Assembly: GCF_001997295.1 (NCBI RefSeq) | Contig: NZ_CP019605.1 | Coordinates: 248,001-312,000, forward strand | Direction of reading: 5' to 3' | DNA: 64,000 nt | Origin: Tessaracoccus flavus | GTDB taxonomy: Bacteria > Actinomycetota > Actinomycetes > Propionibacteriales > Propionibacteriaceae | Shown: in pieces, positions 1 to 64,000 of the stretch | Layout: the number at the start of each line of letters is the position of its first letter | How positions within the stretch are numbered: the first letter of the stretch is position 1 | The notes under the pieces: generated by a model | Told to the model about the DNA's origin: nothing | The model's input: only the letters and a program-made list of their open reading frames with translations | The model's database searches: none | Translations under genes and position numbers: made by a program

Positions 1-4664
<4,664 letters not shown>

Positions 4665-4699
4665 CGACGCGCCTCAGGGCGCACCCCGCCCGTCCGTAT

Positions 4700-4730
4700 C
4701 CCCACCCTCCGGCAGCCTCGTCGGGTGGGG
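4700..4730 (+). terminator. Hairpin terminator after the RTX gene
   Basis: CCCCACCC (4700-4707) pairs with GGGTGGGG (4723-4730), 36 bp after the stop codon. No clear T-run follows, so it is a plausible but not classical intrinsic terminator. Confidence 0.5.
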
Positions 4731-4738
4731 TGGATGAG

Positions 4739-4818
4739 TTGAGCAAGTGAGATGGGTCAACGCCACGACACGCCGGTGTAACAGTGTTTTGTTTCGTCGA
4801 CCCATCTCATTTGCTCAA
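4739..4818. repeat. Long inverted repeat, 20-bp arms, 40-nt loop
   Basis: The left arm at 4739-4758 begins TTGAGCAAGTGAGATGGG; the right arm at 4799-4818 is its reverse complement with one G/T difference. The 40-nt loop has no gene. The arms could be the ends of a miniature transposable element or a strong bidirectional hairpin between the RTX gene and the sugar operon. Confidence 0.7.
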
Positions 4819-4843
4819 ATCCCTGGGGCCGAGCACAAAAGGC

Positions 4844-4872
4844 TTGACGCCGGGCACTGCAGTGGGTTACTG
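4844..4872 (+). promoter_or_regulatory. Putative promoter of the galactoside operon
   Basis: TTGACG at 4844-4849 is a good -35 box. A weak -10 (TTACTG, 4867-4872) follows after 17 bp and abuts operator 1. The leader to the first gene is about 115 nt. Confidence 0.5.
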
Positions 4873-4886
4873 TGGGACCGCTCCCA
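4873..4886. promoter_or_regulatory. LacI-type operator 1
   Basis: TGGGACCGCTCCCA is a near-perfect palindrome centred on CG, the form typical of LacI-family sites. It lies directly after the putative -10 box, where a bound repressor would block transcription. The operon's last gene encodes a LacI-family protein. Confidence 0.7.
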
Positions 4887-4951
4887 CGCAGTGAAGCCCG
4901 AATGTTGAGTCTGTCGATACCCTGATAGGCGAAGATTCTGGGGAGTCAGCG

Positions 4952-4965
4952 TAGGAGCGGTCCCA
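4952..4965. promoter_or_regulatory. LacI-type operator 2
   Basis: TAGGAGCGGTCCCA is the reverse complement of operator 1 apart from one base. Centre-to-centre spacing is 79 bp, compatible with repressor looping. It lies in the leader, 27 bp before the first gene. Confidence 0.7.
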
Positions 4966-4992
4966 TACTCGTCTCCAGCAAAGGAACGGACA

Positions 4993-6267
4993 ATGTCGTC
5001 ACCATTCAGGCTCTCCCGCAGGCAGCTCCTCGTCGCAGGCGGACTTACCCTCGGCACCAGCGCCCTCGCCGCATGCGGCGGTGGATCCTCCTCGACGGGG
5101 GAGACCTCGTCGATCGTCAAGGTCGGCTCCTACCAGTCCGACGAAATCCCCAAGCAGGCGTTCGCCGACATGATGGCCGCCTTCGAGGGCGGCGACGTCG
5201 AGATCAACACCATCCAGCACGAGACCTTCAAGGAAGGCATCAACAACTACCTCCAGGGCAACCCGGACGACGTGTTCACCTGGTTCGCTGGCTACCGCGC
5301 GCGCTACTTCGCGGAGCGTGGCCTGGTGGGCGACCTCAGCGACGTCTGGGCCAACATCGACGGGATGCCCGAGTCGATGAAGGTGGCCTCCACCAGCGGC
5401 GACGGCAAGCAGGTCTTCATCCCCAGCACCTACTACCCGTGGGCCGTGTTCTACCGCCCCAGCCTCTTCCAGGAGCGCGGCTACACCGAGCCCACGACGA
5501 TCGACGAGTGGATCACGCTCAACGAGCGGATGCTGGCCGACGGCCTCACCCCCATCGGCTTCGCCGACAAGGACGGCTGGGAGGCGATGGGCACCTTCGA
5601 CATGCTGAACCTGCGCGTCAACGGCTACGACTACCACGTCTCGCTCATGGCGGGCGAGGAGGCCTGGGACGGTGACAAGGTCAAGAACGTCTTCAAGCTG
5701 TGGAGCGACCTCATGCCTTACCACGAGGCCGACTCGCTCGGCCGCACCTGGCAGGAAGCCGCTCAGGGACTCATCCAGAACCGCACCGGCGTCTACGTCA
5801 TGGGCATGTTCGTCCAGCAGCAGTTCGCAGCCGCTGGCCTCGAGGATGACCTCGACTTCTTCATCTTCCCCGAGGCGGATCCCGCGATCGGTGCGAAGGT
5901 GGTCGAGGCCCCCGTCGATGGCTTCATGATGGCCGCGGACCCGAAGAACCCGGAGCTCGCCAAGGAGCTGTTGGCCTACCTCGCCACGCCCGAGGCGGTC
6001 GCCCACACCGTCAAGGCCGATCCGTCGGTCATCGCGGCCAACTCCAAGGCCGACCAGTCGAGCTACAACGCGCTGCAGAAGAAGGCCGTCAAGGTCATCG
6101 AGGAGGCGGAGGCCATCTCGCAGTTCCTCGACCGTGACTCCCGCCCCGACTTCGCCAACACCGTCGTCGGCCCCGCGTTGCAGTCCTTCATCCAGGACCC
6201 GAGCCAGATCGATTCGATCCTCAGCAACGTCGAGGAACAGAAGAAGTCGATCTTCGCGAGCGAGTGA
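4993..6267 (+). CDS. Sugar ABC transporter substrate-binding lipoprotein
   Basis: This 424-residue extracellular solute-binding protein (family 1, carbohydrate type) captures a sugar for the two permeases encoded next. The N-terminus has a twin-arginine R9-R10, a hydrophobic stretch and the lipobox LAAC with Cys28, so it is a lipoprotein, possibly Tat-exported. The mature part carries the usual family features, including a Trp-rich middle region and PVDGFMM near the C-terminal third. The start ATG has AAAGGAACG upstream. The next gene begins 8 bp after its stop. No ATPase is encoded here; as is common in actinobacteria, a shared MsiK-type ATPase elsewhere probably energises the system. Galactoside specificity is inferred from the GH2 gene in the same operon. 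Confidence 0.9.
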   Translation: MSSPFRLSRRQLLVAGGLTLGTSALAACGGGSSSTGETSSIVKVGSYQSDEIPKQAFADMMAAFEGGDVEINTIQHETFKEGINNYLQGNPDDVFTWFAGYRARYFAERGLVGDLSDVWANIDGMPESMKVASTSGDGKQVFIPSTYYPWAVFYRPSLFQERGYTEPTTIDEWITLNERMLADGLTPIGFADKDGWEAMGTFDMLNLRVNGYDYHVSLMAGEEAWDGDKVKNVFKLWSDLMPYHEADSLGRTWQEAAQGLIQNRTGVYVMGMFVQQQFAAAGLEDDLDFFIFPEADPAIGAKVVEAPVDGFMMAADPKNPELAKELLAYLATPEAVAHTVKADPSVIAANSKADQSSYNALQKKAVKVIEEAEAISQFLDRDSRPDFANTVVGPALQSFIQDPSQIDSILSNVEEQKKSIFASE

Positions 6268-6275
6268 GCTGACAT

Positions 6276-7184
6276 ATGAGCACCACGACGGTCACCCCAC
6301 CGAAGCGGCGCAGCGGCGTCCGCACCTCGCGTTCTGACCGGATCGTCTTGACCCTGATGCTCGCGGTGCCACTGCTGATCGTGCTGGGCCTCATCTGGGG
6401 CCCGGCACTGATCACGGTAGCGCTGTCGTTCACCACCTGGGACGGGATCGGTTCGCTCGACACCATCAAGTTCGTCGGAGTCCAGAACTACGTCGATCTG
6501 GCCACCATCTACCCGCCCTTCTGGCCGGCGCTGTGGCACAACGTGTTGTGGCTGATCGTGCTGTTCGCAGTGTTCACCCCGCTCGGCATGTTCCTGGCGA
6601 TCCTGCTCGACAAGGAACTGCGCGGCACCAAGTTCTATCAGACGGCCCTCTACCTACCCGTGGTGCTGTCGGCTGCGCTGGTCGGCTTCATCTGGCAGCT
6701 CATGTACAGCCGGGATCAGGGCCTGATCAACGCCATGCTGGGCACGACCATCGACTGGTACGGCGATCCGTCGATCAACCTCTGGGCGGCCATGGTCGCC
6801 AACGGCTGGCGGCACACCGGCTACATCATGCTGCTCTACCTATCGGGCCTCAAGGGCGTCGACCCGGCGCTGCGCGAAGCGGCCCAGATCGACGGCGCCA
6901 ACCAGCGGCAGACGTATCTCCGCATCATCTTCCCCGTCATGAGACCGATCAACATCATCGTGCTGACGATCACCGTCATCGAAGGCCTGCGGGCGTTCGA
7001 CCTGGCGTGGATCATCAACCGCGGCAGGAACGGCCTCGAGCTCATCTCCACGTTGGTCACCACCAACGTCATCGGAGAGGCGAGCCGAATAGGCTTCGGC
7101 TCCGCGCTGGCCACCATCATGCTGCTGATCAGCTCGGTCTTCATCGTCATCCAACTCAGGGTCGTCATGAAGGGAGACCACTGA
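6276..7184 (+). CDS. Sugar ABC transporter permease (MalF type)
   Basis: This 302-residue inner-membrane protein has six predicted hydrophobic segments and a cytoplasmic EAA loop (AALREAAQIDGANQ-like, about residues 198-226) that docks to the ATPase. It belongs to the binding-protein-dependent permease family of the MalF/UgpA branch. Its stop overlaps the start of the second permease by one base (TGATG at 7182-7186), so the two are translationally coupled. Codon use matches the host. Confidence 0.92.
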   Translation: MSTTTVTPPKRRSGVRTSRSDRIVLTLMLAVPLLIVLGLIWGPALITVALSFTTWDGIGSLDTIKFVGVQNYVDLATIYPPFWPALWHNVLWLIVLFAVFTPLGMFLAILLDKELRGTKFYQTALYLPVVLSAALVGFIWQLMYSRDQGLINAMLGTTIDWYGDPSINLWAAMVANGWRHTGYIMLLYLSGLKGVDPALREAAQIDGANQRQTYLRIIFPVMRPINIIVLTITVIEGLRAFDLAWIINRGRNGLELISTLVTTNVIGEASRIGFGSALATIMLLISSVFIVIQLRVVMKGDH

Positions 7185-8071
7185 TGAGCGCCACCACTGA
7201 GGCTTCCACCCGCAAACGTTCGACGCCACCGGCCCGGATCGCGCTACAGATTGGCCTCGTCATCATCTCGCTCGTGTGGCTGTTCCCGCTGTTGTGGGCA
7301 CTGTTCAACTCGTTCCGTGACTACAGCTACACGGTGCAGAACGGCTACCTCTCGTTCGGCGGCTTCACGTTCGACAACTACATCAACGCCTGGAACCGGG
7401 GCGGCTTCACCAACAGCTTCCTGAACTCGGCGATCATCACGATCACCGCGGTCGTCCTTACGCTGGCGCTCTCCTCCTGCGCGGCGTTCGTCCTGGCCCG
7501 GTACAGCTTCAAGTTCAACCTCGCGATGCTCGCGGTGTTCGTCTCGGCGAACCTTCTGCCACCACAGTCGCTGCTCATCCCCGTCTACCGGATGTTCCGG
7601 ACGATCGAGGTGCCGCTGTGGCTGTCGGAGTCCGGGAGCCTCCTCGACTCGCACCTGGGCGTCATCCTCATCAACGTGGCCTTCCAGACCGGCTTCACCA
7701 CCTTCGTGCTCAGCAACTACATGAAGACGTTCCCGAAGGAGATCTACGAGTCGGCGTCGCTGGACGGGGCCACGGCCTGGCGCCAGTTCTACGGCCTGAC
7801 CCTTCCGCTGCTGCGCCCGCCGATGGCAGCGCTCGGCACCCTCCAGACCGCCTGGATCTACAACGAGTTCTTCTGGGCCACGGTGCTGATGCAAAGCGGC
7901 GACAAGTTCCCGGTGACGAGTTCGCTCAACAACCTCAAGGGATCCTTCTTCACTGACTACAACCTGCTCTCGGCGGGCTCGATCATCGCGGCTCTGCCCG
8001 TGCTGGTGGTCTTCTTCGTCCTCCAGAAGCAATTCATCGCCGGCCTCACCCTCGGTGCCACCAAGGGCTGA
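7184..8071 (+). CDS. Sugar ABC transporter permease (MalG type)
   Basis: This 295-residue membrane protein pairs with the preceding MalF-type permease. It has six hydrophobic segments and an EAA loop (EIYESASLDGATAWRQF). The start ATG at 7184 overlaps the upstream stop and follows AAGGGAGACC, a good ribosome site; the frame stays open far upstream but that part has no coding character. The GH2 gene follows after 18 bp with GGAACTCC before its ATG, consistent with one operon. Confidence 0.92.
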   Translation: MSATTEASTRKRSTPPARIALQIGLVIISLVWLFPLLWALFNSFRDYSYTVQNGYLSFGGFTFDNYINAWNRGGFTNSFLNSAIITITAVVLTLALSSCAAFVLARYSFKFNLAMLAVFVSANLLPPQSLLIPVYRMFRTIEVPLWLSESGSLLDSHLGVILINVAFQTGFTTFVLSNYMKTFPKEIYESASLDGATAWRQFYGLTLPLLRPPMAALGTLQTAWIYNEFFWATVLMQSGDKFPVTSSLNNLKGSFFTDYNLLSAGSIIAALPVLVVFFVLQKQFIAGLTLGATKG

Positions 8072-12081
<4,010 letters not shown>

Positions 12082-12108
12082 CGTCTCCGGGTTCCGGGGA
12101 CCGCGGTG

Positions 12109-12114
12109 TAGCTT
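12109..12114 (+). promoter_or_regulatory. Leaderless -10 box, beta-helix lipoprotein gene
   Basis: TAGCTT is followed by six bases and the ATG at 12121; no ribosome site is visible in between. This is the leaderless arrangement seen repeatedly in this window. Confidence 0.5.
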
Positions 12115-12120
12115 GTCTGC

Positions 12121-13419
12121 ATGAGAGCCGGGAGCGTTGCCGCCGCGCTGATGTGTGCGGTACTGGCGGCCTGCTCCACGCCTACTGAGGCGCCCTCCAC
12201 CCCGGCCCCTGCGACGACTGAGACCACTGCCGCCGGTCCAACCCCGTGGGCGACGGACCGCTGCCGCGAGCTCGCCGACGGCGTCGGGGCGGCCCTGCAG
12301 GCGGTCGTCGACTCTTACGAGCAGCCAGCGCCGAGCCCGGCTCCGGGGTCCGACGGCGACGACCTGGAGGGGTCGCTCGCCACGGTTCAGGAGGCGGTGG
12401 AGGAGGGCCACTGCGCGCCACAGACCATGCAGGGCTGGGTGGAGGCAAGCGTCGACGCGGTGAAGGCCGAGGGAACCATCGCCGAGGCCGTCCGTGCCAG
12501 GCTGGTCGCCGGGCTAGACGGCAGGATCCCCACCGAGCTGGTGCACGTGCCGGTGGCGCCGGGCGAGGACCTGGCCACCGCGGTGTCGGAGGCGCCGTCG
12601 GGAGCGACGCTTCAGTTGGCGGCCGGCACGTTCGACCTGGCCGAGCCGCTGGTGCTGCTCGGCGGCATCACGATCGCCGGAGCAGGTCAGGATGAGACGG
12701 TGCTCCGGTCCTCTGCGGAAGACACGGCGGTGCTCATCGCGACATCTGAGACGGTGTCGCTCGAGGGGCTCACGATCGAGCGCGACGACACGGTGACCGG
12801 ATCGGGGATCGTCGCAGGAGGCGCGGCCTCTCTCGTGTTGGAGGCGGTGACGGTGTCGGGCGCCGTGGCAGGTGATACCGGGGGAGGCGCTGCTGTGATG
12901 CTGATGGGCACGCAGGAGGGCGCCGAGAGAAAGACGACGGCGGAGATCACCGACTCGACCCTGAGCGGCAACGATTGGGCGGGGCTCGCCGTCAGCGGGA
13001 CGCACCGGGTGAGCGTCAAGTCGTCGACCTTCGCGGACAACGGCGAATGTGGCGTGTGCTTCCTGGGGGAGTCCGACGGCTCGGTCGCGGACTCTTGGAT
13101 GGACGCAAACCCCGTTGGCGTGGCAATGGCGGAGCAGTCCACCCCCACGCTGATCGGCAACGCGATCACCGGCGGCGAGGTGGGCCTCCAGGTGCAGGAC
13201 GACGCCGCGCCCATCGCCGAGAAGAACATCATCACCAATCCGGAACGGGCCGCCGTCATCGTGAGCGGCAAGGCCGCGGGTGCCTTCGCGGAGAACGTCT
13301 GCGCCGACGTCGAGTTCGGCATAGTCGTCACCGACACGGCCGCCCCGACGCTGACCCACAACGAGTGCGCACTGGCCCGCGGTCAGACCGAATCCGCCTC
13401 CCCCTCCCCGTCGCCCTGA
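12121..13419 (+). CDS. Secreted right-handed beta-helix lipoprotein
   Basis: The 432-residue protein has a lipoprotein signal (LAAC, Cys18), then a Thr/Pro-rich linker. From about residue 140 it consists of repeated short beta-strand turns (VSLEGLTIERDD, VSVKSSTFADNG, TPTLIGNAIT) typical of parallel beta-helix proteins of the pectate-lyase/NosD fold. No catalytic residues of a known polysaccharide lyase can be assigned. It ends in a Ser-Pro tail. It is anchored outside the membrane; a role in polysaccharide binding or cleavage is only a guess. It lies in a leaderless context just after the lac regulator but is probably a separate unit. Confidence 0.75.
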   Translation: MRAGSVAAALMCAVLAACSTPTEAPSTPAPATTETTAAGPTPWATDRCRELADGVGAALQAVVDSYEQPAPSPAPGSDGDDLEGSLATVQEAVEEGHCAPQTMQGWVEASVDAVKAEGTIAEAVRARLVAGLDGRIPTELVHVPVAPGEDLATAVSEAPSGATLQLAAGTFDLAEPLVLLGGITIAGAGQDETVLRSSAEDTAVLIATSETVSLEGLTIERDDTVTGSGIVAGGAASLVLEAVTVSGAVAGDTGGGAAVMLMGTQEGAERKTTAEITDSTLSGNDWAGLAVSGTHRVSVKSSTFADNGECGVCFLGESDGSVADSWMDANPVGVAMAEQSTPTLIGNAITGGEVGLQVQDDAAPIAEKNIITNPERAAVIVSGKAAGAFAENVCADVEFGIVVTDTAAPTLTHNECALARGQTESASPSPSP

Positions 13420-13431
13420 GCTCTCAAGCCG

Positions 13432-13982
13432 TTCCCCTAAGTAGCGGGGGCCTTGCCGTTTCCCTGAGTAGCGGCCGCGAGGTACGAGTGGCCGTGTATC
13501 GAAGGGCTGGTGACGGGTCCGCGTGGCCTGGCCTGACGCCGTCGCACTGGGGCGGGGGCGGGAGAGGTTGCGGCCGTTACCCTTCGACAGGCTCAGGGAT
13601 CGAATGCGACAAGCTCAGGAAGCGGTGTGTTGCCGTTTCCCTGAGTAGCGGCCGCGAGGTACGAGCAGCCGTGTATCGAAGGGCTCGTGACGGGTCCGCG
13701 TGGCCTGGCCTGACGCCATCGCTGTGACCCGGGGCGGCGGGAGATGTTGCGGGCGTTGCCCTTCGACAGGCTCAGGGATCGAGGCGGACAGGCTCAGGGA
13801 GCGGGGTGTTGTCGTATCCCTGAGTAGCGGCCGCGAGGTACGAGCAGCCGTGTATCGAAGGGCTCGTGACGGGTCCGCGTGGCCTGGCCTGACGCCATCG
13901 CTGTGACCCGGGGCGGCGGGAGATGTTGCGGGCGTTACCCTTCGACAAGCTCAGGGAGCGATTCGACAAGCTCAGGGAGCGG
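13432..13982. repeat. Cluster of three REP-like repeat units
   Basis: Three copies of a unit of about 178 bp start near 13456, 13633 and 13812. Each begins CCCTGAGTAGCGGCCGCGAG, runs through GTATCGAAGGGCT, and ends with CCCTTCGACAGGCTCAGGG. The two end motifs are inverted relatives of each other (CCCTGAG...CGAAGGG against CCCTTCG...CTCAGGG). The cluster fills the gap between two convergent genes and may act as a bidirectional transcription barrier. A related unit sits at 49318-49361. No genuine gene was found inside. Confidence 0.85.
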
Positions 13983-15083
13983 CCCGTAGACGCGCAGCGC
14001 GTCGTCGTCGACCGTCATCAGCCAGGGCCGGTCGTTGCCGAGGCGGATACCCAGGTGGGCGCCGTCGCCGGGATCGGCCGAACTCGTGAGAGGTCGCACC
14101 GACTGCACCGTCCCCCTGCCCTCTTCGTCGATACTCAGCAAACCCGACACGTCGCTGGCCTCCCCGTCCGCGTGCTCGATGATCCCCGTGACGAGGATGT
14201 GCAGCACACCGTCGGAGCCGGTGACCGCCTCGACGGCCGGGTGCACCGTCGCGGCCGGCTCGTCGGCGGACTGGAGGGGGATCCGGAGCTTCAAATCGCC
14301 ACGCTGCACGTGGAGCAGCCCGGGCTGTACGTCGAGCCGGTAGGGGGCGCCAGCCTGCCCGGCGAAGGTTTCGACAGGCGCGACGTCCCCGTTGAGCGGG
14401 TCGACGCGAACCTGCGCGCCCGCCTCGTTGAAGCCGAACAGACGGCGACCGTCCGTCGCCCTGACGCCGACGTGGACCGGCAGGTCGAGCCGCGTGAACC
14501 CGGCGTCGGCGGAGAAGCGCAGCAGTCCGGGGTTGTCGATGGTGGTGCTCTGCAGCACGACGCTGCCGTCGGCCAGGGCCTGGGGCGACTGGTACTGGAC
14601 GTAGCTGCCCAGCGCGAGGTGCTCCTCGGGGATCAGGGCGTCGTCGAGGTACCGGCCGTCCTCGGCGTAGTGGGCGAGCCGCAGGTGTGCGGTGTCGAGG
14701 ATCCACCAGGTGCCGTCGGGCAGCTGCGTGCCGTAGCTGGGGCCCCACTCGAGGCCGTCGCCGCCGGGGGAGACCCCGACCTGGCCGGGGAACTCTCCGT
14801 ACGGCAGGGCGAGCGTCTCGCCCCAGCCCGTCATCTCGGAGGGTGCGGTCAGGGCGACCGGCTCGCCCGCCGTGAAGTCGACGGTGGCGTGGCCGGGGAT
14901 TGTCGGCGTGGTCGGGGCGGCGCTCGTCGCGGTGGACGCGGCTGACGGCACCGTCGGGCTGGTCGTTGCGACGTCGGACGAGGATGTGGCGCTGGGGGAG
15001 ACAGAGGGTGCTTCGATTCCGGGCGTCGCGCAGGCGACCAGGAGCCCGGTGACACCGATGAGGACGAGGATCGGCTTGAACAT
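13935..15083 (-). CDS. Hypothetical lipoprotein, beta-propeller-like
   Basis: The 382-residue protein starts at the ATG at 15083 with a lipoprotein signal (LLVAC, Cys18), then a Ser/Thr/Ala-rich linker of about 45 residues. The rest has repeated beta-strand blocks with GTWWILDT, GLLRFSAD and RRLFGFNE motifs resembling a beta-propeller, but no family can be named. The last 13 residues (LPELVESLPELVE) are encoded by the REP-like repeats at 13938-13982, and the stop TAA is supplied there. The original C-terminus may therefore have been replaced by repeat sequence. Upstream in-frame codons exist, but the signal peptide fixes the start. Confidence 0.7.
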   Translation of the reverse strand: MFKPILVLIGVTGLLVACATPGIEAPSVSPSATSSSDVATTSPTVPSAASTATSAAPTTPTIPGHATVDFTAGEPVALTAPSEMTGWGETLALPYGEFPGQVGVSPGGDGLEWGPSYGTQLPDGTWWILDTAHLRLAHYAEDGRYLDDALIPEEHLALGSYVQYQSPQALADGSVVLQSTTIDNPGLLRFSADAGFTRLDLPVHVGVRATDGRRLFGFNEAGAQVRVDPLNGDVAPVETFAGQAGAPYRLDVQPGLLHVQRGDLKLRIPLQSADEPAATVHPAVEAVTGSDGVLHILVTGIIEHADGEASDVSGLLSIDEEGRGTVQSVRPLTSSADPGDGAHLGIRLGNDRPWLMTVDDDALRVYGPLPELVESLPELVEG

Positions 15084-15258
15084 GGCAGCCCCTTCGCAAC
15101 CACGGTACTCCGGCGCCCCGCGGCCGTCGAGAGGGAGAGGGGCGGCAATGGGGAACAGTTGGTCAGGCGTCCCGGACCGGGCGTTCCTGTCGGCGGCTTC
15201 GAGTGGCGGATCTGACGGCGTAGTCGCCACCACCTCCGCCGGTCGACGAGGCCCAGAC

Positions 15259-15759
15259 TCACCAGCCCATCGAGCCGGGGGTGCCCTTGAAGGGTCCGGC
15301 CACCGACGAGGTGATCCAGCCACCGTAGAAGCCGCCGGGCTGCGGGATGACGCGCTCCCCGTCGACGAAGCAGGCGTCCATCGCTCCGGGATAGAGCGCG
15401 ACATGGTCGACGAGGTCCGCGAATCCAGCGGTGGGCGTCGGGTAGTACCAGGCGGCCGCCGACGCGGTCGCCTCTCCACCGTGGACGTCGAGGTACTTGG
15501 CCGCGCCCTTCCACTCGCAGAACGAGCCCCCGGGTGCCGGCGTCAGGGCGCCCGGCACGAAGCCGGAGCGCGGCAGATAGTACGTCGGGGGATGGCTGGT
15601 CTCCAGCACCTGGAGTGACTCGTTCCCGCGGAACACGATCTCTCCGCCGAGGATCACCTCGATCGGCAGCGAGCAGCGGCGCAGGGTGGGCGGCCGGGGG
15701 TAGTCCCACACGGACTCCTGACCGGGGCCGACGGGGTCAGGTTTCGGGCGGTGCACCAT
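15259..15759 (-). CDS. DUF427 domain protein
   Basis: The 166-residue protein contains the DUF427 pattern: a first half with VWDYPRPP and LETSHPPTYYLP and a second half with CEWKGAAKYLDV and AAWYYP. DUF427 proteins are small, cytosolic, beta-rich and of unknown function. The ATG at 15759 is chosen because a TACCGT box lies exactly 6 nt upstream (leaderless) and the family normally starts close to this point. It sits next to a DoxX-like gene. Confidence 0.85.
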   Translation of the reverse strand: MVHRPKPDPVGPGQESVWDYPRPPTLRRCSLPIEVILGGEIVFRGNESLQVLETSHPPTYYLPRSGFVPGALTPAPGGSFCEWKGAAKYLDVHGGEATASAAAWYYPTPTAGFADLVDHVALYPGAMDACFVDGERVIPQPGGFYGGWITSSVAGPFKGTPGSMGW

Positions 15760-15765
15760 GGACCA

Positions 15766-15771
15766 ACGGTA
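15766..15771 (-). promoter_or_regulatory. Leaderless -10 box for the DUF427 gene
   Basis: On the minus strand TACCGT is followed by six bases and the ATG at 15759. Confidence 0.5.
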
Positions 15772-15800
15772 CTGCCCCGCGGAAGCGGGCTGCCCCGGGT

Positions 15801-16292
15801 TCAGCGGTCCTTGCGCCGCCCCAGCCCCAGCGAACGCCGGTCGCGCCAGGCGCCGGTGGACCAGAGGGCCCAGGCCACGAGCACGGGCTGGAAGAACAAC
15901 CGGATGAAGCGTGCCCTGTCGGTGTCGAGACCGAACCCGTCGGTTCCGGTGACGTACTGGGAGATGTTGCCTGGGAAGATCGCCACGAAGAACGCGGCCG
16001 TCGTCCAACCCACCCACGGCCACCAGCGCCGAGGGGCGAAAATCAGGGCAGCCCCCAGTCCCAACTCGACCACACCTGAGGCGACCACGACGACGTCGGG
16101 GTCCAGCGGGATCCACGGCGGCACCTGAGCCTGGAACTCCTGCCGCAGGGTGGTGAGGTGTCCGGTCCCTGCACCCAGTAGCGCGAATCCGAGCGCCCAC
16201 CGCCCCACGCCGCGAGCCAGCCGGCCGAGCCTCGTCCGGTCTCCGTCGCTCGTGTCACGAGAATGGGACGCTGGGGCGGTGTGATCGGCCAT
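15801..16292 (-). CDS. DoxX-like integral membrane protein
   Basis: The 163-residue protein has four hydrophobic segments (about residues 30-48, 66-84, 91-110 and 131-148) and the family features GTGHL near the first helix and ASGVVELGLGAAL in the second. DoxX-like proteins are small four-helix membrane proteins with poorly defined roles in redox or stress physiology. The C-terminus is strongly basic and cytosolic. It may share a transcript with the DUF427 gene downstream (41 bp gap). Confidence 0.8.
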   Translation of the reverse strand: MADHTAPASHSRDTSDGDRTRLGRLARGVGRWALGFALLGAGTGHLTTLRQEFQAQVPPWIPLDPDVVVVASGVVELGLGAALIFAPRRWWPWVGWTTAAFFVAIFPGNISQYVTGTDGFGLDTDRARFIRLFFQPVLVAWALWSTGAWRDRRSLGLGRRKDR

Positions 16293-16313
16293 GCCTTGAG
16301 TATGTCTCAGGAG

Positions 16314-17105
16314 TCAGAGTTGGTCGAGAAGCTCCGCCACTGACGAGATGACCTGGTCCGGGCGGAAGGGGTAGGTCTCGACGTCGGCGATTGTCGTCAG
16401 GCCGCTGAGCACCAGCACCGTGTGCAGCCCGGCCTCCATGCCGGCCACGATGTCGGTGTCCATCCGGTCCCCGATCATCGCGGTGGATTCGGAGTGGGCA
16501 GCGATGCGGTTCATCGCGGACCTGAACATCATCGGGTTGGGCTTGCCGACCACGTATGGCTTGCGCTTCGTGGCCGCGGTGATCATTGCCGCCACCGCTC
16601 CGGTGGCGGGGAGGACGCCGTCGACAGATGGACCCGTGGCGTCGGGGTTGGTGACGATGTAGCGCGCTCCCGCCAGCACCAGGCGGATGGCTCTGGTAAT
16701 CGCCTCGAATGAGTAGTTGCGTGTCTCTCCGAGCACGACGTAGTCGGGGTCGACGTCGGTGAGGATGAAGCCGGCGTCGTGGAGGGCGCTGGTGAGCCCG
16801 GCCTCCCCGATCACGAAGGCGGTTTTCTTCCCGGGCTGACCGCCCAGGAAGGCAGCGGTCGCCATCGCGGAGGTCCACAGGTTCTCCTCCGGGACGTGCA
16901 ATCCCGCGCGTTCGAGACGTGCAGCCAGGTCGCGCGGGGTCCAGGTGGAGTTGTTGGTGAGCACCAGGAATCGCCGGGACGTCGCCAGCCAGCTGTCGAT
17001 GAGTTCGACGGCTCCGGGTAGGGCGTGATCCTCGTGGACCAGCACCCCGTCCATGTCGGTGAGCCAGCACTCGATGTCGTGGGGGCTCCGCGTGATGTCG
17101 GTCAT
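16314..17105 (-). CDS. HAD-IIA (NagD-like) phosphatase, linked to glpABC
   Basis: The 263-residue protein carries HAD motif I as TDMDGV (Asp17 nucleophile, Asp19), motif II as VLTNNST, the Lys of motif III in GKPNPMMF and motif IV in MIGDRMDTD. The C2 cap between motifs II and III places it in class IIA with NagD and phosphoglycolate/glycerol phosphatases. It starts 4 bp after the glpC stop, so it is almost certainly cotranscribed with glpABC. Mycobacterial Rv1692 of this class is a glycerol-3-phosphate phosphatase, which makes glycerol-3-phosphate an attractive substrate; this is inference from position. Confidence 0.88.
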   Translation of the reverse strand: MTDITRSPHDIECWLTDMDGVLVHEDHALPGAVELIDSWLATSRRFLVLTNNSTWTPRDLAARLERAGLHVPEENLWTSAMATAAFLGGQPGKKTAFVIGEAGLTSALHDAGFILTDVDPDYVVLGETRNYSFEAITRAIRLVLAGARYIVTNPDATGPSVDGVLPATGAVAAMITAATKRKPYVVGKPNPMMFRSAMNRIAAHSESTAMIGDRMDTDIVAGMEAGLHTVLVLSGLTTIADVETYPFRPDQVISSVAELLDQL

Positions 17106-17109
17106 GGCT

Positions 17110-18369
17110 TCACCGCCCCAATCCGTAGGCCCGGTGCACCAGCACGATCGGGTGGACGGTCTCAACGCCGCTGGACTTCTCGATCTGCCAGCGGCACGTC
17201 TCGGTGTCGCAGGCGGCGAGGCCGTCGTTGTTGGCCTGCACGATGTCGAACAAAGGCTGCCCGACGGCTTGGGCGATCTCGTACTTTTCCTTCTTCAGCC
17301 CGTACGTGCCGGCGATCCCGCAGCAGGTGACGTTGCTGTCGATGACCTCGAGCCCTGGGATGAGCCGCAGCAGGTCCGACGCCGGGGTCCCCATGCCCTG
17401 GCTCTTCAGCTGGCACGGCGCGTGGTAGGGCAGCCGCATGTTGACCGGCTGGAAGTCCGTCGGCAGTTCCCCGGCCTCATACAGCTCCATGAGGAACTCG
17501 GAGATCTCCCGGATGCGGGTGCCCACATCGAGCAGTTCGGGGTCGTGGATGCCGAGGATCTGGTGAGCCTCGTGCTTGAGCATGCCCGTGCAGCTTCCCG
17601 CGGTGCTGATGATGGTCAGGTCCGTACCCGGGCTGCGCAGTTGGTCAACGAGCCTACGCACGGAGGCGCTTGCCTTCTCGAACAGGCCGTTGCTCTGCTC
17701 CGCTAGGCCACAGCAGCCCTGCTCCGGCACGATCACCTCGTACCCCAGGTACTCCAGCACCTCGATGGCTTTCTTCGCCGCGTCGACCTCGAAGTAGCCG
17801 CCGGCGCAGCCGTGGAAGTACACCAGCGCGCCGCGGGTGGCGGGCTTCGTCGGCGACGGTCGCTTTTTCAGCCACTTGTGCAGCGACTCGCCGCGCGCGG
17901 TGGGCATGGGGGCGTTGCGGTGAACGCCGACGACCTTCTCCATGGCGTAGCGGGCCAGCTTGTTGTCCAGCACGGCGTTGGCGATGGGCGCCACCGGGGT
18001 CATCGCCTTGCCCATGAGGACGGTCTGCGTGATCGTCTGGTCGCGCACCGGCACGCCCTGCTCCGCCTTCATCACGGCGCGCGCAATCGAGTTGAGCTCC
18101 GCCACGTTGACTCCCTGCGGGCACACCACGCTGCAGGTCCCGCAGCTGGAGCAGTAGTCGACGGAGTGGTCCACCGGCTCGTCGTCGCGGAACCGTTCGG
18201 CCTGGGGGCCGACGAACTTCGGGCCGGAGAACAGCGGGGTGACCGCGGCCACGGGGCAGGCCGTCTCGCAGATGGTGCACTTGACGCACATGTCCAGGCT
18301 CATCCGCTGCAGCTCGTTGTTGAGCCGCTCCCTCAGCGCCTTGGCCCGCTCGTCGCGCTTGTCGCTCAT
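17110..18369 (-). CDS. glpC: Anaerobic glycerol-3-phosphate dehydrogenase subunit C
   Basis: The 419-residue iron-sulfur subunit anchors GlpAB and passes electrons to menaquinone. Two 4Fe-4S motifs are visible: Cys28/31/34 with Cys38, and Cys73/76/79 with Cys83. Two cysteine-rich CCG domains follow (QGCCGLAEQS and VTCCGIAGTYG), as in heterodisulfide-reductase-like subunits. The ATG at 18369 overlaps the glpB stop by three bases (ATGA), so expression is coupled. Start and length agree with E. coli GlpC (396 residues). The order glpA-glpB-glpC is conserved. Confidence 0.95.
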   Translation of the reverse strand: MSDKRDERAKALRERLNNELQRMSLDMCVKCTICETACPVAAVTPLFSGPKFVGPQAERFRDDEPVDHSVDYCSSCGTCSVVCPQGVNVAELNSIARAVMKAEQGVPVRDQTITQTVLMGKAMTPVAPIANAVLDNKLARYAMEKVVGVHRNAPMPTARGESLHKWLKKRPSPTKPATRGALVYFHGCAGGYFEVDAAKKAIEVLEYLGYEVIVPEQGCCGLAEQSNGLFEKASASVRRLVDQLRSPGTDLTIISTAGSCTGMLKHEAHQILGIHDPELLDVGTRIREISEFLMELYEAGELPTDFQPVNMRLPYHAPCQLKSQGMGTPASDLLRLIPGLEVIDSNVTCCGIAGTYGLKKEKYEIAQAVGQPLFDIVQANNDGLAACDTETCRWQIEKSSGVETVHPIVLVHRAYGLGR

Positions 18370-19610
18370 CGTGCACCTCCGGTGATGTGGTCGGCGGCCC
18401 GGACAGCCGTGGCGACGGCGATCCCGTCGCCGGACTTCTCGCGCCAGCGTTCGCATCCGGCGATGATTCCACCGGCCACGAACAGGTTGGTATGGACGAC
18501 GGCGCCGGCGGCGTCGATCGGCCGCCCGGCGTCGTCGGTGCGGACGCCCACCTCGAAGAGGGCGTGTGGCCCCCAGTAGTCCGAGGGGATCAGCGGGCCG
18601 GCGTCGGTGGCCGTCAGCGGGAGCCCGAACACGGGCTCGGTGATGGTGCCGAACGAGTCGACGTCGAGGGCGCCGCTCTCGAACCCGCCCGGGGCAAAGA
18701 CGAACGACGCGGCCTTCAGGTGGCGGGGCCCGCCGGCCGCGGCCAGCGTGACCGAGGCCACGCCGTCGCCGCCGGGGGTGAAGCTGACGATCCGGCTGCC
18801 CTGGATGAAGCGCACACCGGCGGCGCGCACCATGGCCAGCAGCGCGTCGTAGAGCCGGATCCCCGGGACCGACGGCGGGGGCAGCGGGATCTCGCAGATG
18901 TCGCGGCCGAGCTGGTCGGCGACCTGCCGCCACACGTCGCGGCGCTTGCTGCCGAGCACCGCGGGCAGCGCCACCACGTCGGCCTTCCCCGCCACCGCGC
19001 CGACGGCCTTCGCGAACGTGGCGGCGAAGGACTGATCGTCCATGGCTCGGGCGTAGGTGAGAGGGGTGGGGTCGGCCTCGCCCTTCCGCGCGGGAAGGTC
19101 GATCCAGGCCGAGTGCGCGCTCAACGCGCCGCCGTCGGGGGCCTTCGAGCGCGCGAGGTTCCCGGCGATGAGGTCGGCCGGGAAGTCCTTGAGCTGCCGC
19201 ACGCCGACGACGGCGTAGCTCTTGCCGCCCACCGCGTCCCCCGCAACCATCGAGGGCTGGGCCAGCGCGGTGGGTCGGAGGGCGCCCACGGCCGTGGGAA
19301 ATTGGAAGTTGCGGGCAGGATCACCGGTGAGCAGCTCGGGGCCGAACTCCTCGGCCAGCCAGGACACGGCCGATCCCACTGCCTCGGCACCGATTGAGGC
19401 GTACGGGTGACCTGCGGGGACGGACGCCACTGCATCGAGGGGCGCTGACACCCTCTCCGGCGTGTACCCGAGGATGTCGACGGTGCCCTGAGACAGGTGG
19501 AGCCCGCCGGGCCCCTTGGTGGTCAGGGTGACCGACTTCCCGGCGCGGGCCAGCCGCAGCGCTGCGACGAGACCGGCGAGTCCGGCCCCGATGACGACGA
19601 CGTCGCTCAT
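18366..19610 (-). CDS. glpB: Anaerobic glycerol-3-phosphate dehydrogenase subunit B
   Basis: The 414-residue flavoprotein subunit begins with an FAD-binding GxGxxG (VVIGAGLAGLVAALRLA) and has the late SFVFAPGGFESG and FVAGGIIAGCE motifs of GlpB. It works with GlpA and GlpC to oxidise glycerol-3-phosphate to dihydroxyacetone phosphate at the membrane. Its start overlaps the glpA stop by four bases and its stop overlaps the glpC start, so the three subunits are translated as a unit. Confidence 0.95.
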   Translation of the reverse strand: MSDVVVIGAGLAGLVAALRLARAGKSVTLTTKGPGGLHLSQGTVDILGYTPERVSAPLDAVASVPAGHPYASIGAEAVGSAVSWLAEEFGPELLTGDPARNFQFPTAVGALRPTALAQPSMVAGDAVGGKSYAVVGVRQLKDFPADLIAGNLARSKAPDGGALSAHSAWIDLPARKGEADPTPLTYARAMDDQSFAATFAKAVGAVAGKADVVALPAVLGSKRRDVWRQVADQLGRDICEIPLPPPSVPGIRLYDALLAMVRAAGVRFIQGSRIVSFTPGGDGVASVTLAAAGGPRHLKAASFVFAPGGFESGALDVDSFGTITEPVFGLPLTATDAGPLIPSDYWGPHALFEVGVRTDDAGRPIDAAGAVVHTNLFVAGGIIAGCERWREKSGDGIAVATAVRAADHITGGAR

Positions 19611-21184
19611 CGCACGATCTCCTCTTCAGGCTGGGGCAGGTGCTCGACGTCGAGCGTCCCGGCGAAGATCCAGTGGTCCAGGGCGGTCTGGCGCACCTGT
19701 TGGCCGTACAGGATGGGCCAGATGCCGATCCACCGGTGTTTGAGGAACAGGCGGAGCAGCCCGGAGGCGCGCTCCGCGTCGATCGCCTTCTCGGAGCAGG
19801 CCAGCCCGGCGGCGCGGGCGGCGCAGAACCCGCCCTGGCACGGGCCCATGCCGAGGCGGAGCTGGCGGCGCAGGTCGTCGAGGGTGGCGTTGGGCTGCTC
19901 CTCGAGCAGGCGCACGAACATGGACCGGTTCATCAGCTCGCACTCGCAGATGATCTGGTCGTCCAGGCGGTCCTCCTCCCGGTCCTCGAGGCGGTGGGTG
20001 ACGGTGTAGAGCTTGCGGTCCTCGCTGCCGGGGATGACCTCGTCAGCGGTGGTGCAGGGCCGGTTCTCGCCGAGCTGATCGTTCATCGCGTCGACGATGT
20101 GCTCGGCCATCAGCCGGTAGGTGGTCAGCTTCCCGCCGCCGATGGTGAGCATGCCCATCAGGCCGTCGCGCGTCGAGTGGTCGATGACCGCCATGCCGCG
20201 GCTCATGTGGCGCGTGTCCTCCACCGAGACGCGCTTGTCCTTGATCAGCGGCCGTGAGCCGGACCAGGCGTGCAGCGCCCGGGCCTTGCGGAAGCCGGGG
20301 ATCATCGCCTCGCCCGCGTCGAGCATCTGCTGCACCTCGTTGTGGGGGATGGGCAGGTGGTCGGGGTCCGTCTCGTGGATGTCGGTGGTGCCGATGATGG
20401 AGACGGTGTGCACCGGGACGAGGATGTCGCCGTCGGTGGGGTAGACGCAGCGGTTGATGACCGTGTTCACCAGGCGGTGGTTCATCGCGATCATGATCCC
20501 GCGCCCGGGCACCACCTCGACGGGGTGGGCCCCGGCCATCTCCGAGATCTGGCCTGCCCAGGGGCCGGCGCAGTTGAGCACGAAGGTGCAGTTGATCCGG
20601 ACGTCCTCGCCGCCCTTCTCGTCGCGGCAGATGACGGCGGCCACGCGGTCGCCGTCGCGCTCGATCTTCGTCACGCGGTGATAGGTGAGCACCTTCGCTC
20701 CGTGCGCCTCCGCCGAGCGGGCGGCGCCCCAGACGAGCTGCCAGCCGTCGACGGAGCCGTCGGCCACCTCGATGGCGCGCTGGATGTGGGGGTCGAGGCG
20801 GGGCTCGCGGCGCAGCGCCTCCTTGACCGAGATCTCGGAGGCGGGGACACCCGTGGCCTTGGCCCCGGCCAGGAACTTGTCGGCGTAGGCCGGGTCGTCG
20901 CCAGCGAGAGTGACGAAGAATCCGCCCGTGTCCTCGACCGCGCTGGCCTGGATGCGGCGCAGGATCGCGTTCTCCTCGGCGCACTCTGTGGCGGACCCGG
21001 GATCGCTCACCACGTACCGCCCGCCGGAGTGCAGCAGACCATGGAACCTGCCGGTGGTTCCCTGGCCCAGATCGACACGCTCGACGAGTACCGCGCGGTA
21101 CCCGCGCATCGCGGCGTCGCGGACAACACCCAGTCCCGTCGACCCACCTCCGATGACGACGACATCAGTGTCGAGACGCTTCAT
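19607..21184 (-). CDS. glpA: Anaerobic glycerol-3-phosphate dehydrogenase subunit A
   Basis: The 525-residue catalytic subunit has a Rossmann FAD motif (VVIGGGSTGLGVVRD, from residue 8), the substrate region GRFHGLLHSGGRYV and TTGRFHG, and a C-terminal BFD-like 2Fe-2S domain with CECE and PCQGGFC. The ATG at 21184 is preceded by AAGGAGGGG on the minus strand, a strong ribosome site; the frame remains open upstream into the island junction but without coding character. The 300-bp region upstream separates it from attachment site copy 1. Glycerol kinase and facilitator genes are not in this window. Confidence 0.95.
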   Translation of the reverse strand: MKRLDTDVVVIGGGSTGLGVVRDAAMRGYRAVLVERVDLGQGTTGRFHGLLHSGGRYVVSDPGSATECAEENAILRRIQASAVEDTGGFFVTLAGDDPAYADKFLAGAKATGVPASEISVKEALRREPRLDPHIQRAIEVADGSVDGWQLVWGAARSAEAHGAKVLTYHRVTKIERDGDRVAAVICRDEKGGEDVRINCTFVLNCAGPWAGQISEMAGAHPVEVVPGRGIMIAMNHRLVNTVINRCVYPTDGDILVPVHTVSIIGTTDIHETDPDHLPIPHNEVQQMLDAGEAMIPGFRKARALHAWSGSRPLIKDKRVSVEDTRHMSRGMAVIDHSTRDGLMGMLTIGGGKLTTYRLMAEHIVDAMNDQLGENRPCTTADEVIPGSEDRKLYTVTHRLEDREEDRLDDQIICECELMNRSMFVRLLEEQPNATLDDLRRQLRLGMGPCQGGFCAARAAGLACSEKAIDAERASGLLRLFLKHRWIGIWPILYGQQVRQTALDHWIFAGTLDVEHLPQPEEEIVR

Positions 21185-21450
21185 TGAGTCCCCTCCTTGG
21201 GCCTTGATGTGCCCATTCCAGCACAGCGCACCGTGCGGGGCCGGAGAAGAGACGGATCCGACGGGCATTGCTTGTGCGAGTTGGAGTCGGTGGCGGCTCG
21301 ACGCGGCATGAGTTGGCGCGACGCTGCGGCGTCGGTCCGCACGACTGCGTCCGGGGTGGCTCAGGGCGACTGTGTCCTTGGCACTCGAGCTCTCGGACGA
21401 GAACATGCCAGCCACACTCGGGGGCATCACGATCAGGCCCCCGAAAGAAA

Positions 21451-21479
21451 GAATCCCCGCCCTGTGCAGGACGGGATTC
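21451..21479 (-). terminator. Hairpin terminator beside left att copy
   Basis: GAATCCC pairs with GGGATTC across 29 bp, and on the minus strand the hairpin is followed by TTTCTTTC. The same arrangement lies beside the intact tRNA-Ser at 31451-31478, so both att copies carry a tRNA-type terminator. Confidence 0.6.
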
Positions 21480-21481
21480 GA

Positions 21482-21509
21482 GTGGCGGAGGATACGAGAT
21501 TCGAACTCG
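21482..21509. repeat. Left attachment site of tRNA-Ser island (28-bp direct repeat)
   Basis: These 28 bases, beginning GTGGCGGAGGATACGAGATT, are identical to 31482-31509, the 3' end of the intact tRNA-Ser(GGA) gene. They contain the T-arm and acceptor 3' half through CCA but no remaining tRNA, the hallmark of integration into a tRNA 3' end. The two copies start exactly 10,000 bp apart. Confidence 0.9.
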
Positions 21510-21620
21510 CAAACTCGCAACATCGAAGTCCTTGTCAACAGGTCGATGTGGCGTCTGACTAGGCTAGGAGACAGTGCCGCCCGTCACTTGCGTGGACACG
21601 CGTAGGCATGGCAAGCGGAT

Positions 21621-21653
21621 CTCGGGGCACACTGGGGGCACGATTCGTGCTCC
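21621..21653. promoter_or_regulatory. Possible integrase arm-type binding sites
   Basis: CTCGGGGCAC (21621-21630) is followed by the related GGGGGCACGA (21634-21643). CTCGGGGCAC recurs at 31404-31413 near the other end. Short repeats between an att site and int are typical of integrase arm sites. This is a motif match only. Confidence 0.4.
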
Positions 21654-21701
21654 AATCTGATACGAGATGCGGCGGTGGCGGACGCAGGAGGGGGGTGGGA
21701 C

Positions 21702-23063
21702 ATGGCGGAGGGTCGCCGAGCGTGGGGCAAGGTTCGTCAGCTTCCCTCCGGGCGCTACCAGGCGTCCTACGTCCTCCGCAGCGTTCGCGGCGGCGATCAA
21801 GGCACCCGCTACACAGCGCTCCAGACGTTTGATGCGAAGGGCGATGCCTGGGGCTGGCTCGACCGTGAGCACCGGCTGATCGATCGCGGCGACTGGACTC
21901 CACCGATCGAGCGATTCCGCGAGGCCGAGGAGGAGCGCCAGCGCAAGGAGGTCGCCCGGCAGGCAGCGGCGGCGGTGCCCACCATCGCCGCCTACGGCTC
22001 ACGCTATCTAGAGCGGGCTGACCTCGCTGCGACGTCGCGGGACCGGTACCGGCAACTGTTCAGGTTCTACATCCTTGCCGAGCCCGCGACGATCACGCGG
22101 CGAGGGATGGTGAAGGACAAGCCTGTTGCGAAGCACGGCATTGGCGGTGTGCGCGTCACCGAGTTGACCCGTGCCGACGTGCGCCTGTGGTGGCAGGGTC
22201 TCCCGGTCAGCACGCGCGAGTCCTCGTGCCGGCAGGCGTACGACTTGCTGCGAGCGATCATGAACGCCGCCGTCGAGGCTGAGCTCATCGAGGTGAACCC
22301 TGTCCAGGTCAAGGCGGCCACCCAAGCCCAGGCCTCGCGGGAACGAAATCTGGACCCCCTCCCGATCGACGTGTTGTACGCCGTCGCGGAGCAGATGCCC
22401 GACCCGTGGCGGCTGGGCGTACTCCTGGGGGGCGTGTTGGGTCTTCGTTCCGGTGAGGTCCGGGCCCTGCAGCGCCGCGACTTCAGTCTTAACGTCGAGG
22501 TGCCGACGGTGAAGGTCCATCAGTCGGTGAAGGAGGCGGAGGGAAAGGTCGAGATCGGACCGCTCAAGACCGCCCGCAAGGGCATCGCCTTCCGCACCCT
22601 TCCCATCCCGGCTGCTCTCGTGGGTGACGTGAGGACGCATCTTCGTGAGCACACCCAACTGGGCCGGACGGGGTTGCTCTTCTGGCGCACCAGGGACGGC
22701 GGGCCCGTGAAGTCCGCGGACTGGCTAAGGGCGTTCAAGAAGGCATGCAAGACCGTCGCCGATCACCTGGAGGAGGACGCTGCTCGTCGTCTCGAGCAGT
22801 CGGGGGAGCAGGAGAGCGAGGAGTCGCAGCGCATCCGGGAACTGCTGACCGGTCAAGGGGGCTACGTCTTCCACGGGACGCGCGTGACTGGCCTCACGTG
22901 GGCCTACCGGCTGTCCGGGGGCAATCTCCGGGCCGTCCAAGCGATCGCCGGCCACACCTCGCCGAAGATGGCGTTGCGCTACCAGCGCGCGGAGATGGAC
23001 TACCTTGCCGCAGTGGCGGGCAACGTCTCCTCGATGATCGAGGCCAGCACGCGCAAGCCTTGA
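21702..23063 (+). CDS. int: Tyrosine-type site-specific integrase
   Basis: The 453-residue recombinase has an N-terminal arm-binding region (WGKVRQLPSGRYQASY), a SAM-like core-binding domain and a C-terminal catalytic domain with Arg in GLRSGEVRAL, the HxxR pair as HGTR, GHTS, and the nucleophile Tyr in LRYQRA (codon at 22980-22982). The ATG at 21702 is preferred over the in-frame GTG at 21675 because AGGAGGGG lies 8 bp before it. It sits 190 bp inside the left att copy and reads into the island. It presumably inserted the element at tRNA-Ser; the catalytic set is intact. Confidence 0.92.
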   Translation: MAEGRRAWGKVRQLPSGRYQASYVLRSVRGGDQGTRYTALQTFDAKGDAWGWLDREHRLIDRGDWTPPIERFREAEEERQRKEVARQAAAAVPTIAAYGSRYLERADLAATSRDRYRQLFRFYILAEPATITRRGMVKDKPVAKHGIGGVRVTELTRADVRLWWQGLPVSTRESSCRQAYDLLRAIMNAAVEAELIEVNPVQVKAATQAQASRERNLDPLPIDVLYAVAEQMPDPWRLGVLLGGVLGLRSGEVRALQRRDFSLNVEVPTVKVHQSVKEAEGKVEIGPLKTARKGIAFRTLPIPAALVGDVRTHLREHTQLGRTGLLFWRTRDGGPVKSADWLRAFKKACKTVADHLEEDAARRLEQSGEQESEESQRIRELLTGQGGYVFHGTRVTGLTWAYRLSGGNLRAVQAIAGHTSPKMALRYQRAEMDYLAAVAGNVSSMIEASTRKP

Positions 23064-23156
23064 TCCGACCCACGCTCGCTCGAGGAGGCGGATTCCAGGT
23101 CCGCTGGGTTGATCGAAAGGGCGTTCTCGACGGGTGACGATGGCGTTGTCGATGCC

Positions 23157-23207
23157 GACTGAAAATTGACCCCGTGGCGCCCGGCAGAAGTGGGTCAATT
23201 TTCAGTC
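23157..23207. repeat. 16-bp inverted repeat, IS21-like end remnant
   Basis: GACTGAAAATTGACCC (23157-23172) and its exact reverse complement (23192-23207) flank a 19-nt spacer. The motif resembles terminal repeats of actinobacterial IS21-like elements, and a truncated IstA lies just downstream. Confidence 0.6.
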
Positions 23208-23420
23208 AGCGTTGACAGGCGTGCCGACAACTGCCCGGGCATGCAGAGCCCGCTGTTCGGTTGAGGCGCTGAAGCTGGCGCACGATCAGCGCAATGAGCT
23301 GGCAGATGCACGTTCCGCTCGTCCGCTACGGTCGAGCTCGTGTGGTGGATACGGGTCCCGATGAGCCCTCGTTCCAAACCGCTGGACAAGAGGCAATGCA
23401 GAAGGAGGAGAACCCTGCGG

Positions 23421-23825
23421 TCAAATCAAACCGGCTTCGTACCTGAGCTGCCACATCCCGGCCAGCAGAGCCGAGCTCTGCCGGGTCGGCAACAGCAATG
23501 CGGCGATGAACCCCGACCATGCGGCCGTCGTCGTCAACACCGGCGGTGCCACAAGAACACCCGGCCCGACCGGCACCACCTTCGCCGGGAACCACAAGTC
23601 GCACTGCACGATCTCCCCGGGCCGGTACTCGGTCCGGTCACTCGGGTCGGGGGGAGCATACAACGGCCGAAAAGCCGCGTCGCGTGTCCGCAGCAGCGAC
23701 GCCAAATGCTGCCAGCCGATCCGCTCGGCGATTACCGACGCCGACATCGTAGGGAACTCCGAAAGCAACCCGCGGAGCTCCGGTTCGAAGCTGTTCGACC
23801 AACGATCCCGACGGGACGCGCTCAC
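23421..23825 (-). pseudogene. IS21-family IstA transposase fragment
   Basis: About 134 residues match the middle of IstA-type DDE transposases: RGLLSEFPTMSASVIAERIGW, then RPLYAPPDP and PGEIVQCDLWFPAKVVP, where the Asp in CDLWF is the first catalytic residue. The N-terminal helix-turn-helix and the later catalytic residues are missing and no IstB is present, so it cannot transpose. Between the integrase and this fragment (23064-23420) I see no gene except the IS-end inverted repeat. Confidence 0.75.
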
Positions 23826-23971
23826 ACCTCCACCAGCGCGCGGGACAGCTCCCCGATGCCCGCCAGGTGGGCGTCGAATCGAACTCGGCCGCCACCGGGG
23901 ATGGCGATGAACAGTCAGTATTCAGGCGGCATCGATAGCAGCGGCGTGACGGCTTGGGTATCGCTCACCCG

Positions 23972-25582
23972 TCAGATCCTCCAGTAGATCGGCCCGCCAC
24001 TGGGAAGGAGCCCACATACCTCACGCAGAGAAGGATGAAATACGTATCTATCAAGTCCTCTGGGCAACCGGAGGCGGCCGAGTCGATCCATTGTGAAGAA
24101 ATGGGCTAAGCCATCGTCCTCCTCTTCGACACCCAGTAGTCCTGCCTGCCATAGGACAGACGCGAGGTCCGGAGCGCCGAATAGTGCCCGCGCCTCCGCT
24201 TGGAGTTCAAGTATCTGGGGCCATCCCACTCGAAGATAGACACAACGTTGGATCAACTGCGTGACTTGCTCAAGCCGGCTGTCCTTATACTCGGCGACGC
24301 CCAAGTAGCTATCTACGAAATGATACTTACTCGCCTCCGTGGGGACCTCATCAGCAACCACATGGTTTGCCACAACAGTCAACTGCGTCTTGCCGCTGAT
24401 GAGCGCGACGTCCGACACAACTTGACGAAGGTGCTCGTTGTCGAGCGTTTCACCCTGCGCCCACAACTCGAGAAGCCTTTGAGCAAGCAAGTTTCCGAAC
24501 GAAACCACATCGCGTGGAAGGCATTGTGCGTGGCGCAGAATGTATTCATAGAGAGGTTCGCGTGTATCGTACGAGTTCTTGACGGTAGAGAAGCCGACCC
24601 AGTCACTCAGCGATTCGGGTCGAGTCGTCCCGCCCCAGAGTTCAGCAGGCAGTCGACGTGTCTTTGCGTCTAGGAGCGCTTTGGCGGCGGTGTAGCCCCA
24701 CTCGAGAATGGATACATGCGGATCACCGACGTATCTCGATGCGTGCTCGCTTTGAAAAATCGAATGGAATACTGAATCCCGAATGGAGATCACTACGTGA
24801 AGTCTCGATCCCAGTGAGGGGTGCCTCAACATGCGCATCGTTTCGTAAAAGAGCCCCTTTTGGCACCGAAGCCAGTATGCTGGCGCCCGCGCGTACTCCT
24901 CATCGATCGCGTCGATGATAAAGTAAAGTGGAGGTGCATCCCGCAGGTGCTGCGCGACCCTTGTCTCGAGATCGTCCCACAGTGGATTGTTGACCATTGC
25001 CAACAACGACTGGGGCGAGTGTGCGCCGTCGATTAGTTGTTTCAGTGTCGTGAAGGGGCTTCGCTCGGCTTTGGCCCTCCGAATCAAATGACCGAAATCA
25101 GTGTTGAGGCTTTCGCGCTCCTCGGTAGTGAGATAGGGACGGTACTTCTTGGAAAACAGAAGATAAGTTGCTGCCGCTACCAGGATTGCGCGGCCCCAGC
25201 AAAGCTGCCAAGTCTCTGTAAGTAGCCCTTCGGGAAACCAGTGCGCGACTCTTAGAACGTGATCGGTGGTTATCAGAGTCGTGGTTGGTGCCTCAGCGAC
25301 CACTACGGACTGATTCGCCTCAAGATCAGCCTGGAAGCGCCGAAGATATATCGTCTTCCCCGACCCTTTGCGGCCGACAACCACACGCACGCGTTGCGCA
25401 TCTCGACCAAAGAACGCCGATGCTCGCAACTCCTCAACGTCGACGAAGTCTCGCAAATCAGCCCGACCGCCGTCCGGATCCCCGAAGGCTCCGGGCTCCC
25501 CCTGATGTCGTGCGATGAAAGCACGGGCGTTGCGCTCACGCTCGCGCGGATCCCATGCGCGAAAGTCATCTATGGCGGACAC
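23972..25582 (-). CDS. P-loop NTPase of NTPase-FRG-NTPase operon (distal)
   Basis: The 536-residue protein has Walker A GRKGSGKT (70-77) and a Walker B-like strand LYFIIDAIDEEY (219-230). The N-terminus and VVGRKGSGKT context resemble P-loop ATPases of the Sll1717 type; the remaining 300 residues are helical and unrecognised. No signal peptide or membrane segment is evident apart from one hydrophobic stretch near 131-143. The GTG start overlaps the stop of the FRG gene by one base (TAGTG), so the two are coupled. GC is clearly below that of flanking host genes, indicating acquisition. The role is unknown; its operon and island setting suggest a sensor or motor in defence. Confidence 0.7.
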   Translation of the reverse strand: MSAIDDFRAWDPRERERNARAFIARHQGEPGAFGDPDGGRADLRDFVDVEELRASAFFGRDAQRVRVVVGRKGSGKTIYLRRFQADLEANQSVVVAEAPTTTLITTDHVLRVAHWFPEGLLTETWQLCWGRAILVAAATYLLFSKKYRPYLTTEERESLNTDFGHLIRRAKAERSPFTTLKQLIDGAHSPQSLLAMVNNPLWDDLETRVAQHLRDAPPLYFIIDAIDEEYARAPAYWLRCQKGLFYETMRMLRHPSLGSRLHVVISIRDSVFHSIFQSEHASRYVGDPHVSILEWGYTAAKALLDAKTRRLPAELWGGTTRPESLSDWVGFSTVKNSYDTREPLYEYILRHAQCLPRDVVSFGNLLAQRLLELWAQGETLDNEHLRQVVSDVALISGKTQLTVVANHVVADEVPTEASKYHFVDSYLGVAEYKDSRLEQVTQLIQRCVYLRVGWPQILELQAEARALFGAPDLASVLWQAGLLGVEEEDDGLAHFFTMDRLGRLRLPRGLDRYVFHPSLREVCGLLPSGGPIYWRI

Positions 25583-26298
25583 TATATCAATCCGTGAATC
25601 GCTTGGCTGCGCACCTCGCGTAAAATGCCCGCCCGATCGGGGAACAGTTTGCGGTCAGATATCATCATTGTATGAAGATCGCGCAGGGCAGCTGGACGAA
25701 CCGTAGGAGATATTGTGTATGCCCTGAGCGCATCACTCTCCCCCATGTCGCGAAGTTGTTGTATGAAGCAAGTTCCAAGACGCCCCACAACAAAGACACC
25801 CCGCTGAGCGCCGAGTCTCTGGTTCCACGGACCGGCCGGCGGTGCAACCACGGAGACATCCCCTCCACGATTCAGGAATGGACGAGAGGCGTCGAGTCGA
25901 TAAACCACGCAGTTGCGGTCCTCGTAATCAGCGCCTGGCGAGAGTGCTGTGAGTGCAAAGTACATCGCCACCATCGGACTCCGAGTCCAGTCGAGGAGGG
26001 CAGTCGGCAGGCCCCAATGCTGCCCCAATGCCCATAGGTCTGCGTCGGTCAGCTCTGCGGCGTCGTCTCCTAGCTCAACCGAGTACTCGCGGTAGAGGCT
26101 TTGAAGACGTGTTGCGAGCGCGGTCCGGTCACGGACAAAGTTCTCATCCGCAAAGCGATCCAAACTGGCTACCATGCACCATGCGGCATTACCAACTCCG
26201 CGCCAGACAAATTGGTCATCGTGGCTCTCGAAGAGGAAGTCGCGCATCTCCGGCCACGTTTCAAAGTGCGTGCCGTCACAATCAGCTGCTGAACTCAA
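25582..26298 (-). CDS. FRG-domain protein
   Basis: The 238-residue protein is an almost pure FRG domain: FVWRG at 30-34 and the diagnostic block LGQHWGLPTALLDWTRSPMV at 91-110, followed by AMYFA. FRG domains (named for Phe-Arg-Gly) are found in bacterial and phage-related proteins; their biochemical activity is not established. The TTG start at 26298 lies 17 bp inside the upstream NTPase gene, and its stop overlaps the next start, giving a tightly coupled three-gene unit. With two NTPases either side it is the likely effector, but this is inference. Confidence 0.8.
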   Translation of the reverse strand: MSSAADCDGTHFETWPEMRDFLFESHDDQFVWRGVGNAAWCMVASLDRFADENFVRDRTALATRLQSLYREYSVELGDDAAELTDADLWALGQHWGLPTALLDWTRSPMVAMYFALTALSPGADYEDRNCVVYRLDASRPFLNRGGDVSVVAPPAGPWNQRLGAQRGVFVVGRLGTCFIQQLRDMGESDALRAYTISPTVRPAALRDLHTMMISDRKLFPDRAGILREVRSQAIHGLI

Positions 26299-27709
26299 TT
26301 GTTACACCTCTCGGGCTAGGAGCAAGATTGCACCTGTCTAACAAGATTGGGTGAAGCATCAAATCCTTAACGTGCGTGCCTAGACGACTGTCGACTCTCC
26401 TGGAGACGGAGAAACGCGAATTGTGATCGTCAAACTGTGCCAATATTCGGTGCAGCCATAGGCAATCGGTTAAGTGTGGTGCCGTTGCTTCTTCCCAGTT
26501 CGTGACAAGAGCTTGCAGTTGAGTCCAATCGAACCGCTCGTTGCTAATCCGTTCAAACTCAATGATCAAACGCTCCTTCAGGGAGATACCGGAGGGCTCA
26601 CCGCCCGCTGACAGTCGGCTGCCCGTCAAGCTTCTAGCGCCTAGTGCGCGCATGTCGCTCACTAGCTGTTGCAAAGTGAGGTCGGCAAGCCTCTCTGCGT
26701 AATCGGCCACCGCAGCCTTGAGTTGATCCTCGGGTACGCGGTGAGCAGCAGTTAGGCGCGCGATGACGACACGGACAATGGACTCAATCGCTCGCGGCGT
26801 CAGTGTGGTATGTCGTAGGAGATATTCGGCAACGTCCTCGTCCACCCCTCTCTCTGCGACGTGTACTGTGGGATTGTCTGCTAATTCGGGGAGCGAGCAA
26901 CCACCATGTCTCGTGATTTCCTTCTCCAGGAGCTGACGAATGGCGGATTTGGTCCATTTGAGATCAATGAAACAGCGATCATTCGTGAGGTTATGACCGG
27001 TCATACGCCATAGATAGTGATTCGTGGACGGACGCACTGCTGCATGGATACGCAAACGGTCGGGCTGGGCGATTGGCGCCCGTGCCAGTTGTGACAAATG
27101 TAGAGCAAGGCCAGCTTGCGTTTCCGCCATTATTGACGGATCGTTGTCGAAGTATTCATCCAGATGGTCTATCTCCAGCAGAAGAGGCGGAAACCGTGCG
27201 GCGGGACAGGCTCGGACTATCTCTTCGATCTCAGTCCAACGCGCCTCATTAAACCGTGCGGCCGGCTTCTGTGTTGCCGGGGAGTCGGCAAGGATCGTCA
27301 CGACGGTGTTTGGATGCTTCGTCGTCGCGAGTCCGAAGAGTGCTTTGGGGAGATGCCGCGCTGCGCCCCATTCGATCCGTGCCGCGTAGTCAGGTGGCAG
27401 TTCGGTCCGGTGTTCGTAGAGGTGCGTGAAGATCGATGTGACCAAGACAACGCGCCACACGCTGGCCCAATGCGTGATGTCTACGAGTGGCGTACTCAGC
27501 CGGCGCCACACGGGGGTCGTGGGCGGCATCGGAGCCGGCGGGACTGAGAAGGGAGTCTCTTCCAAGAGGCGATCTAGCACCTCTTGGAGGAGCCGGGTCT
27601 TGCCGGACCCGATTGCGCCAGAGATGACCAGGACGGGTTGCTCGAGGGCTTGTTCGACGACACCTTCGGCAGCGGCGTTTGGCTCAACCCATTGTTGTCG
27701 CACGTGCAT
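26282..27709 (-). CDS. P-loop NTPase of NTPase-FRG-NTPase operon (proximal)
   Basis: The 475-residue protein has Walker A GAIGSGKT (31-38) close to its N-terminus, and Walker B LLLEIDHLDEYF (about 177-188). That DxxDExx pattern also occurs in the third gene of the operon. The part after residue 240 is helical with no assigned family, so it resembles STAND-like or AAA+-like signalling NTPases. The ATG at 27709 is preferred because GGGGGAG lies 8 bp before it; an in-frame ATG at 27739 has no ribosome site. It is the first gene of the operon and has lower GC than host genes. Function is unknown. Confidence 0.7.
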   Translation of the reverse strand: MHVRQQWVEPNAAAEGVVEQALEQPVLVISGAIGSGKTRLLQEVLDRLLEETPFSVPPAPMPPTTPVWRRLSTPLVDITHWASVWRVVLVTSIFTHLYEHRTELPPDYAARIEWGAARHLPKALFGLATTKHPNTVVTILADSPATQKPAARFNEARWTEIEEIVRACPAARFPPLLLEIDHLDEYFDNDPSIMAETQAGLALHLSQLARAPIAQPDRLRIHAAVRPSTNHYLWRMTGHNLTNDRCFIDLKWTKSAIRQLLEKEITRHGGCSLPELADNPTVHVAERGVDEDVAEYLLRHTTLTPRAIESIVRVVIARLTAAHRVPEDQLKAAVADYAERLADLTLQQLVSDMRALGARSLTGSRLSAGGEPSGISLKERLIIEFERISNERFDWTQLQALVTNWEEATAPHLTDCLWLHRILAQFDDHNSRFSVSRRVDSRLGTHVKDLMLHPILLDRCNLAPSPRGVTIEFSS

Positions 27710-27744
27710 GCAGTTGTCTCCCCCGTCAGTACTTCCCATGATAG

Positions 27745-27762
27745 CTGCTTCGCGGGAAGCAG
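27745..27762. promoter_or_regulatory. Palindrome before the NTPase-FRG operon
   Basis: CTGCTTCGCGGGAAGCAG has perfect 7-bp arms around GCGG, 36 bp upstream of the preferred start. It may be an operator or an RNA hairpin in the leader. Confidence 0.4.
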
Positions 27763-27989
27763 GTGGATTGGTTCGCGATTGACGCCAGGCGGTTGGCCCT
27801 GGCTTCCTGCCGACGGACCGGTGCCTGCTTCACAGGGGTAAGTTCGGATGCTGGCGCTGGTGCGGAGGAAGCGTTCTGGTCTGAAGTGGTTACCTGCCGA
27901 CTGGCAGTCACCAGGGTGCAGGGTGCCTTGGGCCTATCCCGGGTTCGCCCCGCTCCCTACAGCGGATTTTGGTGGGCCTGGGGAGGGCC

Positions 27990-28460
27990 ATTCGTTCGCC
28001 GATTCAGCTGCAGATGGTGTCGCCCTTGCAGGTGAAGGCACTGCTGGACGGGTGTTCCAGGGCTTGTCTGCGGCTCTTCTGGGCTTGTTGTAGCGCACGT
28101 TGGGCTTTGCGGAGGAGGTGATCGGCTTCGTTCGCGGCGGTGAAGGCCAGGTCTGCCAGCTCGAGGTTCTTGCGATGACCACGGCCAGTGCTACGTCTTG
28201 GCCGGCGGCGTTGCGGGTCCCGGTGTTGGGCGTTCAGGTCGCCTGCCCGTTTGCCGGCAGCCGGCGATCGGTCCCGGAGCTTGGTGCGGACCGCGCCACT
28301 GGCGTCCTGAATCCGTCGTTTTGGTCGCAAACGCCGGATCCGTTTCGCCAACAGCCCGGAATCGGTGGGATGAGGCCACGTTCGCACCGACAACGGTGGT
28401 GTCGACCCGGATCCGGCTGCAGCGCAGCACCTCGTAGGTTGCCGCGAGCAGCGCCTGGTT
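27990..28460 (-). pseudogene. Degenerate DDE transposase remnant
   Basis: On the minus strand EVLRCSRIRVDTTVVGANVA and, in a shifted frame, HPTDSGLLAKRIRRL followed by GAVRTKLRDRS form the recognisable middle of an IS transposase in which RxDTTVV carries the first catalytic Asp. The frames are separated by a +1 shift near 28380 and both ends are missing. The exact IS family is uncertain. The remainder of 27763-28674 contains nothing else that I can support. Confidence 0.65.
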
Positions 28461-28674
28461 TACCCGTTGACAGCGCCGATCCGCACCGGGTGGTCGGCTT
28501 CATCAATGTGGTCGGGTGGGGCACCGGCTGGTCCAGTGCGATGCGGCAGACACCTCCGCTGCCGGACTGGCCAGCTACCGCGCAGCGCTCGAAGACCGCT
28601 TCCTGATGAATGACCTCAAGACCCTGCGCCGGTTCCCACGCCTCATGGAAGTACCCCCCCCGGGTGTTCGGGAC

Positions 28675-28952
28675 CTACCGAGGGCGGCCCGCGACTTCAT
28701 GCGCGGACTGTTCCTGTTGGAGGGGAGAGGACGCGCGTCGGGCCGGACGAAGTGCCACTGAGCTGAACTCGGACGGCGTGCGCTGCGGGTAGCGACGGAG
28801 CAGGGCGTCGACGTCCTTCGGATCCAGGTGGAGGCTGCGGCCGGACCGGACGACCGGAAGAGCGCCCTCGGCGATCCGGCGGCGGATGGTCTTCACGCTG
28901 ACCCGATCCGGGCGGCGGCCGTGGGCAACGACTCGTAGGTCCGAATGGTCAT
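28675..28952 (-). pseudogene. Excisionase-like helix-turn-helix gene, frameshifted
   Basis: The ATG at 28952 opens MTIRTYESLPTAAARIG and then hits a stop. In the next frame the rest of a MerR/excisionase-type (HTH_17) domain continues: VSVKTIRRRIAEGALPVVRS and GRSLHLDPKDVDALL. Restoring one G in the run at 28902-28904 (plus strand C-run) joins the halves into a normal excisionase of 60-90 residues. It would partner the island integrase. Because this window shows the same type of shift elsewhere, a sequencing error is as likely as mutation. From 28953 to 29301 I see no gene. Confidence 0.65.
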
Positions 28953-29301
28953 GGCGCTGTCCCTTTCCCGGGCCCTGGCGAGCCCTCAAGAACACAGGAC
29001 CAGTTCGACGTAGTCCACGCCGCAGCCCCCGGACCGGTCGCCCTGTGACTCCCAAGTTGCTCCTGGGCGATCGGCGAACAGTTATCACTTGTGGGAGCGG
29101 GGTTGCGCGGTCTACGAGGCCGCCACGAGATCAAGGCAAAGATGGGGTCGGTCTCGTTCCGAACGGACGGCCCGGTGACCATGCTCCAAACATTCGCAGC
29201 GTCGCCAAGTAGGCCCTCACGTGCACGTCACTGCTTGTGGGCTGGGAGTTAGGCGGTTGCGCCAAAGGAGGTCGCGTCCTCCGTAGCCCAAGTCGTGCAC
29301 G

Positions 29302-29691
29302 TCACATGGGTTCGCGTTCAGGACCCGAGTGCACGCCGCCGGCTCGGTCCGACGTGGTCGGGGTCTCGACGGATGGTGTGGTGGCCTGGATCAGCGCCTG
29401 TAGGTCAGCGTGTAGCTTCGCATGGTTGAGCGTCCAGTGCGTGCGCCGGCGGCGGCGGTCGTCGCGGGGAACGTCGCCGGTGACGTAGCCGTGGTCTTCG
29501 AGCTCGTTGAGGTTGCGCGCGATCGTGGTACCCGCCACGCGCTCACCGAGTGCGGCGACGAGCTCTGGAGTGCTGAGACGGCACCCATGCTCGGCCAACG
29601 CGACGGCGATCGCGAGCTTGACGCGGTTCATGCCCATGCCGACCAACGCGTCCAACCCGACGGGGAGCGGGGCGTCGGAGTAGGCGGGCAC
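29302..29691 (-). CDS. Winged-helix transcriptional regulator
   Basis: The 129-residue protein has an ArsR/MarR-like winged helix: MNRVKLAIAVALAEHGCRLS, then TPELVAALGERVAGTTIARNL as recognition region and DHGYVTGD before a basic wing (DDRRRRRTHW). The GTG start at 29691 has AACAAT exactly 6 nt upstream, matching the leaderless promoters of this genome. The tail is Ser/Thr-rich and may be disordered. Its island position suggests control of element genes. Confidence 0.75.
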   Translation of the reverse strand: MPAYSDAPLPVGLDALVGMGMNRVKLAIAVALAEHGCRLSTPELVAALGERVAGTTIARNLNELEDHGYVTGDVPRDDRRRRRTHWTLNHAKLHADLQALIQATTPSVETPTTSDRAGGVHSGPEREPM

Positions 29692-29877
29692 GCGCCCATT
29701 GTTTCAGTGGTCCGCGGCAAGGGGAGACGAGACACGATGAGCAATCTATGCCGCTAAACGGTGTAGATGTGCTAGCGTGACACGCGAAGGGACCAAGCTC
29801 GATATCCCCAAGATCACGGAGAACCGTGTTTACCCTTCCCGAACAAGGTCCACCCCCTGGAGAGCTTGGAGCCAGAG

Positions 29878-30033
29878 ATGGCCGCTTCTGACAATGGCCG
29901 CACCCGCGACTACGCGGAACCGGCGCCACGAGCGCCAGACGCACCCGGGAGCTTCGGTGCTGCCGCAGTCTGGGAGACAACAACAGATAGCGCATGTCCA
30001 CGAGGCGCCTCTTTGCCCCGTTATGGCCCTTAG
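29878..30033 (+). CDS. Possible small protein upstream of metallopeptidase gene
   Basis: A 51-codon frame starts at an ATG with GGAGCCAGAG upstream and ends 15 bp before the metallopeptidase start. The product is Ala/Pro-rich with no recognisable domain. Spacing suggests a leader cistron, but codon bias is only moderate and it may be chance. The rest of 29692-30048 shows nothing else. Confidence 0.3.
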   Translation: MAASDNGRTRDYAEPAPRAPDAPGSFGAAAVWETTTDSACPRGASLPRYGP

Positions 30034-30048
30034 GCGAAGGAGGATGGG

Positions 30049-30927
30049 ATGACCCACCAAGGACTGGCCACCAAAGCAGTGGGAGCCATCATGGCCGCTG
30101 CACTGATCGGTGGCTGCACTGCCGCGCCCACCAACAGCCCGACCCCGGTCCTCGCGCCCATCACGCGCCGCGACCCCGGCCTTGACGACGCCGGCCAACC
30201 GTTGCGCGACGACCAGGGCCGCCTCCTGCACCGGACCCACGTGGTTACGACCAAACCCGTCACGGTGTTCGACATCCGGCAAACCGACGGACCCACGTTG
30301 CCCGACCCCAAGATCGGCGACGGCGCCCTCCTCACCGGAGAAGCACCTGCAGGACTGTGGGACCGACTCCAAGGTCTCCTTGAGGAGAGAGGCTTCGACG
30401 TCCGTCGCGGAGCGGACCTCGGTGGCGCGAACGGCGTCACCGACTTTACCCAGCGGCTGGTGACGATCCGCGACGACGTCGACGACGCCCAGGCCGTCAA
30501 GACCCCCGCCCACGAAGCCGGGCACGTGCTCCTTCACCAGGACCAGGGCAGCCGCGACTGCCGCGGGATAGTCGAAGTCGAAGCCGAGTCCGTCGCGTAC
30601 ATGGTCACGAGCGCACACGGCCTCGACTCCAGCCAGTACACCTTCAACTACGTCGCCGGCTGGGCCCTCAACGCGGTGACCGAGCAGCGCGACCTCGCCG
30701 AGATCCTCCGCAGCACAGGCCAGCGAGTCATTGGCGCGGCCGCCCTCATCCTCCAAGCCACGCAGCCGGCGCCTACTATCACCGACGGAGCGCTCGACGC
30801 CCTGGAGTCGGAGGTTCGAACCCAGGTCGATCCGACCAGATGGGAAGTCGCGCCTGCCGTCGCCGAGCCACCCCCGCAGGTGTCACCTCCAAGTCGCGCC
30901 GTCCCAGCGCCCGCCTTGTCTCTCTGA
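30049..30927 (+). CDS. ArdC-type zincin metallopeptidase with lipoprotein signal
   Basis: The 292-residue protein contains the C-terminal zincin domain found in actinobacterial ArdC-like element proteins: VFDIRQTDGP, ANGVTDFTQRLVTIRDDVDD, the zinc motif HEAGH (155-159) and a downstream VEVEAES (glutamates near 178-180). ArdC proteins normally carry an N-terminal ssDNA-binding domain (DUF1738). Here that domain is absent and the N-terminus instead reads as a lipoprotein signal (KAVGAIMAAALIGGC, Cys23) with a Thr/Pro linker. The ATG follows GAAGGAGG. If the signal works, this peptidase acts outside the membrane, which would be unusual. The C-terminus is Pro-rich. Confidence 0.75.
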   Translation: MTHQGLATKAVGAIMAAALIGGCTAAPTNSPTPVLAPITRRDPGLDDAGQPLRDDQGRLLHRTHVVTTKPVTVFDIRQTDGPTLPDPKIGDGALLTGEAPAGLWDRLQGLLEERGFDVRRGADLGGANGVTDFTQRLVTIRDDVDDAQAVKTPAHEAGHVLLHQDQGSRDCRGIVEVEAESVAYMVTSAHGLDSSQYTFNYVAGWALNAVTEQRDLAEILRSTGQRVIGAAALILQATQPAPTITDGALDALESEVRTQVDPTRWEVAPAVAEPPPQVSPPSRAVPAPALSL

Positions 30928-30994
30928 CGAGTCGCCAATCCGGCGGTCACGCACCAACCCGACCTTCCATCCCGACACCGAGAGGAAACTGGCC

Positions 30995-31252
30995 ATGTCG
31001 CTCCCCATCTCGCACACTTGGGGTCAACCCGTGCCCGAATGGCTGTCATTGCAGCAAGCGGCCGCCGTGTACGGCGTGAGTGTCGACACGCTGCGGCGAC
31101 GCGTCGCCTCAGGGAAGCTTCGGGCGTCAAGGTTCGGCGTGAGGCTCACCCGAGTCCGCGTCGAGGATCTCGACAGGCTGTTCCGGCCCATCCCCACGGG
31201 CGATGACCTCACTCAACGACGGGCACGTGCGCGCAATCAGCGCCCCTGGTAA
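30995..31252 (+). CDS. Excisionase-like helix-turn-helix protein
   Basis: The 85-residue protein carries a MerR-like/HTH_17 DNA-binding domain: WLSLQQAAAVYGVSVDTLRR, RVASGKLRASRFG, then VRVEDLDRLF. Proteins of this size beside tRNA att sites usually act as recombination directionality factors. The ATG at 30995 follows GAGAGGAAAC. It is 67 bp after the metallopeptidase gene and about 230 bp from the right att site, so it is well placed to bind att. Confidence 0.8.
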   Translation: MSLPISHTWGQPVPEWLSLQQAAAVYGVSVDTLRRRVASGKLRASRFGVRLTRVRVEDLDRLFRPIPTGDDLTQRRARARNQRPW

Positions 31253-31450
31253 GAAGCCACCGATCGTCCACACCGGCGCCGCGCACCTCATGTTGCGCGG
31301 CGCTCATGCCTGAGTCTGCGAGCCCGTGCGACCCCATGTCGCCCGGATCCAGGGCGGCCCTGCCAGAGCGCGCTCAAGTGCCCGAGGAAGATGCCGCGAA
31401 AACTCGGGGCACGAATCGGGCTGCAAGGCGCCATCAGTCCCGAAAATGAG

Positions 31451-31478
31451 GATTCCCGCCCTAGTCAGAGCGGGAATC
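31451..31478 (-). terminator. Terminator of tRNA-Ser
   Basis: GATTCCCGC and GCGGGAATC form a 9-bp stem just downstream of the tRNA on the minus strand, followed by TCATTTTC. Confidence 0.7.
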
Positions 31479-31481
31479 GTG

Positions 31482-31509
31482 GTGGCGGAGGATACGAGAT
31501 TCGAACTCG
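31482..31509. repeat. Right attachment site within tRNA-Ser
   Basis: The same 28 bases as 21482-21509, here forming the 3' end of the complete tRNA-Ser. Integration at this site leaves the tRNA intact on the right and a fragment on the left. Confidence 0.9.
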
Positions 31510-31570
31510 TGAGGGCGTGAACCCAACCCGCTTTCCAAGCGAGCGCCATAGGCCTCTAGGCGAATCCTCC
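31483..31570 (-). tRNA. tRNA-Ser(GGA)
   Basis: The 88-nt gene on the minus strand has acceptor GGAGGAT pairing with ATCCTCC, anticodon stem CTCGC/GCGGG with loop TTGGAAA (anticodon GGA), a long class II variable arm, T-loop GTTCGAATC, and an encoded CCA. It is intact and is the integration target of the island. Confidence 0.95.
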
Positions 31571-31657
31571 GGGGGAGACCTTACCGGAGCAGGTGACCCG
31601 CCCCAAAATCAGCGACGGCGCGCCCCCGGGGGAGCGCGCCGTCGGAGATCGATCGGA

Positions 31658-32809
31658 TCAGTTGTAGACGATCACCTTGTCACCGACACGGGCGATGTCG
31701 AAGAGACGGGCGATGGCCGCCTTGTCGCGGACGTTGACGCAGCCGGCCGAGCTGCCGTTGTAGCCGCGGGTCGCGAAGTCTTCGGAGTAGTGGATGGCCT
31801 GGCCGCCGCTGAAGAACATGGCGTAGGGCATCGCGCTGCCGTAGATGCTGGACACGTGGTTGCGGGACTTCCAGCCGATCGACCAGGCGCCGTTACGCGT
31901 GGGCGTCAGTTCGCCGCCGAAGCGGACGTCGAGCACGACGTCGACCTTCCCGTTGACGACCCAGGCCATCTTGCGCTGGCTCTTCGAGACGCAGAAACCG
32001 CGACCGGTGAGGCAGCGCGAGTCGAGCCGGAAGCCCTGCTGCACGAGCGGGTTCGCGATGATCGGCTGGGGGGTCGACGGGGTGGGCACGTTGGCCGGCG
32101 GGTTGGGGTTGGTGGCGGGGATCGACCGCACCCACGGGCGGGTGGGGGTCGAGAAGTTGACGATTGAATTCAGCAGTTCAACGTTGCGCTGGATCACCTT
32201 GCCGTCCTTGAGCGAGGCGACGGTGGCGACGGCGTAGTTGCGGCAGGCGCCGCGACCGGTGGCCGGGGTGTGGCACTCGGTGCGCCACTGGCGGCCGTCC
32301 GCGGCCGTCCACTCGCCGTTGCGGCCCAAATCGTTGTTGGTCCAGTTGGACTCGGGGGAGGGCAGGTACGCGAGGTTGTTGAAGACCCAGTTGTTCTGCT
32401 TGTACCACTGGCCTGACTTCAGCACGATCGTCGACGCGAAGATCTCCGTCTGACACCGCACGACGGTGGAGGAGTATTCGCTGCACTCCGTGAACCAGTA
32501 GCGCCCGTTCACGTAGTGATAGCCCGGCGTCACGTACAGCGCCTGCGCGGGGGTGAGCGGTGCAGGAGTGGGCGTCGGCGTGGGCGTGGGGGTCGGCGTC
32601 GGCGTCGGCGTGGGGGTGGGCGTCGGCGTCGGCGTTTCGGTGGGGTCCGGGGTCGGCGTCGGGGTCGGATCCACCGGCTCAACCTCGGGCGCCGGCGAGG
32701 TGAGCACCGGCTCGGTGGGGGCCGGAGACGCGGTCTCTGCGCCCGCCAACGGCGCTACGAGCACCAGGCTGAGCGCGGCCACCGCAGCCGAGAGCAGAGT
32801 TTTACGCAT
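31658..32809 (-). CDS. Secreted L,D-transpeptidase (YkuD domain)
   Basis: The 383-residue protein has a signal peptide (cleavage after about LAGAE), a long Pro-Thr repeat (about residues 48-80) likely spanning the cell wall, a middle region with paired cysteines, and a C-terminal YkuD domain. The catalytic His340 in AIHYSEDF and Cys357 in SSAGCVNVRD are both present. Such enzymes form 3-3 peptidoglycan cross-links or attach proteins to the wall. The gene follows the tRNA-Ser promoter side and is monocistronic. The region 32810-33055 contains its promoter area and no gene. Confidence 0.88.
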   Translation of the reverse strand: MRKTLLSAAVAALSLVLVAPLAGAETASPAPTEPVLTSPAPEVEPVDPTPTPTPDPTETPTPTPTPTPTPTPTPTPTPTPTPAPLTPAQALYVTPGYHYVNGRYWFTECSEYSSTVVRCQTEIFASTIVLKSGQWYKQNNWVFNNLAYLPSPESNWTNNDLGRNGEWTAADGRQWRTECHTPATGRGACRNYAVATVASLKDGKVIQRNVELLNSIVNFSTPTRPWVRSIPATNPNPPANVPTPSTPQPIIANPLVQQGFRLDSRCLTGRGFCVSKSQRKMAWVVNGKVDVVLDVRFGGELTPTRNGAWSIGWKSRNHVSSIYGSAMPYAMFFSGGQAIHYSEDFATRGYNGSSAGCVNVRDKAAIARLFDIARVGDKVIVYN

Positions 32810-33055
32810 ATAAGGGGTCCCCTTCGTGAGCAGAATCAGAGTTCATCGTAAGCTTCTGCACCCCGTTTCGCGCAATCCGAAGCGCCCTGGTCAGGACCAA
32901 TTGTCAACCCACGCCCGAGGTTCGTCGAGGAATGGCGTTAGTGCTTGTGAAAAGCCGTCGGGCACCAGCGTCCGGGGCCGGCCGTCTTCGCACGGGCGCC
33001 GCGTCACGCATCGGCGAGGCGTAGGCTGGAGGGGCAGCACAACAAAGGAGTTGAC

Positions 33056-34513
33056 ATGGCTGACGTCCTGGTTCTCGGAGCCGGCGTGTCCGGCCACACC
33101 GCCGCCCTGCACCTGTCCCGCCTGTTGCCCGACGGCAACACCGTCACGGTGGTGTCACCGAACTCACAGTGGAACTGGATCCCCAGCAACATCTGGGTCG
33201 GGGTCGGCAAGATGAAGAAGAGGCAGGTGGTGTTCCCGCTTGTGCCCGTCTACCGGAGAAAGGGCATCCGGTTCATCCAGGCCAAGGCCACCGCGATCTG
33301 GCCGCGCGGTGACGAGAGTGCCGAGCAGCCGGCCGTGGACGTCGAGTTCACCGCTCCCGGCAGGACGGGCCAGACCCAGCGTCTCCGCTACGACTATCTG
33401 GTCAACGCGACCGGCCCGCAGCTGAGATTCCACGCCACGCCGGGCTTGGGACCCGACGGCGGCCACACCGTCAGCGTCTGCACGGCGGACCACGCCGTCG
33501 AGGCCGCTCAAGCGCTCCGAGCGACGATCGAGCGGCTGAAGGCGGGGGAGTCGCTGACGTTGGTGGTCGGCATGGGCCACGGCACGTGCACCTGCGAGGG
33601 CGCGGCCTTCGAGTACGTCTTCAACGTCGATCATGAGCTCCGCGAGGCGGGGGTGCGGGACCGGGCACGGCTCGTCTACCTCACCAACGAGGCCGAGCTC
33701 GGCGACTTCGGGGTCGACGGCATGGTGTTCGAAGAGCGCGGATTCCAGACGACGTCGGAGCTCTGGGCCGGATCGCTGTTCCGCGAGCGCGGGGTGGAGG
33801 CGATCCTCGGGGCGCACGTCACGCGGGTCGAGCCCGGCGTCGTCCACTACGAGACGCTCGACGGCGCAACGCACACGCTCGACTTCGATTTCGGCATGCT
33901 GCTGCCGCCGTTCGGTGGAGTGCCGCTCCAGGCGTTCGACCGGGACGGCGGAGACATCACCGCGTCGCTGTTCGCGCCGTCGGGCTTCATGAAGGTCGAC
34001 GCCGACTACACGGCCAAGCCGTACGAGGAGTGGCGGGCGGACGACTGGCCGAAGACCTATCAGGCCGTCGGCTACGACAACATCTGGGCGGTCGGGATCG
34101 CGTTCGCGCCGCCGCACCAGATCTCGCGGCCCCGCAAGAGCGCCAACGGCACCGTGATTGCCCCGTCGCCTCCGCGCACCGGGATGCCGTCGGGGGTGAT
34201 GGGCAAGGTCGCGGCCATGTCGATCGCCGACCGCATCCGCAAGGGCCCGACGGCGCCGAACCACGAGGCGTCGATGGCCGCCATGGGCGCGGCGTGCGTC
34301 GCGTCGGTCGGCGAGGGGCTGAGGACCGGCTCGGCCGCGGCGATGACGATGATGCCTGTGGTGCCCGACTACCAGCGCTACGACACCGGCCGTGACCTGG
34401 CCGACACCCGCGGCGAGGTCGGGCTCGCGGGCCACTGGGTGAAGCTCATGCTCCACCACCTGTTCCTGTACAAGGCCAAGGGGCTGCCCGGCTGGCAGCT
34501 GATTCCGGAGTGA
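33056..34513 (+). CDS. SQR-like FAD-dependent oxidoreductase
   Basis: The 485-residue protein starts with a Rossmann FAD motif (VLVLGAGVSGHTAALHLS) and has the second-site GMGHGTCTCEGAAFEY with two cysteines, WIPSNIWVGVGKM, and LLPPFGG. These place it in the sulfide:quinone reductase / type II NADH dehydrogenase superfamily, nearest to SQR-like proteins. It probably acts at the inner face of the membrane and passes electrons to quinone; the substrate could be sulfide or another thiol. ATG follows AAAGGAGTTG. The stop overlaps the start of a small protein gene (GTGA). Confidence 0.8.
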   Translation: MADVLVLGAGVSGHTAALHLSRLLPDGNTVTVVSPNSQWNWIPSNIWVGVGKMKKRQVVFPLVPVYRRKGIRFIQAKATAIWPRGDESAEQPAVDVEFTAPGRTGQTQRLRYDYLVNATGPQLRFHATPGLGPDGGHTVSVCTADHAVEAAQALRATIERLKAGESLTLVVGMGHGTCTCEGAAFEYVFNVDHELREAGVRDRARLVYLTNEAELGDFGVDGMVFEERGFQTTSELWAGSLFRERGVEAILGAHVTRVEPGVVHYETLDGATHTLDFDFGMLLPPFGGVPLQAFDRDGGDITASLFAPSGFMKVDADYTAKPYEEWRADDWPKTYQAVGYDNIWAVGIAFAPPHQISRPRKSANGTVIAPSPPRTGMPSGVMGKVAAMSIADRIRKGPTAPNHEASMAAMGAACVASVGEGLRTGSAAAMTMMPVVPDYQRYDTGRDLADTRGEVGLAGHWVKLMLHHLFLYKAKGLPGWQLIPE

Positions 34514-34713
34514 GTGCGATGAGTGAGAGAGTCCATGAGCAGCAGTTGACCGCCCCGGCGGGCTCCACGGTTGCCGACCTGTCGAAGGCGCCGCTGCCGA
34601 CGCCTGCCACGTTGCGGAAGAGGATGAGCCTCCCGCTTCAAGTGGTGCGCTTCTTCGTCTTCAACGCGCGCATCATGCGGATGGTGCTGAAGGGTCACAG
34701 CCAGGACCACTGA
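34510..34713 (+). CDS. Small conserved protein coupled to the SQR-like gene
   Basis: The 67-residue product starts at the GTG overlapping the upstream stop (an ATG three codons later is also possible). It has a basic, hydrophobic central part (LQVVRFFVFNARIMRMVLKG) suitable for membrane association. No family is recognised. Its tight overlap suggests an accessory role for the oxidoreductase. Confidence 0.6.
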   Translation: MSAMSERVHEQQLTAPAGSTVADLSKAPLPTPATLRKRMSLPLQVVRFFVFNARIMRMVLKGHSQDH

Positions 34714-34731
34714 CCCGTCACCGACGCCCGG

Positions 34732-35703
34732 CTAGGGAGTCAGAGACCCGACGAGGTGGGCCGAGGCGACGACGCGGCCAACCGCCCGCCCGTGCCCGAG
34801 GACCGGGTACGGGTCGAGCGCGCAGACGTTCTGTGTCGCGCGGCCGAGGCTACCCAGGGCCGCGACGGCGGCGGCGACCGCGGCGCGGTCGTGGCCGTCG
34901 TTCACCTTGATCGCGATGCCCGTGCCGTCGGCCAGCCCGATCGCCAGCACACCCTCGGCGCCCTGCTTGCACACCAGGCCCGGCACCTCCCGGTGGAGCA
35001 CCGCCTCGTAGCGGCGCGAGCCCGAGGCGTACTCGGGGTGGGCGCGGTAGGCGTCGGCCACAAGGCGGGCAGGTCCATCGGACGCGCTCGCCAAGGTCCC
35101 GAAGGCTCGGGCGAGCCCAGCCAGGCTGGCCACGAACGCGGGCGCTCCGCAGCCGTCGACGAGGGGCGCGGCCGGCGCCTCCCCGGTGAACTCGGCGATC
35201 GCCTCGCGGGCGGCACGCTGGAGTGGGTGGTCGGGGTCGAGGTAGCCCTCGGTCGGCCACCCCGCACGGACGCAGGTGAGCAGCATCGCGGCGTGCTTGC
35301 CGGAGCAGTTGTGCGCGAGCCTCTCCTCATGCCGCCCGGCGGCGAGCCAGTCCGACTCGGCGCGGCCGTCGATGGGGAGGCCGGCGGTGTTGCCCAGGGC
35401 CCGCACATCCAGACCTGCGCCATCGAGGATGCGGAGCACCGCCTCGAGGTGGAACGGTTCGCCGGAGTGGGACGCGGCGGCCAGCGCCAGCTCTGCGCCC
35501 TCGAGGTCGAGGCCGTGGCGGAGCATGGCGATCGCCTGGAACGGCTTGACGGCGGAGCGGGGAAGCATGGGGCTCCCGACGTCGCCGAAGGAGAAGCGAG
35601 TCTCGCCGGACGGGCCGGTGACGGCGAGCGCGCCGTGATGCAGACCTTCGAGGAATTCGCCGCGCCACACCTCGGCGAGCACTGGATCGGAACTCATGAC
35701 CAC
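34732..35703 (-). CDS. Asparaginase, Asparaginase_II type
   Basis: The product of about 323 residues belongs to the PF06089 asparaginase family: GSPMLPRSAVKPFQAIAMLR, SHSGEPFH, NCSGKHAAML and DGCGAPAF. It is cytosolic and releases ammonia from asparagine. The start is taken as GTG at 35703 because TAGGCT lies 7 nt upstream (leaderless); the ATG at 35697 two codons later is the alternative. It converges with the SQR unit and has no clear operon partner. Confidence 0.85.
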   Translation of the reverse strand: MVMSSDPVLAEVWRGEFLEGLHHGALAVTGPSGETRFSFGDVGSPMLPRSAVKPFQAIAMLRHGLDLEGAELALAAASHSGEPFHLEAVLRILDGAGLDVRALGNTAGLPIDGRAESDWLAAGRHEERLAHNCSGKHAAMLLTCVRAGWPTEGYLDPDHPLQRAAREAIAEFTGEAPAAPLVDGCGAPAFVASLAGLARAFGTLASASDGPARLVADAYRAHPEYASGSRRYEAVLHREVPGLVCKQGAEGVLAIGLADGTGIAIKVNDGHDRAAVAAAVAALGSLGRATQNVCALDPYPVLGHGRAVGRVVASAHLVGSLTP

Positions 35704-35807
35704 GGCGCAGAGCCTAACCCGAGCTGACGCTCCACTCCCACCCCCGAGCCCCCGGGGGCACTGAGCCACGAATAGGGGCGCTCCGGGAATGGGGTAGAGT
35801 TGGCGTC

Positions 35808-35895
35808 GGTTCCTCGCGCGGCGGTATCTCGCCCAACTCCCCCAGGGTCGGAAGGCAGCAAGGGTAAGTGAGCTCTTCCGGGTGCGCGAGGGGCC
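35808..35895 (+). ncRNA. ffs: Small SRP RNA (4.5S type)
   Basis: The outer stem GGTTCCTCGCGC (35808-35819) pairs with GCGCGAGGGGCC (35884-35895). The conserved apical domain is visible as CAGGGTCGGAAGGCAGCAAG with the GGAA tetraloop, where Ffh binds. It lies directly before dnaX, the standard arrangement in actinobacteria and firmicutes. Confidence 0.93.
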
Positions 35896-35905
35896 CTTTT
35901 TCTTG
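35896..35905 (+). terminator. T-run after SRP RNA
   Basis: The closing stem of the SRP RNA is followed by CTTTTTCTT, giving an intrinsic terminator. Confidence 0.65.
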
Positions 35906-35965
35906 CCCGGACCCGCCGGGGGCGAGGATCTCTGGTGGGCTTACCGGATTGTCTGGACGCTGGAA

Positions 35966-35971
35966 TAGGGT
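35966..35971 (+). promoter_or_regulatory. Leaderless -10 box for dnaX
   Basis: TAGGGT is followed by six bases (GGGGCC) and the GTG at 35978. Confidence 0.5.
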
Positions 35972-35977
35972 GGGGCC

Positions 35978-38293
35978 GTGGACGACGAGTACGACGAGGA
36001 CGACTACGGCCCGATCCCCGATGAGGGCTACGCCGCCGATCAGCCGGGGTTCGAGCCGATGGAGGGGCCCGGGCTCTTTGACGATCTCGACGTGCCCGAG
36101 CCCGACCCGGTGCCCGTCCAGGATGGGCCCAGTCTCTTCGCAGACGCGGAGGAGGCGGAGGTTGTGCCGGAAGCGGCCGACGAGGTCTCGTTCGTCCCGC
36201 CGTCGCGCATCGACAACTCGCCCCGCAAAGTGCAGCAGGACGCTCCGCTCGCGCTCTACCGGCGCTACCGCCCCGACACCTTCGCCGACGTCATCGGCCA
36301 GGAGCACGTGACGGTGCCGCTGCAGCGCGCCCTGGCCAACAACCGCGTCAACCACGCATACCTCTTCTCCGGGCCGCGCGGCTGTGGCAAGACGACGTCG
36401 GCCCGCATCCTCGCGCGCTGCCTCAACTGCGAGCAGGGACCCACCGACACCCCCTGTGGCCAGTGCCGGTCGTGCCAGGACCTCGCCCGCGGCGGGCCCG
36501 GCTCCATCGACGTGATCGAGATCGACGCCGCCTCCCACGGCGGTGTCGACGACGCCCGCGACCTGCGCGAGCGCGCCTACTTCGCGCCGGTGGCCAGCCG
36601 CTACAAGATCTACATCGTCGACGAGGCGCACATGGTGACGCCCGCCGGTTTCAACGCGCTGCTCAAGCTCGTCGAGGAGCCGCCGCCGCACGCGAAGTTC
36701 ATCTTCGCCACGACCGAGCCGGAGAAGGTCATCGGCACCATCCGCTCGCGTACCCACCACTACCCGTTCCGGCTGGTCCCGCCCCGCGTGCTCGGAGACT
36801 ACCTGGCCGAGATCTGCGAGTCCGAGGGCGTCGAGGTGGACCACGCCGCGCTACCGCTCGTTGTCCGGGCCGGGGCGGGCTCGGTTCGTGACTCCCTCTC
36901 GGTGCTCGACCAGTTGCTCGGCGGCGCCAGCGAGGACGGCGTCAGCTACGCCCAGGCCGCCGCCCTGCTCGGCTACACCCCGGACGCCCTGCTCGACGAG
37001 ATCATGGACGCCTTCGCGGCCGGGGACTCCGCGGGCGTGTTCCACACCATCGACAAGGTGATCGAGGTCGGCCAGGACCCCAGGCGCTTCGCGGAGGACC
37101 TGCTGCGTCGGCTGCGCGACCTCATCATCCTCGCCGCAGTGCCCGAGGCGGCCACCAACGGCCTCCTCGAGGTGTCGGGGGACCAGGCCCAGCGCCTGCA
37201 GACCCAGGCCGCAGGAATGGGGGCGGGCGAGCTCACGCGCGCAGCCGAGGTCATCGCCACCGGCCTCACCGAGATGCGAGGCACCACCGCGCCGCGGCTC
37301 CACCTCGAGTTGATGTGCGCCCGGGTGCTGCTCCCCGGCGCGGATACCGACGAGCGCGGCCTGCATGCCCGCATGGACCGACTCGAGCGCCGGGTCGGCA
37401 TGATCGGCAAGGGGGAGGCCGACCCGGTCGCGGACTGGGAGGACGTGGCCGAACCCACCCGTCCGGTCCGGGAGCGACCCGCTGCCCAGCAGGCGGCGGC
37501 GCCCCAGGGCCGACGTCCGGCAGGGGAGCCGCCCCGCCAGCGGGACGCGGCCGCCGCCCCCGCTCAGGAGCCCGAGACCGTCTCCACCCAGCGATCGGCC
37601 GAGGACGGGCCCGCCAGCCCAGGGCAGCCGTCGTCGCCGCCCTCCGTCAGGCAACCCGCTCCCGCCAAGGATCCGCGACGGCCCGCCCCCGTCGAGGAGC
37701 CGGCCCCCGCGTCACCGCCTGCCCCCGCCAAGCCCGCCGCCACCGGCCGCGTGGAGCTCACGGCCGCGGAGCTTCGCCGCGTCTGGCCGAACGTGCTCGA
37801 AGAGGTCAAGACCCGTCGCCGGTTCACCTACATGCTGCTCAGCCAGCACGCGCAGGTGCTCGACGTCAGCGACGGCGCGCTCATGCTCGGGTTCAGCGCC
37901 GTCGGTCCGCGCGACAACTTCACCAGCGGCGGCAGCCAGGACGTCCTGGCCGACGCGATCATCGAGACGATCGGCGTCGAGCTGCGCATCCAGGCAGTCG
38001 TGAGCGACGCGGACCACCCTGAGCGCCGCCCCGCGGCACCGAGCGCCGAACGACCGCCGGTCGAGGCCCCCGAGCCACCCGAGCGCCGCGAGCCCCAGGA
38101 GGCGCCCCGGCAGCGTCCCGAGCCCGCCCGTCAGCCGGAACCTCCCGCGAGAGAGGAACCGCCGGAGGACACCGCCATCTCGGCCGACGACCAGGTGCTG
38201 GACCCCACGCACAACGCCGAGGAACTGCTGACCAGCGCGTTCGGCGCCGAGGTGATCTCCGTGCGCGACCTCGGGGCCCAGAGCGGTCAGTAG
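35978..38293 (+). CDS. dnaX: DNA polymerase III subunit gamma/tau
   Basis: The 771-residue clamp-loader ATPase has Walker A GPRGCGKTT (about 132-140), a zinc module with cysteines near 148-166 (RCLNCEQG, CGQCRSC), IVDEAHMV as Walker B and the usual domain III. A long Pro/Glu-rich tail follows, as in tau. It loads the beta clamp at the fork. An acidic N-terminal extension of about 88 residues precedes the normal LALYRRYRPDTF start; this is unusual. The GTG start is supported by a leaderless -10 box. ybaB and recR follow, a conserved order. Confidence 0.95.
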   Translation: MDDEYDEDDYGPIPDEGYAADQPGFEPMEGPGLFDDLDVPEPDPVPVQDGPSLFADAEEAEVVPEAADEVSFVPPSRIDNSPRKVQQDAPLALYRRYRPDTFADVIGQEHVTVPLQRALANNRVNHAYLFSGPRGCGKTTSARILARCLNCEQGPTDTPCGQCRSCQDLARGGPGSIDVIEIDAASHGGVDDARDLRERAYFAPVASRYKIYIVDEAHMVTPAGFNALLKLVEEPPPHAKFIFATTEPEKVIGTIRSRTHHYPFRLVPPRVLGDYLAEICESEGVEVDHAALPLVVRAGAGSVRDSLSVLDQLLGGASEDGVSYAQAAALLGYTPDALLDEIMDAFAAGDSAGVFHTIDKVIEVGQDPRRFAEDLLRRLRDLIILAAVPEAATNGLLEVSGDQAQRLQTQAAGMGAGELTRAAEVIATGLTEMRGTTAPRLHLELMCARVLLPGADTDERGLHARMDRLERRVGMIGKGEADPVADWEDVAEPTRPVRERPAAQQAAAPQGRRPAGEPPRQRDAAAAPAQEPETVSTQRSAEDGPASPGQPSSPPSVRQPAPAKDPRRPAPVEEPAPASPPAPAKPAATGRVELTAAELRRVWPNVLEEVKTRRRFTYMLLSQHAQVLDVSDGALMLGFSAVGPRDNFTSGGSQDVLADAIIETIGVELRIQAVVSDADHPERRPAAPSAERPPVEAPEPPERREPQEAPRQRPEPARQPEPPAREEPPEDTAISADDQVLDPTHNAEELLTSAFGAEVISVRDLGAQSGQ

Positions 38294-38377
38294 AAACCCG
38301 TCGGCCCGGCGGAGCGACGGGCGTTGTCGGCGCGAGCGCCTATGCTTGCGATACCACCCATCCCAGGAGCGAAAAGT

Positions 38378-38692
38378 ATGTTTGGTGACTTCGATATCAA
38401 CTCGCTGATGCAGCAGGCCCAACAGTTGCAGGCCGACCTGGAGCGCGCGCAGGAGGAGTTGGCGTCCAAGACGTTCACGGCCACCGCGGGCGGGGAGCTG
38501 GTATCGGTCGAACTCAACGGCAAGGGAGACATCGAGTCCCTCACGATCCAGCCGGACGCGATGGATCCGGACGATCCCGAGACGCTCGCGGCGCTCATCA
38601 TCGCCGCCTACCGCTCGGCCAAGTCCCAGGTCGACTCCGCCGCGGCCGAAGCCATGCCCGCGATGCCGCCGATGCCCGGGCTCGGTTCCTGA
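38378..38692 (+). CDS. ybaB: YbaB/EbfC nucleoid-associated protein
   Basis: The 104-residue protein is mostly one long N-terminal helix ([20 protein letters not shown]) followed by a small beta-sheet ([14 protein letters not shown]), typical of dimeric YbaB/EbfC DNA-binding proteins. ATG follows CAGGAGCG. It lies between dnaX and recR and overlaps neither; recR starts 1 bp after its stop. Confidence 0.93.
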
Positions 38693-38693
38693 G

Positions 38694-39308
38694 TTGTACG
38701 AAGGCCCGATCCAGGACCTCATCGACGAGCTGAGCCGGCTCCCCGGCATCGGCCCGCGTGGGGCCCAACGCATCGCGTTCTACCTCCTCGACGCGCCGGA
38801 GGAGGACGTCTACACGCTGGCGGACACCCTCCGGCGGGTAAAGGAGACCTCTCGTTTCTGCGAGGTGTGCTTCAACATTTCGCAGGAGGCGCGCTGCCGG
38901 GTCTGCCGTGACCCCCGCCGCGACCGCACCCAGCTGTGTGTGGTGGAGGAGTCCAAGGACGTCGTCGCGATCGAGCGGACCAACGAGTTCCGCGGCCTCT
39001 ACCATGTGCTCGGCGGGTCCATCTCCCCGATCGACGGCCGCGGTCCGTCCGACCTGCACACGCGGGAGCTGTTCCAGCGGCTCGCGGACGGGGAGATCGT
39101 CGAGGTCATCCTCGCGACCGACCCCGACACCCAGGGTGAGGCGACGGCCTCCTACCTCAGCCGCATGTTGCGCGATTTCGGAGTCCGGGTCACCCGCCCG
39201 GCAAGCGGCCTGCCGGTCGGCGGCGACCTCGAGTACGCCGATCAGGTCACGCTCGGCCGGGCGTTCGAGGGACGGCGCTCGATGTTCGAGCCCGAGCCCA
39301 GCGCCTGA
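38694..39308 (+). CDS. recR: Recombination mediator RecR
   Basis: The 204-residue protein has an N-terminal helix-hairpin-helix ([20 protein letters not shown]), a C4 zinc finger (Cys56, 59, 68, 71), a Toprim domain ([12 protein letters not shown] to [12 protein letters not shown]) and the C-terminal Walker-like strand. With RecO it loads RecA at gaps. The start is TTG at 38694, immediately after ybaB, so it is probably translated by coupling. Confidence 0.95.
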
Positions 39309-39326
39309 GCGTCGACCAGCGCCTGA

Positions 39327-39509
39327 TTAGACCGACAGCGCGCGACGAAGCGCCGCCAGCCTTGTCCCGATGATCCGCTGGGACAGTTCCGCCTCGGGGG
39401 CCATCCACTCCGAACCGTGGTAGGCACCCGGCCAGAGATGGAACTCGGTGACGACGCCCGCCCCGATCAGCCGCTCGGCCAGGAGGACGTCCTCGTCGCG
39501 GCCTTTGAC
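39327..39509 (-). pseudogene. 3' remnant of an alpha/beta-hydrolase gene
   Basis: The last 60 or so codons of a hydrolase-fold-3 esterase remain: GRDEDVLLAERLIGAGVVTE, then FHLWPGAYHGSEW, where AYHG holds the catalytic His. The frame stays open farther upstream, but that sequence is the antisense of the phosphatase fragment and has no hydrolase similarity. The body with the nucleophilic Ser is gone. Confidence 0.65.
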
Positions 39510-39860
39510 TCGGAGGGCAACCTCTGGATCTCCACCGACGGTCAGCCCGGCACCATCGGTCTGGCGGACGCGCCCCACAAGGTGACGTTGGACGGCCCGG
39601 ACCGGGGACGCGTGCAGCAGTTCCTCGCCGTCCCGCGGGACGCTGAGACGTGTGGTCCGGTCATCCATGACCGTGACAACTCGGTCTTCGTGGCGGTGCA
39701 GCATCCCGGTGAGGACGGACGCTGGGGTGCGCACACGTCGTACTTCCCGGACTTCCTCCCCGCCGACGGTCCCGTCCAGGTGGGCGACAAGGTCGCGGCC
39801 CCCCGCCCGACCGTCGTGCAGGTGTACCGACCGACCGGCGCCAACGCTCGTCGTTCCTGA
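39501..39860 (+). pseudogene. 3' remnant of a PhoX-type (DUF839) phosphatase gene
   Basis: About 120 residues match the C-terminus of actinobacterial PhoX proteins: AFDSEGNLWISTDG, GPDRGRVQQFLAVPRDAETC and SVFVAVQHPGEDG. The N-terminal propeller and signal are absent. The fragment starts exactly where the antisense hydrolase remnant ends, marking a deletion or recombination junction at about 39500. Confidence 0.7.
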
Positions 39861-40122
39861 ACGCCAACCGAGAAGCGCGAACGCCAACGCAATCGCCAAG
39901 ACGCCAACCGGTAGAGGGAAACGCCAACCGGTAGAGGCAAATGCCAACCGACAAGCCCATTCGCCGACGAGACTCAGCGACGCCTTCGATATTTCACGGG
40001 CGTCGCTGAGTCTCGGGGGCGATACGGAATATCGGTTGGCGTTCGGCACTGTCGGTTGGCGTTCGGCACTGTCGGTTGGCGTCAGGTTCTCTCGGTTGGC
40101 GTTCTGTGCTCCCGGTTGGCGT
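39861..40122. repeat. 20-bp-phased inverted iteron array around a hairpin, copy 1
   Basis: Left arm: ACGCCAACCG or close variants start at 39861, 39881, 39901, 39921 and 39941, exactly 20 bp apart. Centre: a 17-bp stem CGAGACTCAGCGACGCC (39968-39984) and its exact complement (39999-40015) with a 14-nt loop. Right arm: the reverse complement CGGTTGGCGT starts at 40033, 40053, 40073, 40093 and 40113, again exactly 20 bp apart. The spacers between units vary. It overlaps only the start of no gene and the last bases run up to the regulator gene stop region. Confidence 0.9.
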
Positions 40123-40133
40123 CGGGCCGGTGC

Positions 40134-41552
40134 TCAGGGGGTACGTGGGGCGGCGGTCGCGAGGAGACGCAGGGCGCGACGGACGCGGGCCGGCTCGTGT
40201 CCGCCGTAGTCGACGACGATGCCCGCGCGCGGCGAGCCCCCCGCCCAGCCGTCGGCGAGGTCGCCGACGAGGAGTCCCTTCGCCGCCGCCGCCTCGCGCC
40301 ACCGCGCAGCGACCAGCGGCGGAGTCTCGATCACCAGCAGGTGTCCCGTGTCCTGCACCTGCCCGTGCTCGCCGAGCTCCGGAAGCAGAGCTGCGGCCTC
40401 GGCACGGGCGGCAGCCAGCCGTCGTCGCGCCCGCCCCAACCGTTTCCGGAGGCCGCCTTCGTCGAGGTAGCGCGCCAAGGCCAGCTGCGCCAGGGGGGAG
40501 ACGGTGGCACCGAGCGCCGCCTTCGCGGCCACCACCGCCGGGCGCAGGCGCTCCGGGACGACGAGGTAGCCCGTCGCGACAGCAGGGCTGAGGACCGACG
40601 AGAACGTGCCGAGGTGCGCCACGACGTCGGGGTCGAGTTGCCAGAGCGGAGGTAGCGGGGGGCCGAGGTGCCGGTACTCGGCGTCGTAGTCGTCCTCCAC
40701 CAGGAGGGAAGCGTTGGCGCGTGCCCAGGCGATGAGCTCCTGCCGGGCTCGCGCCGGCAACGCCCCACCGAGCGGGTACTGGTGGTTCGGGGTGACCAGC
40801 ACGAGATCGACCGGCCTCGCCGAGTGGGCATCGTTCAGCGACGCGCGATGGAATCCATCCGCCCCCACCGGAACCGGCACGACGTCGACGCCTACCTGGG
40901 TGAGAAGCCGTCGCAAACCGGGAAAGCCAGGACTCTCGACGGCCACCCGCGGGAGCCGCGACCTGGGGTCAGCAGGAACCGAACTCCCGACGACATTCAG
41001 CAACAACCCGAGACCCGCCCGCGCCCCGCTCGTGACAGCAATGGAGCCCGGGTCGACGACCATCGCCCGCGACAGCCGCAGGTGCTGGGCGATCGCCTGC
41101 CGTAAGGCGGGCTCGCCGAGAGGGTCGAGGGTCGGGGTGCGGCGGACGGCGTCGCGCCACGACGCCCGCCACGTCGGATCGTCGGCCAGCGGACCCGTCG
41201 GCTCGTGGCCCGGAAGAAAGCTGATCGTGGGGAGGGTGGTGCGCGGGCTGGAGGGGGGCGGGCCCGGCCTGGGCGGCTGCGTCAACAGCGTCAGGTCCGA
41301 ACTGATCCTCGTCGCTGACCGGGGCCGTGCAACGAGATACCCCTCGGCGGTGAGCTGGTCGTACGCGGCGGTGACGGAGCCGCGCGAGACCCCCAGATCT
41401 CCGGCGACGGCGCGGCTCGACGGTATCGCGTCACCGGGCCGCAGGGCTCCGGTCGTGATGAGGCGGCGCACCTCCGCGGCGATCTGGACGGGGAGCGGGG
41501 CGGAACCCGGAGCCCGATCGGCCGAGAACGAACGGAAGCTCTCCAGCGTCAC
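40134..41552 (-). CDS. pdxR: MocR-type regulator of PLP synthesis (PdxR-like)
   Basis: The 472-residue protein fuses a GntR winged helix (about residues 17-85: GDAIPSSRAVAGDLGVSRGS) to an aminotransferase-like domain. The latter has VTPNHQYPLGG and LLVEDDYDAEY, the usual PLP-contact regions. It is divergent from pdxST, the standard arrangement for PdxR, which activates pdxST when PLP is low. The position of the PLP-binding lysine (normally GTFSK) is Ser319 here (GTFSSVLSPAVATGYL). The effector domain may therefore bind PLP without a Schiff base or another ligand. Confidence 0.88.
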   Translation of the reverse strand: MTLESFRSFSADRAPGSAPLPVQIAAEVRRLITTGALRPGDAIPSSRAVAGDLGVSRGSVTAAYDQLTAEGYLVARPRSATRISSDLTLLTQPPRPGPPPSSPRTTLPTISFLPGHEPTGPLADDPTWRASWRDAVRRTPTLDPLGEPALRQAIAQHLRLSRAMVVDPGSIAVTSGARAGLGLLLNVVGSSVPADPRSRLPRVAVESPGFPGLRRLLTQVGVDVVPVPVGADGFHRASLNDAHSARPVDLVLVTPNHQYPLGGALPARARQELIAWARANASLLVEDDYDAEYRHLGPPLPPLWQLDPDVVAHLGTFSSVLSPAVATGYLVVPERLRPAVVAAKAALGATVSPLAQLALARYLDEGGLRKRLGRARRRLAAARAEAAALLPELGEHGQVQDTGHLLVIETPPLVAARWREAAAAKGLLVGDLADGWAGGSPRAGIVVDYGGHEPARVRRALRLLATAAPRTP

Positions 41553-41562
41553 GTCACACCTC

Positions 41563-41612
41563 CATCTGGACTATTGAAGCGTAGTTCATCTGGACCTGTA
41601 CCAATCCAGATG
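41563..41612. promoter_or_regulatory. PdxR-type operator region between pdxR and pdxS
   Basis: CATCTGGAC occurs at 41563 and again at 41587, and the inverted half TCCAGATG at 41605-41612. Direct plus inverted half-sites in the intergenic region are typical of MocR regulators. Confidence 0.65.
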
Positions 41613-41631
41613 AGCGCGGGACGATCGTCGG

Positions 41632-42531
41632 GTGACTCAGATCATCGATACCCCCCAGGACCGTTCCCTCGTCAACACCGGCCTCGCCGAGATGCTCAAG
41701 GGCGGCGTCATCATGGACGTGGTGACGCCCGAGCAGGCCAGGATCGCCGAGGAGGCAGGTGCCGTGGCCGTCATGGCGCTGGAGCGAGTGCCCGCCGACA
41801 TTCGAGCCCAGGGCGGGGTGGCCCGCATGAGCGACCCCGACCTCATCGCGGGCATCATCGGGGCCGTGTCCATCCCCGTCATGGCGAAGGCGCGCATCGG
41901 GCACTTCGTGGAGGCCCAGGTGCTCGAAGCCCTCGGCGTCGACTACATCGACGAGTCCGAGGTCCTGTCGCCGGCCGACTACGTCAACCACATCGACAAG
42001 ACCAGGTTCCGCGTCCCGTTTGTCTGCGGCGCCACCAACCTCGGCGAGGCGCTGCGCCGGATCACCGAGGGCGCGTCCATGATCCGCAGCAAGGGCGAGG
42101 CCGGCACCGGCGACGTCTCGGAGGCCACCCGCCACCTCCGCACAATCCGCGGCGAGATCAGGGCGCTGGCAGCCAAGACTGACGACGAGCTCTTCGTCGC
42201 GGCGAAGGATCTTCAGGCTCCCTACGAGTTGGTGCGTCGGGTGGCGCGCGACGGGAAGCTGCCGGTCGTCTTGTTCGTGGCGGGCGGCGTAGCCACTCCC
42301 GCCGACGCGGCGATGATGATGCAGCTGGGCGCCGACGGCGTGTTCGTCGGGTCGGGCATCTTCAAGTCCGGCGACCCCGCCGCCAGGGCGCGGGCCATCG
42401 TCCAGGCGACGACGCACTTCGACGACGCGGCACGCATCGCCGAGGTCTCCCGCGGTCTGGGCGAGGCGATGGTCGGCATCAACGTGGCCGACGTCCCCGC
42501 GCCGCACCGGCTCGCCGAGCGCGGATGGTGA
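41632..42531 (+). CDS. pdxS: Pyridoxal 5'-phosphate synthase, PdxS subunit
   Basis: The 299-residue TIM-barrel synthase makes PLP from ribose 5-phosphate, glyceraldehyde 3-phosphate and ammonia. Conserved segments include [14 protein letters not shown] [36 protein letters not shown] with the first catalytic Lys, and [20 protein letters not shown]. The start GTG at 41632 gives the normal length. The next gene overlaps its end by 7 bp, so PdxS and PdxT are coupled. Confidence 0.97.
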
Positions 42532-43106
42532 CGGTCGGCGTCGTCGCGCTCCAGGGCGCCGTCCGCGAGCACGCACGCGCCGTCCAGGAGGTGGGGGGTC
42601 GAGCCCGCTTCGTCCGCACCCCGGGGGACCTGGCCGGGCTGGACGGATTGATCCTCCCCGGCGGGGAGTCGACGGTCATGGCGCGGCTGGCACGGGGCAC
42701 GGGGCTGTTCCCTGCGATCAGGGCGGCGCTCGACCGGGGGCTGCCTGTGCTGGGCACCTGCGCCGGGCTGATCCTCCTCGCCGACGACGTCGCCGATCCC
42801 GGGGCGCTCGAGGGACTCGAGACGGTGGGAGGGCTGGACGTGCGGGTGCGCCGAAACGCCTACGGCAGCCAACTGGCCTCCGGCGTCGTTCCGGTCACTG
42901 CTGCAAACCGCACCACTTTCAGCGGCGTGTTCATCAGGGCCCCGCGGATCGAGTCCGTCGGCCCGGGGGTGGTGGTGCTGGCCACGCGTGCAGGCGAGCC
43001 GGTGGCCGTGCGGCAGGGCAGCGTGACGGCGTGTGCCTTCCACCCGGAACTCGCCGAGGATCGGCGCTTCCACGAGTGGCTGCTCTCGTCCACCGCGCCA
43101 GTCTGA
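42525..43106 (+). CDS. pdxT: Pyridoxal 5'-phosphate synthase, PdxT glutaminase
   Basis: The 193-residue class I glutamine amidotransferase supplies ammonia to PdxS. The catalytic triad is visible as Cys79 in GTCAGL and His173/Glu175 in FHPEL; LPGGEST matches the family glutamine-binding loop. It overlaps pdxS. Confidence 0.96.
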
Positions 43107-43125
43107 GGCTGTCGGCTCCAGGCCC

Positions 43126-43131
43126 TATCGT
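43126..43131 (+). promoter_or_regulatory. Leaderless -10 box for the ABC exporter
   Basis: TATCGT is followed by six bases (GGGGGC) and the GTG at 43138. Confidence 0.5.
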
Positions 43132-43137
43132 GGGGGC

Positions 43138-44064
43138 GTGCCACATCCCGTCATCTCCGCCCGGGCGCTGACCAAGCGCTACGGAGACTTCACCGCCGTC
43201 GACGGCATCGACTTCGACATCGCCCCAGGAGAGTCGTTCGGCTTCCTCGGCCCCAACGGGGCCGGCAAGTCGACGACCATGCGCATGATCGCGGCCACCT
43301 CGACGCGCACCTCGGGGGAACTCACCGTGCTCGGGCTCGATACCGCCGACCACGGCCCCGAGATTCGCGCCCAGCTCGGCATCGTCCCCCAGGGCGACCT
43401 CCTCGACGAGGAGCTGCGCGTCATCGACAACCTCATCGTGTACGGCCGGTACTTCGGGCTGCCGCGGAGCTACGTGAAGCAGCGCAGCGAGGAACTGCTG
43501 GACTTCGCCCAGCTGCGCGAGAAGCGGCTCTCGCGCGTCAGTGACCTCTCCGGAGGCATGAAGCGCCGGCTCACGATCGCCCGCGGCCTCGTCAACAACC
43601 CCAAGGTGATGCTGCTCGACGAACCCACCACCGGCCTCGACCCGCAGGCCCGGCACGTGCTGTGGGACCGCCTGTTCCGCCTCAAGGAGGAGGGCGTCAC
43701 GCTGGTGGTCACCACCCACTTCATGGACGAGGCCGAGCAGCTGTGCGACCGGCTCGTGGTGATCGACAAGGGGGTCATCGTCGCCGAGGGCAGCCCGTCG
43801 TCGCTCATCCGTCAGTACTCCACGCGCGAGGTGCTGGAGGTGCGGTTCGGATCGGCCCGCAACGCAGCCGCGGCCGGAGGGCTCGACGGCGTGGGCGTGC
43901 GCCGTGAGGTGTTGCCCGACCGGATCCTCGTCTACGCCGACAACGGCGAACACGCGCTGCAGGAGGTGCTCGAGCGGGGCTTCGAGCCGCTCACGTCGCT
44001 GGTGCGCCGCTCGTCGCTGGAGGACGTCTTCCTCCGCCTCACCGGCCGGAGCCTGGTGGAATGA
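43138..44064 (+). CDS. ABC exporter ATP-binding protein (NodI/DrrA type)
   Basis: The 308-residue ATPase has Walker A GPNGAGKS (38-45), signature LSGGMKRRL, Walker B VMLLDEPTTGLDP and H-loop TTHFMDEA. A C-terminal extension of about 70 residues is typical of NodI/DrrA-type ABC-2 exporters. It overlaps the first permease gene by four bases. The substrate (lipid, drug or polysaccharide) is unknown. Confidence 0.93.
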   Translation: MPHPVISARALTKRYGDFTAVDGIDFDIAPGESFGFLGPNGAGKSTTMRMIAATSTRTSGELTVLGLDTADHGPEIRAQLGIVPQGDLLDEELRVIDNLIVYGRYFGLPRSYVKQRSEELLDFAQLREKRLSRVSDLSGGMKRRLTIARGLVNNPKVMLLDEPTTGLDPQARHVLWDRLFRLKEEGVTLVVTTHFMDEAEQLCDRLVVIDKGVIVAEGSPSSLIRQYSTREVLEVRFGSARNAAAAGGLDGVGVRREVLPDRILVYADNGEHALQEVLERGFEPLTSLVRRSSLEDVFLRLTGRSLVE

Positions 44065-44885
44065 GCACCGGCGTCATCGATTCGGGCCTCAGTGCGGACC
44101 ACCGCGTCTCGGCCCGCTGGGGCTGGTGGTCGCTGGTGGAGCACCGCGCCAAGCTCATCCGCTACTACTACCCGACGATGCTCATCACCGGCATCGGCTC
44201 ACCGTTCCTCTACCTGCTCGGGCTCGGCTACGGCCTGGGCGTGCTCGTCGACCAGGGGCGGGGCATCGAGGGCGTGCCATACCTCACCTTCGTCGCTCCC
44301 GCGTTGGTGATGGCGACGGTCATGCAGGTCTCCGCGCAGGAGAACACCTTCGGGGTGTTCGGGGGCTTCAAGTGGTCCAACACGTTCACCGCGATGCGGC
44401 TGACCCCCGTCACGCCCGGGCAGATGGCGGTCGGTTACCAGGCCTCGGTGCTCGTGCGCGTCTCGATCATGCTGGGCTTCTACCTGGTGGCCCTGCTGAT
44501 CTTCGGGATCGGGCGGCCGCTCGGGGTGCTGCTGCTCTTCCCGATCGGCATCCTGCTGTCCATCGCCGTCGGGTTCGCGGTCATGGCCTGGGTGGCGACG
44601 CAGAAGGACGACAGGGGCCAGCTGAGCTTCGTTGAACGGTTCGTCATCGTGCCGCTCACGCTGTTCTCCGGCACCTACTTCCCGCTCGACACGCTGCCGG
44701 GCTACCTCCAACCCATCGGCTGGATCTCACCGCTCTGGCACGCTGCGGAGCTGGGCCGCGCCGCGCTCTACGGTGCACCGTTGAGCGCGGTAATGGCAGC
44801 GGTGCACGTCGGCTTCCTCGTACTGGTCGCGCTCGTGGCGGCGGCCCTGTCGACCCGGACGTTTCGGCGGAGGTTGGACTCGTGA
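44061..44885 (+). CDS. ABC-2 type exporter permease 1
   Basis: The 274-residue membrane protein has six hydrophobic segments and the late signature LFSGTYFPLDTLPGYLQPI, followed by PLWHAAEL, as in NodJ/DrrB permeases. The ATG at 44061 overlaps the ATPase stop (ATGA), and its stop overlaps the next gene's GTG, so the three form one unit. Confidence 0.92.
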   Translation: MSTGVIDSGLSADHRVSARWGWWSLVEHRAKLIRYYYPTMLITGIGSPFLYLLGLGYGLGVLVDQGRGIEGVPYLTFVAPALVMATVMQVSAQENTFGVFGGFKWSNTFTAMRLTPVTPGQMAVGYQASVLVRVSIMLGFYLVALLIFGIGRPLGVLLLFPIGILLSIAVGFAVMAWVATQKDDRGQLSFVERFVIVPLTLFSGTYFPLDTLPGYLQPIGWISPLWHAAELGRAALYGAPLSAVMAAVHVGFLVLVALVAAALSTRTFRRRLDS

Positions 44886-45702
44886 CCGCCCCCGTCGGCG
44901 CGCCGGTGCCCCGGGTACCCGCCGTCCTGCGCGGCCTCTACGCCGGCAACGTGCGCTCGGTCGTCGCCCGGGGGCTCCGGGTCATCGCGCGCAACAACTG
45001 GGTCATCGTCCTGACCGGATTCTTCGAGCCGGTCTTCTACCTCCTGTCCATGGGGCTGGGGCTAGGCGCCCTCATCGGGACGGTCGAGTTCTACGGCCGG
45101 GAGGTGCCGTACGCGGCCTACATCGCGCCCGCCCTCATGGCCGTGTCCGCGATGAACGGGGCGATGTACGACACGACGTACAACGTGTTCTTCAAGATGA
45201 GGTACGCCAAGCTTTACGACCAGATGCTCTCCACCTCGCTGGGCCCCATGGACGTGGCGCTCGGGAGATCCTCCTAGCGCTGTTCAGGGGGCTGCTGTAC
45301 GCATCGGGCTTCCTCGTCGTGACGACGCTGCTCGGGCTGAACCTCTCCTGGACCGCCGTTCTCGCGATCCCTGCCGCGCTGCTCGTCGCCTTCGGGTTCG
45401 CCTCCATCGGGCTGGCGGCCACCAGCTACATGAAGGTCTGGCAGCACGCCGACATGGTCTACTTCGTGATGCTGCCGATGTTCCTGCTGTCGGCCACGTT
45501 CTTCCCCATCTCCGTGTACCCCGACTGGGTGCAGTGGATCGTGATGGCCATGCCGCTCTGGCACGCCGTCGACATGATCCGCCAGTTCACCACCGGTCTC
45601 ATCCAGCCCACCCTCTGGGTGCACATCGCCTACTTCTCGGCGATGATCCTCGTCGGCGTCACGGTGGCCACCCGACGGCTCAAGGCGCTGTTCCTGCGCT
45701 GA
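44882..45702 (+). pseudogene. ABC-2 type exporter permease 2, frameshifted
   Basis: The first half (to 45277) and second half (ending at 45702) are in different frames but together give a normal permease of about 272 residues, with GPMDVALGEILLALFRGLLY across the joint and LLSATFFPISVYPDWVQWI near the end. Restoring one G at 45263-45265 (GGG to GGGG) repairs it. Its close match in length and end signature to permease 1 suggests a heterodimer. A sequencing error is likely (see findings). Confidence 0.85.
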
Positions 45703-45772
45703 CGGGCGCACGGCCCGGCCACGGCAACGAATGATCGGTGAGCAACGCCGTCGGCGCATGGCCCCCAGGCGG

Positions 45773-45778
45773 TAGGTT
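45773..45778 (+). promoter_or_regulatory. Leaderless -10 box for malic enzyme
   Basis: TAGGTT is followed by six bases and the GTG at 45785. Confidence 0.55.
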
Positions 45779-45784
45779 TGGGGC

Positions 45785-47506
45785 GTGGGAGAACAACGCC
45801 GTCGTTACGAAGTGCTGCCCGGCAATCACGGGTCGCGGATCAAGGTCAACATCCGTGGTGAGGACATCCTCCACATACCCAGACTCAACCGAGGCACCGC
45901 GTTCACGACTGAGGAGCGCAAACGGCTCGGGCTTGTCGGGCTGCTGCCGAGCGGCGTCACGCCCATCGACGCGCAGGTGCACCGCGCCTACCAGCAGTTC
46001 CTCGAGGCGCGCGCGCCGATGGCGAAGTTCCGCCGCCTCGCCTCGCTGCGCGACCGCAACACTGTCCTGTTCTTCCGGCTGCTGTCGGAGCACATCGAGG
46101 AGATGATGCCGATCGTCTACACCCCGACGATCGGCATCGCCATCGAGCAGTTCAGCCGCCAGCTCACCCGCGTCGAGGGGGTGTTCCTCTCGATCGACAC
46201 ACCTGAGGACATCGAGGAGGCGCTCCTGGCGAAGGGACGTCACGCCGACGACATCGACATCATCATCGTCACCGACTCCGAGGGCATCCTGGGGATCGGC
46301 GACCAGGGCGTCGGCGGCATCCAGATCTGCCTCGGGAAGAAGAGCCTTTACACGGCCGCGGGCGGGGTGGACCCCAACCGGATGATCTCCGTGTGCCTCG
46401 ACGTCGGCACCAACAACCTCGGCCTCCTCAACGACGACCTGTACCCGGGAGTCCGGCATGCCCGGGTCCGCGGGAAGGCGTACGACGACTTCGTCGACGC
46501 TTTCGTGACCGCGGCGCAGAAGGTCTTCCCCCACGCGATGATCCACTGGGAGGACTTCGGCGCCGCCAACGCCCACAAGATCCTGGACCGCTACCGCGAC
46601 GAGGTGTGCACCTTCAACGACGACGTCCAAGGGACGGCCGCCGTCGTCGGGGCGGCTGCGACCGCAGCGGTGCGGGCCAAGGGTGAACGGCTGCGCGATC
46701 AGCGCGTCGTCGTCTACGGGGCCGGCACCGCGGGGATCGGCATCGCGGACCTCCTGCGGGAGGTCATGGCCGGCGAAGGGCTGGACCCCGACGAGGCGAC
46801 CGACCGTTTCTGGTGCCTCAACAGCCGCGGGCTCATCACCGACGCCTCGGCCAACGTCCGCGACTTCCAGGAGCCCTACGCGAGGGACTCGCTCGAGGTG
46901 GCGGACTGGGAGGTCGACAACCAGCGCCGCATCTCGCTGGCCGAGGTGGTCTCCCACATCAAACCGACGATCCTCATCGGGACGAGCGGGCAGCCGGGCA
47001 CGTTCAGCGAGAAGATCGTCCGCGAGATGGCCGCGCACGTGGACCAGCCGATCATCATGCCGCTGTCCAACCCCACCCCGCTGGTCGAGGCGACGCCGGC
47101 CGACATCCTCGAGTGGACCGACGGCAGGGCCCTCATCGCCACTGGATCGCCCTTCGACCCGGTCCCACGCGGCGACGTCGAGTTTGAGATCGCACAGGCC
47201 AACAACGCGCTGGTGTTCCCCGGGATCGGCCTGGGTGTGGCGGCCTGCCGTGCACGTCGCGTGACCGACAAGATGATCGTCGCCGCGGCGGAGGCGGTGG
47301 CGTCGATGGTCCAGATGAGCACGCCCGGCACGCCGTTGCTGCCCCGGATCAACGACCTGAGGCGGGTGTCGGCGACCGTCGCCATCGCCGTCGCCCAAGC
47401 CGCGGCCGAGGAAGGCGTCGCCGACGTGGTCCTGAAAGACCCGGTCCAGGACGTCTTCGACCGCATGTGGCAGCCGGTCTACCCGGAGTTCATCCTCGAC
47501 GACTGA
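45785..47506 (+). CDS. NAD-dependent malic enzyme
   Basis: The 573-residue protein converts malate to pyruvate and CO2. It has the long-form malic enzyme features: IVYTPTIG near residue 115, TDSEGILGIGDQGVGG, DVGTNNLGLLNDDLYPG, IHWEDFG, FNDDVQGTAAVV, the nucleotide-binding GAGTAGIGIADLL and LSNPTP. The GTG start is supported by a -10 box 6 nt upstream and normal family length. It is monocistronic. In this type of organism it would link C4 acids to pyruvate. Confidence 0.95.
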   Translation: MGEQRRRYEVLPGNHGSRIKVNIRGEDILHIPRLNRGTAFTTEERKRLGLVGLLPSGVTPIDAQVHRAYQQFLEARAPMAKFRRLASLRDRNTVLFFRLLSEHIEEMMPIVYTPTIGIAIEQFSRQLTRVEGVFLSIDTPEDIEEALLAKGRHADDIDIIIVTDSEGILGIGDQGVGGIQICLGKKSLYTAAGGVDPNRMISVCLDVGTNNLGLLNDDLYPGVRHARVRGKAYDDFVDAFVTAAQKVFPHAMIHWEDFGAANAHKILDRYRDEVCTFNDDVQGTAAVVGAAATAAVRAKGERLRDQRVVVYGAGTAGIGIADLLREVMAGEGLDPDEATDRFWCLNSRGLITDASANVRDFQEPYARDSLEVADWEVDNQRRISLAEVVSHIKPTILIGTSGQPGTFSEKIVREMAAHVDQPIIMPLSNPTPLVEATPADILEWTDGRALIATGSPFDPVPRGDVEFEIAQANNALVFPGIGLGVAACRARRVTDKMIVAAAEAVASMVQMSTPGTPLLPRINDLRRVSATVAIAVAQAAAEEGVADVVLKDPVQDVFDRMWQPVYPEFILDD

Positions 47507-47698
47507 CTAGCGTCCAGCTCCACGTCCCCCGGGTAGCGACCCGTGGGACGCGCGGCGCTCATCACCTTCCCCCCACCTGAAGGTGGGCTTCCGGTCCTTG
47601 CCCACTCTGAAGGGGTCAGTTTGGTGACACGCGCGACCATAGTGGTCGTACATGTCGCTGAATGGCACCACTCGGGGCGTTGGGACGAGCGCGCTCAT
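47507..47698 (-). CDS. Short ORF downstream of IS110, function unknown
   Basis: A 63-codon frame starts at ATG 47698 after GGGAGACGTG. The start region of about 35 bp (CAGGTGAGGGAGACGTGATG and following) is repeated in diverged form inside the ORF near 47555-47590. No domain is recognised and it may be a leftover gene start carried with or disrupted by the insertion sequence. Confidence 0.3.
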   Translation of the reverse strand: MSALVPTPRVVPFSDMYDHYGRACHQTDPFRVGKDRKPTFRWGEGDERRASHGSLPGGRGAGR

Positions 47699-47760
47699 CA
47701 CGTCTCCCTCACCTGAAAGTAAGTGACCACCGTTGCCGTGGCGCGCGGTGTTGGGGCTTG

Positions 47761-49038
47761 TCAGGTTTGTGTGAGTAGGAGTCCTTCGGGGGTGGGGGTG
47801 ATGGTGAGGCCTGCTTGTCGTAGATGGTTCAACGCGTTGCGGATGGCTACTCCGGGGCGCCGTTTGTCGTAGTAGTCCGCGCCGAGTTCGTGGTACGGCT
47901 CCCCAGTGGTGAGGATGTGCCAGCAGATCGTGATCAGGGTGCGGGACAAGGCGACCACGGCACGTTGTGAACCGCGTCGCGTGAGTCGTCGGAACCGGGC
48001 AGCGAGGAAGGTGTGTTTGGAGTTGGCGGCGCTGAGGGCTGCCATCCCGAGTGCACCCTTGAGGTGTTTGTTGCCCGGGCGGCACGTGGAGGAGTGACGT
48101 TTCCCGGCGGACTCATTGAGTCCTGGAGCGACGCCCGCCCATGAGGCCAACTTGCCGGGAGAGTCGAACACGCTCATGTCGATGCCGATCTCGGCCAGGA
48201 TCTGCTCGGCTGTGGTGTCGGAGACACCCGGGATCGTGCTCAATAATGCCCGGGCCTTGCCCCAGGTCATGGCGCCCTCTGGAGCGGGGTCGTTGTCGGT
48301 GAAGTAGCCCTCGATCCGGGCGTCGAGCTCGCTGATCTGAGCGGCGTAGTCATCGATGAGGTGCAGGTGCAGCCGGGCCAGGAACCCGTGATGCTCGGTG
48401 AACCGACCCGTCAGAGCCTCGGCGAGTTCGTCAGTGCTGGCCTTGAGACGACACCCCAACCCGGCCAGGACCTGCGGGTCACGCTCGCCCTCGATCAGTG
48501 CCTGCAGCATCCGACGCCCCGACACACCGTTGATGTCAGAGATCACCGACGACAGTTTGATCGAGGCCGACTCCAGCAGCTTCTCCAACCGTTGGATCTC
48601 CTGACCACTGAGCCTGACCAGCTGGGTACGGTGACGCACCAGATCCTTGATCTCGCGCTGCGCCTGGCCAGGCACGAACGATCCCCGCACCAGCCCGTGA
48701 GCCGCGAGATCCGCCAACCAGGCCGCGTCAGCGACATCGGTCTTACGGCCAGGGATCTGACGCACCTGCCGGGGGTTGGCCAACACCACCGACAACCCCG
48801 CCTCGGACAACAAGTAGAAAAAGGGCTTCCAGTAATCACTGGTGGCTTCCATCACCACACAGCTGACCTTCTCCCGTACCAGGTACTGACCCAGCTCCAG
48901 AATCGACGAAGCCCGAGCAGGCCACGTCGTGATCTCAGTGCTCGTCCGCCGCGACCCGCGCCCCTGGACCCGGACACACACCTTCGCGTCGGACTTCGAC
49001 ACATCCATCCCAGCACACCGCTGGTGAACAACATCCAT
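47761..49038 (-). mobile_element. IS110-family transposase
   Basis: The 425-residue transposase has the N-terminal RuvC-like DEDD domain (Asp12 in AGMDVSKSD, Glu64 in VVMEATSDYW, Asp101 and Asp104 in KTDVADAAWLADL) and the C-terminal Tnp20 domain with IPGVSDTTAEQILAEIG, SWAGVAPGLNESAGKRHSS (catalytic Ser region) and NKHLKGAL. It is full length and apparently intact. IS110 elements lack long inverted repeats and insert at chosen targets using a bridge RNA encoded in the non-coding end; for this class that end lies upstream, here 49039 to about 49316. Confidence 0.92.
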
Positions 49039-49316
49039 AACAGCCTCCCTTCACAGGCCGTGATCAATGACCGTCCAGAAGGGCCCCGAGAGGGAGCTAC
49101 AAGGGGAAAAGATGAACAATCTCACCCGCGTGCTCAAAGCAACAATCCACGGTTCCCGATCCGTGAAGAAACAGCTCCCATCCCAAGCTGAGTAGCGGGC
49201 TCGCCCGCACCAGGGAGACGACGGGATGATCCCGGAACCCCTCCACCGCAACCATCCACCCAGGCCGCGGCCCCACGCAAGACTTTCCCCACCCACGGTG
49301 CCGGAACGGCCAGAAA
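49039..49316 (-). ncRNA. Candidate IS110 bridge RNA region
   Basis: This non-coding stretch upstream of the transposase is in the position and of the size expected for the IS110 5' end that encodes the bridge RNA. It contains AAGCTGAGTAGCG at 49185-49197, identical to AAGCTGAGTAGCG at 49315-49327 spanning the probable right junction with a REP-like unit. A guide loop resembling the target is what the bridge RNA model predicts. The RNA fold was not computed. Confidence 0.4.
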
Positions 49317-49317
49317 G

Positions 49318-49361
49318 CTGAGTAGCGACCGTGAGGAACGAACGGTCGCGTATCGAAGGGC
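49318..49361. repeat. REP-like unit at the IS110 edge
   Basis: CTGAGTAGCGACCGTGAGG through GTATCGAAGGGCTC matches the units at 13456-13982. It has an internal hairpin GCGACCGT/ACGGTCGC. Its missing 5' end (CCC before TGAG) suggests that the IS inserted here. Confidence 0.65.
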
Positions 49362-49412
49362 TCATGAGACAACCGCTGTCCCGGTCCGCCACCGCGTGCG
49401 CTATCCCTGATC

Positions 49413-49634
49413 AACGCCCACCGACGCCACAAACGCCAACTGAAATACCGTGAGGCCGACGAGACTCAGCGATGCCTGTGAGGTATCACAGGCACCGCTG
49501 AGTCTCGCCGGCGGATGGGTTTGCCGCTTGGCGTTTCGGTCTCTTCGTTGGCGTTTGGTCTAGTCGGTGGGCGTACGGCCTTTTCGGTTGGCGTTTCCGT
49601 CTGACCGTTGGCGGGTGCACCTCGGGGTTGGCGT
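49413..49634. repeat. 20-bp-phased inverted iteron array around a hairpin, copy 2
   Basis: Right arm: TTGGCGT or variants occur with their TTG (or TGG) at 49528, 49548, 49568, 49588, 49608 and 49628, exactly 20 bp apart. Centre: 22-bp arms at 49460-49481 and 49486-49507 beginning CGAGACTCAGCG, with one G/T mismatch and a 4-nt loop. Left arm is worn: ACGCCCACCG at 49414 and ACGCCAACTG at 49433. The core hairpin arm CGAGACTCAGCGA is shared with copy 1. No gene lies in 49362-49648. Confidence 0.88.
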
Positions 49635-49648
49635 TTCCTCCAACCGAC

Positions 49649-50671
49649 CTAGGCGAGGCCCTCCTCGACGAGTTCGTCCATCGTCGCCATGACCGCCAAC
49701 GTGTCGTCGTGGGGCATCAGCTCGGATTCCGTGCGGCCCTCGGCCACCATCGTCGCGAAGTGCGCCGCCTCGTAGCAGAGACCTCCGTGGTCCTCGATCT
49801 GCGGACGCTCCGAGACCGCCACCTCGCCGTCGCGCGTGATGAAGCTGATCTGCCCGGGACCGTAGAAGGGGCCGGGGATCTCGATGCGCGCCTTGTCCCC
49901 GGAGATGTGCGCCACCGTCGGGGTGCGGGCGGCCAGCGTCGTGGAGATCAGCGCCTGGGCGTGGGGATGGTCCGGGAACTCGCCCAACACTGCTGAGATC
50001 TGCCGGTCCACGCCGGTGAACGCGCGGCTCCCGAGGGCCGCCGCCAGGGCGGGTGCCCCCAGCACGAAGTTGACGAAGGAAACGGGGTAGACGCCGAGGT
50101 CCAGCATCGCTCCGCCGGCCAGTTCCGGGGCGAACAACCGGCTGGACTCGTTCTGCTCGAACCACTGACCGTGATCGGCGAAGACGGTCTCGATCTCACC
50201 GAGCGCCCCCACCTCGAGGAGCTGCCGGACCACGTCCATGTGGGGCAGGAAGCGGGTCCACATCGCCTCCATCAGCGCCACCCCGGCGGCGCCGGCGGCC
50301 TCGACGATCTCGTTGGCTTCGGCGAACGTCCGCGCGAACGCCTTCTCGACCAGCACGGGCTTGCCTGCCTCGATCGCCATCAGGGCGTTGTCGCGGTGCT
50401 CGCTGTGTGGCGTTGCCACGTAGACGATGTCGACGTCCGCATCCTCGACCAGCGCCTCGTACGACCCATAGGCGCGCTCCGCTTCGAATCGGTCGGCGAA
50501 CCGCTTGCCGCGGGACTCGGTCCGCGACCCCACCGCCACCAGCCGCTGGCGCGTGTTCTTGTGCAGGGTGTCGATGAAGCGTTCGGCGATCCAACCCGTG
50601 CCGAGGATCCCCCAGCGCAGTGGGGGAGCGTCCATCGGGTCGGGGATGCGGGGAGTTGGCAGCGTTGTCAT
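49649..50671 (-). CDS. Gfo/Idh/MocA-family oxidoreductase
   Basis: The 340-residue protein has an N-terminal Rossmann fold (RWGILGTGWIAERFI), the VEKAF motif in place of the common EKP, and a C-terminal alpha/beta domain with GGAMLDLGVYPV. The VEKA form and ELAGGAMLDLG are typical of the dihydrodiol dehydrogenase-like branch acting on sugars or cyclic alcohols with NAD(P). The specific substrate cannot be assigned. On the minus strand CAGGAT lies 7 nt before the ATG, so it may be leaderless. A HAD-IIA gene lies beyond its start. Confidence 0.88.
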   Translation of the reverse strand: MTTLPTPRIPDPMDAPPLRWGILGTGWIAERFIDTLHKNTRQRLVAVGSRTESRGKRFADRFEAERAYGSYEALVEDADVDIVYVATPHSEHRDNALMAIEAGKPVLVEKAFARTFAEANEIVEAAGAAGVALMEAMWTRFLPHMDVVRQLLEVGALGEIETVFADHGQWFEQNESSRLFAPELAGGAMLDLGVYPVSFVNFVLGAPALAAALGSRAFTGVDRQISAVLGEFPDHPHAQALISTTLAARTPTVAHISGDKARIEIPGPFYGPGQISFITRDGEVAVSERPQIEDHGGLCYEAAHFATMVAEGRTESELMPHDDTLAVMATMDELVEEGLA

Positions 50672-50698
50672 GGGGCCAATCCTGCCCCATCTGCCGGG

Positions 50699-51502
50699 CT
50701 AGTGGGGGAGCAGCTGGCTCAGCCCCTCGACGACGTAGGTCGGCCGCTGGTCGTGGGGCCGGGCGGAGACGTCGTCGAGCGTGGAATCCCCGGTCAGCAC
50801 CAGCGCCGACGGCATGCCGCAGTCGAGCGCCATCTGGATGTCGGTGGCCAGTCGGTCACCCACCATCAGGCACTGCGAGAGGTCGACGTCGTGCCCGCGG
50901 AGCGCTTCGGTCAGCATGAGTGGCGACGGCTTGCCCAGACTCACGCGGCAGCGGGTGCCGGTGGCCGCCTCGATCGCCGCCGTCATCGCCGCGCAGTCCG
51001 GCTCGCCCCGACCGCCGGGATACGGGCAGAAGCGGTCGGGATTGGTCTGGATGAGGAAAGCCCGCTCGTGGAACCAAATCGCGTCGAAGGCGATCTGCAG
51101 CTTCCGGTAGTCGAAGGCCCGGTCGTACGAGGCGACGACGATGTCGATCTCGCCGGCATCGTCGGTGAGTCTGAATCCCGCCTCGAGCAGAGCGCGTTGG
51201 AGAGGTTCCTCGCCGATCACGAACAGCGCCGCGTCAGGGTGATGCCCGCTCAACCAGCGGACCGTGGTGACGATGGTGTTGACGATGTCAGAGACGGGGA
51301 CGGCCAGCCCCATCCGCTGCAACTTGTCGCAATACATCGCGGGGTCGTTGGTGGCGTTGTTCGACAGGAACTTCACCGCCTTGCCCTCCGCGCGCAACTT
51401 CGCGACCACGTCGACGGCGCCCGGCAGCAGTTCGTCGCCGAGGAAGATCGTGCCGTCGAGGTCGAAGACGTAGGCGTCGTACCAGCGCGTGGGGGTTCCC
51501 AT
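50699..51502 (-). CDS. HAD-IIA (NagD-like) phosphatase
   Basis: The 267-residue protein has motif I FDLDGTIF, motif II FLSNNAT, Lys in SLGKPSPLML and motif IV MVGDRLATDI, with a C2 cap. The ATG at 51502 is preceded by GGAGGAGGAG on the minus strand. It is the second HAD-IIA phosphatase in this window, but it has no glp neighbours. A nucleotide or sugar phosphate is a likely substrate. Confidence 0.88.
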   Translation of the reverse strand: MGTPTRWYDAYVFDLDGTIFLGDELLPGAVDVVAKLRAEGKAVKFLSNNATNDPAMYCDKLQRMGLAVPVSDIVNTIVTTVRWLSGHHPDAALFVIGEEPLQRALLEAGFRLTDDAGEIDIVVASYDRAFDYRKLQIAFDAIWFHERAFLIQTNPDRFCPYPGGRGEPDCAAMTAAIEAATGTRCRVSLGKPSPLMLTEALRGHDVDLSQCLMVGDRLATDIQMALDCGMPSALVLTGDSTLDDVSARPHDQRPTYVVEGLSQLLPH

Positions 51503-51715
51503 CGGGTCTGCTCCTCCTCCGCGGCGGCCAGGCGCCGCGTCTGGCCCAAGCCTGCCACCCCCCGGCCTACCGCACGCGGCGTTGGCGTGGGACGCTAGTG
51601 GCGTCGAGCAGTTGCGAGGCCCGCTCACCCCACGGGGCAGGAAGCTGGTGGCTGACGTCGACGAGCCGTCGGGGACGCGCCCCGCCGGTACACCGCGCAG
51701 AGAGGGATCCCAGCT

Positions 51716-51985
51716 ATGCCCAGCCGAGAAGCCACAGTCGCATCCGCCGTCGGCCTCCACGCCCGCCCGGCCAGCCTGTTCGTCCAGGAGGTGGCCCGCC
51801 TCGATGTGCCAGTCAAGATCCACAAGGAGGGGAAGCGTGCCGTCGACGCCAAGAGCATGCTCGGCGTGATGACGCTCGGCGCGCGCTGCGGCGACGTGGT
51901 GACGCTCACCGCGGAGGGCGACGGTGCCGAGGAGGCCCTCGACAGGCTGGTCGCCTTCCTGGAGATCGACCACGACGCATCCTGA
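51716..51985 (+). CDS. ptsH: HPr-family phosphocarrier protein
   Basis: The 89-residue protein has the active-site His15 in GLHARPAS, and AKSMLGVMTLG, whose Ser47 corresponds to the regulatory serine position. It relays phosphate from enzyme I to PTS permeases. AGAGAGGGATCC precedes the ATG. No other PTS gene is in the window. The stretch 51503-51715 contains no gene. Confidence 0.93.
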   Translation: MPSREATVASAVGLHARPASLFVQEVARLDVPVKIHKEGKRAVDAKSMLGVMTLGARCGDVVTLTAEGDGAEEALDRLVAFLEIDHDAS

Positions 51986-52014
51986 CGATTGCCCGGGCCG
52001 GGCGAGACGCCGCG

Positions 52015-53223
52015 TCAGCGTGGCCGGCCGCCGTCGGCCGCCGGGGATGCCGCATGGCGCGGCGGCGTCAGCGCGGGGCTGAGCAGAAGCCCCAGCGCCG
52101 CGGTAACGGGGATGACGAGAAGCGCCCAGCGGAGGTTGACGTACTGGGCGACCAGTCCGATGAGCGGAGGGCCCACGAAGAACCCAACCCGCATCAGCCA
52201 CGTCACGAACGTCAGACCGTTGCCGTGCAGCATCCCGGGAAGCTCGTCGGCCGCATGCATCGCGCCCGGGATGGCCGTGGCGATTCCCCACCCGGCGCAG
52301 GCGAAGCCAATGAGCGTCGTGACGGGGGTGGGGAAGGCGACTGCGAGACCCATGCCGACGGCGGCGATGAGCATGCCCTGGGTGACGGCGGCGCGCGGGC
52401 CGATGCGGTTGGTGAGCGCGTCGCCGGTGAAGCGGCCGATCATCTGCGATCCCTGCAGCGCCACGAACGCCATGCCGATGACGAACGGAGCGACCGTGAA
52501 CTGGCTCTCCAGGTACACGCCTCCCCACGATGCGCCGGAGTCCTCGATGAGACCGGCTGAGGCGCCGAGGAGCCCGAGCGCCAGGAGGCGGGGCAGCCAA
52601 CGGCGGGGGATGCCACGGCCGTGGGTGGGGGCGGTCGGATCGGTCACCGGCTCGGCATCCGGGCCGGGCAGCGCCAGGCTCCGCGCGTAGAACGCAGCGG
52701 CCGCGAAGGCGACGAACCCCACGAGCGCCTGCGCCCAGATGGGCACTCCAAGCTGCGCCGCCGTCGAGCCGAGGAAGCCGCCGATGACCGCCCCCACCGA
52801 CCACCAGCCGTGGAGGCCGTTGAGGATGGAGCGGCCGTAGCCCCGCTGCACCCGAAGCCCGTGTGCGTTCATCGCGATGTCCGCGAGCGCGTCCATCGCG
52901 GCCATCGTGATGAGGCCGACGGCGAACATCGCCCAGTGCACGGCGTTGCCGGAGACGTTGAGCATGGACAGCCCCACCAGCGTCGAGGCCAGCCACACCC
53001 ACGAGGAGTTGAAGCGCCGCATCAACCGCGCGGTGAAGAGACCGGCCAGCAAGCCACCAAGGGGTCCGACGCCGACGACGAGTCCCCACGACAGATCGTC
53101 CAGCCCCAACCCGTTCTTCAGCTCGGGGTAGCGCGGGATGAGCGACGACCACCCGACGCCGTTGAGGAGGAACATGAGGGTGACGGCCACGCGGGCGCGC
53201 GCGTACTCACGGGAGGGTGCCAT
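52015..53223 (-). CDS. MFS transporter
   Basis: The 402-residue protein has 12 predicted membrane segments with the MFS A-like motif GGLLAGLFTARLMRRF between segments 2 and 3 and a second copy-like motif near GQMIGRFTGDAL. It resembles YbjJ-type MFS proteins of unknown substrate. It starts 18 bp after the glutaredoxin-like gene, with a purine-rich GACCCCTGACAAGGACC leader, so the two may be cotranscribed. Confidence 0.85.
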   Translation of the reverse strand: MAPSREYARARVAVTLMFLLNGVGWSSLIPRYPELKNGLGLDDLSWGLVVGVGPLGGLLAGLFTARLMRRFNSSWVWLASTLVGLSMLNVSGNAVHWAMFAVGLITMAAMDALADIAMNAHGLRVQRGYGRSILNGLHGWWSVGAVIGGFLGSTAAQLGVPIWAQALVGFVAFAAAAFYARSLALPGPDAEPVTDPTAPTHGRGIPRRWLPRLLALGLLGASAGLIEDSGASWGGVYLESQFTVAPFVIGMAFVALQGSQMIGRFTGDALTNRIGPRAAVTQGMLIAAVGMGLAVAFPTPVTTLIGFACAGWGIATAIPGAMHAADELPGMLHGNGLTFVTWLMRVGFFVGPPLIGLVAQYVNLRWALLVIPVTAALGLLLSPALTPPRHAASPAADGGRPR

Positions 53224-53241
53224 GAAGGTCCTTGTCAGGGG

Positions 53242-53661
53242 TCAGGAGGACAGTGCGTCGCGGACGGCGCGGGGATCGGGGTTGGTGTGCGCGACGCCGT
53301 CGATGACGACGGTCGGCACCACCTCGTTGCCGTCGTTGACGCTGCGGACGAACTCGGCGGCTTCGGCATCCTGCCAGATGTTGACCCAGTGCACGCGCTT
53401 GGCGTCCTCGCCGAGGCCGCCGCGTAGGCGCTCGCAGAAGATGCAGCCGGGTCGCCAGTACACGATGACACGGCGCTCGCCGTCGGGGAGATCGATCACG
53501 TCTCGGTGCTTTCTCGAGGTGCCGTGGGCCAGCGGGCTGAGCCACCAGGCCGCCGCGGCGGTCAACAGGACTGCGAGCAGCGCGGAGAGAGGCTCCTGGC
53601 GTAACGACCAGGCGAGGAGCCCGCCCGCGACGAGGACGACGAGCCAGAGGTAGCGCTGCAT
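53242..53661 (-). CDS. Membrane-anchored glutaredoxin-like protein
   Basis: The 139-residue protein has two N-terminal hydrophobic segments (about 4-20 and 25-42) and a C-terminal thioredoxin-fold domain with the active site CIFC (Cys73, Cys76) and VVPTVVIDG, the cis-Pro loop. It probably reduces disulfides near the membrane. Mycoredoxin-type proteins share the arrangement VYWRPGCxFC. Confidence 0.85.
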   Translation of the reverse strand: MQRYLWLVVLVAGGLLAWSLRQEPLSALLAVLLTAAAAWWLSPLAHGTSRKHRDVIDLPDGERRVIVYWRPGCIFCERLRGGLGEDAKRVHWVNIWQDAEAAEFVRSVNDGNEVVPTVVIDGVAHTNPDPRAVRDALSS

Positions 53662-53744
53662 GGGTTCATCGTCACACCTTCGCCCCCGAACTTCGAATCC
53701 GCAGCCGACGCCCGACGCTCGTCGTCGCCTTTGACGAGGGGCAC

Positions 53745-54527
53745 ATGGTTGGATGGGCGACCATGGACCTCGAACAGATGACCCCGAAGACCAAGCGCAG
53801 CGCCTGGCTGGTGCTGGGGATCGCGTTGGCGATCGCGCTGGGAGCCGCGCTGCTCTTCGTGCAACTGTTCGGCGAGGTGGCCGAATCCGTGGCCGACAGC
53901 GAAGGCGTGGCGGCGTGGGATCGCGGAATTCTCGATTGGGCGGTGGCGAGCCGGGACACCTGGCCGACCGGGCTGATCTCCTGGTACTCGAACACCGGTG
54001 GCCCGATCTGGCAGCCGATCGTCACCGTCGCCGTCGTGGCGACGCTCGCCTGGCGGTGGAAGGACATCACCCCGGTGGTGCTGACGGCGATCGCCACCGG
54101 CGGTTCGGTGCTCATGACGGTCGTCGGCAAGAACGTCTACGGGCGTGCCCGCCCGCCGCTGGAACTCGCCGTCCCGCCGCACGAGTCGTCCTTCAGCTTC
54201 CCCAGCGGCCATACGCTCAACGCCACCGTGATCGTCGGCATCCTCGCCTACCTGCTGATCCGCCATTTCTGGGACCGCAGCAGGTGGGTGGTGGCGCTCA
54301 TCGTGGCGGTGGCCCTGGTCTACGCCATCACCATGGGGCTCACGCGGGTCTACCTCGGGCATCACTGGTTCACCGACGTGCTGGGCGGCTGGGCCCTTGG
54401 CCTGGCCTGGGTCTCGGCGATCGTTGCGGTGCATCGGGTGTGGCGGACCGTCCGCCGCCGCGAGGAACATGCCCCGATCGAGGAGGAGCGGGCCCGTCCC
54501 CAGATCGGTGAGCCTGCCGCGGACTGA
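53745..54527 (+). CDS. PAP2-family phosphatase
   Basis: The 260-residue membrane protein has the three PAP2 motifs: KNVYGRARPP, PSGHT and TRVYLGHHWFTDVLGG, on five or six membrane segments. Such enzymes hydrolyse lipid phosphates, for example undecaprenyl pyrophosphate or phosphatidate. ATG at 53745 or 53763 is possible. The C-terminal 30 residues are charged and cytosolic. Confidence 0.9.
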   Translation: MVGWATMDLEQMTPKTKRSAWLVLGIALAIALGAALLFVQLFGEVAESVADSEGVAAWDRGILDWAVASRDTWPTGLISWYSNTGGPIWQPIVTVAVVATLAWRWKDITPVVLTAIATGGSVLMTVVGKNVYGRARPPLELAVPPHESSFSFPSGHTLNATVIVGILAYLLIRHFWDRSRWVVALIVAVALVYAITMGLTRVYLGHHWFTDVLGGWALGLAWVSAIVAVHRVWRTVRRREEHAPIEEERARPQIGEPAAD

Positions 54528-54567
54528 GCCGGGTCCGCCAGGGGCGGCAAATATCACGCCGTCCCAT

Positions 54568-54573
54568 TACGCT
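54568..54573 (+). promoter_or_regulatory. Leaderless -10 box for thymidine phosphorylase
   Basis: TACGCT is followed by seven bases (TGGGGGG) and the ATG at 54581. Confidence 0.45.
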
Positions 54574-54580
54574 TGGGGGG

Positions 54581-55858
54581 ATGAACATGGACGTTGTCGA
54601 CCTCATCCGTATCAAGCGCGACGGGGGCAAGCTCTCGGGCGAACAGATCGACTGGGTGATCGACGCCTACACGGGCGGCGTCGTGGCCGACTACCAGATG
54701 TCGGCCCTCGCGATGGCCATCCTCATCCGTGGGATGGAACGCGACGAGATCGCCCGCTGGACGGCGGCGATGATCGCGTCCGGCGAGCGGATGGACTTCT
54801 CGCAGCTCCGCTGGCCCACGGCCGACAAGCACTCGACCGGGGGCGTCGGCGACAAGATCACCCTGCCCCTGGCGCCGCTGGTGGCGGTGTTCGACGTCGC
54901 CGTGCCACAGCTCTCGGGCCGCGGGCTGGGGCACACGGGGGGCACGCTCGACAAGCTTGAAGCCATCCCCGGCTGGCGCGCCGACCTCACCAACGAGGAG
55001 ATGTTCGAGCAACTCAACACCATCGGTGCCGTCATCTGCGCGGCCGGTTCGGGGCTGGCCCCGGCCGACAAGAAGCTGTACGCCCTGCGCGACACCACCG
55101 GCACCGTGGAGGCGATCCCGCTGATCGCGAGCTCGATCATGAGCAAGAAGATCGCGGAGGGCACCGGCGCGCTGGTCCTCGACGTCAAGGTCGGCTCCGG
55201 CGCGTTCATGAAAGATCTCGACAACGCCAGTCGGCTGGCCGAGACCATGGTCGAGCTCGGGAAGGACGCCGGGGTCAACACCGTCGCTCTGCTGACGAAC
55301 ATGGACACGCCGCTCGGCCTGACCGCCGGAAATGCGCTGGAGGTCCGCGAGTCCGTCGAAGTGCTCGCCGGCGGGGGACCGGCCGACGTCGTGGAGCTGA
55401 CCGTCGCTCTGGCCCGGGAGATGCTTACGGCGGCCGGTAAGCCGGATGTCGACCCAGCGCCCGCCCTCCAGGACGGTCGCGCGATGGACGTGTGGCGTCG
55501 CATGATCGCAGCCCAGGACGGCGACCCGGACGCGGCTCTCCCTGTCGCCGAGCACCAGCATGTCGTCAACGCCGAGCGCGACGGTTTCATCAGCCGCATG
55601 GACGCCTTCGGCGTGGGTGTCGCCGCGTGGCGGCTCGGTGCCGGACGGGCTCGGAAGGAAGATGCCGTCCAGGCGGTCGCGGGCGTCGAGATGCACGCGA
55701 AGCCGGGTGATCGGGTCGTGGCAGGGCAGCCGCTCTTCACGCTGCACACGGCCACGCCGGAGCGCTTCGACCGGGCGATGGAGTCGCTGGAGGGAGTCGT
55801 CGACTACTCCGACCAGGCACCCCAGGTGGCTCCGGTCATCCTGGGCCGCGTCGGCTGA
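54581..55858 (+). CDS. deoA: Thymidine/pyrimidine-nucleoside phosphorylase
   Basis: The 425-residue enzyme splits thymidine with phosphate. It has the N-terminal helical domain (VVDLIRIKRDGGKLSGEQ), the phosphate motif KHSTGGVGDKITLPLAP, GRGLGHTGGTLDKLEAIPGW and the C-terminal domain with HAKPGDRVVAGQPLF. Length is typical. It is monocistronic between a lipid phosphatase and the sugar importer. Confidence 0.94.
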   Translation: MNMDVVDLIRIKRDGGKLSGEQIDWVIDAYTGGVVADYQMSALAMAILIRGMERDEIARWTAAMIASGERMDFSQLRWPTADKHSTGGVGDKITLPLAPLVAVFDVAVPQLSGRGLGHTGGTLDKLEAIPGWRADLTNEEMFEQLNTIGAVICAAGSGLAPADKKLYALRDTTGTVEAIPLIASSIMSKKIAEGTGALVLDVKVGSGAFMKDLDNASRLAETMVELGKDAGVNTVALLTNMDTPLGLTAGNALEVRESVEVLAGGGPADVVELTVALAREMLTAAGKPDVDPAPALQDGRAMDVWRRMIAAQDGDPDAALPVAEHQHVVNAERDGFISRMDAFGVGVAAWRLGAGRARKEDAVQAVAGVEMHAKPGDRVVAGQPLFTLHTATPERFDRAMESLEGVVDYSDQAPQVAPVILGRVG

Positions 55859-55935
55859 TCGCCGGCCGCAGCCCCGGAACTGCTCACACCAGCGGCCGGT
55901 TGCTAACGAAATGGTAACGACCGGGCGCACGCCAG

Positions 55936-55965
55936 TTGACGACGCGCTTCGGGCAGGCATACAAT
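55936..55965 (+). promoter_or_regulatory. Promoter of sugar ABC operon
   Basis: TTGACG (55936-55941) and TACAAT (55960-55965) are separated by 18 bp. This is the strongest promoter match in the window. Confidence 0.75.
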
Positions 55966-55975
55966 CTTTTTAACG

Positions 55976-55991
55976 ATGTGAACGTTCACAT
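55976..55991. promoter_or_regulatory. LacI-type operator of sugar ABC operon
   Basis: ATGTGAACGTTCACAT is a perfect 16-bp palindrome with a central CG, lying 10 bp after the -10 box across the expected transcript start. It recurs with one change at 60974. Confidence 0.8.
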
Positions 55992-56093
55992 TAGGTGATC
56001 CAGGGGGCTCTCCGGTTAGGAGACCGAGGCGCAGGTGCTGAGGTCCGGGGAGACTCGTTGCACGGGTCACCGCCTGCAGCAAAGGAGCACAAG

Positions 56094-57119
56094 ATGCAGA
56101 ACCTCAACCGTCGCACGATCCTCGGGGCGCTCGCTGCGAGCGCACTCATCCCTCTGGCCGCCTGTGGCGGCGAGTCGACGACGCCCAGCGCAACCTCGAC
56201 CACCACTGCCGCCGGCCAGGAGACCACCGGTGGCGCCGCCAGCGGCGAGCTCATCGTTCTCGGCTTCTCCCAGGTGGGCGCCGAGTCCGGCTGGCGTGCA
56301 GCCAACACCAAGTCCATCCAGGACACCCTGACGAAGGAGAATGGCTTCGACCTGAAGTTCTCCGACGCTCAGCAGAAGCAGGAAAACCAGATCACGGCGC
56401 TTCGCGGCTACATCGCCCAGGGCGTCGACGTTATTGCCTTCTCGCCCGTGGTGGAGACCGGCTGGGACGCCGTCCTCCAGGAGGCCAAGGATGCGGGCAT
56501 CCCCGTCATCCTGACCGACCGCGCCATCGACAGCGAAGACGACACCCTCTACGAATCCTTCATCGGCTCCGACTTCGTCCTCGAGGGCAAGATGGCGGGC
56601 GACTGGGTGAAGGAGCAGTACGACGGCCAGGGCTACAAGATCGTCGAGCTGCAGGGCACCACCGGCTCCGCCCCGGCCATCGATCGCCAGACCGGCTTCG
56701 CCGAGGCCATCGAGGGCACCGACCTCGAGATCATCGCCTCCCAGACCGGCAACTTCACCCGCACCGAGGGCAAGACGGTCATGGAAGGCTTCCTGCAGGC
56801 ACACGACAAGATCGATCTCGTCTACGCCCACAACGACGACATGGGCCTCGGCGCCATCGAGGCCATCGAGGCCGCCGGCCTCGTGCCGGGTGAGGACATC
56901 AAGATCGTCACCATCGACGCCGTCAAGGACGGGATGCAGGCGCTGGCCGACGGCAAGATCAACTACATCGTCGAGTGCAACCCGCTGCTGGGCCCCGATC
57001 TCGCCGAACTCGCCAAGAAGGTTGTGGCCGGCGAAGAGGTCGAGAAGCGTATCGTCGTCAAGGACCTCGCGTTCGACCAGGAAGCAGCCAAGGAAGCCCT
57101 GCCCACCCGTCAGTACTGA
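56094..57119 (+). CDS. Sugar ABC transporter binding lipoprotein (ribose/galactofuranose type)
   Basis: The 341-residue protein has a Tat-like signal (Arg6-Arg7) and lipobox LAAC with Cys24, then a periplasmic-binding-protein type 1 fold: GFSQVGAESGWRAANTKSI, FSDAQQKQENQI and AHNDDMGLGAIEAI. The AESGWR segment is typical of the YtfQ galactofuranose branch. The ATG follows AAAGGAGCAC. It is followed by an ATPase and two permeases, the order of ytfQRT-yjfF in E. coli. The sugar is not proved; a pentose or furanose fits the linked GH43. Confidence 0.9.
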   Translation: MQNLNRRTILGALAASALIPLAACGGESTTPSATSTTTAAGQETTGGAASGELIVLGFSQVGAESGWRAANTKSIQDTLTKENGFDLKFSDAQQKQENQITALRGYIAQGVDVIAFSPVVETGWDAVLQEAKDAGIPVILTDRAIDSEDDTLYESFIGSDFVLEGKMAGDWVKEQYDGQGYKIVELQGTTGSAPAIDRQTGFAEAIEGTDLEIIASQTGNFTRTEGKTVMEGFLQAHDKIDLVYAHNDDMGLGAIEAIEAAGLVPGEDIKIVTIDAVKDGMQALADGKINYIVECNPLLGPDLAELAKKVVAGEEVEKRIVVKDLAFDQEAAKEALPTRQY

Positions 57120-57195
57120 TCCACTCGTCCTGTCCGATCTCACCACCGGGCGCCACTCACCCCGCTAGCGACCAACGCGTAGTCAGGAGCACCAC

Positions 57196-58740
57196 ATGAC
57201 GGCATCGGCCCTCGCCCATCCCCCTGCCAGCACCCCCATCGTCGAGATGACCGGCATCTCGATCGAGTTCCCCGGGGTGAAGGCACTGCAGGACGTCGAC
57301 TTCCGACTCCTGCCGGGCGAGGTCCATGCCCTCATGGGGGAGAACGGCGCCGGAAAGTCCACCCTGATCAAGGCGCTGACCGGTATCTACGGCATCGACA
57401 GAGGGACGATCGTCGTCGATGGACGTCAGGTGCAGTTCAGCAGCCCGGAGCAGGCCCGCCAGGCAGGCGTCAGCACTGTCTACCAGGAGGTCAACCTGTG
57501 CGAGAACCTGACCGTCGCGGAGAACGTGATGCTGGGGCAGGAGTCCCGTCTCGGACCCGCCATCAACTGGCGCTCGACGCGGAGGGCCGCCGAGGGGCAC
57601 CTCAAGCGGATGGGGCTCGACATCGACCCGTCGTCACGTCTGGGGAGCCACTCGCTCGCCATCCAGCAGCTGGTGGCCATCTGCCGCGCCACGGCGATCG
57701 ACTGCAAGGTCCTCGTCCTGGACGAGCCGACGTCGTCACTCGACATCGATGAGGTCCAGCAGCTCTTCGGGGTCATGCGGACGCTGCGTGACCAGGGGGT
57801 GGCGATCCTCTTCGTCTCCCACTTCCTCGACCAGATCTACGACATTTCGGACCGCCTGACCGTTCTGCGCAACGGCCAACTCATCGGCGAATACCTGACG
57901 AGCGAGCTCAGCCAGCATCAACTGGTGTCCAAGATGATCGGGCATTCGCTCGAAGCGCTCGGGGATCTGCGCGTCGGCAGCGGCCGCAATCTTCCCGAAT
58001 CGGGGAAGGAACCCCTCGTCAGCGCGATCGGGCTCAGCCGCAAGGGCACGATCGAGCCGTTCGACCTCGAGCTGTACGAGGGCGAGGTCGTCGGGGTGGC
58101 CGGTCTGCTCGGATCCGGGCGCACGGAGCTGGCCCGCCTCCTCTGCGGCGCGGATGCGGCGACGGCGGGCGAGCTGCGCGTGCAGGGGCGGCCGTCCCGC
58201 TTCGGCGGGCCCCGCGCGGCCCTCGATTCGCACATCGCCTACTCGTCCGAGGACCGCAAGGCCGAGGGGATCGTCGGAGATCTGACGGTCAAGGAGAACA
58301 TCATCCTGGCCATCCAGGCCGAACGCGGCTGGCTACGCAAGCTCCCCGACAAGCAGGCCAACGAGATCGTCGACCGCTACATCAAGGCGCTCGGCATCCG
58401 ACCCCCCAACCCGAACGCACTCATCCGCAACCTCTCCGGCGGCAACCAGCAGAAGGTGTTGCTCGCCCGCTGGCTGGCCACCCAGCCCCAGCTGCTCCTT
58501 CTCGACGAGCCCACCCGCGGCATCGACGTCGGGGCCAAGGCAGAGATCCAGAAGCTCGTCGCGGACCTCGCTGAGCGCGGCATGTCGGTCGTGTTCATCT
58601 CCGCGGAGCTGGAAGAGGTGCTGCGGCTGAGCAACCGGATCGCCGTCATGCGCGACCGGCGCAAGATCACCGAACTCGACAATGATGGAGAACTTCAGTT
58701 GAACGACGTCGTCAACCACATCGCGGGAGGGGAGAGGTGA
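57196..58740 (+). CDS. Sugar ABC transporter ATPase, two-domain
   Basis: The 514-residue protein contains two ABC domains of the RbsA/MglA/YtfR kind. Domain 1 has Walker A GENGAGKS and Walker B VLVLDEPTSSLD; domain 2 has the degenerate GLLGSGRTEL, an intact signature LSGGNQQKVLLARWL and LLLLDEPTRGIDVGA. It drives uptake through the two downstream permeases. Its stop overlaps the next GTG start. Confidence 0.94.
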   Translation: MTASALAHPPASTPIVEMTGISIEFPGVKALQDVDFRLLPGEVHALMGENGAGKSTLIKALTGIYGIDRGTIVVDGRQVQFSSPEQARQAGVSTVYQEVNLCENLTVAENVMLGQESRLGPAINWRSTRRAAEGHLKRMGLDIDPSSRLGSHSLAIQQLVAICRATAIDCKVLVLDEPTSSLDIDEVQQLFGVMRTLRDQGVAILFVSHFLDQIYDISDRLTVLRNGQLIGEYLTSELSQHQLVSKMIGHSLEALGDLRVGSGRNLPESGKEPLVSAIGLSRKGTIEPFDLELYEGEVVGVAGLLGSGRTELARLLCGADAATAGELRVQGRPSRFGGPRAALDSHIAYSSEDRKAEGIVGDLTVKENIILAIQAERGWLRKLPDKQANEIVDRYIKALGIRPPNPNALIRNLSGGNQQKVLLARWLATQPQLLLLDEPTRGIDVGAKAEIQKLVADLAERGMSVVFISAELEEVLRLSNRIAVMRDRRKITELDNDGELQLNDVVNHIAGGER

Positions 58741-59861
58741 GCCAGGTCAGCACCACCCCGGCTCCCACCACGGAGCCCTCCGGCGCGGGTGAGCCGCCGC
58801 AGAAGTCGTCCTACACGTCCACGGACCGGAGCGTCGGCTCCCGGCTGCTCTCCCACAACCTGTTCTGGCCGATCATGGCGCTGGTGGCGCTGCTGGTCGC
58901 CAACACGATCTACCGCCCGTCGTTCCTCGCGGTGACGATCCGCGACGGCCATCTGTTCGGCTCACCGATCGACATCCTGCGCAACTCCTCGCCCCTCCTG
59001 CTGGTGGCGCTGGGGATGACCCTAGTCATCGCGACCAGAGGCATCGACCTGTCGGTCGGCGCGGTCGTGGCGATCTCGGGGGCTCTGTCGCTCAGCTACA
59101 TCCAGAGCTCGGCCAACCCGGACTCCCCGTTCACTGTGCTGGTGGCAGTCGCCGTCGCGCTAGGCGTCTGCCTGGCGTTGGGGGCCTGGAATGGCTTCAT
59201 GGTGGCGGTCCTCGGTATCCAGCCGATCATCGCCACGCTGATCCTCATGATGGCCGGCCGGGGAATCGCGATGCTCATCACGGGCGGCTTCATCACAACC
59301 GTCAACAGCGGACCCTACAAGTGGCTCGGCTCCGGCTGGGTACTCGGCCTGCCGGTGCCCTTCTGGATCGCGGCGGCCATGTTCACCATCGTCATGCTGC
59401 TCTGCCGCAAGGGCGCGCTCGGCATGCTGATCGAGGCCGTCGGCATCAACCCCGCAGCCGCCCGGCTCGCCGGCGTCCGGGCCCGGGTGATCACCTGGAC
59501 CGTCTACATCGTCGCCGGCCTCTTCGCCGGCATCGCGGGGCTGCTGCTGTCGGCCAACGTCATGGCGGCCGACGCGAACAACGCGGGCCTCTTCATCGAG
59601 CTCGACGCGATCCTCGCCGTCGTCATCGGCGGCACCTCGCTGGCCGGCGGCAAGTTCTCGCTCAGCGGCACCGCCGTCGGGGTGTTCATCATCACGACGC
59701 TGACGCTCACCGTCACGATGCTCGGGATCTCGCCCCTCATCACGCCGCTGTTCAAGGCGGTGGTGGTCATCCTCGTGACGCTGCTGCAGTCGCCGGTCGC
59801 CCGCGAGAAACTCGAATCCATGGGGCGTCGACGCGCCGCGCAGGGAAAGGCGGCCGAGTGA
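58737..59861 (+). CDS. Sugar ABC transporter permease (YtfT-like)
   Basis: The 374-residue permease has eight to ten hydrophobic segments and the conserved VIATRGIDLSVGAVVAISGA segment of BPD_transp_2 permeases, plus AVGINPAAARLAGVRAR. The GTG start overlaps the ATPase stop (GTGA). The next permease overlaps its stop by one base. Confidence 0.93.
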   Translation: MSQVSTTPAPTTEPSGAGEPPQKSSYTSTDRSVGSRLLSHNLFWPIMALVALLVANTIYRPSFLAVTIRDGHLFGSPIDILRNSSPLLLVALGMTLVIATRGIDLSVGAVVAISGALSLSYIQSSANPDSPFTVLVAVAVALGVCLALGAWNGFMVAVLGIQPIIATLILMMAGRGIAMLITGGFITTVNSGPYKWLGSGWVLGLPVPFWIAAAMFTIVMLLCRKGALGMLIEAVGINPAAARLAGVRARVITWTVYIVAGLFAGIAGLLLSANVMAADANNAGLFIELDAILAVVIGGTSLAGGKFSLSGTAVGVFIITTLTLTVTMLGISPLITPLFKAVVVILVTLLQSPVAREKLESMGRRRAAQGKAAE

Positions 59862-60863
59862 TGTCGACGACGACCACGCCCGCTGCCACCCGCACGCATC
59901 GCCGGTTCCCCGTCACCGCAGCACAGCTGCCCGTCGTCGGAACCTTCGTCGTGTTGGCCCTCATGCTCATCATCGGGGGGATGCGTTACGACAACTTCCT
60001 CACCGTGCGCACGATGGCGAATCTGCTGATCAACAACTCGTTCCTGATCGCGCTCGCGGTGGGCATGACCTTCGTCATCCTCATGGGCGGGATCGACCTC
60101 TCCGTCGGGGCCGTGCTGGCGCTGGGGGCCATCGTCACGGCGTCCCTCCTCCGAGACGGGTTCCCCATCTGGATCGTCCTCCCGCTGGCGATCCTCACGG
60201 GTACGGCGATCGGGCTGCTGCACGGCCTGTTCATCCACTACTTCAAGATCCAACCGTTCATCGCCACGCTGGCGGGAATGTTCCTCGCGCGCGGGCTCTG
60301 CTTCGTCATCGCTCCCGAATCCATCCCGATCAACGACCCGAGCTTCGTGGCTCTGGCCGGCATCAACGTGCCGATCGGGTCGGGGGATTCCGCCTCACGG
60401 GCGCGGTCCTGATCGCGCTGGTGCTTCTGGCGGGGGCCTTCTACGTGCTCCACTACACGCGCCTCGGGCGGACCGTCTACGCGATCGGTGGCGGCGAGCA
60501 GTCGGCCCTCATGATGGGCCTCCCCGTGGCCCGGACCAAGGTGCTGGGCTACGTCATCAGTGGCACGTGCGCGGGTCTGGGCGGTGTCCTGTTCGCCATG
60601 TTCTCGAGGTCGGGCTACGCGCTCACCGGCGTCGGTATGGAACTCGACGCCATCGCCGCCGTCGTCATCGGGGGACGTTGCTTCTCGGGGGCTCCGGCTA
60701 CGTGCTCGGCTCCTTCATCGGCGTCCTGGTGCTCGGCCTCATCCAGACGATCATCACCTACGAAGGCACGCTCTCGTCGTGGTGGACCAAGATCGTCATC
60801 GGCGCACTCCTCCTTATCTTCGTCATCCTTCAGCGGCTGCTTTCCCGCCGACAAGAGCGATGA
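59861..60863 (+). pseudogene. Sugar ABC transporter permease (YjfF-like), two frameshifts
   Basis: Three collinear pieces (59861 to about 60386, 60386 to about 60672, and 60672 to 60863) reconstruct a normal BPD_transp_2 permease of about 333 residues. It has FVILMGGIDLSVGAVLALGAI, then VGMELDAIAAVVIGG joined to LLLGGSGYVLGSF. Each break is in a G-run (60382-60386 and 60670-60674) that appears one G short. If read with both bases restored the gene is complete and ends at the stop at 60861. Either the importer has lost this subunit or the sequence has errors. Confidence 0.88.
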
Positions 60864-60866
60864 CGC

Positions 60867-60890
60867 GGCCCCGGCGGTGAAGCCGGGGCC
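60867..60890 (+). terminator. Terminator of the sugar ABC operon
   Basis: GGCCCCGGC and GCCGGGGCC form a perfect 9-bp stem with a 6-nt loop, just after the last permease stop. Confidence 0.7.
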
Positions 60891-60932
60891 ACCTTCCCCA
60901 ATCTCCCTTTGGGGGTAATCCTGCACAACCCC

Positions 60933-60962
60933 TTGTAGCTCAAGGTTTTGTCGGGTTAGGAT
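60933..60962 (+). promoter_or_regulatory. Promoter of the GH43 gene
   Basis: TTGTAG (60933-60938) and TAGGAT (60957-60962) with an 18-bp spacer, the same geometry as the sugar ABC promoter. Confidence 0.5.
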
Positions 60963-60973
60963 CACTATCAGAA

Positions 60974-60989
60974 ATGTGAACGCTCACAT
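60974..60989. promoter_or_regulatory. LacI-type operator before the GH43 gene
   Basis: ATGTGAACGCTCACAT differs in one base from the operator at 55976 and lies 11 bp after the -10 box. Confidence 0.75.
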
Positions 60990-61081
60990 GAACGTTCCGT
61001 GTGCGAGCTACTCCTGGCCGCTGCCACCGTCGGCAAGCGTCCGCCCGTCCCAGTCAACTTCACAGGCGAAGGTGCAATCAC

Positions 61082-64000
61082 GTGTCATCCAGAACAGCCC
61101 TGCAACCCCAGTTAGATCGAGCGGCGCACGCCAAACGGCTCGTCCTCACAGTCCTCGTCATCGCCGGACTCCTCTTCGGCGTGACGCCCACCCAGTTCTC
61201 TGCGGCCGCCACCGCAGCGGAGATCGCGGCCGCAGACGTCGCGGCGGTCTCGATCACGAACGCAGACGACATCCGGGGTAACGTCCACCTCCCGACCCTC
61301 GGTGACCAGGGCTCGACGCTGTCGTGGAGTAGCGATGCTCCGGACGTCATCTCGACCGACGGCGTCGTCACCCGACCTCCGGCCGGGGCTCCCGCCGCAA
61401 CGGTCACGTTGACCGTCACCGCCACCACCGACGGCGCGACGGCGGCTGAGGACCTCGTCGTGACCGTGACGCCACTGCCGGTGGCGGAGGAGAAGACCGC
61501 GTACTTCTTCCCGTACTTCAGGGGAGAGACCGACACCACCTTCGAGGAGATCTACTTCGCTGCCAGCCACGGCGACAGCGTCAAGTCCTGGGAAGTGCTG
61601 AACGACGGCGAATCCGTCCTCGAATCGACCGTCGGCGAGGAGGGAGTGCGCGACCCGTTCATCATCCGTAGCGCCGAGGGGGACCGGTTCTGGATGATCG
61701 GGACCGACCTCAACATGCACGACAACTACGACCAGTTCAACTTCGCCCAGGCGCAGCAGCGGGGGTCGAAGCACCTCGTCATCTGGGAATCGGACAACCT
61801 CGTCGACTGGTCCGAACCCCGGCTCGTCAAGGTCTCCAGCGACTTCGCGGGTAACTCCTGGGCCCCCGAGGCCTACTACGACGAGGCCGCCGGCGAGTAC
61901 GTCGTCTACTGGGCCTCGGCCATCTACCCCACCACAGAGGTGGACGGACGCAACATCCGCGACACCTACCAGCGGATGTTCTACGCCACCACCCGCGACT
62001 TCGTACACTTCACCGAGCCGCAGGTCTGGGTGGACGAGCGCAAGGGCGCAGGGCTCGGCATGATCGACGCCAGCGTCGGCGAGTACGACGGCACGTACTA
62101 CCGCATCATCAAGGATGAGGGCTACATGAGCGTGCGCCAGGACGAGTCCGACGAGCTCCGCTCGACCTCGTGGACCACGACCCAGGAGCGCCTGGGACAG
62201 GGACAGCCGAACCCCTGGGGAGGCACCTTCACGCAGGGCGAGGGGCCCTCACTGTTCCCCTCCAATGACGACCCCGACCACTGGTACCTCCTCGTCGACC
62301 AGCCGTCCTACCACGGCGGCCAGGGCTACATGCTCTTCGAGACCGACAATCTGCCCGCCGCCGAGTGGACGGCAGTCCTCGACGCGGACCTCCCGCCGGC
62401 GCGCCACGGCAGCATCATCGGCATCACCGAGACCGAACTCGAGGCTCTGTACGAGGCCTACCAGCCCGACCGCTGGCTCGCCTCGTCCGCCCCAGTGGCG
62501 CTCACGGTGCAGAAGGGCGACGCGCTGCAACTGCCCGACGCAGTTGCGGCCGTCATGGGCGACGGCAGCACGCAGCAGGTCGCGGTCACGTGGGACGACG
62601 TCGATCCAGCTCAGCTGGACACGCTCGGTACCTTCCAGGTCTCCGGCGTCCTCGCCGCCGGCGGGCCGGTGACCGCCAGGGCCGACGTCACCGTCCAGGA
62701 GGATGCGGTTCCGGTCGAGAACCTGTCGGTCGAGCCCGCCTCCGTCGAGCTCGTCGTCGGGCGCACGCAGCAGTTGCGCGCGTCGGTCACCCCGCTGAAC
62801 GCCACCGGTCGTGCCGTCGTCTGGACCAGCTCCGATCCCGACGTCGCGGCGGTCGACGCGACCGGCCTCGTCCGCGCCGCTGGTCCCGGGTCCGCCACCA
62901 TCACCGGCACCACCGCCGACGGCAACGGCACCGACTCCGTGACCGTCACAGTCGTCTCCGACGGGGGCCCCACGATCCCCGAGAGCGCCTGGCTCGACTC
63001 GTTCGAGGGCGCCGAGCTCGGGATCGCTGGACCGTGGTCCGCGACACCCCCGCCCAGTACCAGCTGACCGAGAACCCGGGATCGCTCACCGTCCACACGC
63101 TGGGCGGAGACACCTGGCAGACGGTCAACGACTACGAGAACATCTTCATGGTCGACGTGCCTGCCGGTGACTTCACCGCCTACACCCGGCTGAACGCCAC
63201 GATCACCGCCAACCACCACGCCGCGGGCATCATCGCCTGGCAGGACCACGACAACTACGTGCGCACCGGCCAGACCTACGTCGACTTCGCAGCGGGTGGA
63301 CCGCGGGTCATCGAGAGCGCCGTGGAGACGAACGCCTCGTACGCGTCCACCACCGTCTCCCGGCCCGACTCCACCGGCGAGTGGCTGCGGCTGCAGCGCG
63401 CCGGAAACACCGTGACTGCCAGCTACTGGGACGGCACCCAATGGGTGACTGCGTCCACGATGGACGTCACCTTCCCGACGACGCAGGTGGGGCTCTACGC
63501 CTTCGCGGCCGGGGCGGCACCTTCCCACGAGGTGACGTTCGACTACTTCGCGCTCGAGAGCTCCACGCCCGAGGAGATCGTGCCCACGGGCACGTTCACC
63601 CTGGTCGGGGACGAGACGGTGCTCCACAAGGCGGGTACCGCGTTGACCATGGAGGCACAGACGGGCGAGACCATCGCGCTGGAGGCCGTGGCACTCACGG
63701 GCTCGCATCCGCAGGACCGGCCGATCCAGCTCTTCGACCGCATTTCTGAGCGCCCCGTCGTGATCACCGACGGCCGCCTGACACTCGGAGCCGAGGACGC
63801 CACCCCGGCGACCCTCCATCTGGTGGACGCTGGCGGCGGCAAGGTGCTGATCCGCACGAGCGAGGCGACCCCCCGCTACGCGACCATCGGCGCCCAGGGA
63901 GAGCTCACCCTGGGGGCGGAGGCTGACGCCGCCCGCCTCCAGATCTCGCCCATGACCTTCAGCGACCACACGCTCGACATCGACGCCGGAGACCCCGGCA
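61082..64000 (+). CDS. Secreted GH43 glycoside hydrolase, frameshifted, 3' partial
   Basis: Translation from GTG 61082 gives a signal peptide (VLTVLVIAGLLFGV), an atrophied Ig-like domain (about residues 60-130), then a five-bladed GH43 domain. Candidate catalytic residues are Asp191 in VRDPFII (base), the Asp in GMIDASVGEY and the Glu in TQGEGPSLF (acid). A Big_2 Ig domain follows, and after 63022, in another frame, a DUF1349-like concanavalin domain (TWQTVNDYENIFMVD, AGIIAWQDHDNYVR). The break lies at GGG 63020-63022; one extra G gives GAELGDRWTVV and restores the frame. The ORF is open to the window end. It likely releases arabinose, xylose or galactofuranose for the linked importer. Confidence 0.85.

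Follow-up and report, generated by a model that had tools for sequence, protein, structure and literature searches.

Which function is to be assigned to an operon that places a compact FRG-domain protein between two large P-loop NTPases, and does this arrangement serve in the defence against phages? The operon considered here is found in the genome of Tessaracoccus flavus (a single contig of 3.22 Mb), within a stretch of 64,000 nucleotides which was analysed as a whole and is referred to as the window. All three genes are encoded on the minus strand in the order N1-F-N2. N1 (26282..27739) codes for the first NTPase of 485 aa, F (25582..26298) for the FRG-domain protein of 238 aa with a TTG start, and N2 (23972..25582) for the second NTPase of 536 aa with a GTG start. 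The arrangement put forward in a sequence-only reading of this DNA, with overlaps of 17 bp between N1 and F and 1 bp between F and N2, was confirmed, all three reading frames being intact. Judged from the sequence, an in-frame ATG 30 nt downstream of the N1 start given above, located behind GGGGGAGA, may represent the better start of this gene. The lower GC content claimed for the trio was likewise borne out, the 1-kb bins spanning 24001-27000 having 55.5-57.9% and every other bin of the window at least 61%. A promoter and terminator scan yielded signals no commoner than in shuffled sequences, and an Rfam search gave no match.

The island and the distribution of the trio

The trio is enclosed by an exact 28-bp direct repeat, whose copies lie 10,000 bp apart. 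One putative att copy (21482-21509) adjoins a phage-type integrase gene (462 aa, 21675..23063, plus strand; PF00589, 28.4 bits, cut-off 27.1), the other (31482-31509) forms the 3' end of a tRNA-Ser(GGA) gene (31483..31570, minus strand), the probable integration target, and adjoins an ORF (30731..31252, plus strand) with an excisionase-type DNA-binding domain in residues 104-149 (TIGR01764, 34.2 bits, cut-off 28.8). Two transposase remnants, both recognised through partial, below-cut-off matches on the minus strand, are of the IS21 family downstream of the trio (23421..23825; NF033546, 3.5e-9) and of the ISNCY family upstream of it (28004..28393; NF033593, 2.7e-6). The trio had been placed in a tRNA island with integrase and IS remnants from the sequence alone, and these features support that placement. 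We would like to mention that an island gene between the trio and the tRNA (30049-30927) shows an IrrE-like Peptidase_M78 match below the Pfam cut-off. In a search for an empty integration site GlpA was not found in the flanks of 12 L,D-transpeptidase loci (that of the window and those of 11 relatives); a tRNA-Ser lies beside the L,D-transpeptidase gene in 5 of the 11 relatives' loci.

A genome of another genus (G041) contains the whole trio in the same order (locus L010; N1 27%, F 45%, N2 49%), so that at least two species harbour it and the arrangement cannot be attributed to chance. This dispels the initial concern that the trio might be confined to a single strain. It also bears on the question of whether the operon is a decaying, functionless relic, as might be suspected from the partial IS21 and ISNCY transposases flanking it on both sides. 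Such decay appears very improbable to us in view of the three intact frames, the retained Walker motifs and invariant FRG residues, and the equally intact trio of the second genus. In locus L010, N2 is followed after 14 bp by a gene (11382-12215) for a protein of 277 aa, which contains a TIG domain and, close to the N-terminus, a hydrophobic segment. It is possibly a fourth member of the operon; no counterpart has been established in the window.

Since the collection scans used two short patterns each and the genome searches scored few candidates per genome, all carrier counts are lower bounds. Carriers of N2 amount, with the window included, to at least 1 of 39 genomes in the window's genus, at least 5 of 396 in the phylum and at least 1 of 394 in the class; in the genus of G041 there are at least 1 of 20. 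When a collection of species-level genomes was scanned with six N2 sequences, at least 13 loci were returned, of which L045 is identical with the G616 locus L032. A search of 394 genomes with N1 produced, outside the two trio species, at least three matches, all weak and partial. Searching 147 genomes of the family for F yielded at least nine FRG matches in at least eight genomes, with the close form present in the window and G041 alone.

Sequence motifs and predicted structures

The two large proteins each contain one Walker A motif (SGAIGSGKT and VGRKGSGKT), and the Walker B blocks quoted for them at the outset, EIDHLDEY and IIDAIDEEY, are indeed present. N1 is homologous to N2 (E 2.7e-12, 27%) and thus a diverged paralogue. 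N2 scores above the curated cut-off of the P-loop ATPase family Sll1717 (NF047389; 84.9 bits, cut-off 75), as do the N2 proteins of loci L046, L053 and L055, and it stays below the Pfam cut-offs for NACHT and AAA_16. N1 exceeds the AAA_16 cut-off (33.8 bits, cut-off 32.6) and, reaching 47.7 bits with NF047389, is by score not a member of that family. The structure predicted for the N2 of the window alone (pLDDT 80.3, pTM 0.81) ties in its VIA rows between SSO1545, CED-4 and NLRs on the one hand and ORC/Cdc6 and TnsC on the other, and according to this model N2 is AAA+/STAND-like. STAND proteins are defined by a Walker A motif, a Walker B of the form hhhhDxxDE and a sensor-1 arginine. These motifs occur in 18 of 18 N2-type sequences, with DD replacing DE in L044. 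When 20 NTPases were placed in a tree, both N1 proteins fell into one clade with long branches. Their Walker A is valid and their Walker B keeps DxxD, the E that comes next being replaced by N in the N1 of G041; the aspartate of the sensor-1 IRD block is missing from both and present in 17 of the 18 N2 sequences. These differences would suit a motor role for N2, with N1 as a fast-evolving, diverging partner.

F matches the FRG domain well above the cut-off (PF08867, E 2.9e-18, 67 bits, cut-off 25). As to its fold, for which a nuclease, a transferase or a peptidase had been considered, structure prediction resulted in a confident model (pLDDT 91.7, pTM 0.89) whose structural neighbours are mostly ARTs, among them ParT and DarT, two ARTs of toxin-antitoxin systems; Foldseek ranks a chain from an Xre-RES complex first. 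Searches with the FRG and N2 alignments found no solved structure with a sequence relationship to either. The catalytic triad of the ART superfamily consists of Arg/His, Ser/Tyr and Glu. In the FRG alignment R33, [ST]105-x-S107 and Q165 are invariant in 26 of 26 sequences, and there is no invariant Glu. R33 would lie opposite residue 7 of the cholera A1 chain, a correspondence derived from the alignment ends which holds only if the alignment is gap-free. On the basis of the model, F resembles ARTs and probably belongs to an NAD-using family. The statement that FRG domains have no established activity had to be revised, as the passages concerned of a 2022 paper (PMC9503650) already assign Frg, as a possible NADase, to the ART superfamily; one of them lists it among characterised enzymes, another says that it might be an NADase, and the Frg clade is proposed there to be an antiviral effector or NADase.

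The likeness of F to ParT and DarT and to the Xre-RES chain, together with the overlap of the genes within an integrative element, might be taken to indicate a toxin-antitoxin or stabilisation module in which F, an NAD+-consuming toxin kept inactive by N1 and N2, retains the 10-kb element in the cell and no phage is sensed. Both partners of F, however, are large STAND-like NTPases rather than small antitoxins, the same NTPase is found with kinase and cyclase outputs, and its FRG-paired relatives in Bacillota adjoin restriction and SIR2 genes (see below), for which reasons we regard such a module as rather unlikely.

Partners and neighbourhood of the NTPase

Altogether 18 N2-type loci were examined, each counted once. 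An FRG gene is adjacent in seven of them (the window, L010, L044, L045, L046, L053 and L055), which belong to two phyla. In searches that used N2 only, and were therefore blind to FRG, it is adjacent in 5 of 16 loci; the window and L010, the latter found through F, are left out of these 16. In each of the five blind loci FRG follows the NTPase at a distance of -4 to 215 bp, which identifies this pair as the conserved unit; the window contains N1-F in that order plus an extra NTPase. Chance neighbourhood was considered and rejected, as such frequent adjacency is found yet the FRG genes detectable with F are sparse (at least nine matches in the 147 family genomes). The co-occurrence of the genes, which had been called for, is accordingly seen in two phyla for the NTPase and FRG, and in two species for the full trio.

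Other N2-type NTPases carry their putative output on the same polypeptide. Five of the 18 loci, from genomes of Trebonia and related actinobacteria, encode the NTPase with a Ser/Thr protein kinase fused to its C-terminus (PF00069; L047 7884-10463, L048 4705-7680, L050 7968-10409, L051 1278-3875, L052 348-2957); in two others the fusion partner is a class III nucleotide cyclase domain (PF00211; L049 1590-3872, truncated at the contig end, and L054 5293-7512). The DFG motif of the fused kinases reads DFN. In L029, L030 and L031 no effector was recognised among the scanned neighbours of N2, and locus L056 is cut by the contig end. A 333-aa protein with a hydrophobic N-terminus is encoded 34 bp upstream of the NTPase in L029 (10443-11444); it has no match in Pfam, PADLOC or NCBIfam and may be another output. 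Going by these gene and domain arrangements, the NTPase is a putative switch with exchangeable outputs, namely FRG, kinase and cyclase.

Kinase and cyclase are signalling domains, and this, along with the three loci lacking a recognised effector beside N2, would suit an NTP-dependent regulator of stress responses or development, in which the STAND-like NTPase controls FRG, kinase or cyclase on a cellular cue and plays no part in conflict. Its patchy occurrence (at least 1 of 39 genomes in the genus, at least 1 of 394 in the class), its low GC and island location, and the defence genes beside its Bacillota relatives argue against such a role, which we deem quite unlikely. The latter are loci L053, L055 and L056, which we take from their record names to be Bacillota. 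In L053 the NTPase-FRG unit adjoins a SIR2 gene, in L055 its neighbours are a type II restriction enzyme with the cognate methylase and an AlbA_2 protein, and in L056 the NTPase comes after a bSEFIR gene. PADLOC recognised no known defence genes at the Actinomycetota loci among the few neighbours scanned, which comprise three island proteins of the window, one protein of L044, two of L029 and one of L010 in each of two scans.

The assumption that FRG always accompanies the NTPase does not hold for FRG at large. With the N2 profile, no NTPase was detected in the available flanks of 33 of 33 FRG loci on IMG/VR viral contigs (L057-L089), of eight plasmid FRG loci (8 of 46 matching records) and of seven other FRG loci in the window's family. 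At E <= 1e-10, FRG is found in at least nine of 396 genomes of the phylum. Two of these proteins exceed 300 bits (window and G616), and both are encoded beside N2; the remaining seven score below 80 bits and do not come from the five N2 genomes, the two genome draws being presumably identical. As far as these scores indicate, the link to the NTPase is a property of one FRG subtype. The earlier proviso that FRG might commonly occur alone applies in part, FRG in general being mostly found without these NTPases. An FRG protein from a Rhizobium jaguaris plasmid (L037/L090, 220 bits) is exceptional in being near the NTPase-linked subtype and lacking N2; its region contains SIR2 and ABC-three-component genes.

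Proposed function and relation to known systems

We consider it probable that the trio is an operon directed against phages (or mobile elements) and carried by an integrated island, in which the NTPases sense or switch an ART-type F effector. The original proposal, that the NTPases sense or assemble and FRG is the effector, fits the models of N2 (AAA+/STAND-like) and F (ART-like), the exchange with kinase and cyclase, and the defence neighbours of the three Bacillota loci; it needs amendment insofar as the conserved unit is NTPase plus FRG rather than the trio. Starting from the computed gene layout, N1/N2 homology, models, recurrence in two phyla and partner exchange, we infer sensing of a trigger, a physical complex, NAD+ chemistry and anti-phage protection as follows. 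N1 and N2, paralogous STAND-like NTPases, would act as sensor and switch, probably as a hetero-oligomer. In the resting state they would keep F inactive, or an activating assembly of the NTPases would be missing. A signal of infection, perhaps read by N1, would switch N2, with ATP being exchanged or hydrolysed and the assembly altered. F, which shares an operon with the NTPases and probably binds to them, would then be released or ordered by them as the effector, and active F would use NAD+, either as an NADase or by ADP-ribosylation of a target, which would stop the growth of the infected cell.

More tentatively, the NTPases could constitute a new family of bacterial immune receptors, a possibility we would not yet call probable. 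In such a family a STAND-like NTPase would operate interchangeable outputs (separate FRG/ART, fused kinase, fused cyclase), and in its most elaborate form the conserved motor N2 and a fast-evolving, possibly pathogen-sensing N1 would gate an ART effector, analogous to the helper-sensor pairs of plant NLRs. FRG proteins occur widely, and for most of them the annotation goes no further than the domain name; in the trio a putative FRG effector has well-defined NTPases as partners, so that both its chemistry and the signal triggering it can be put to the test. From the way in which FRG, kinase and cyclase replace one another on a single NTPase one would learn how such switches are rewired in bacteria, a matter that also concerns the immune receptors of plants and animals.

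As far as PADLOC and the titles found in the literature go, the claim that no described system possesses this gene set stands for the NTPases, and it has to be qualified for F. The profile and PADLOC searches suggested for the three proteins, which assigned F to PF08867 and N2 to NF047389, also matched F over residues 7-232 to the candidate PDC-S15 of PADLOC-DB 2.0.0 (PDLC04937, 3.7e-50), as they did the FRG protein of L032/L045 (1.6e-62). PDC-S15, the "S" of which presumably denotes a single-gene candidate, comprises FRG proteins and no NTPase. In the same database N2 matches no family and N1 reaches a best E of 0.004, five further N2 and one further N1 proteins a best E of 0.0084. The anti-phage protein DS-41 (NF053860) was rejected as a relative at 11-21 bits with a cut-off of 370. 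NF047389, whose cut-off N2 passes and N1 does not, is a name without a function and silent on an FRG partner. RADAR combines the ATPase RdrA with the adjacent adenosine deaminase RdrB; it differs from the trio in effector and NTPase family, none of the three proteins being a deaminase. Like the Frg clade of the ART superfamily, F contains the FRG domain, and the structural neighbours of its model are mostly ARTs, the passages concerned (PMC9503650) making no mention of an operon with a Sll1717-type NTPase. The term "FRG" is absent from the main text of PMC13092281, PMC7159879, PMC8195603, PMC12839542 and PMC10853773, and the titles found in the literature describe no NTPase-FRG pair; Burroughs and Aravind 2020, the primary source cited in PMC9503650 and the likeliest place for an earlier description, could describe it. 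There is also a resemblance to STAND immune receptors (Avs and bacterial NLR-like proteins) in the STAND-like NTPase with exchangeable outputs. In the present case, by contrast, FRG is a separate polypeptide, a long sensor-repeat domain is not seen, and no Avs model matches strongly (Avs4, 9.3 bits for N1, cut-off 1500). The parts, an ART effector and a STAND-like NTPase, are of known kinds; what appears to be new is the way they are combined and the outputs exchanged.
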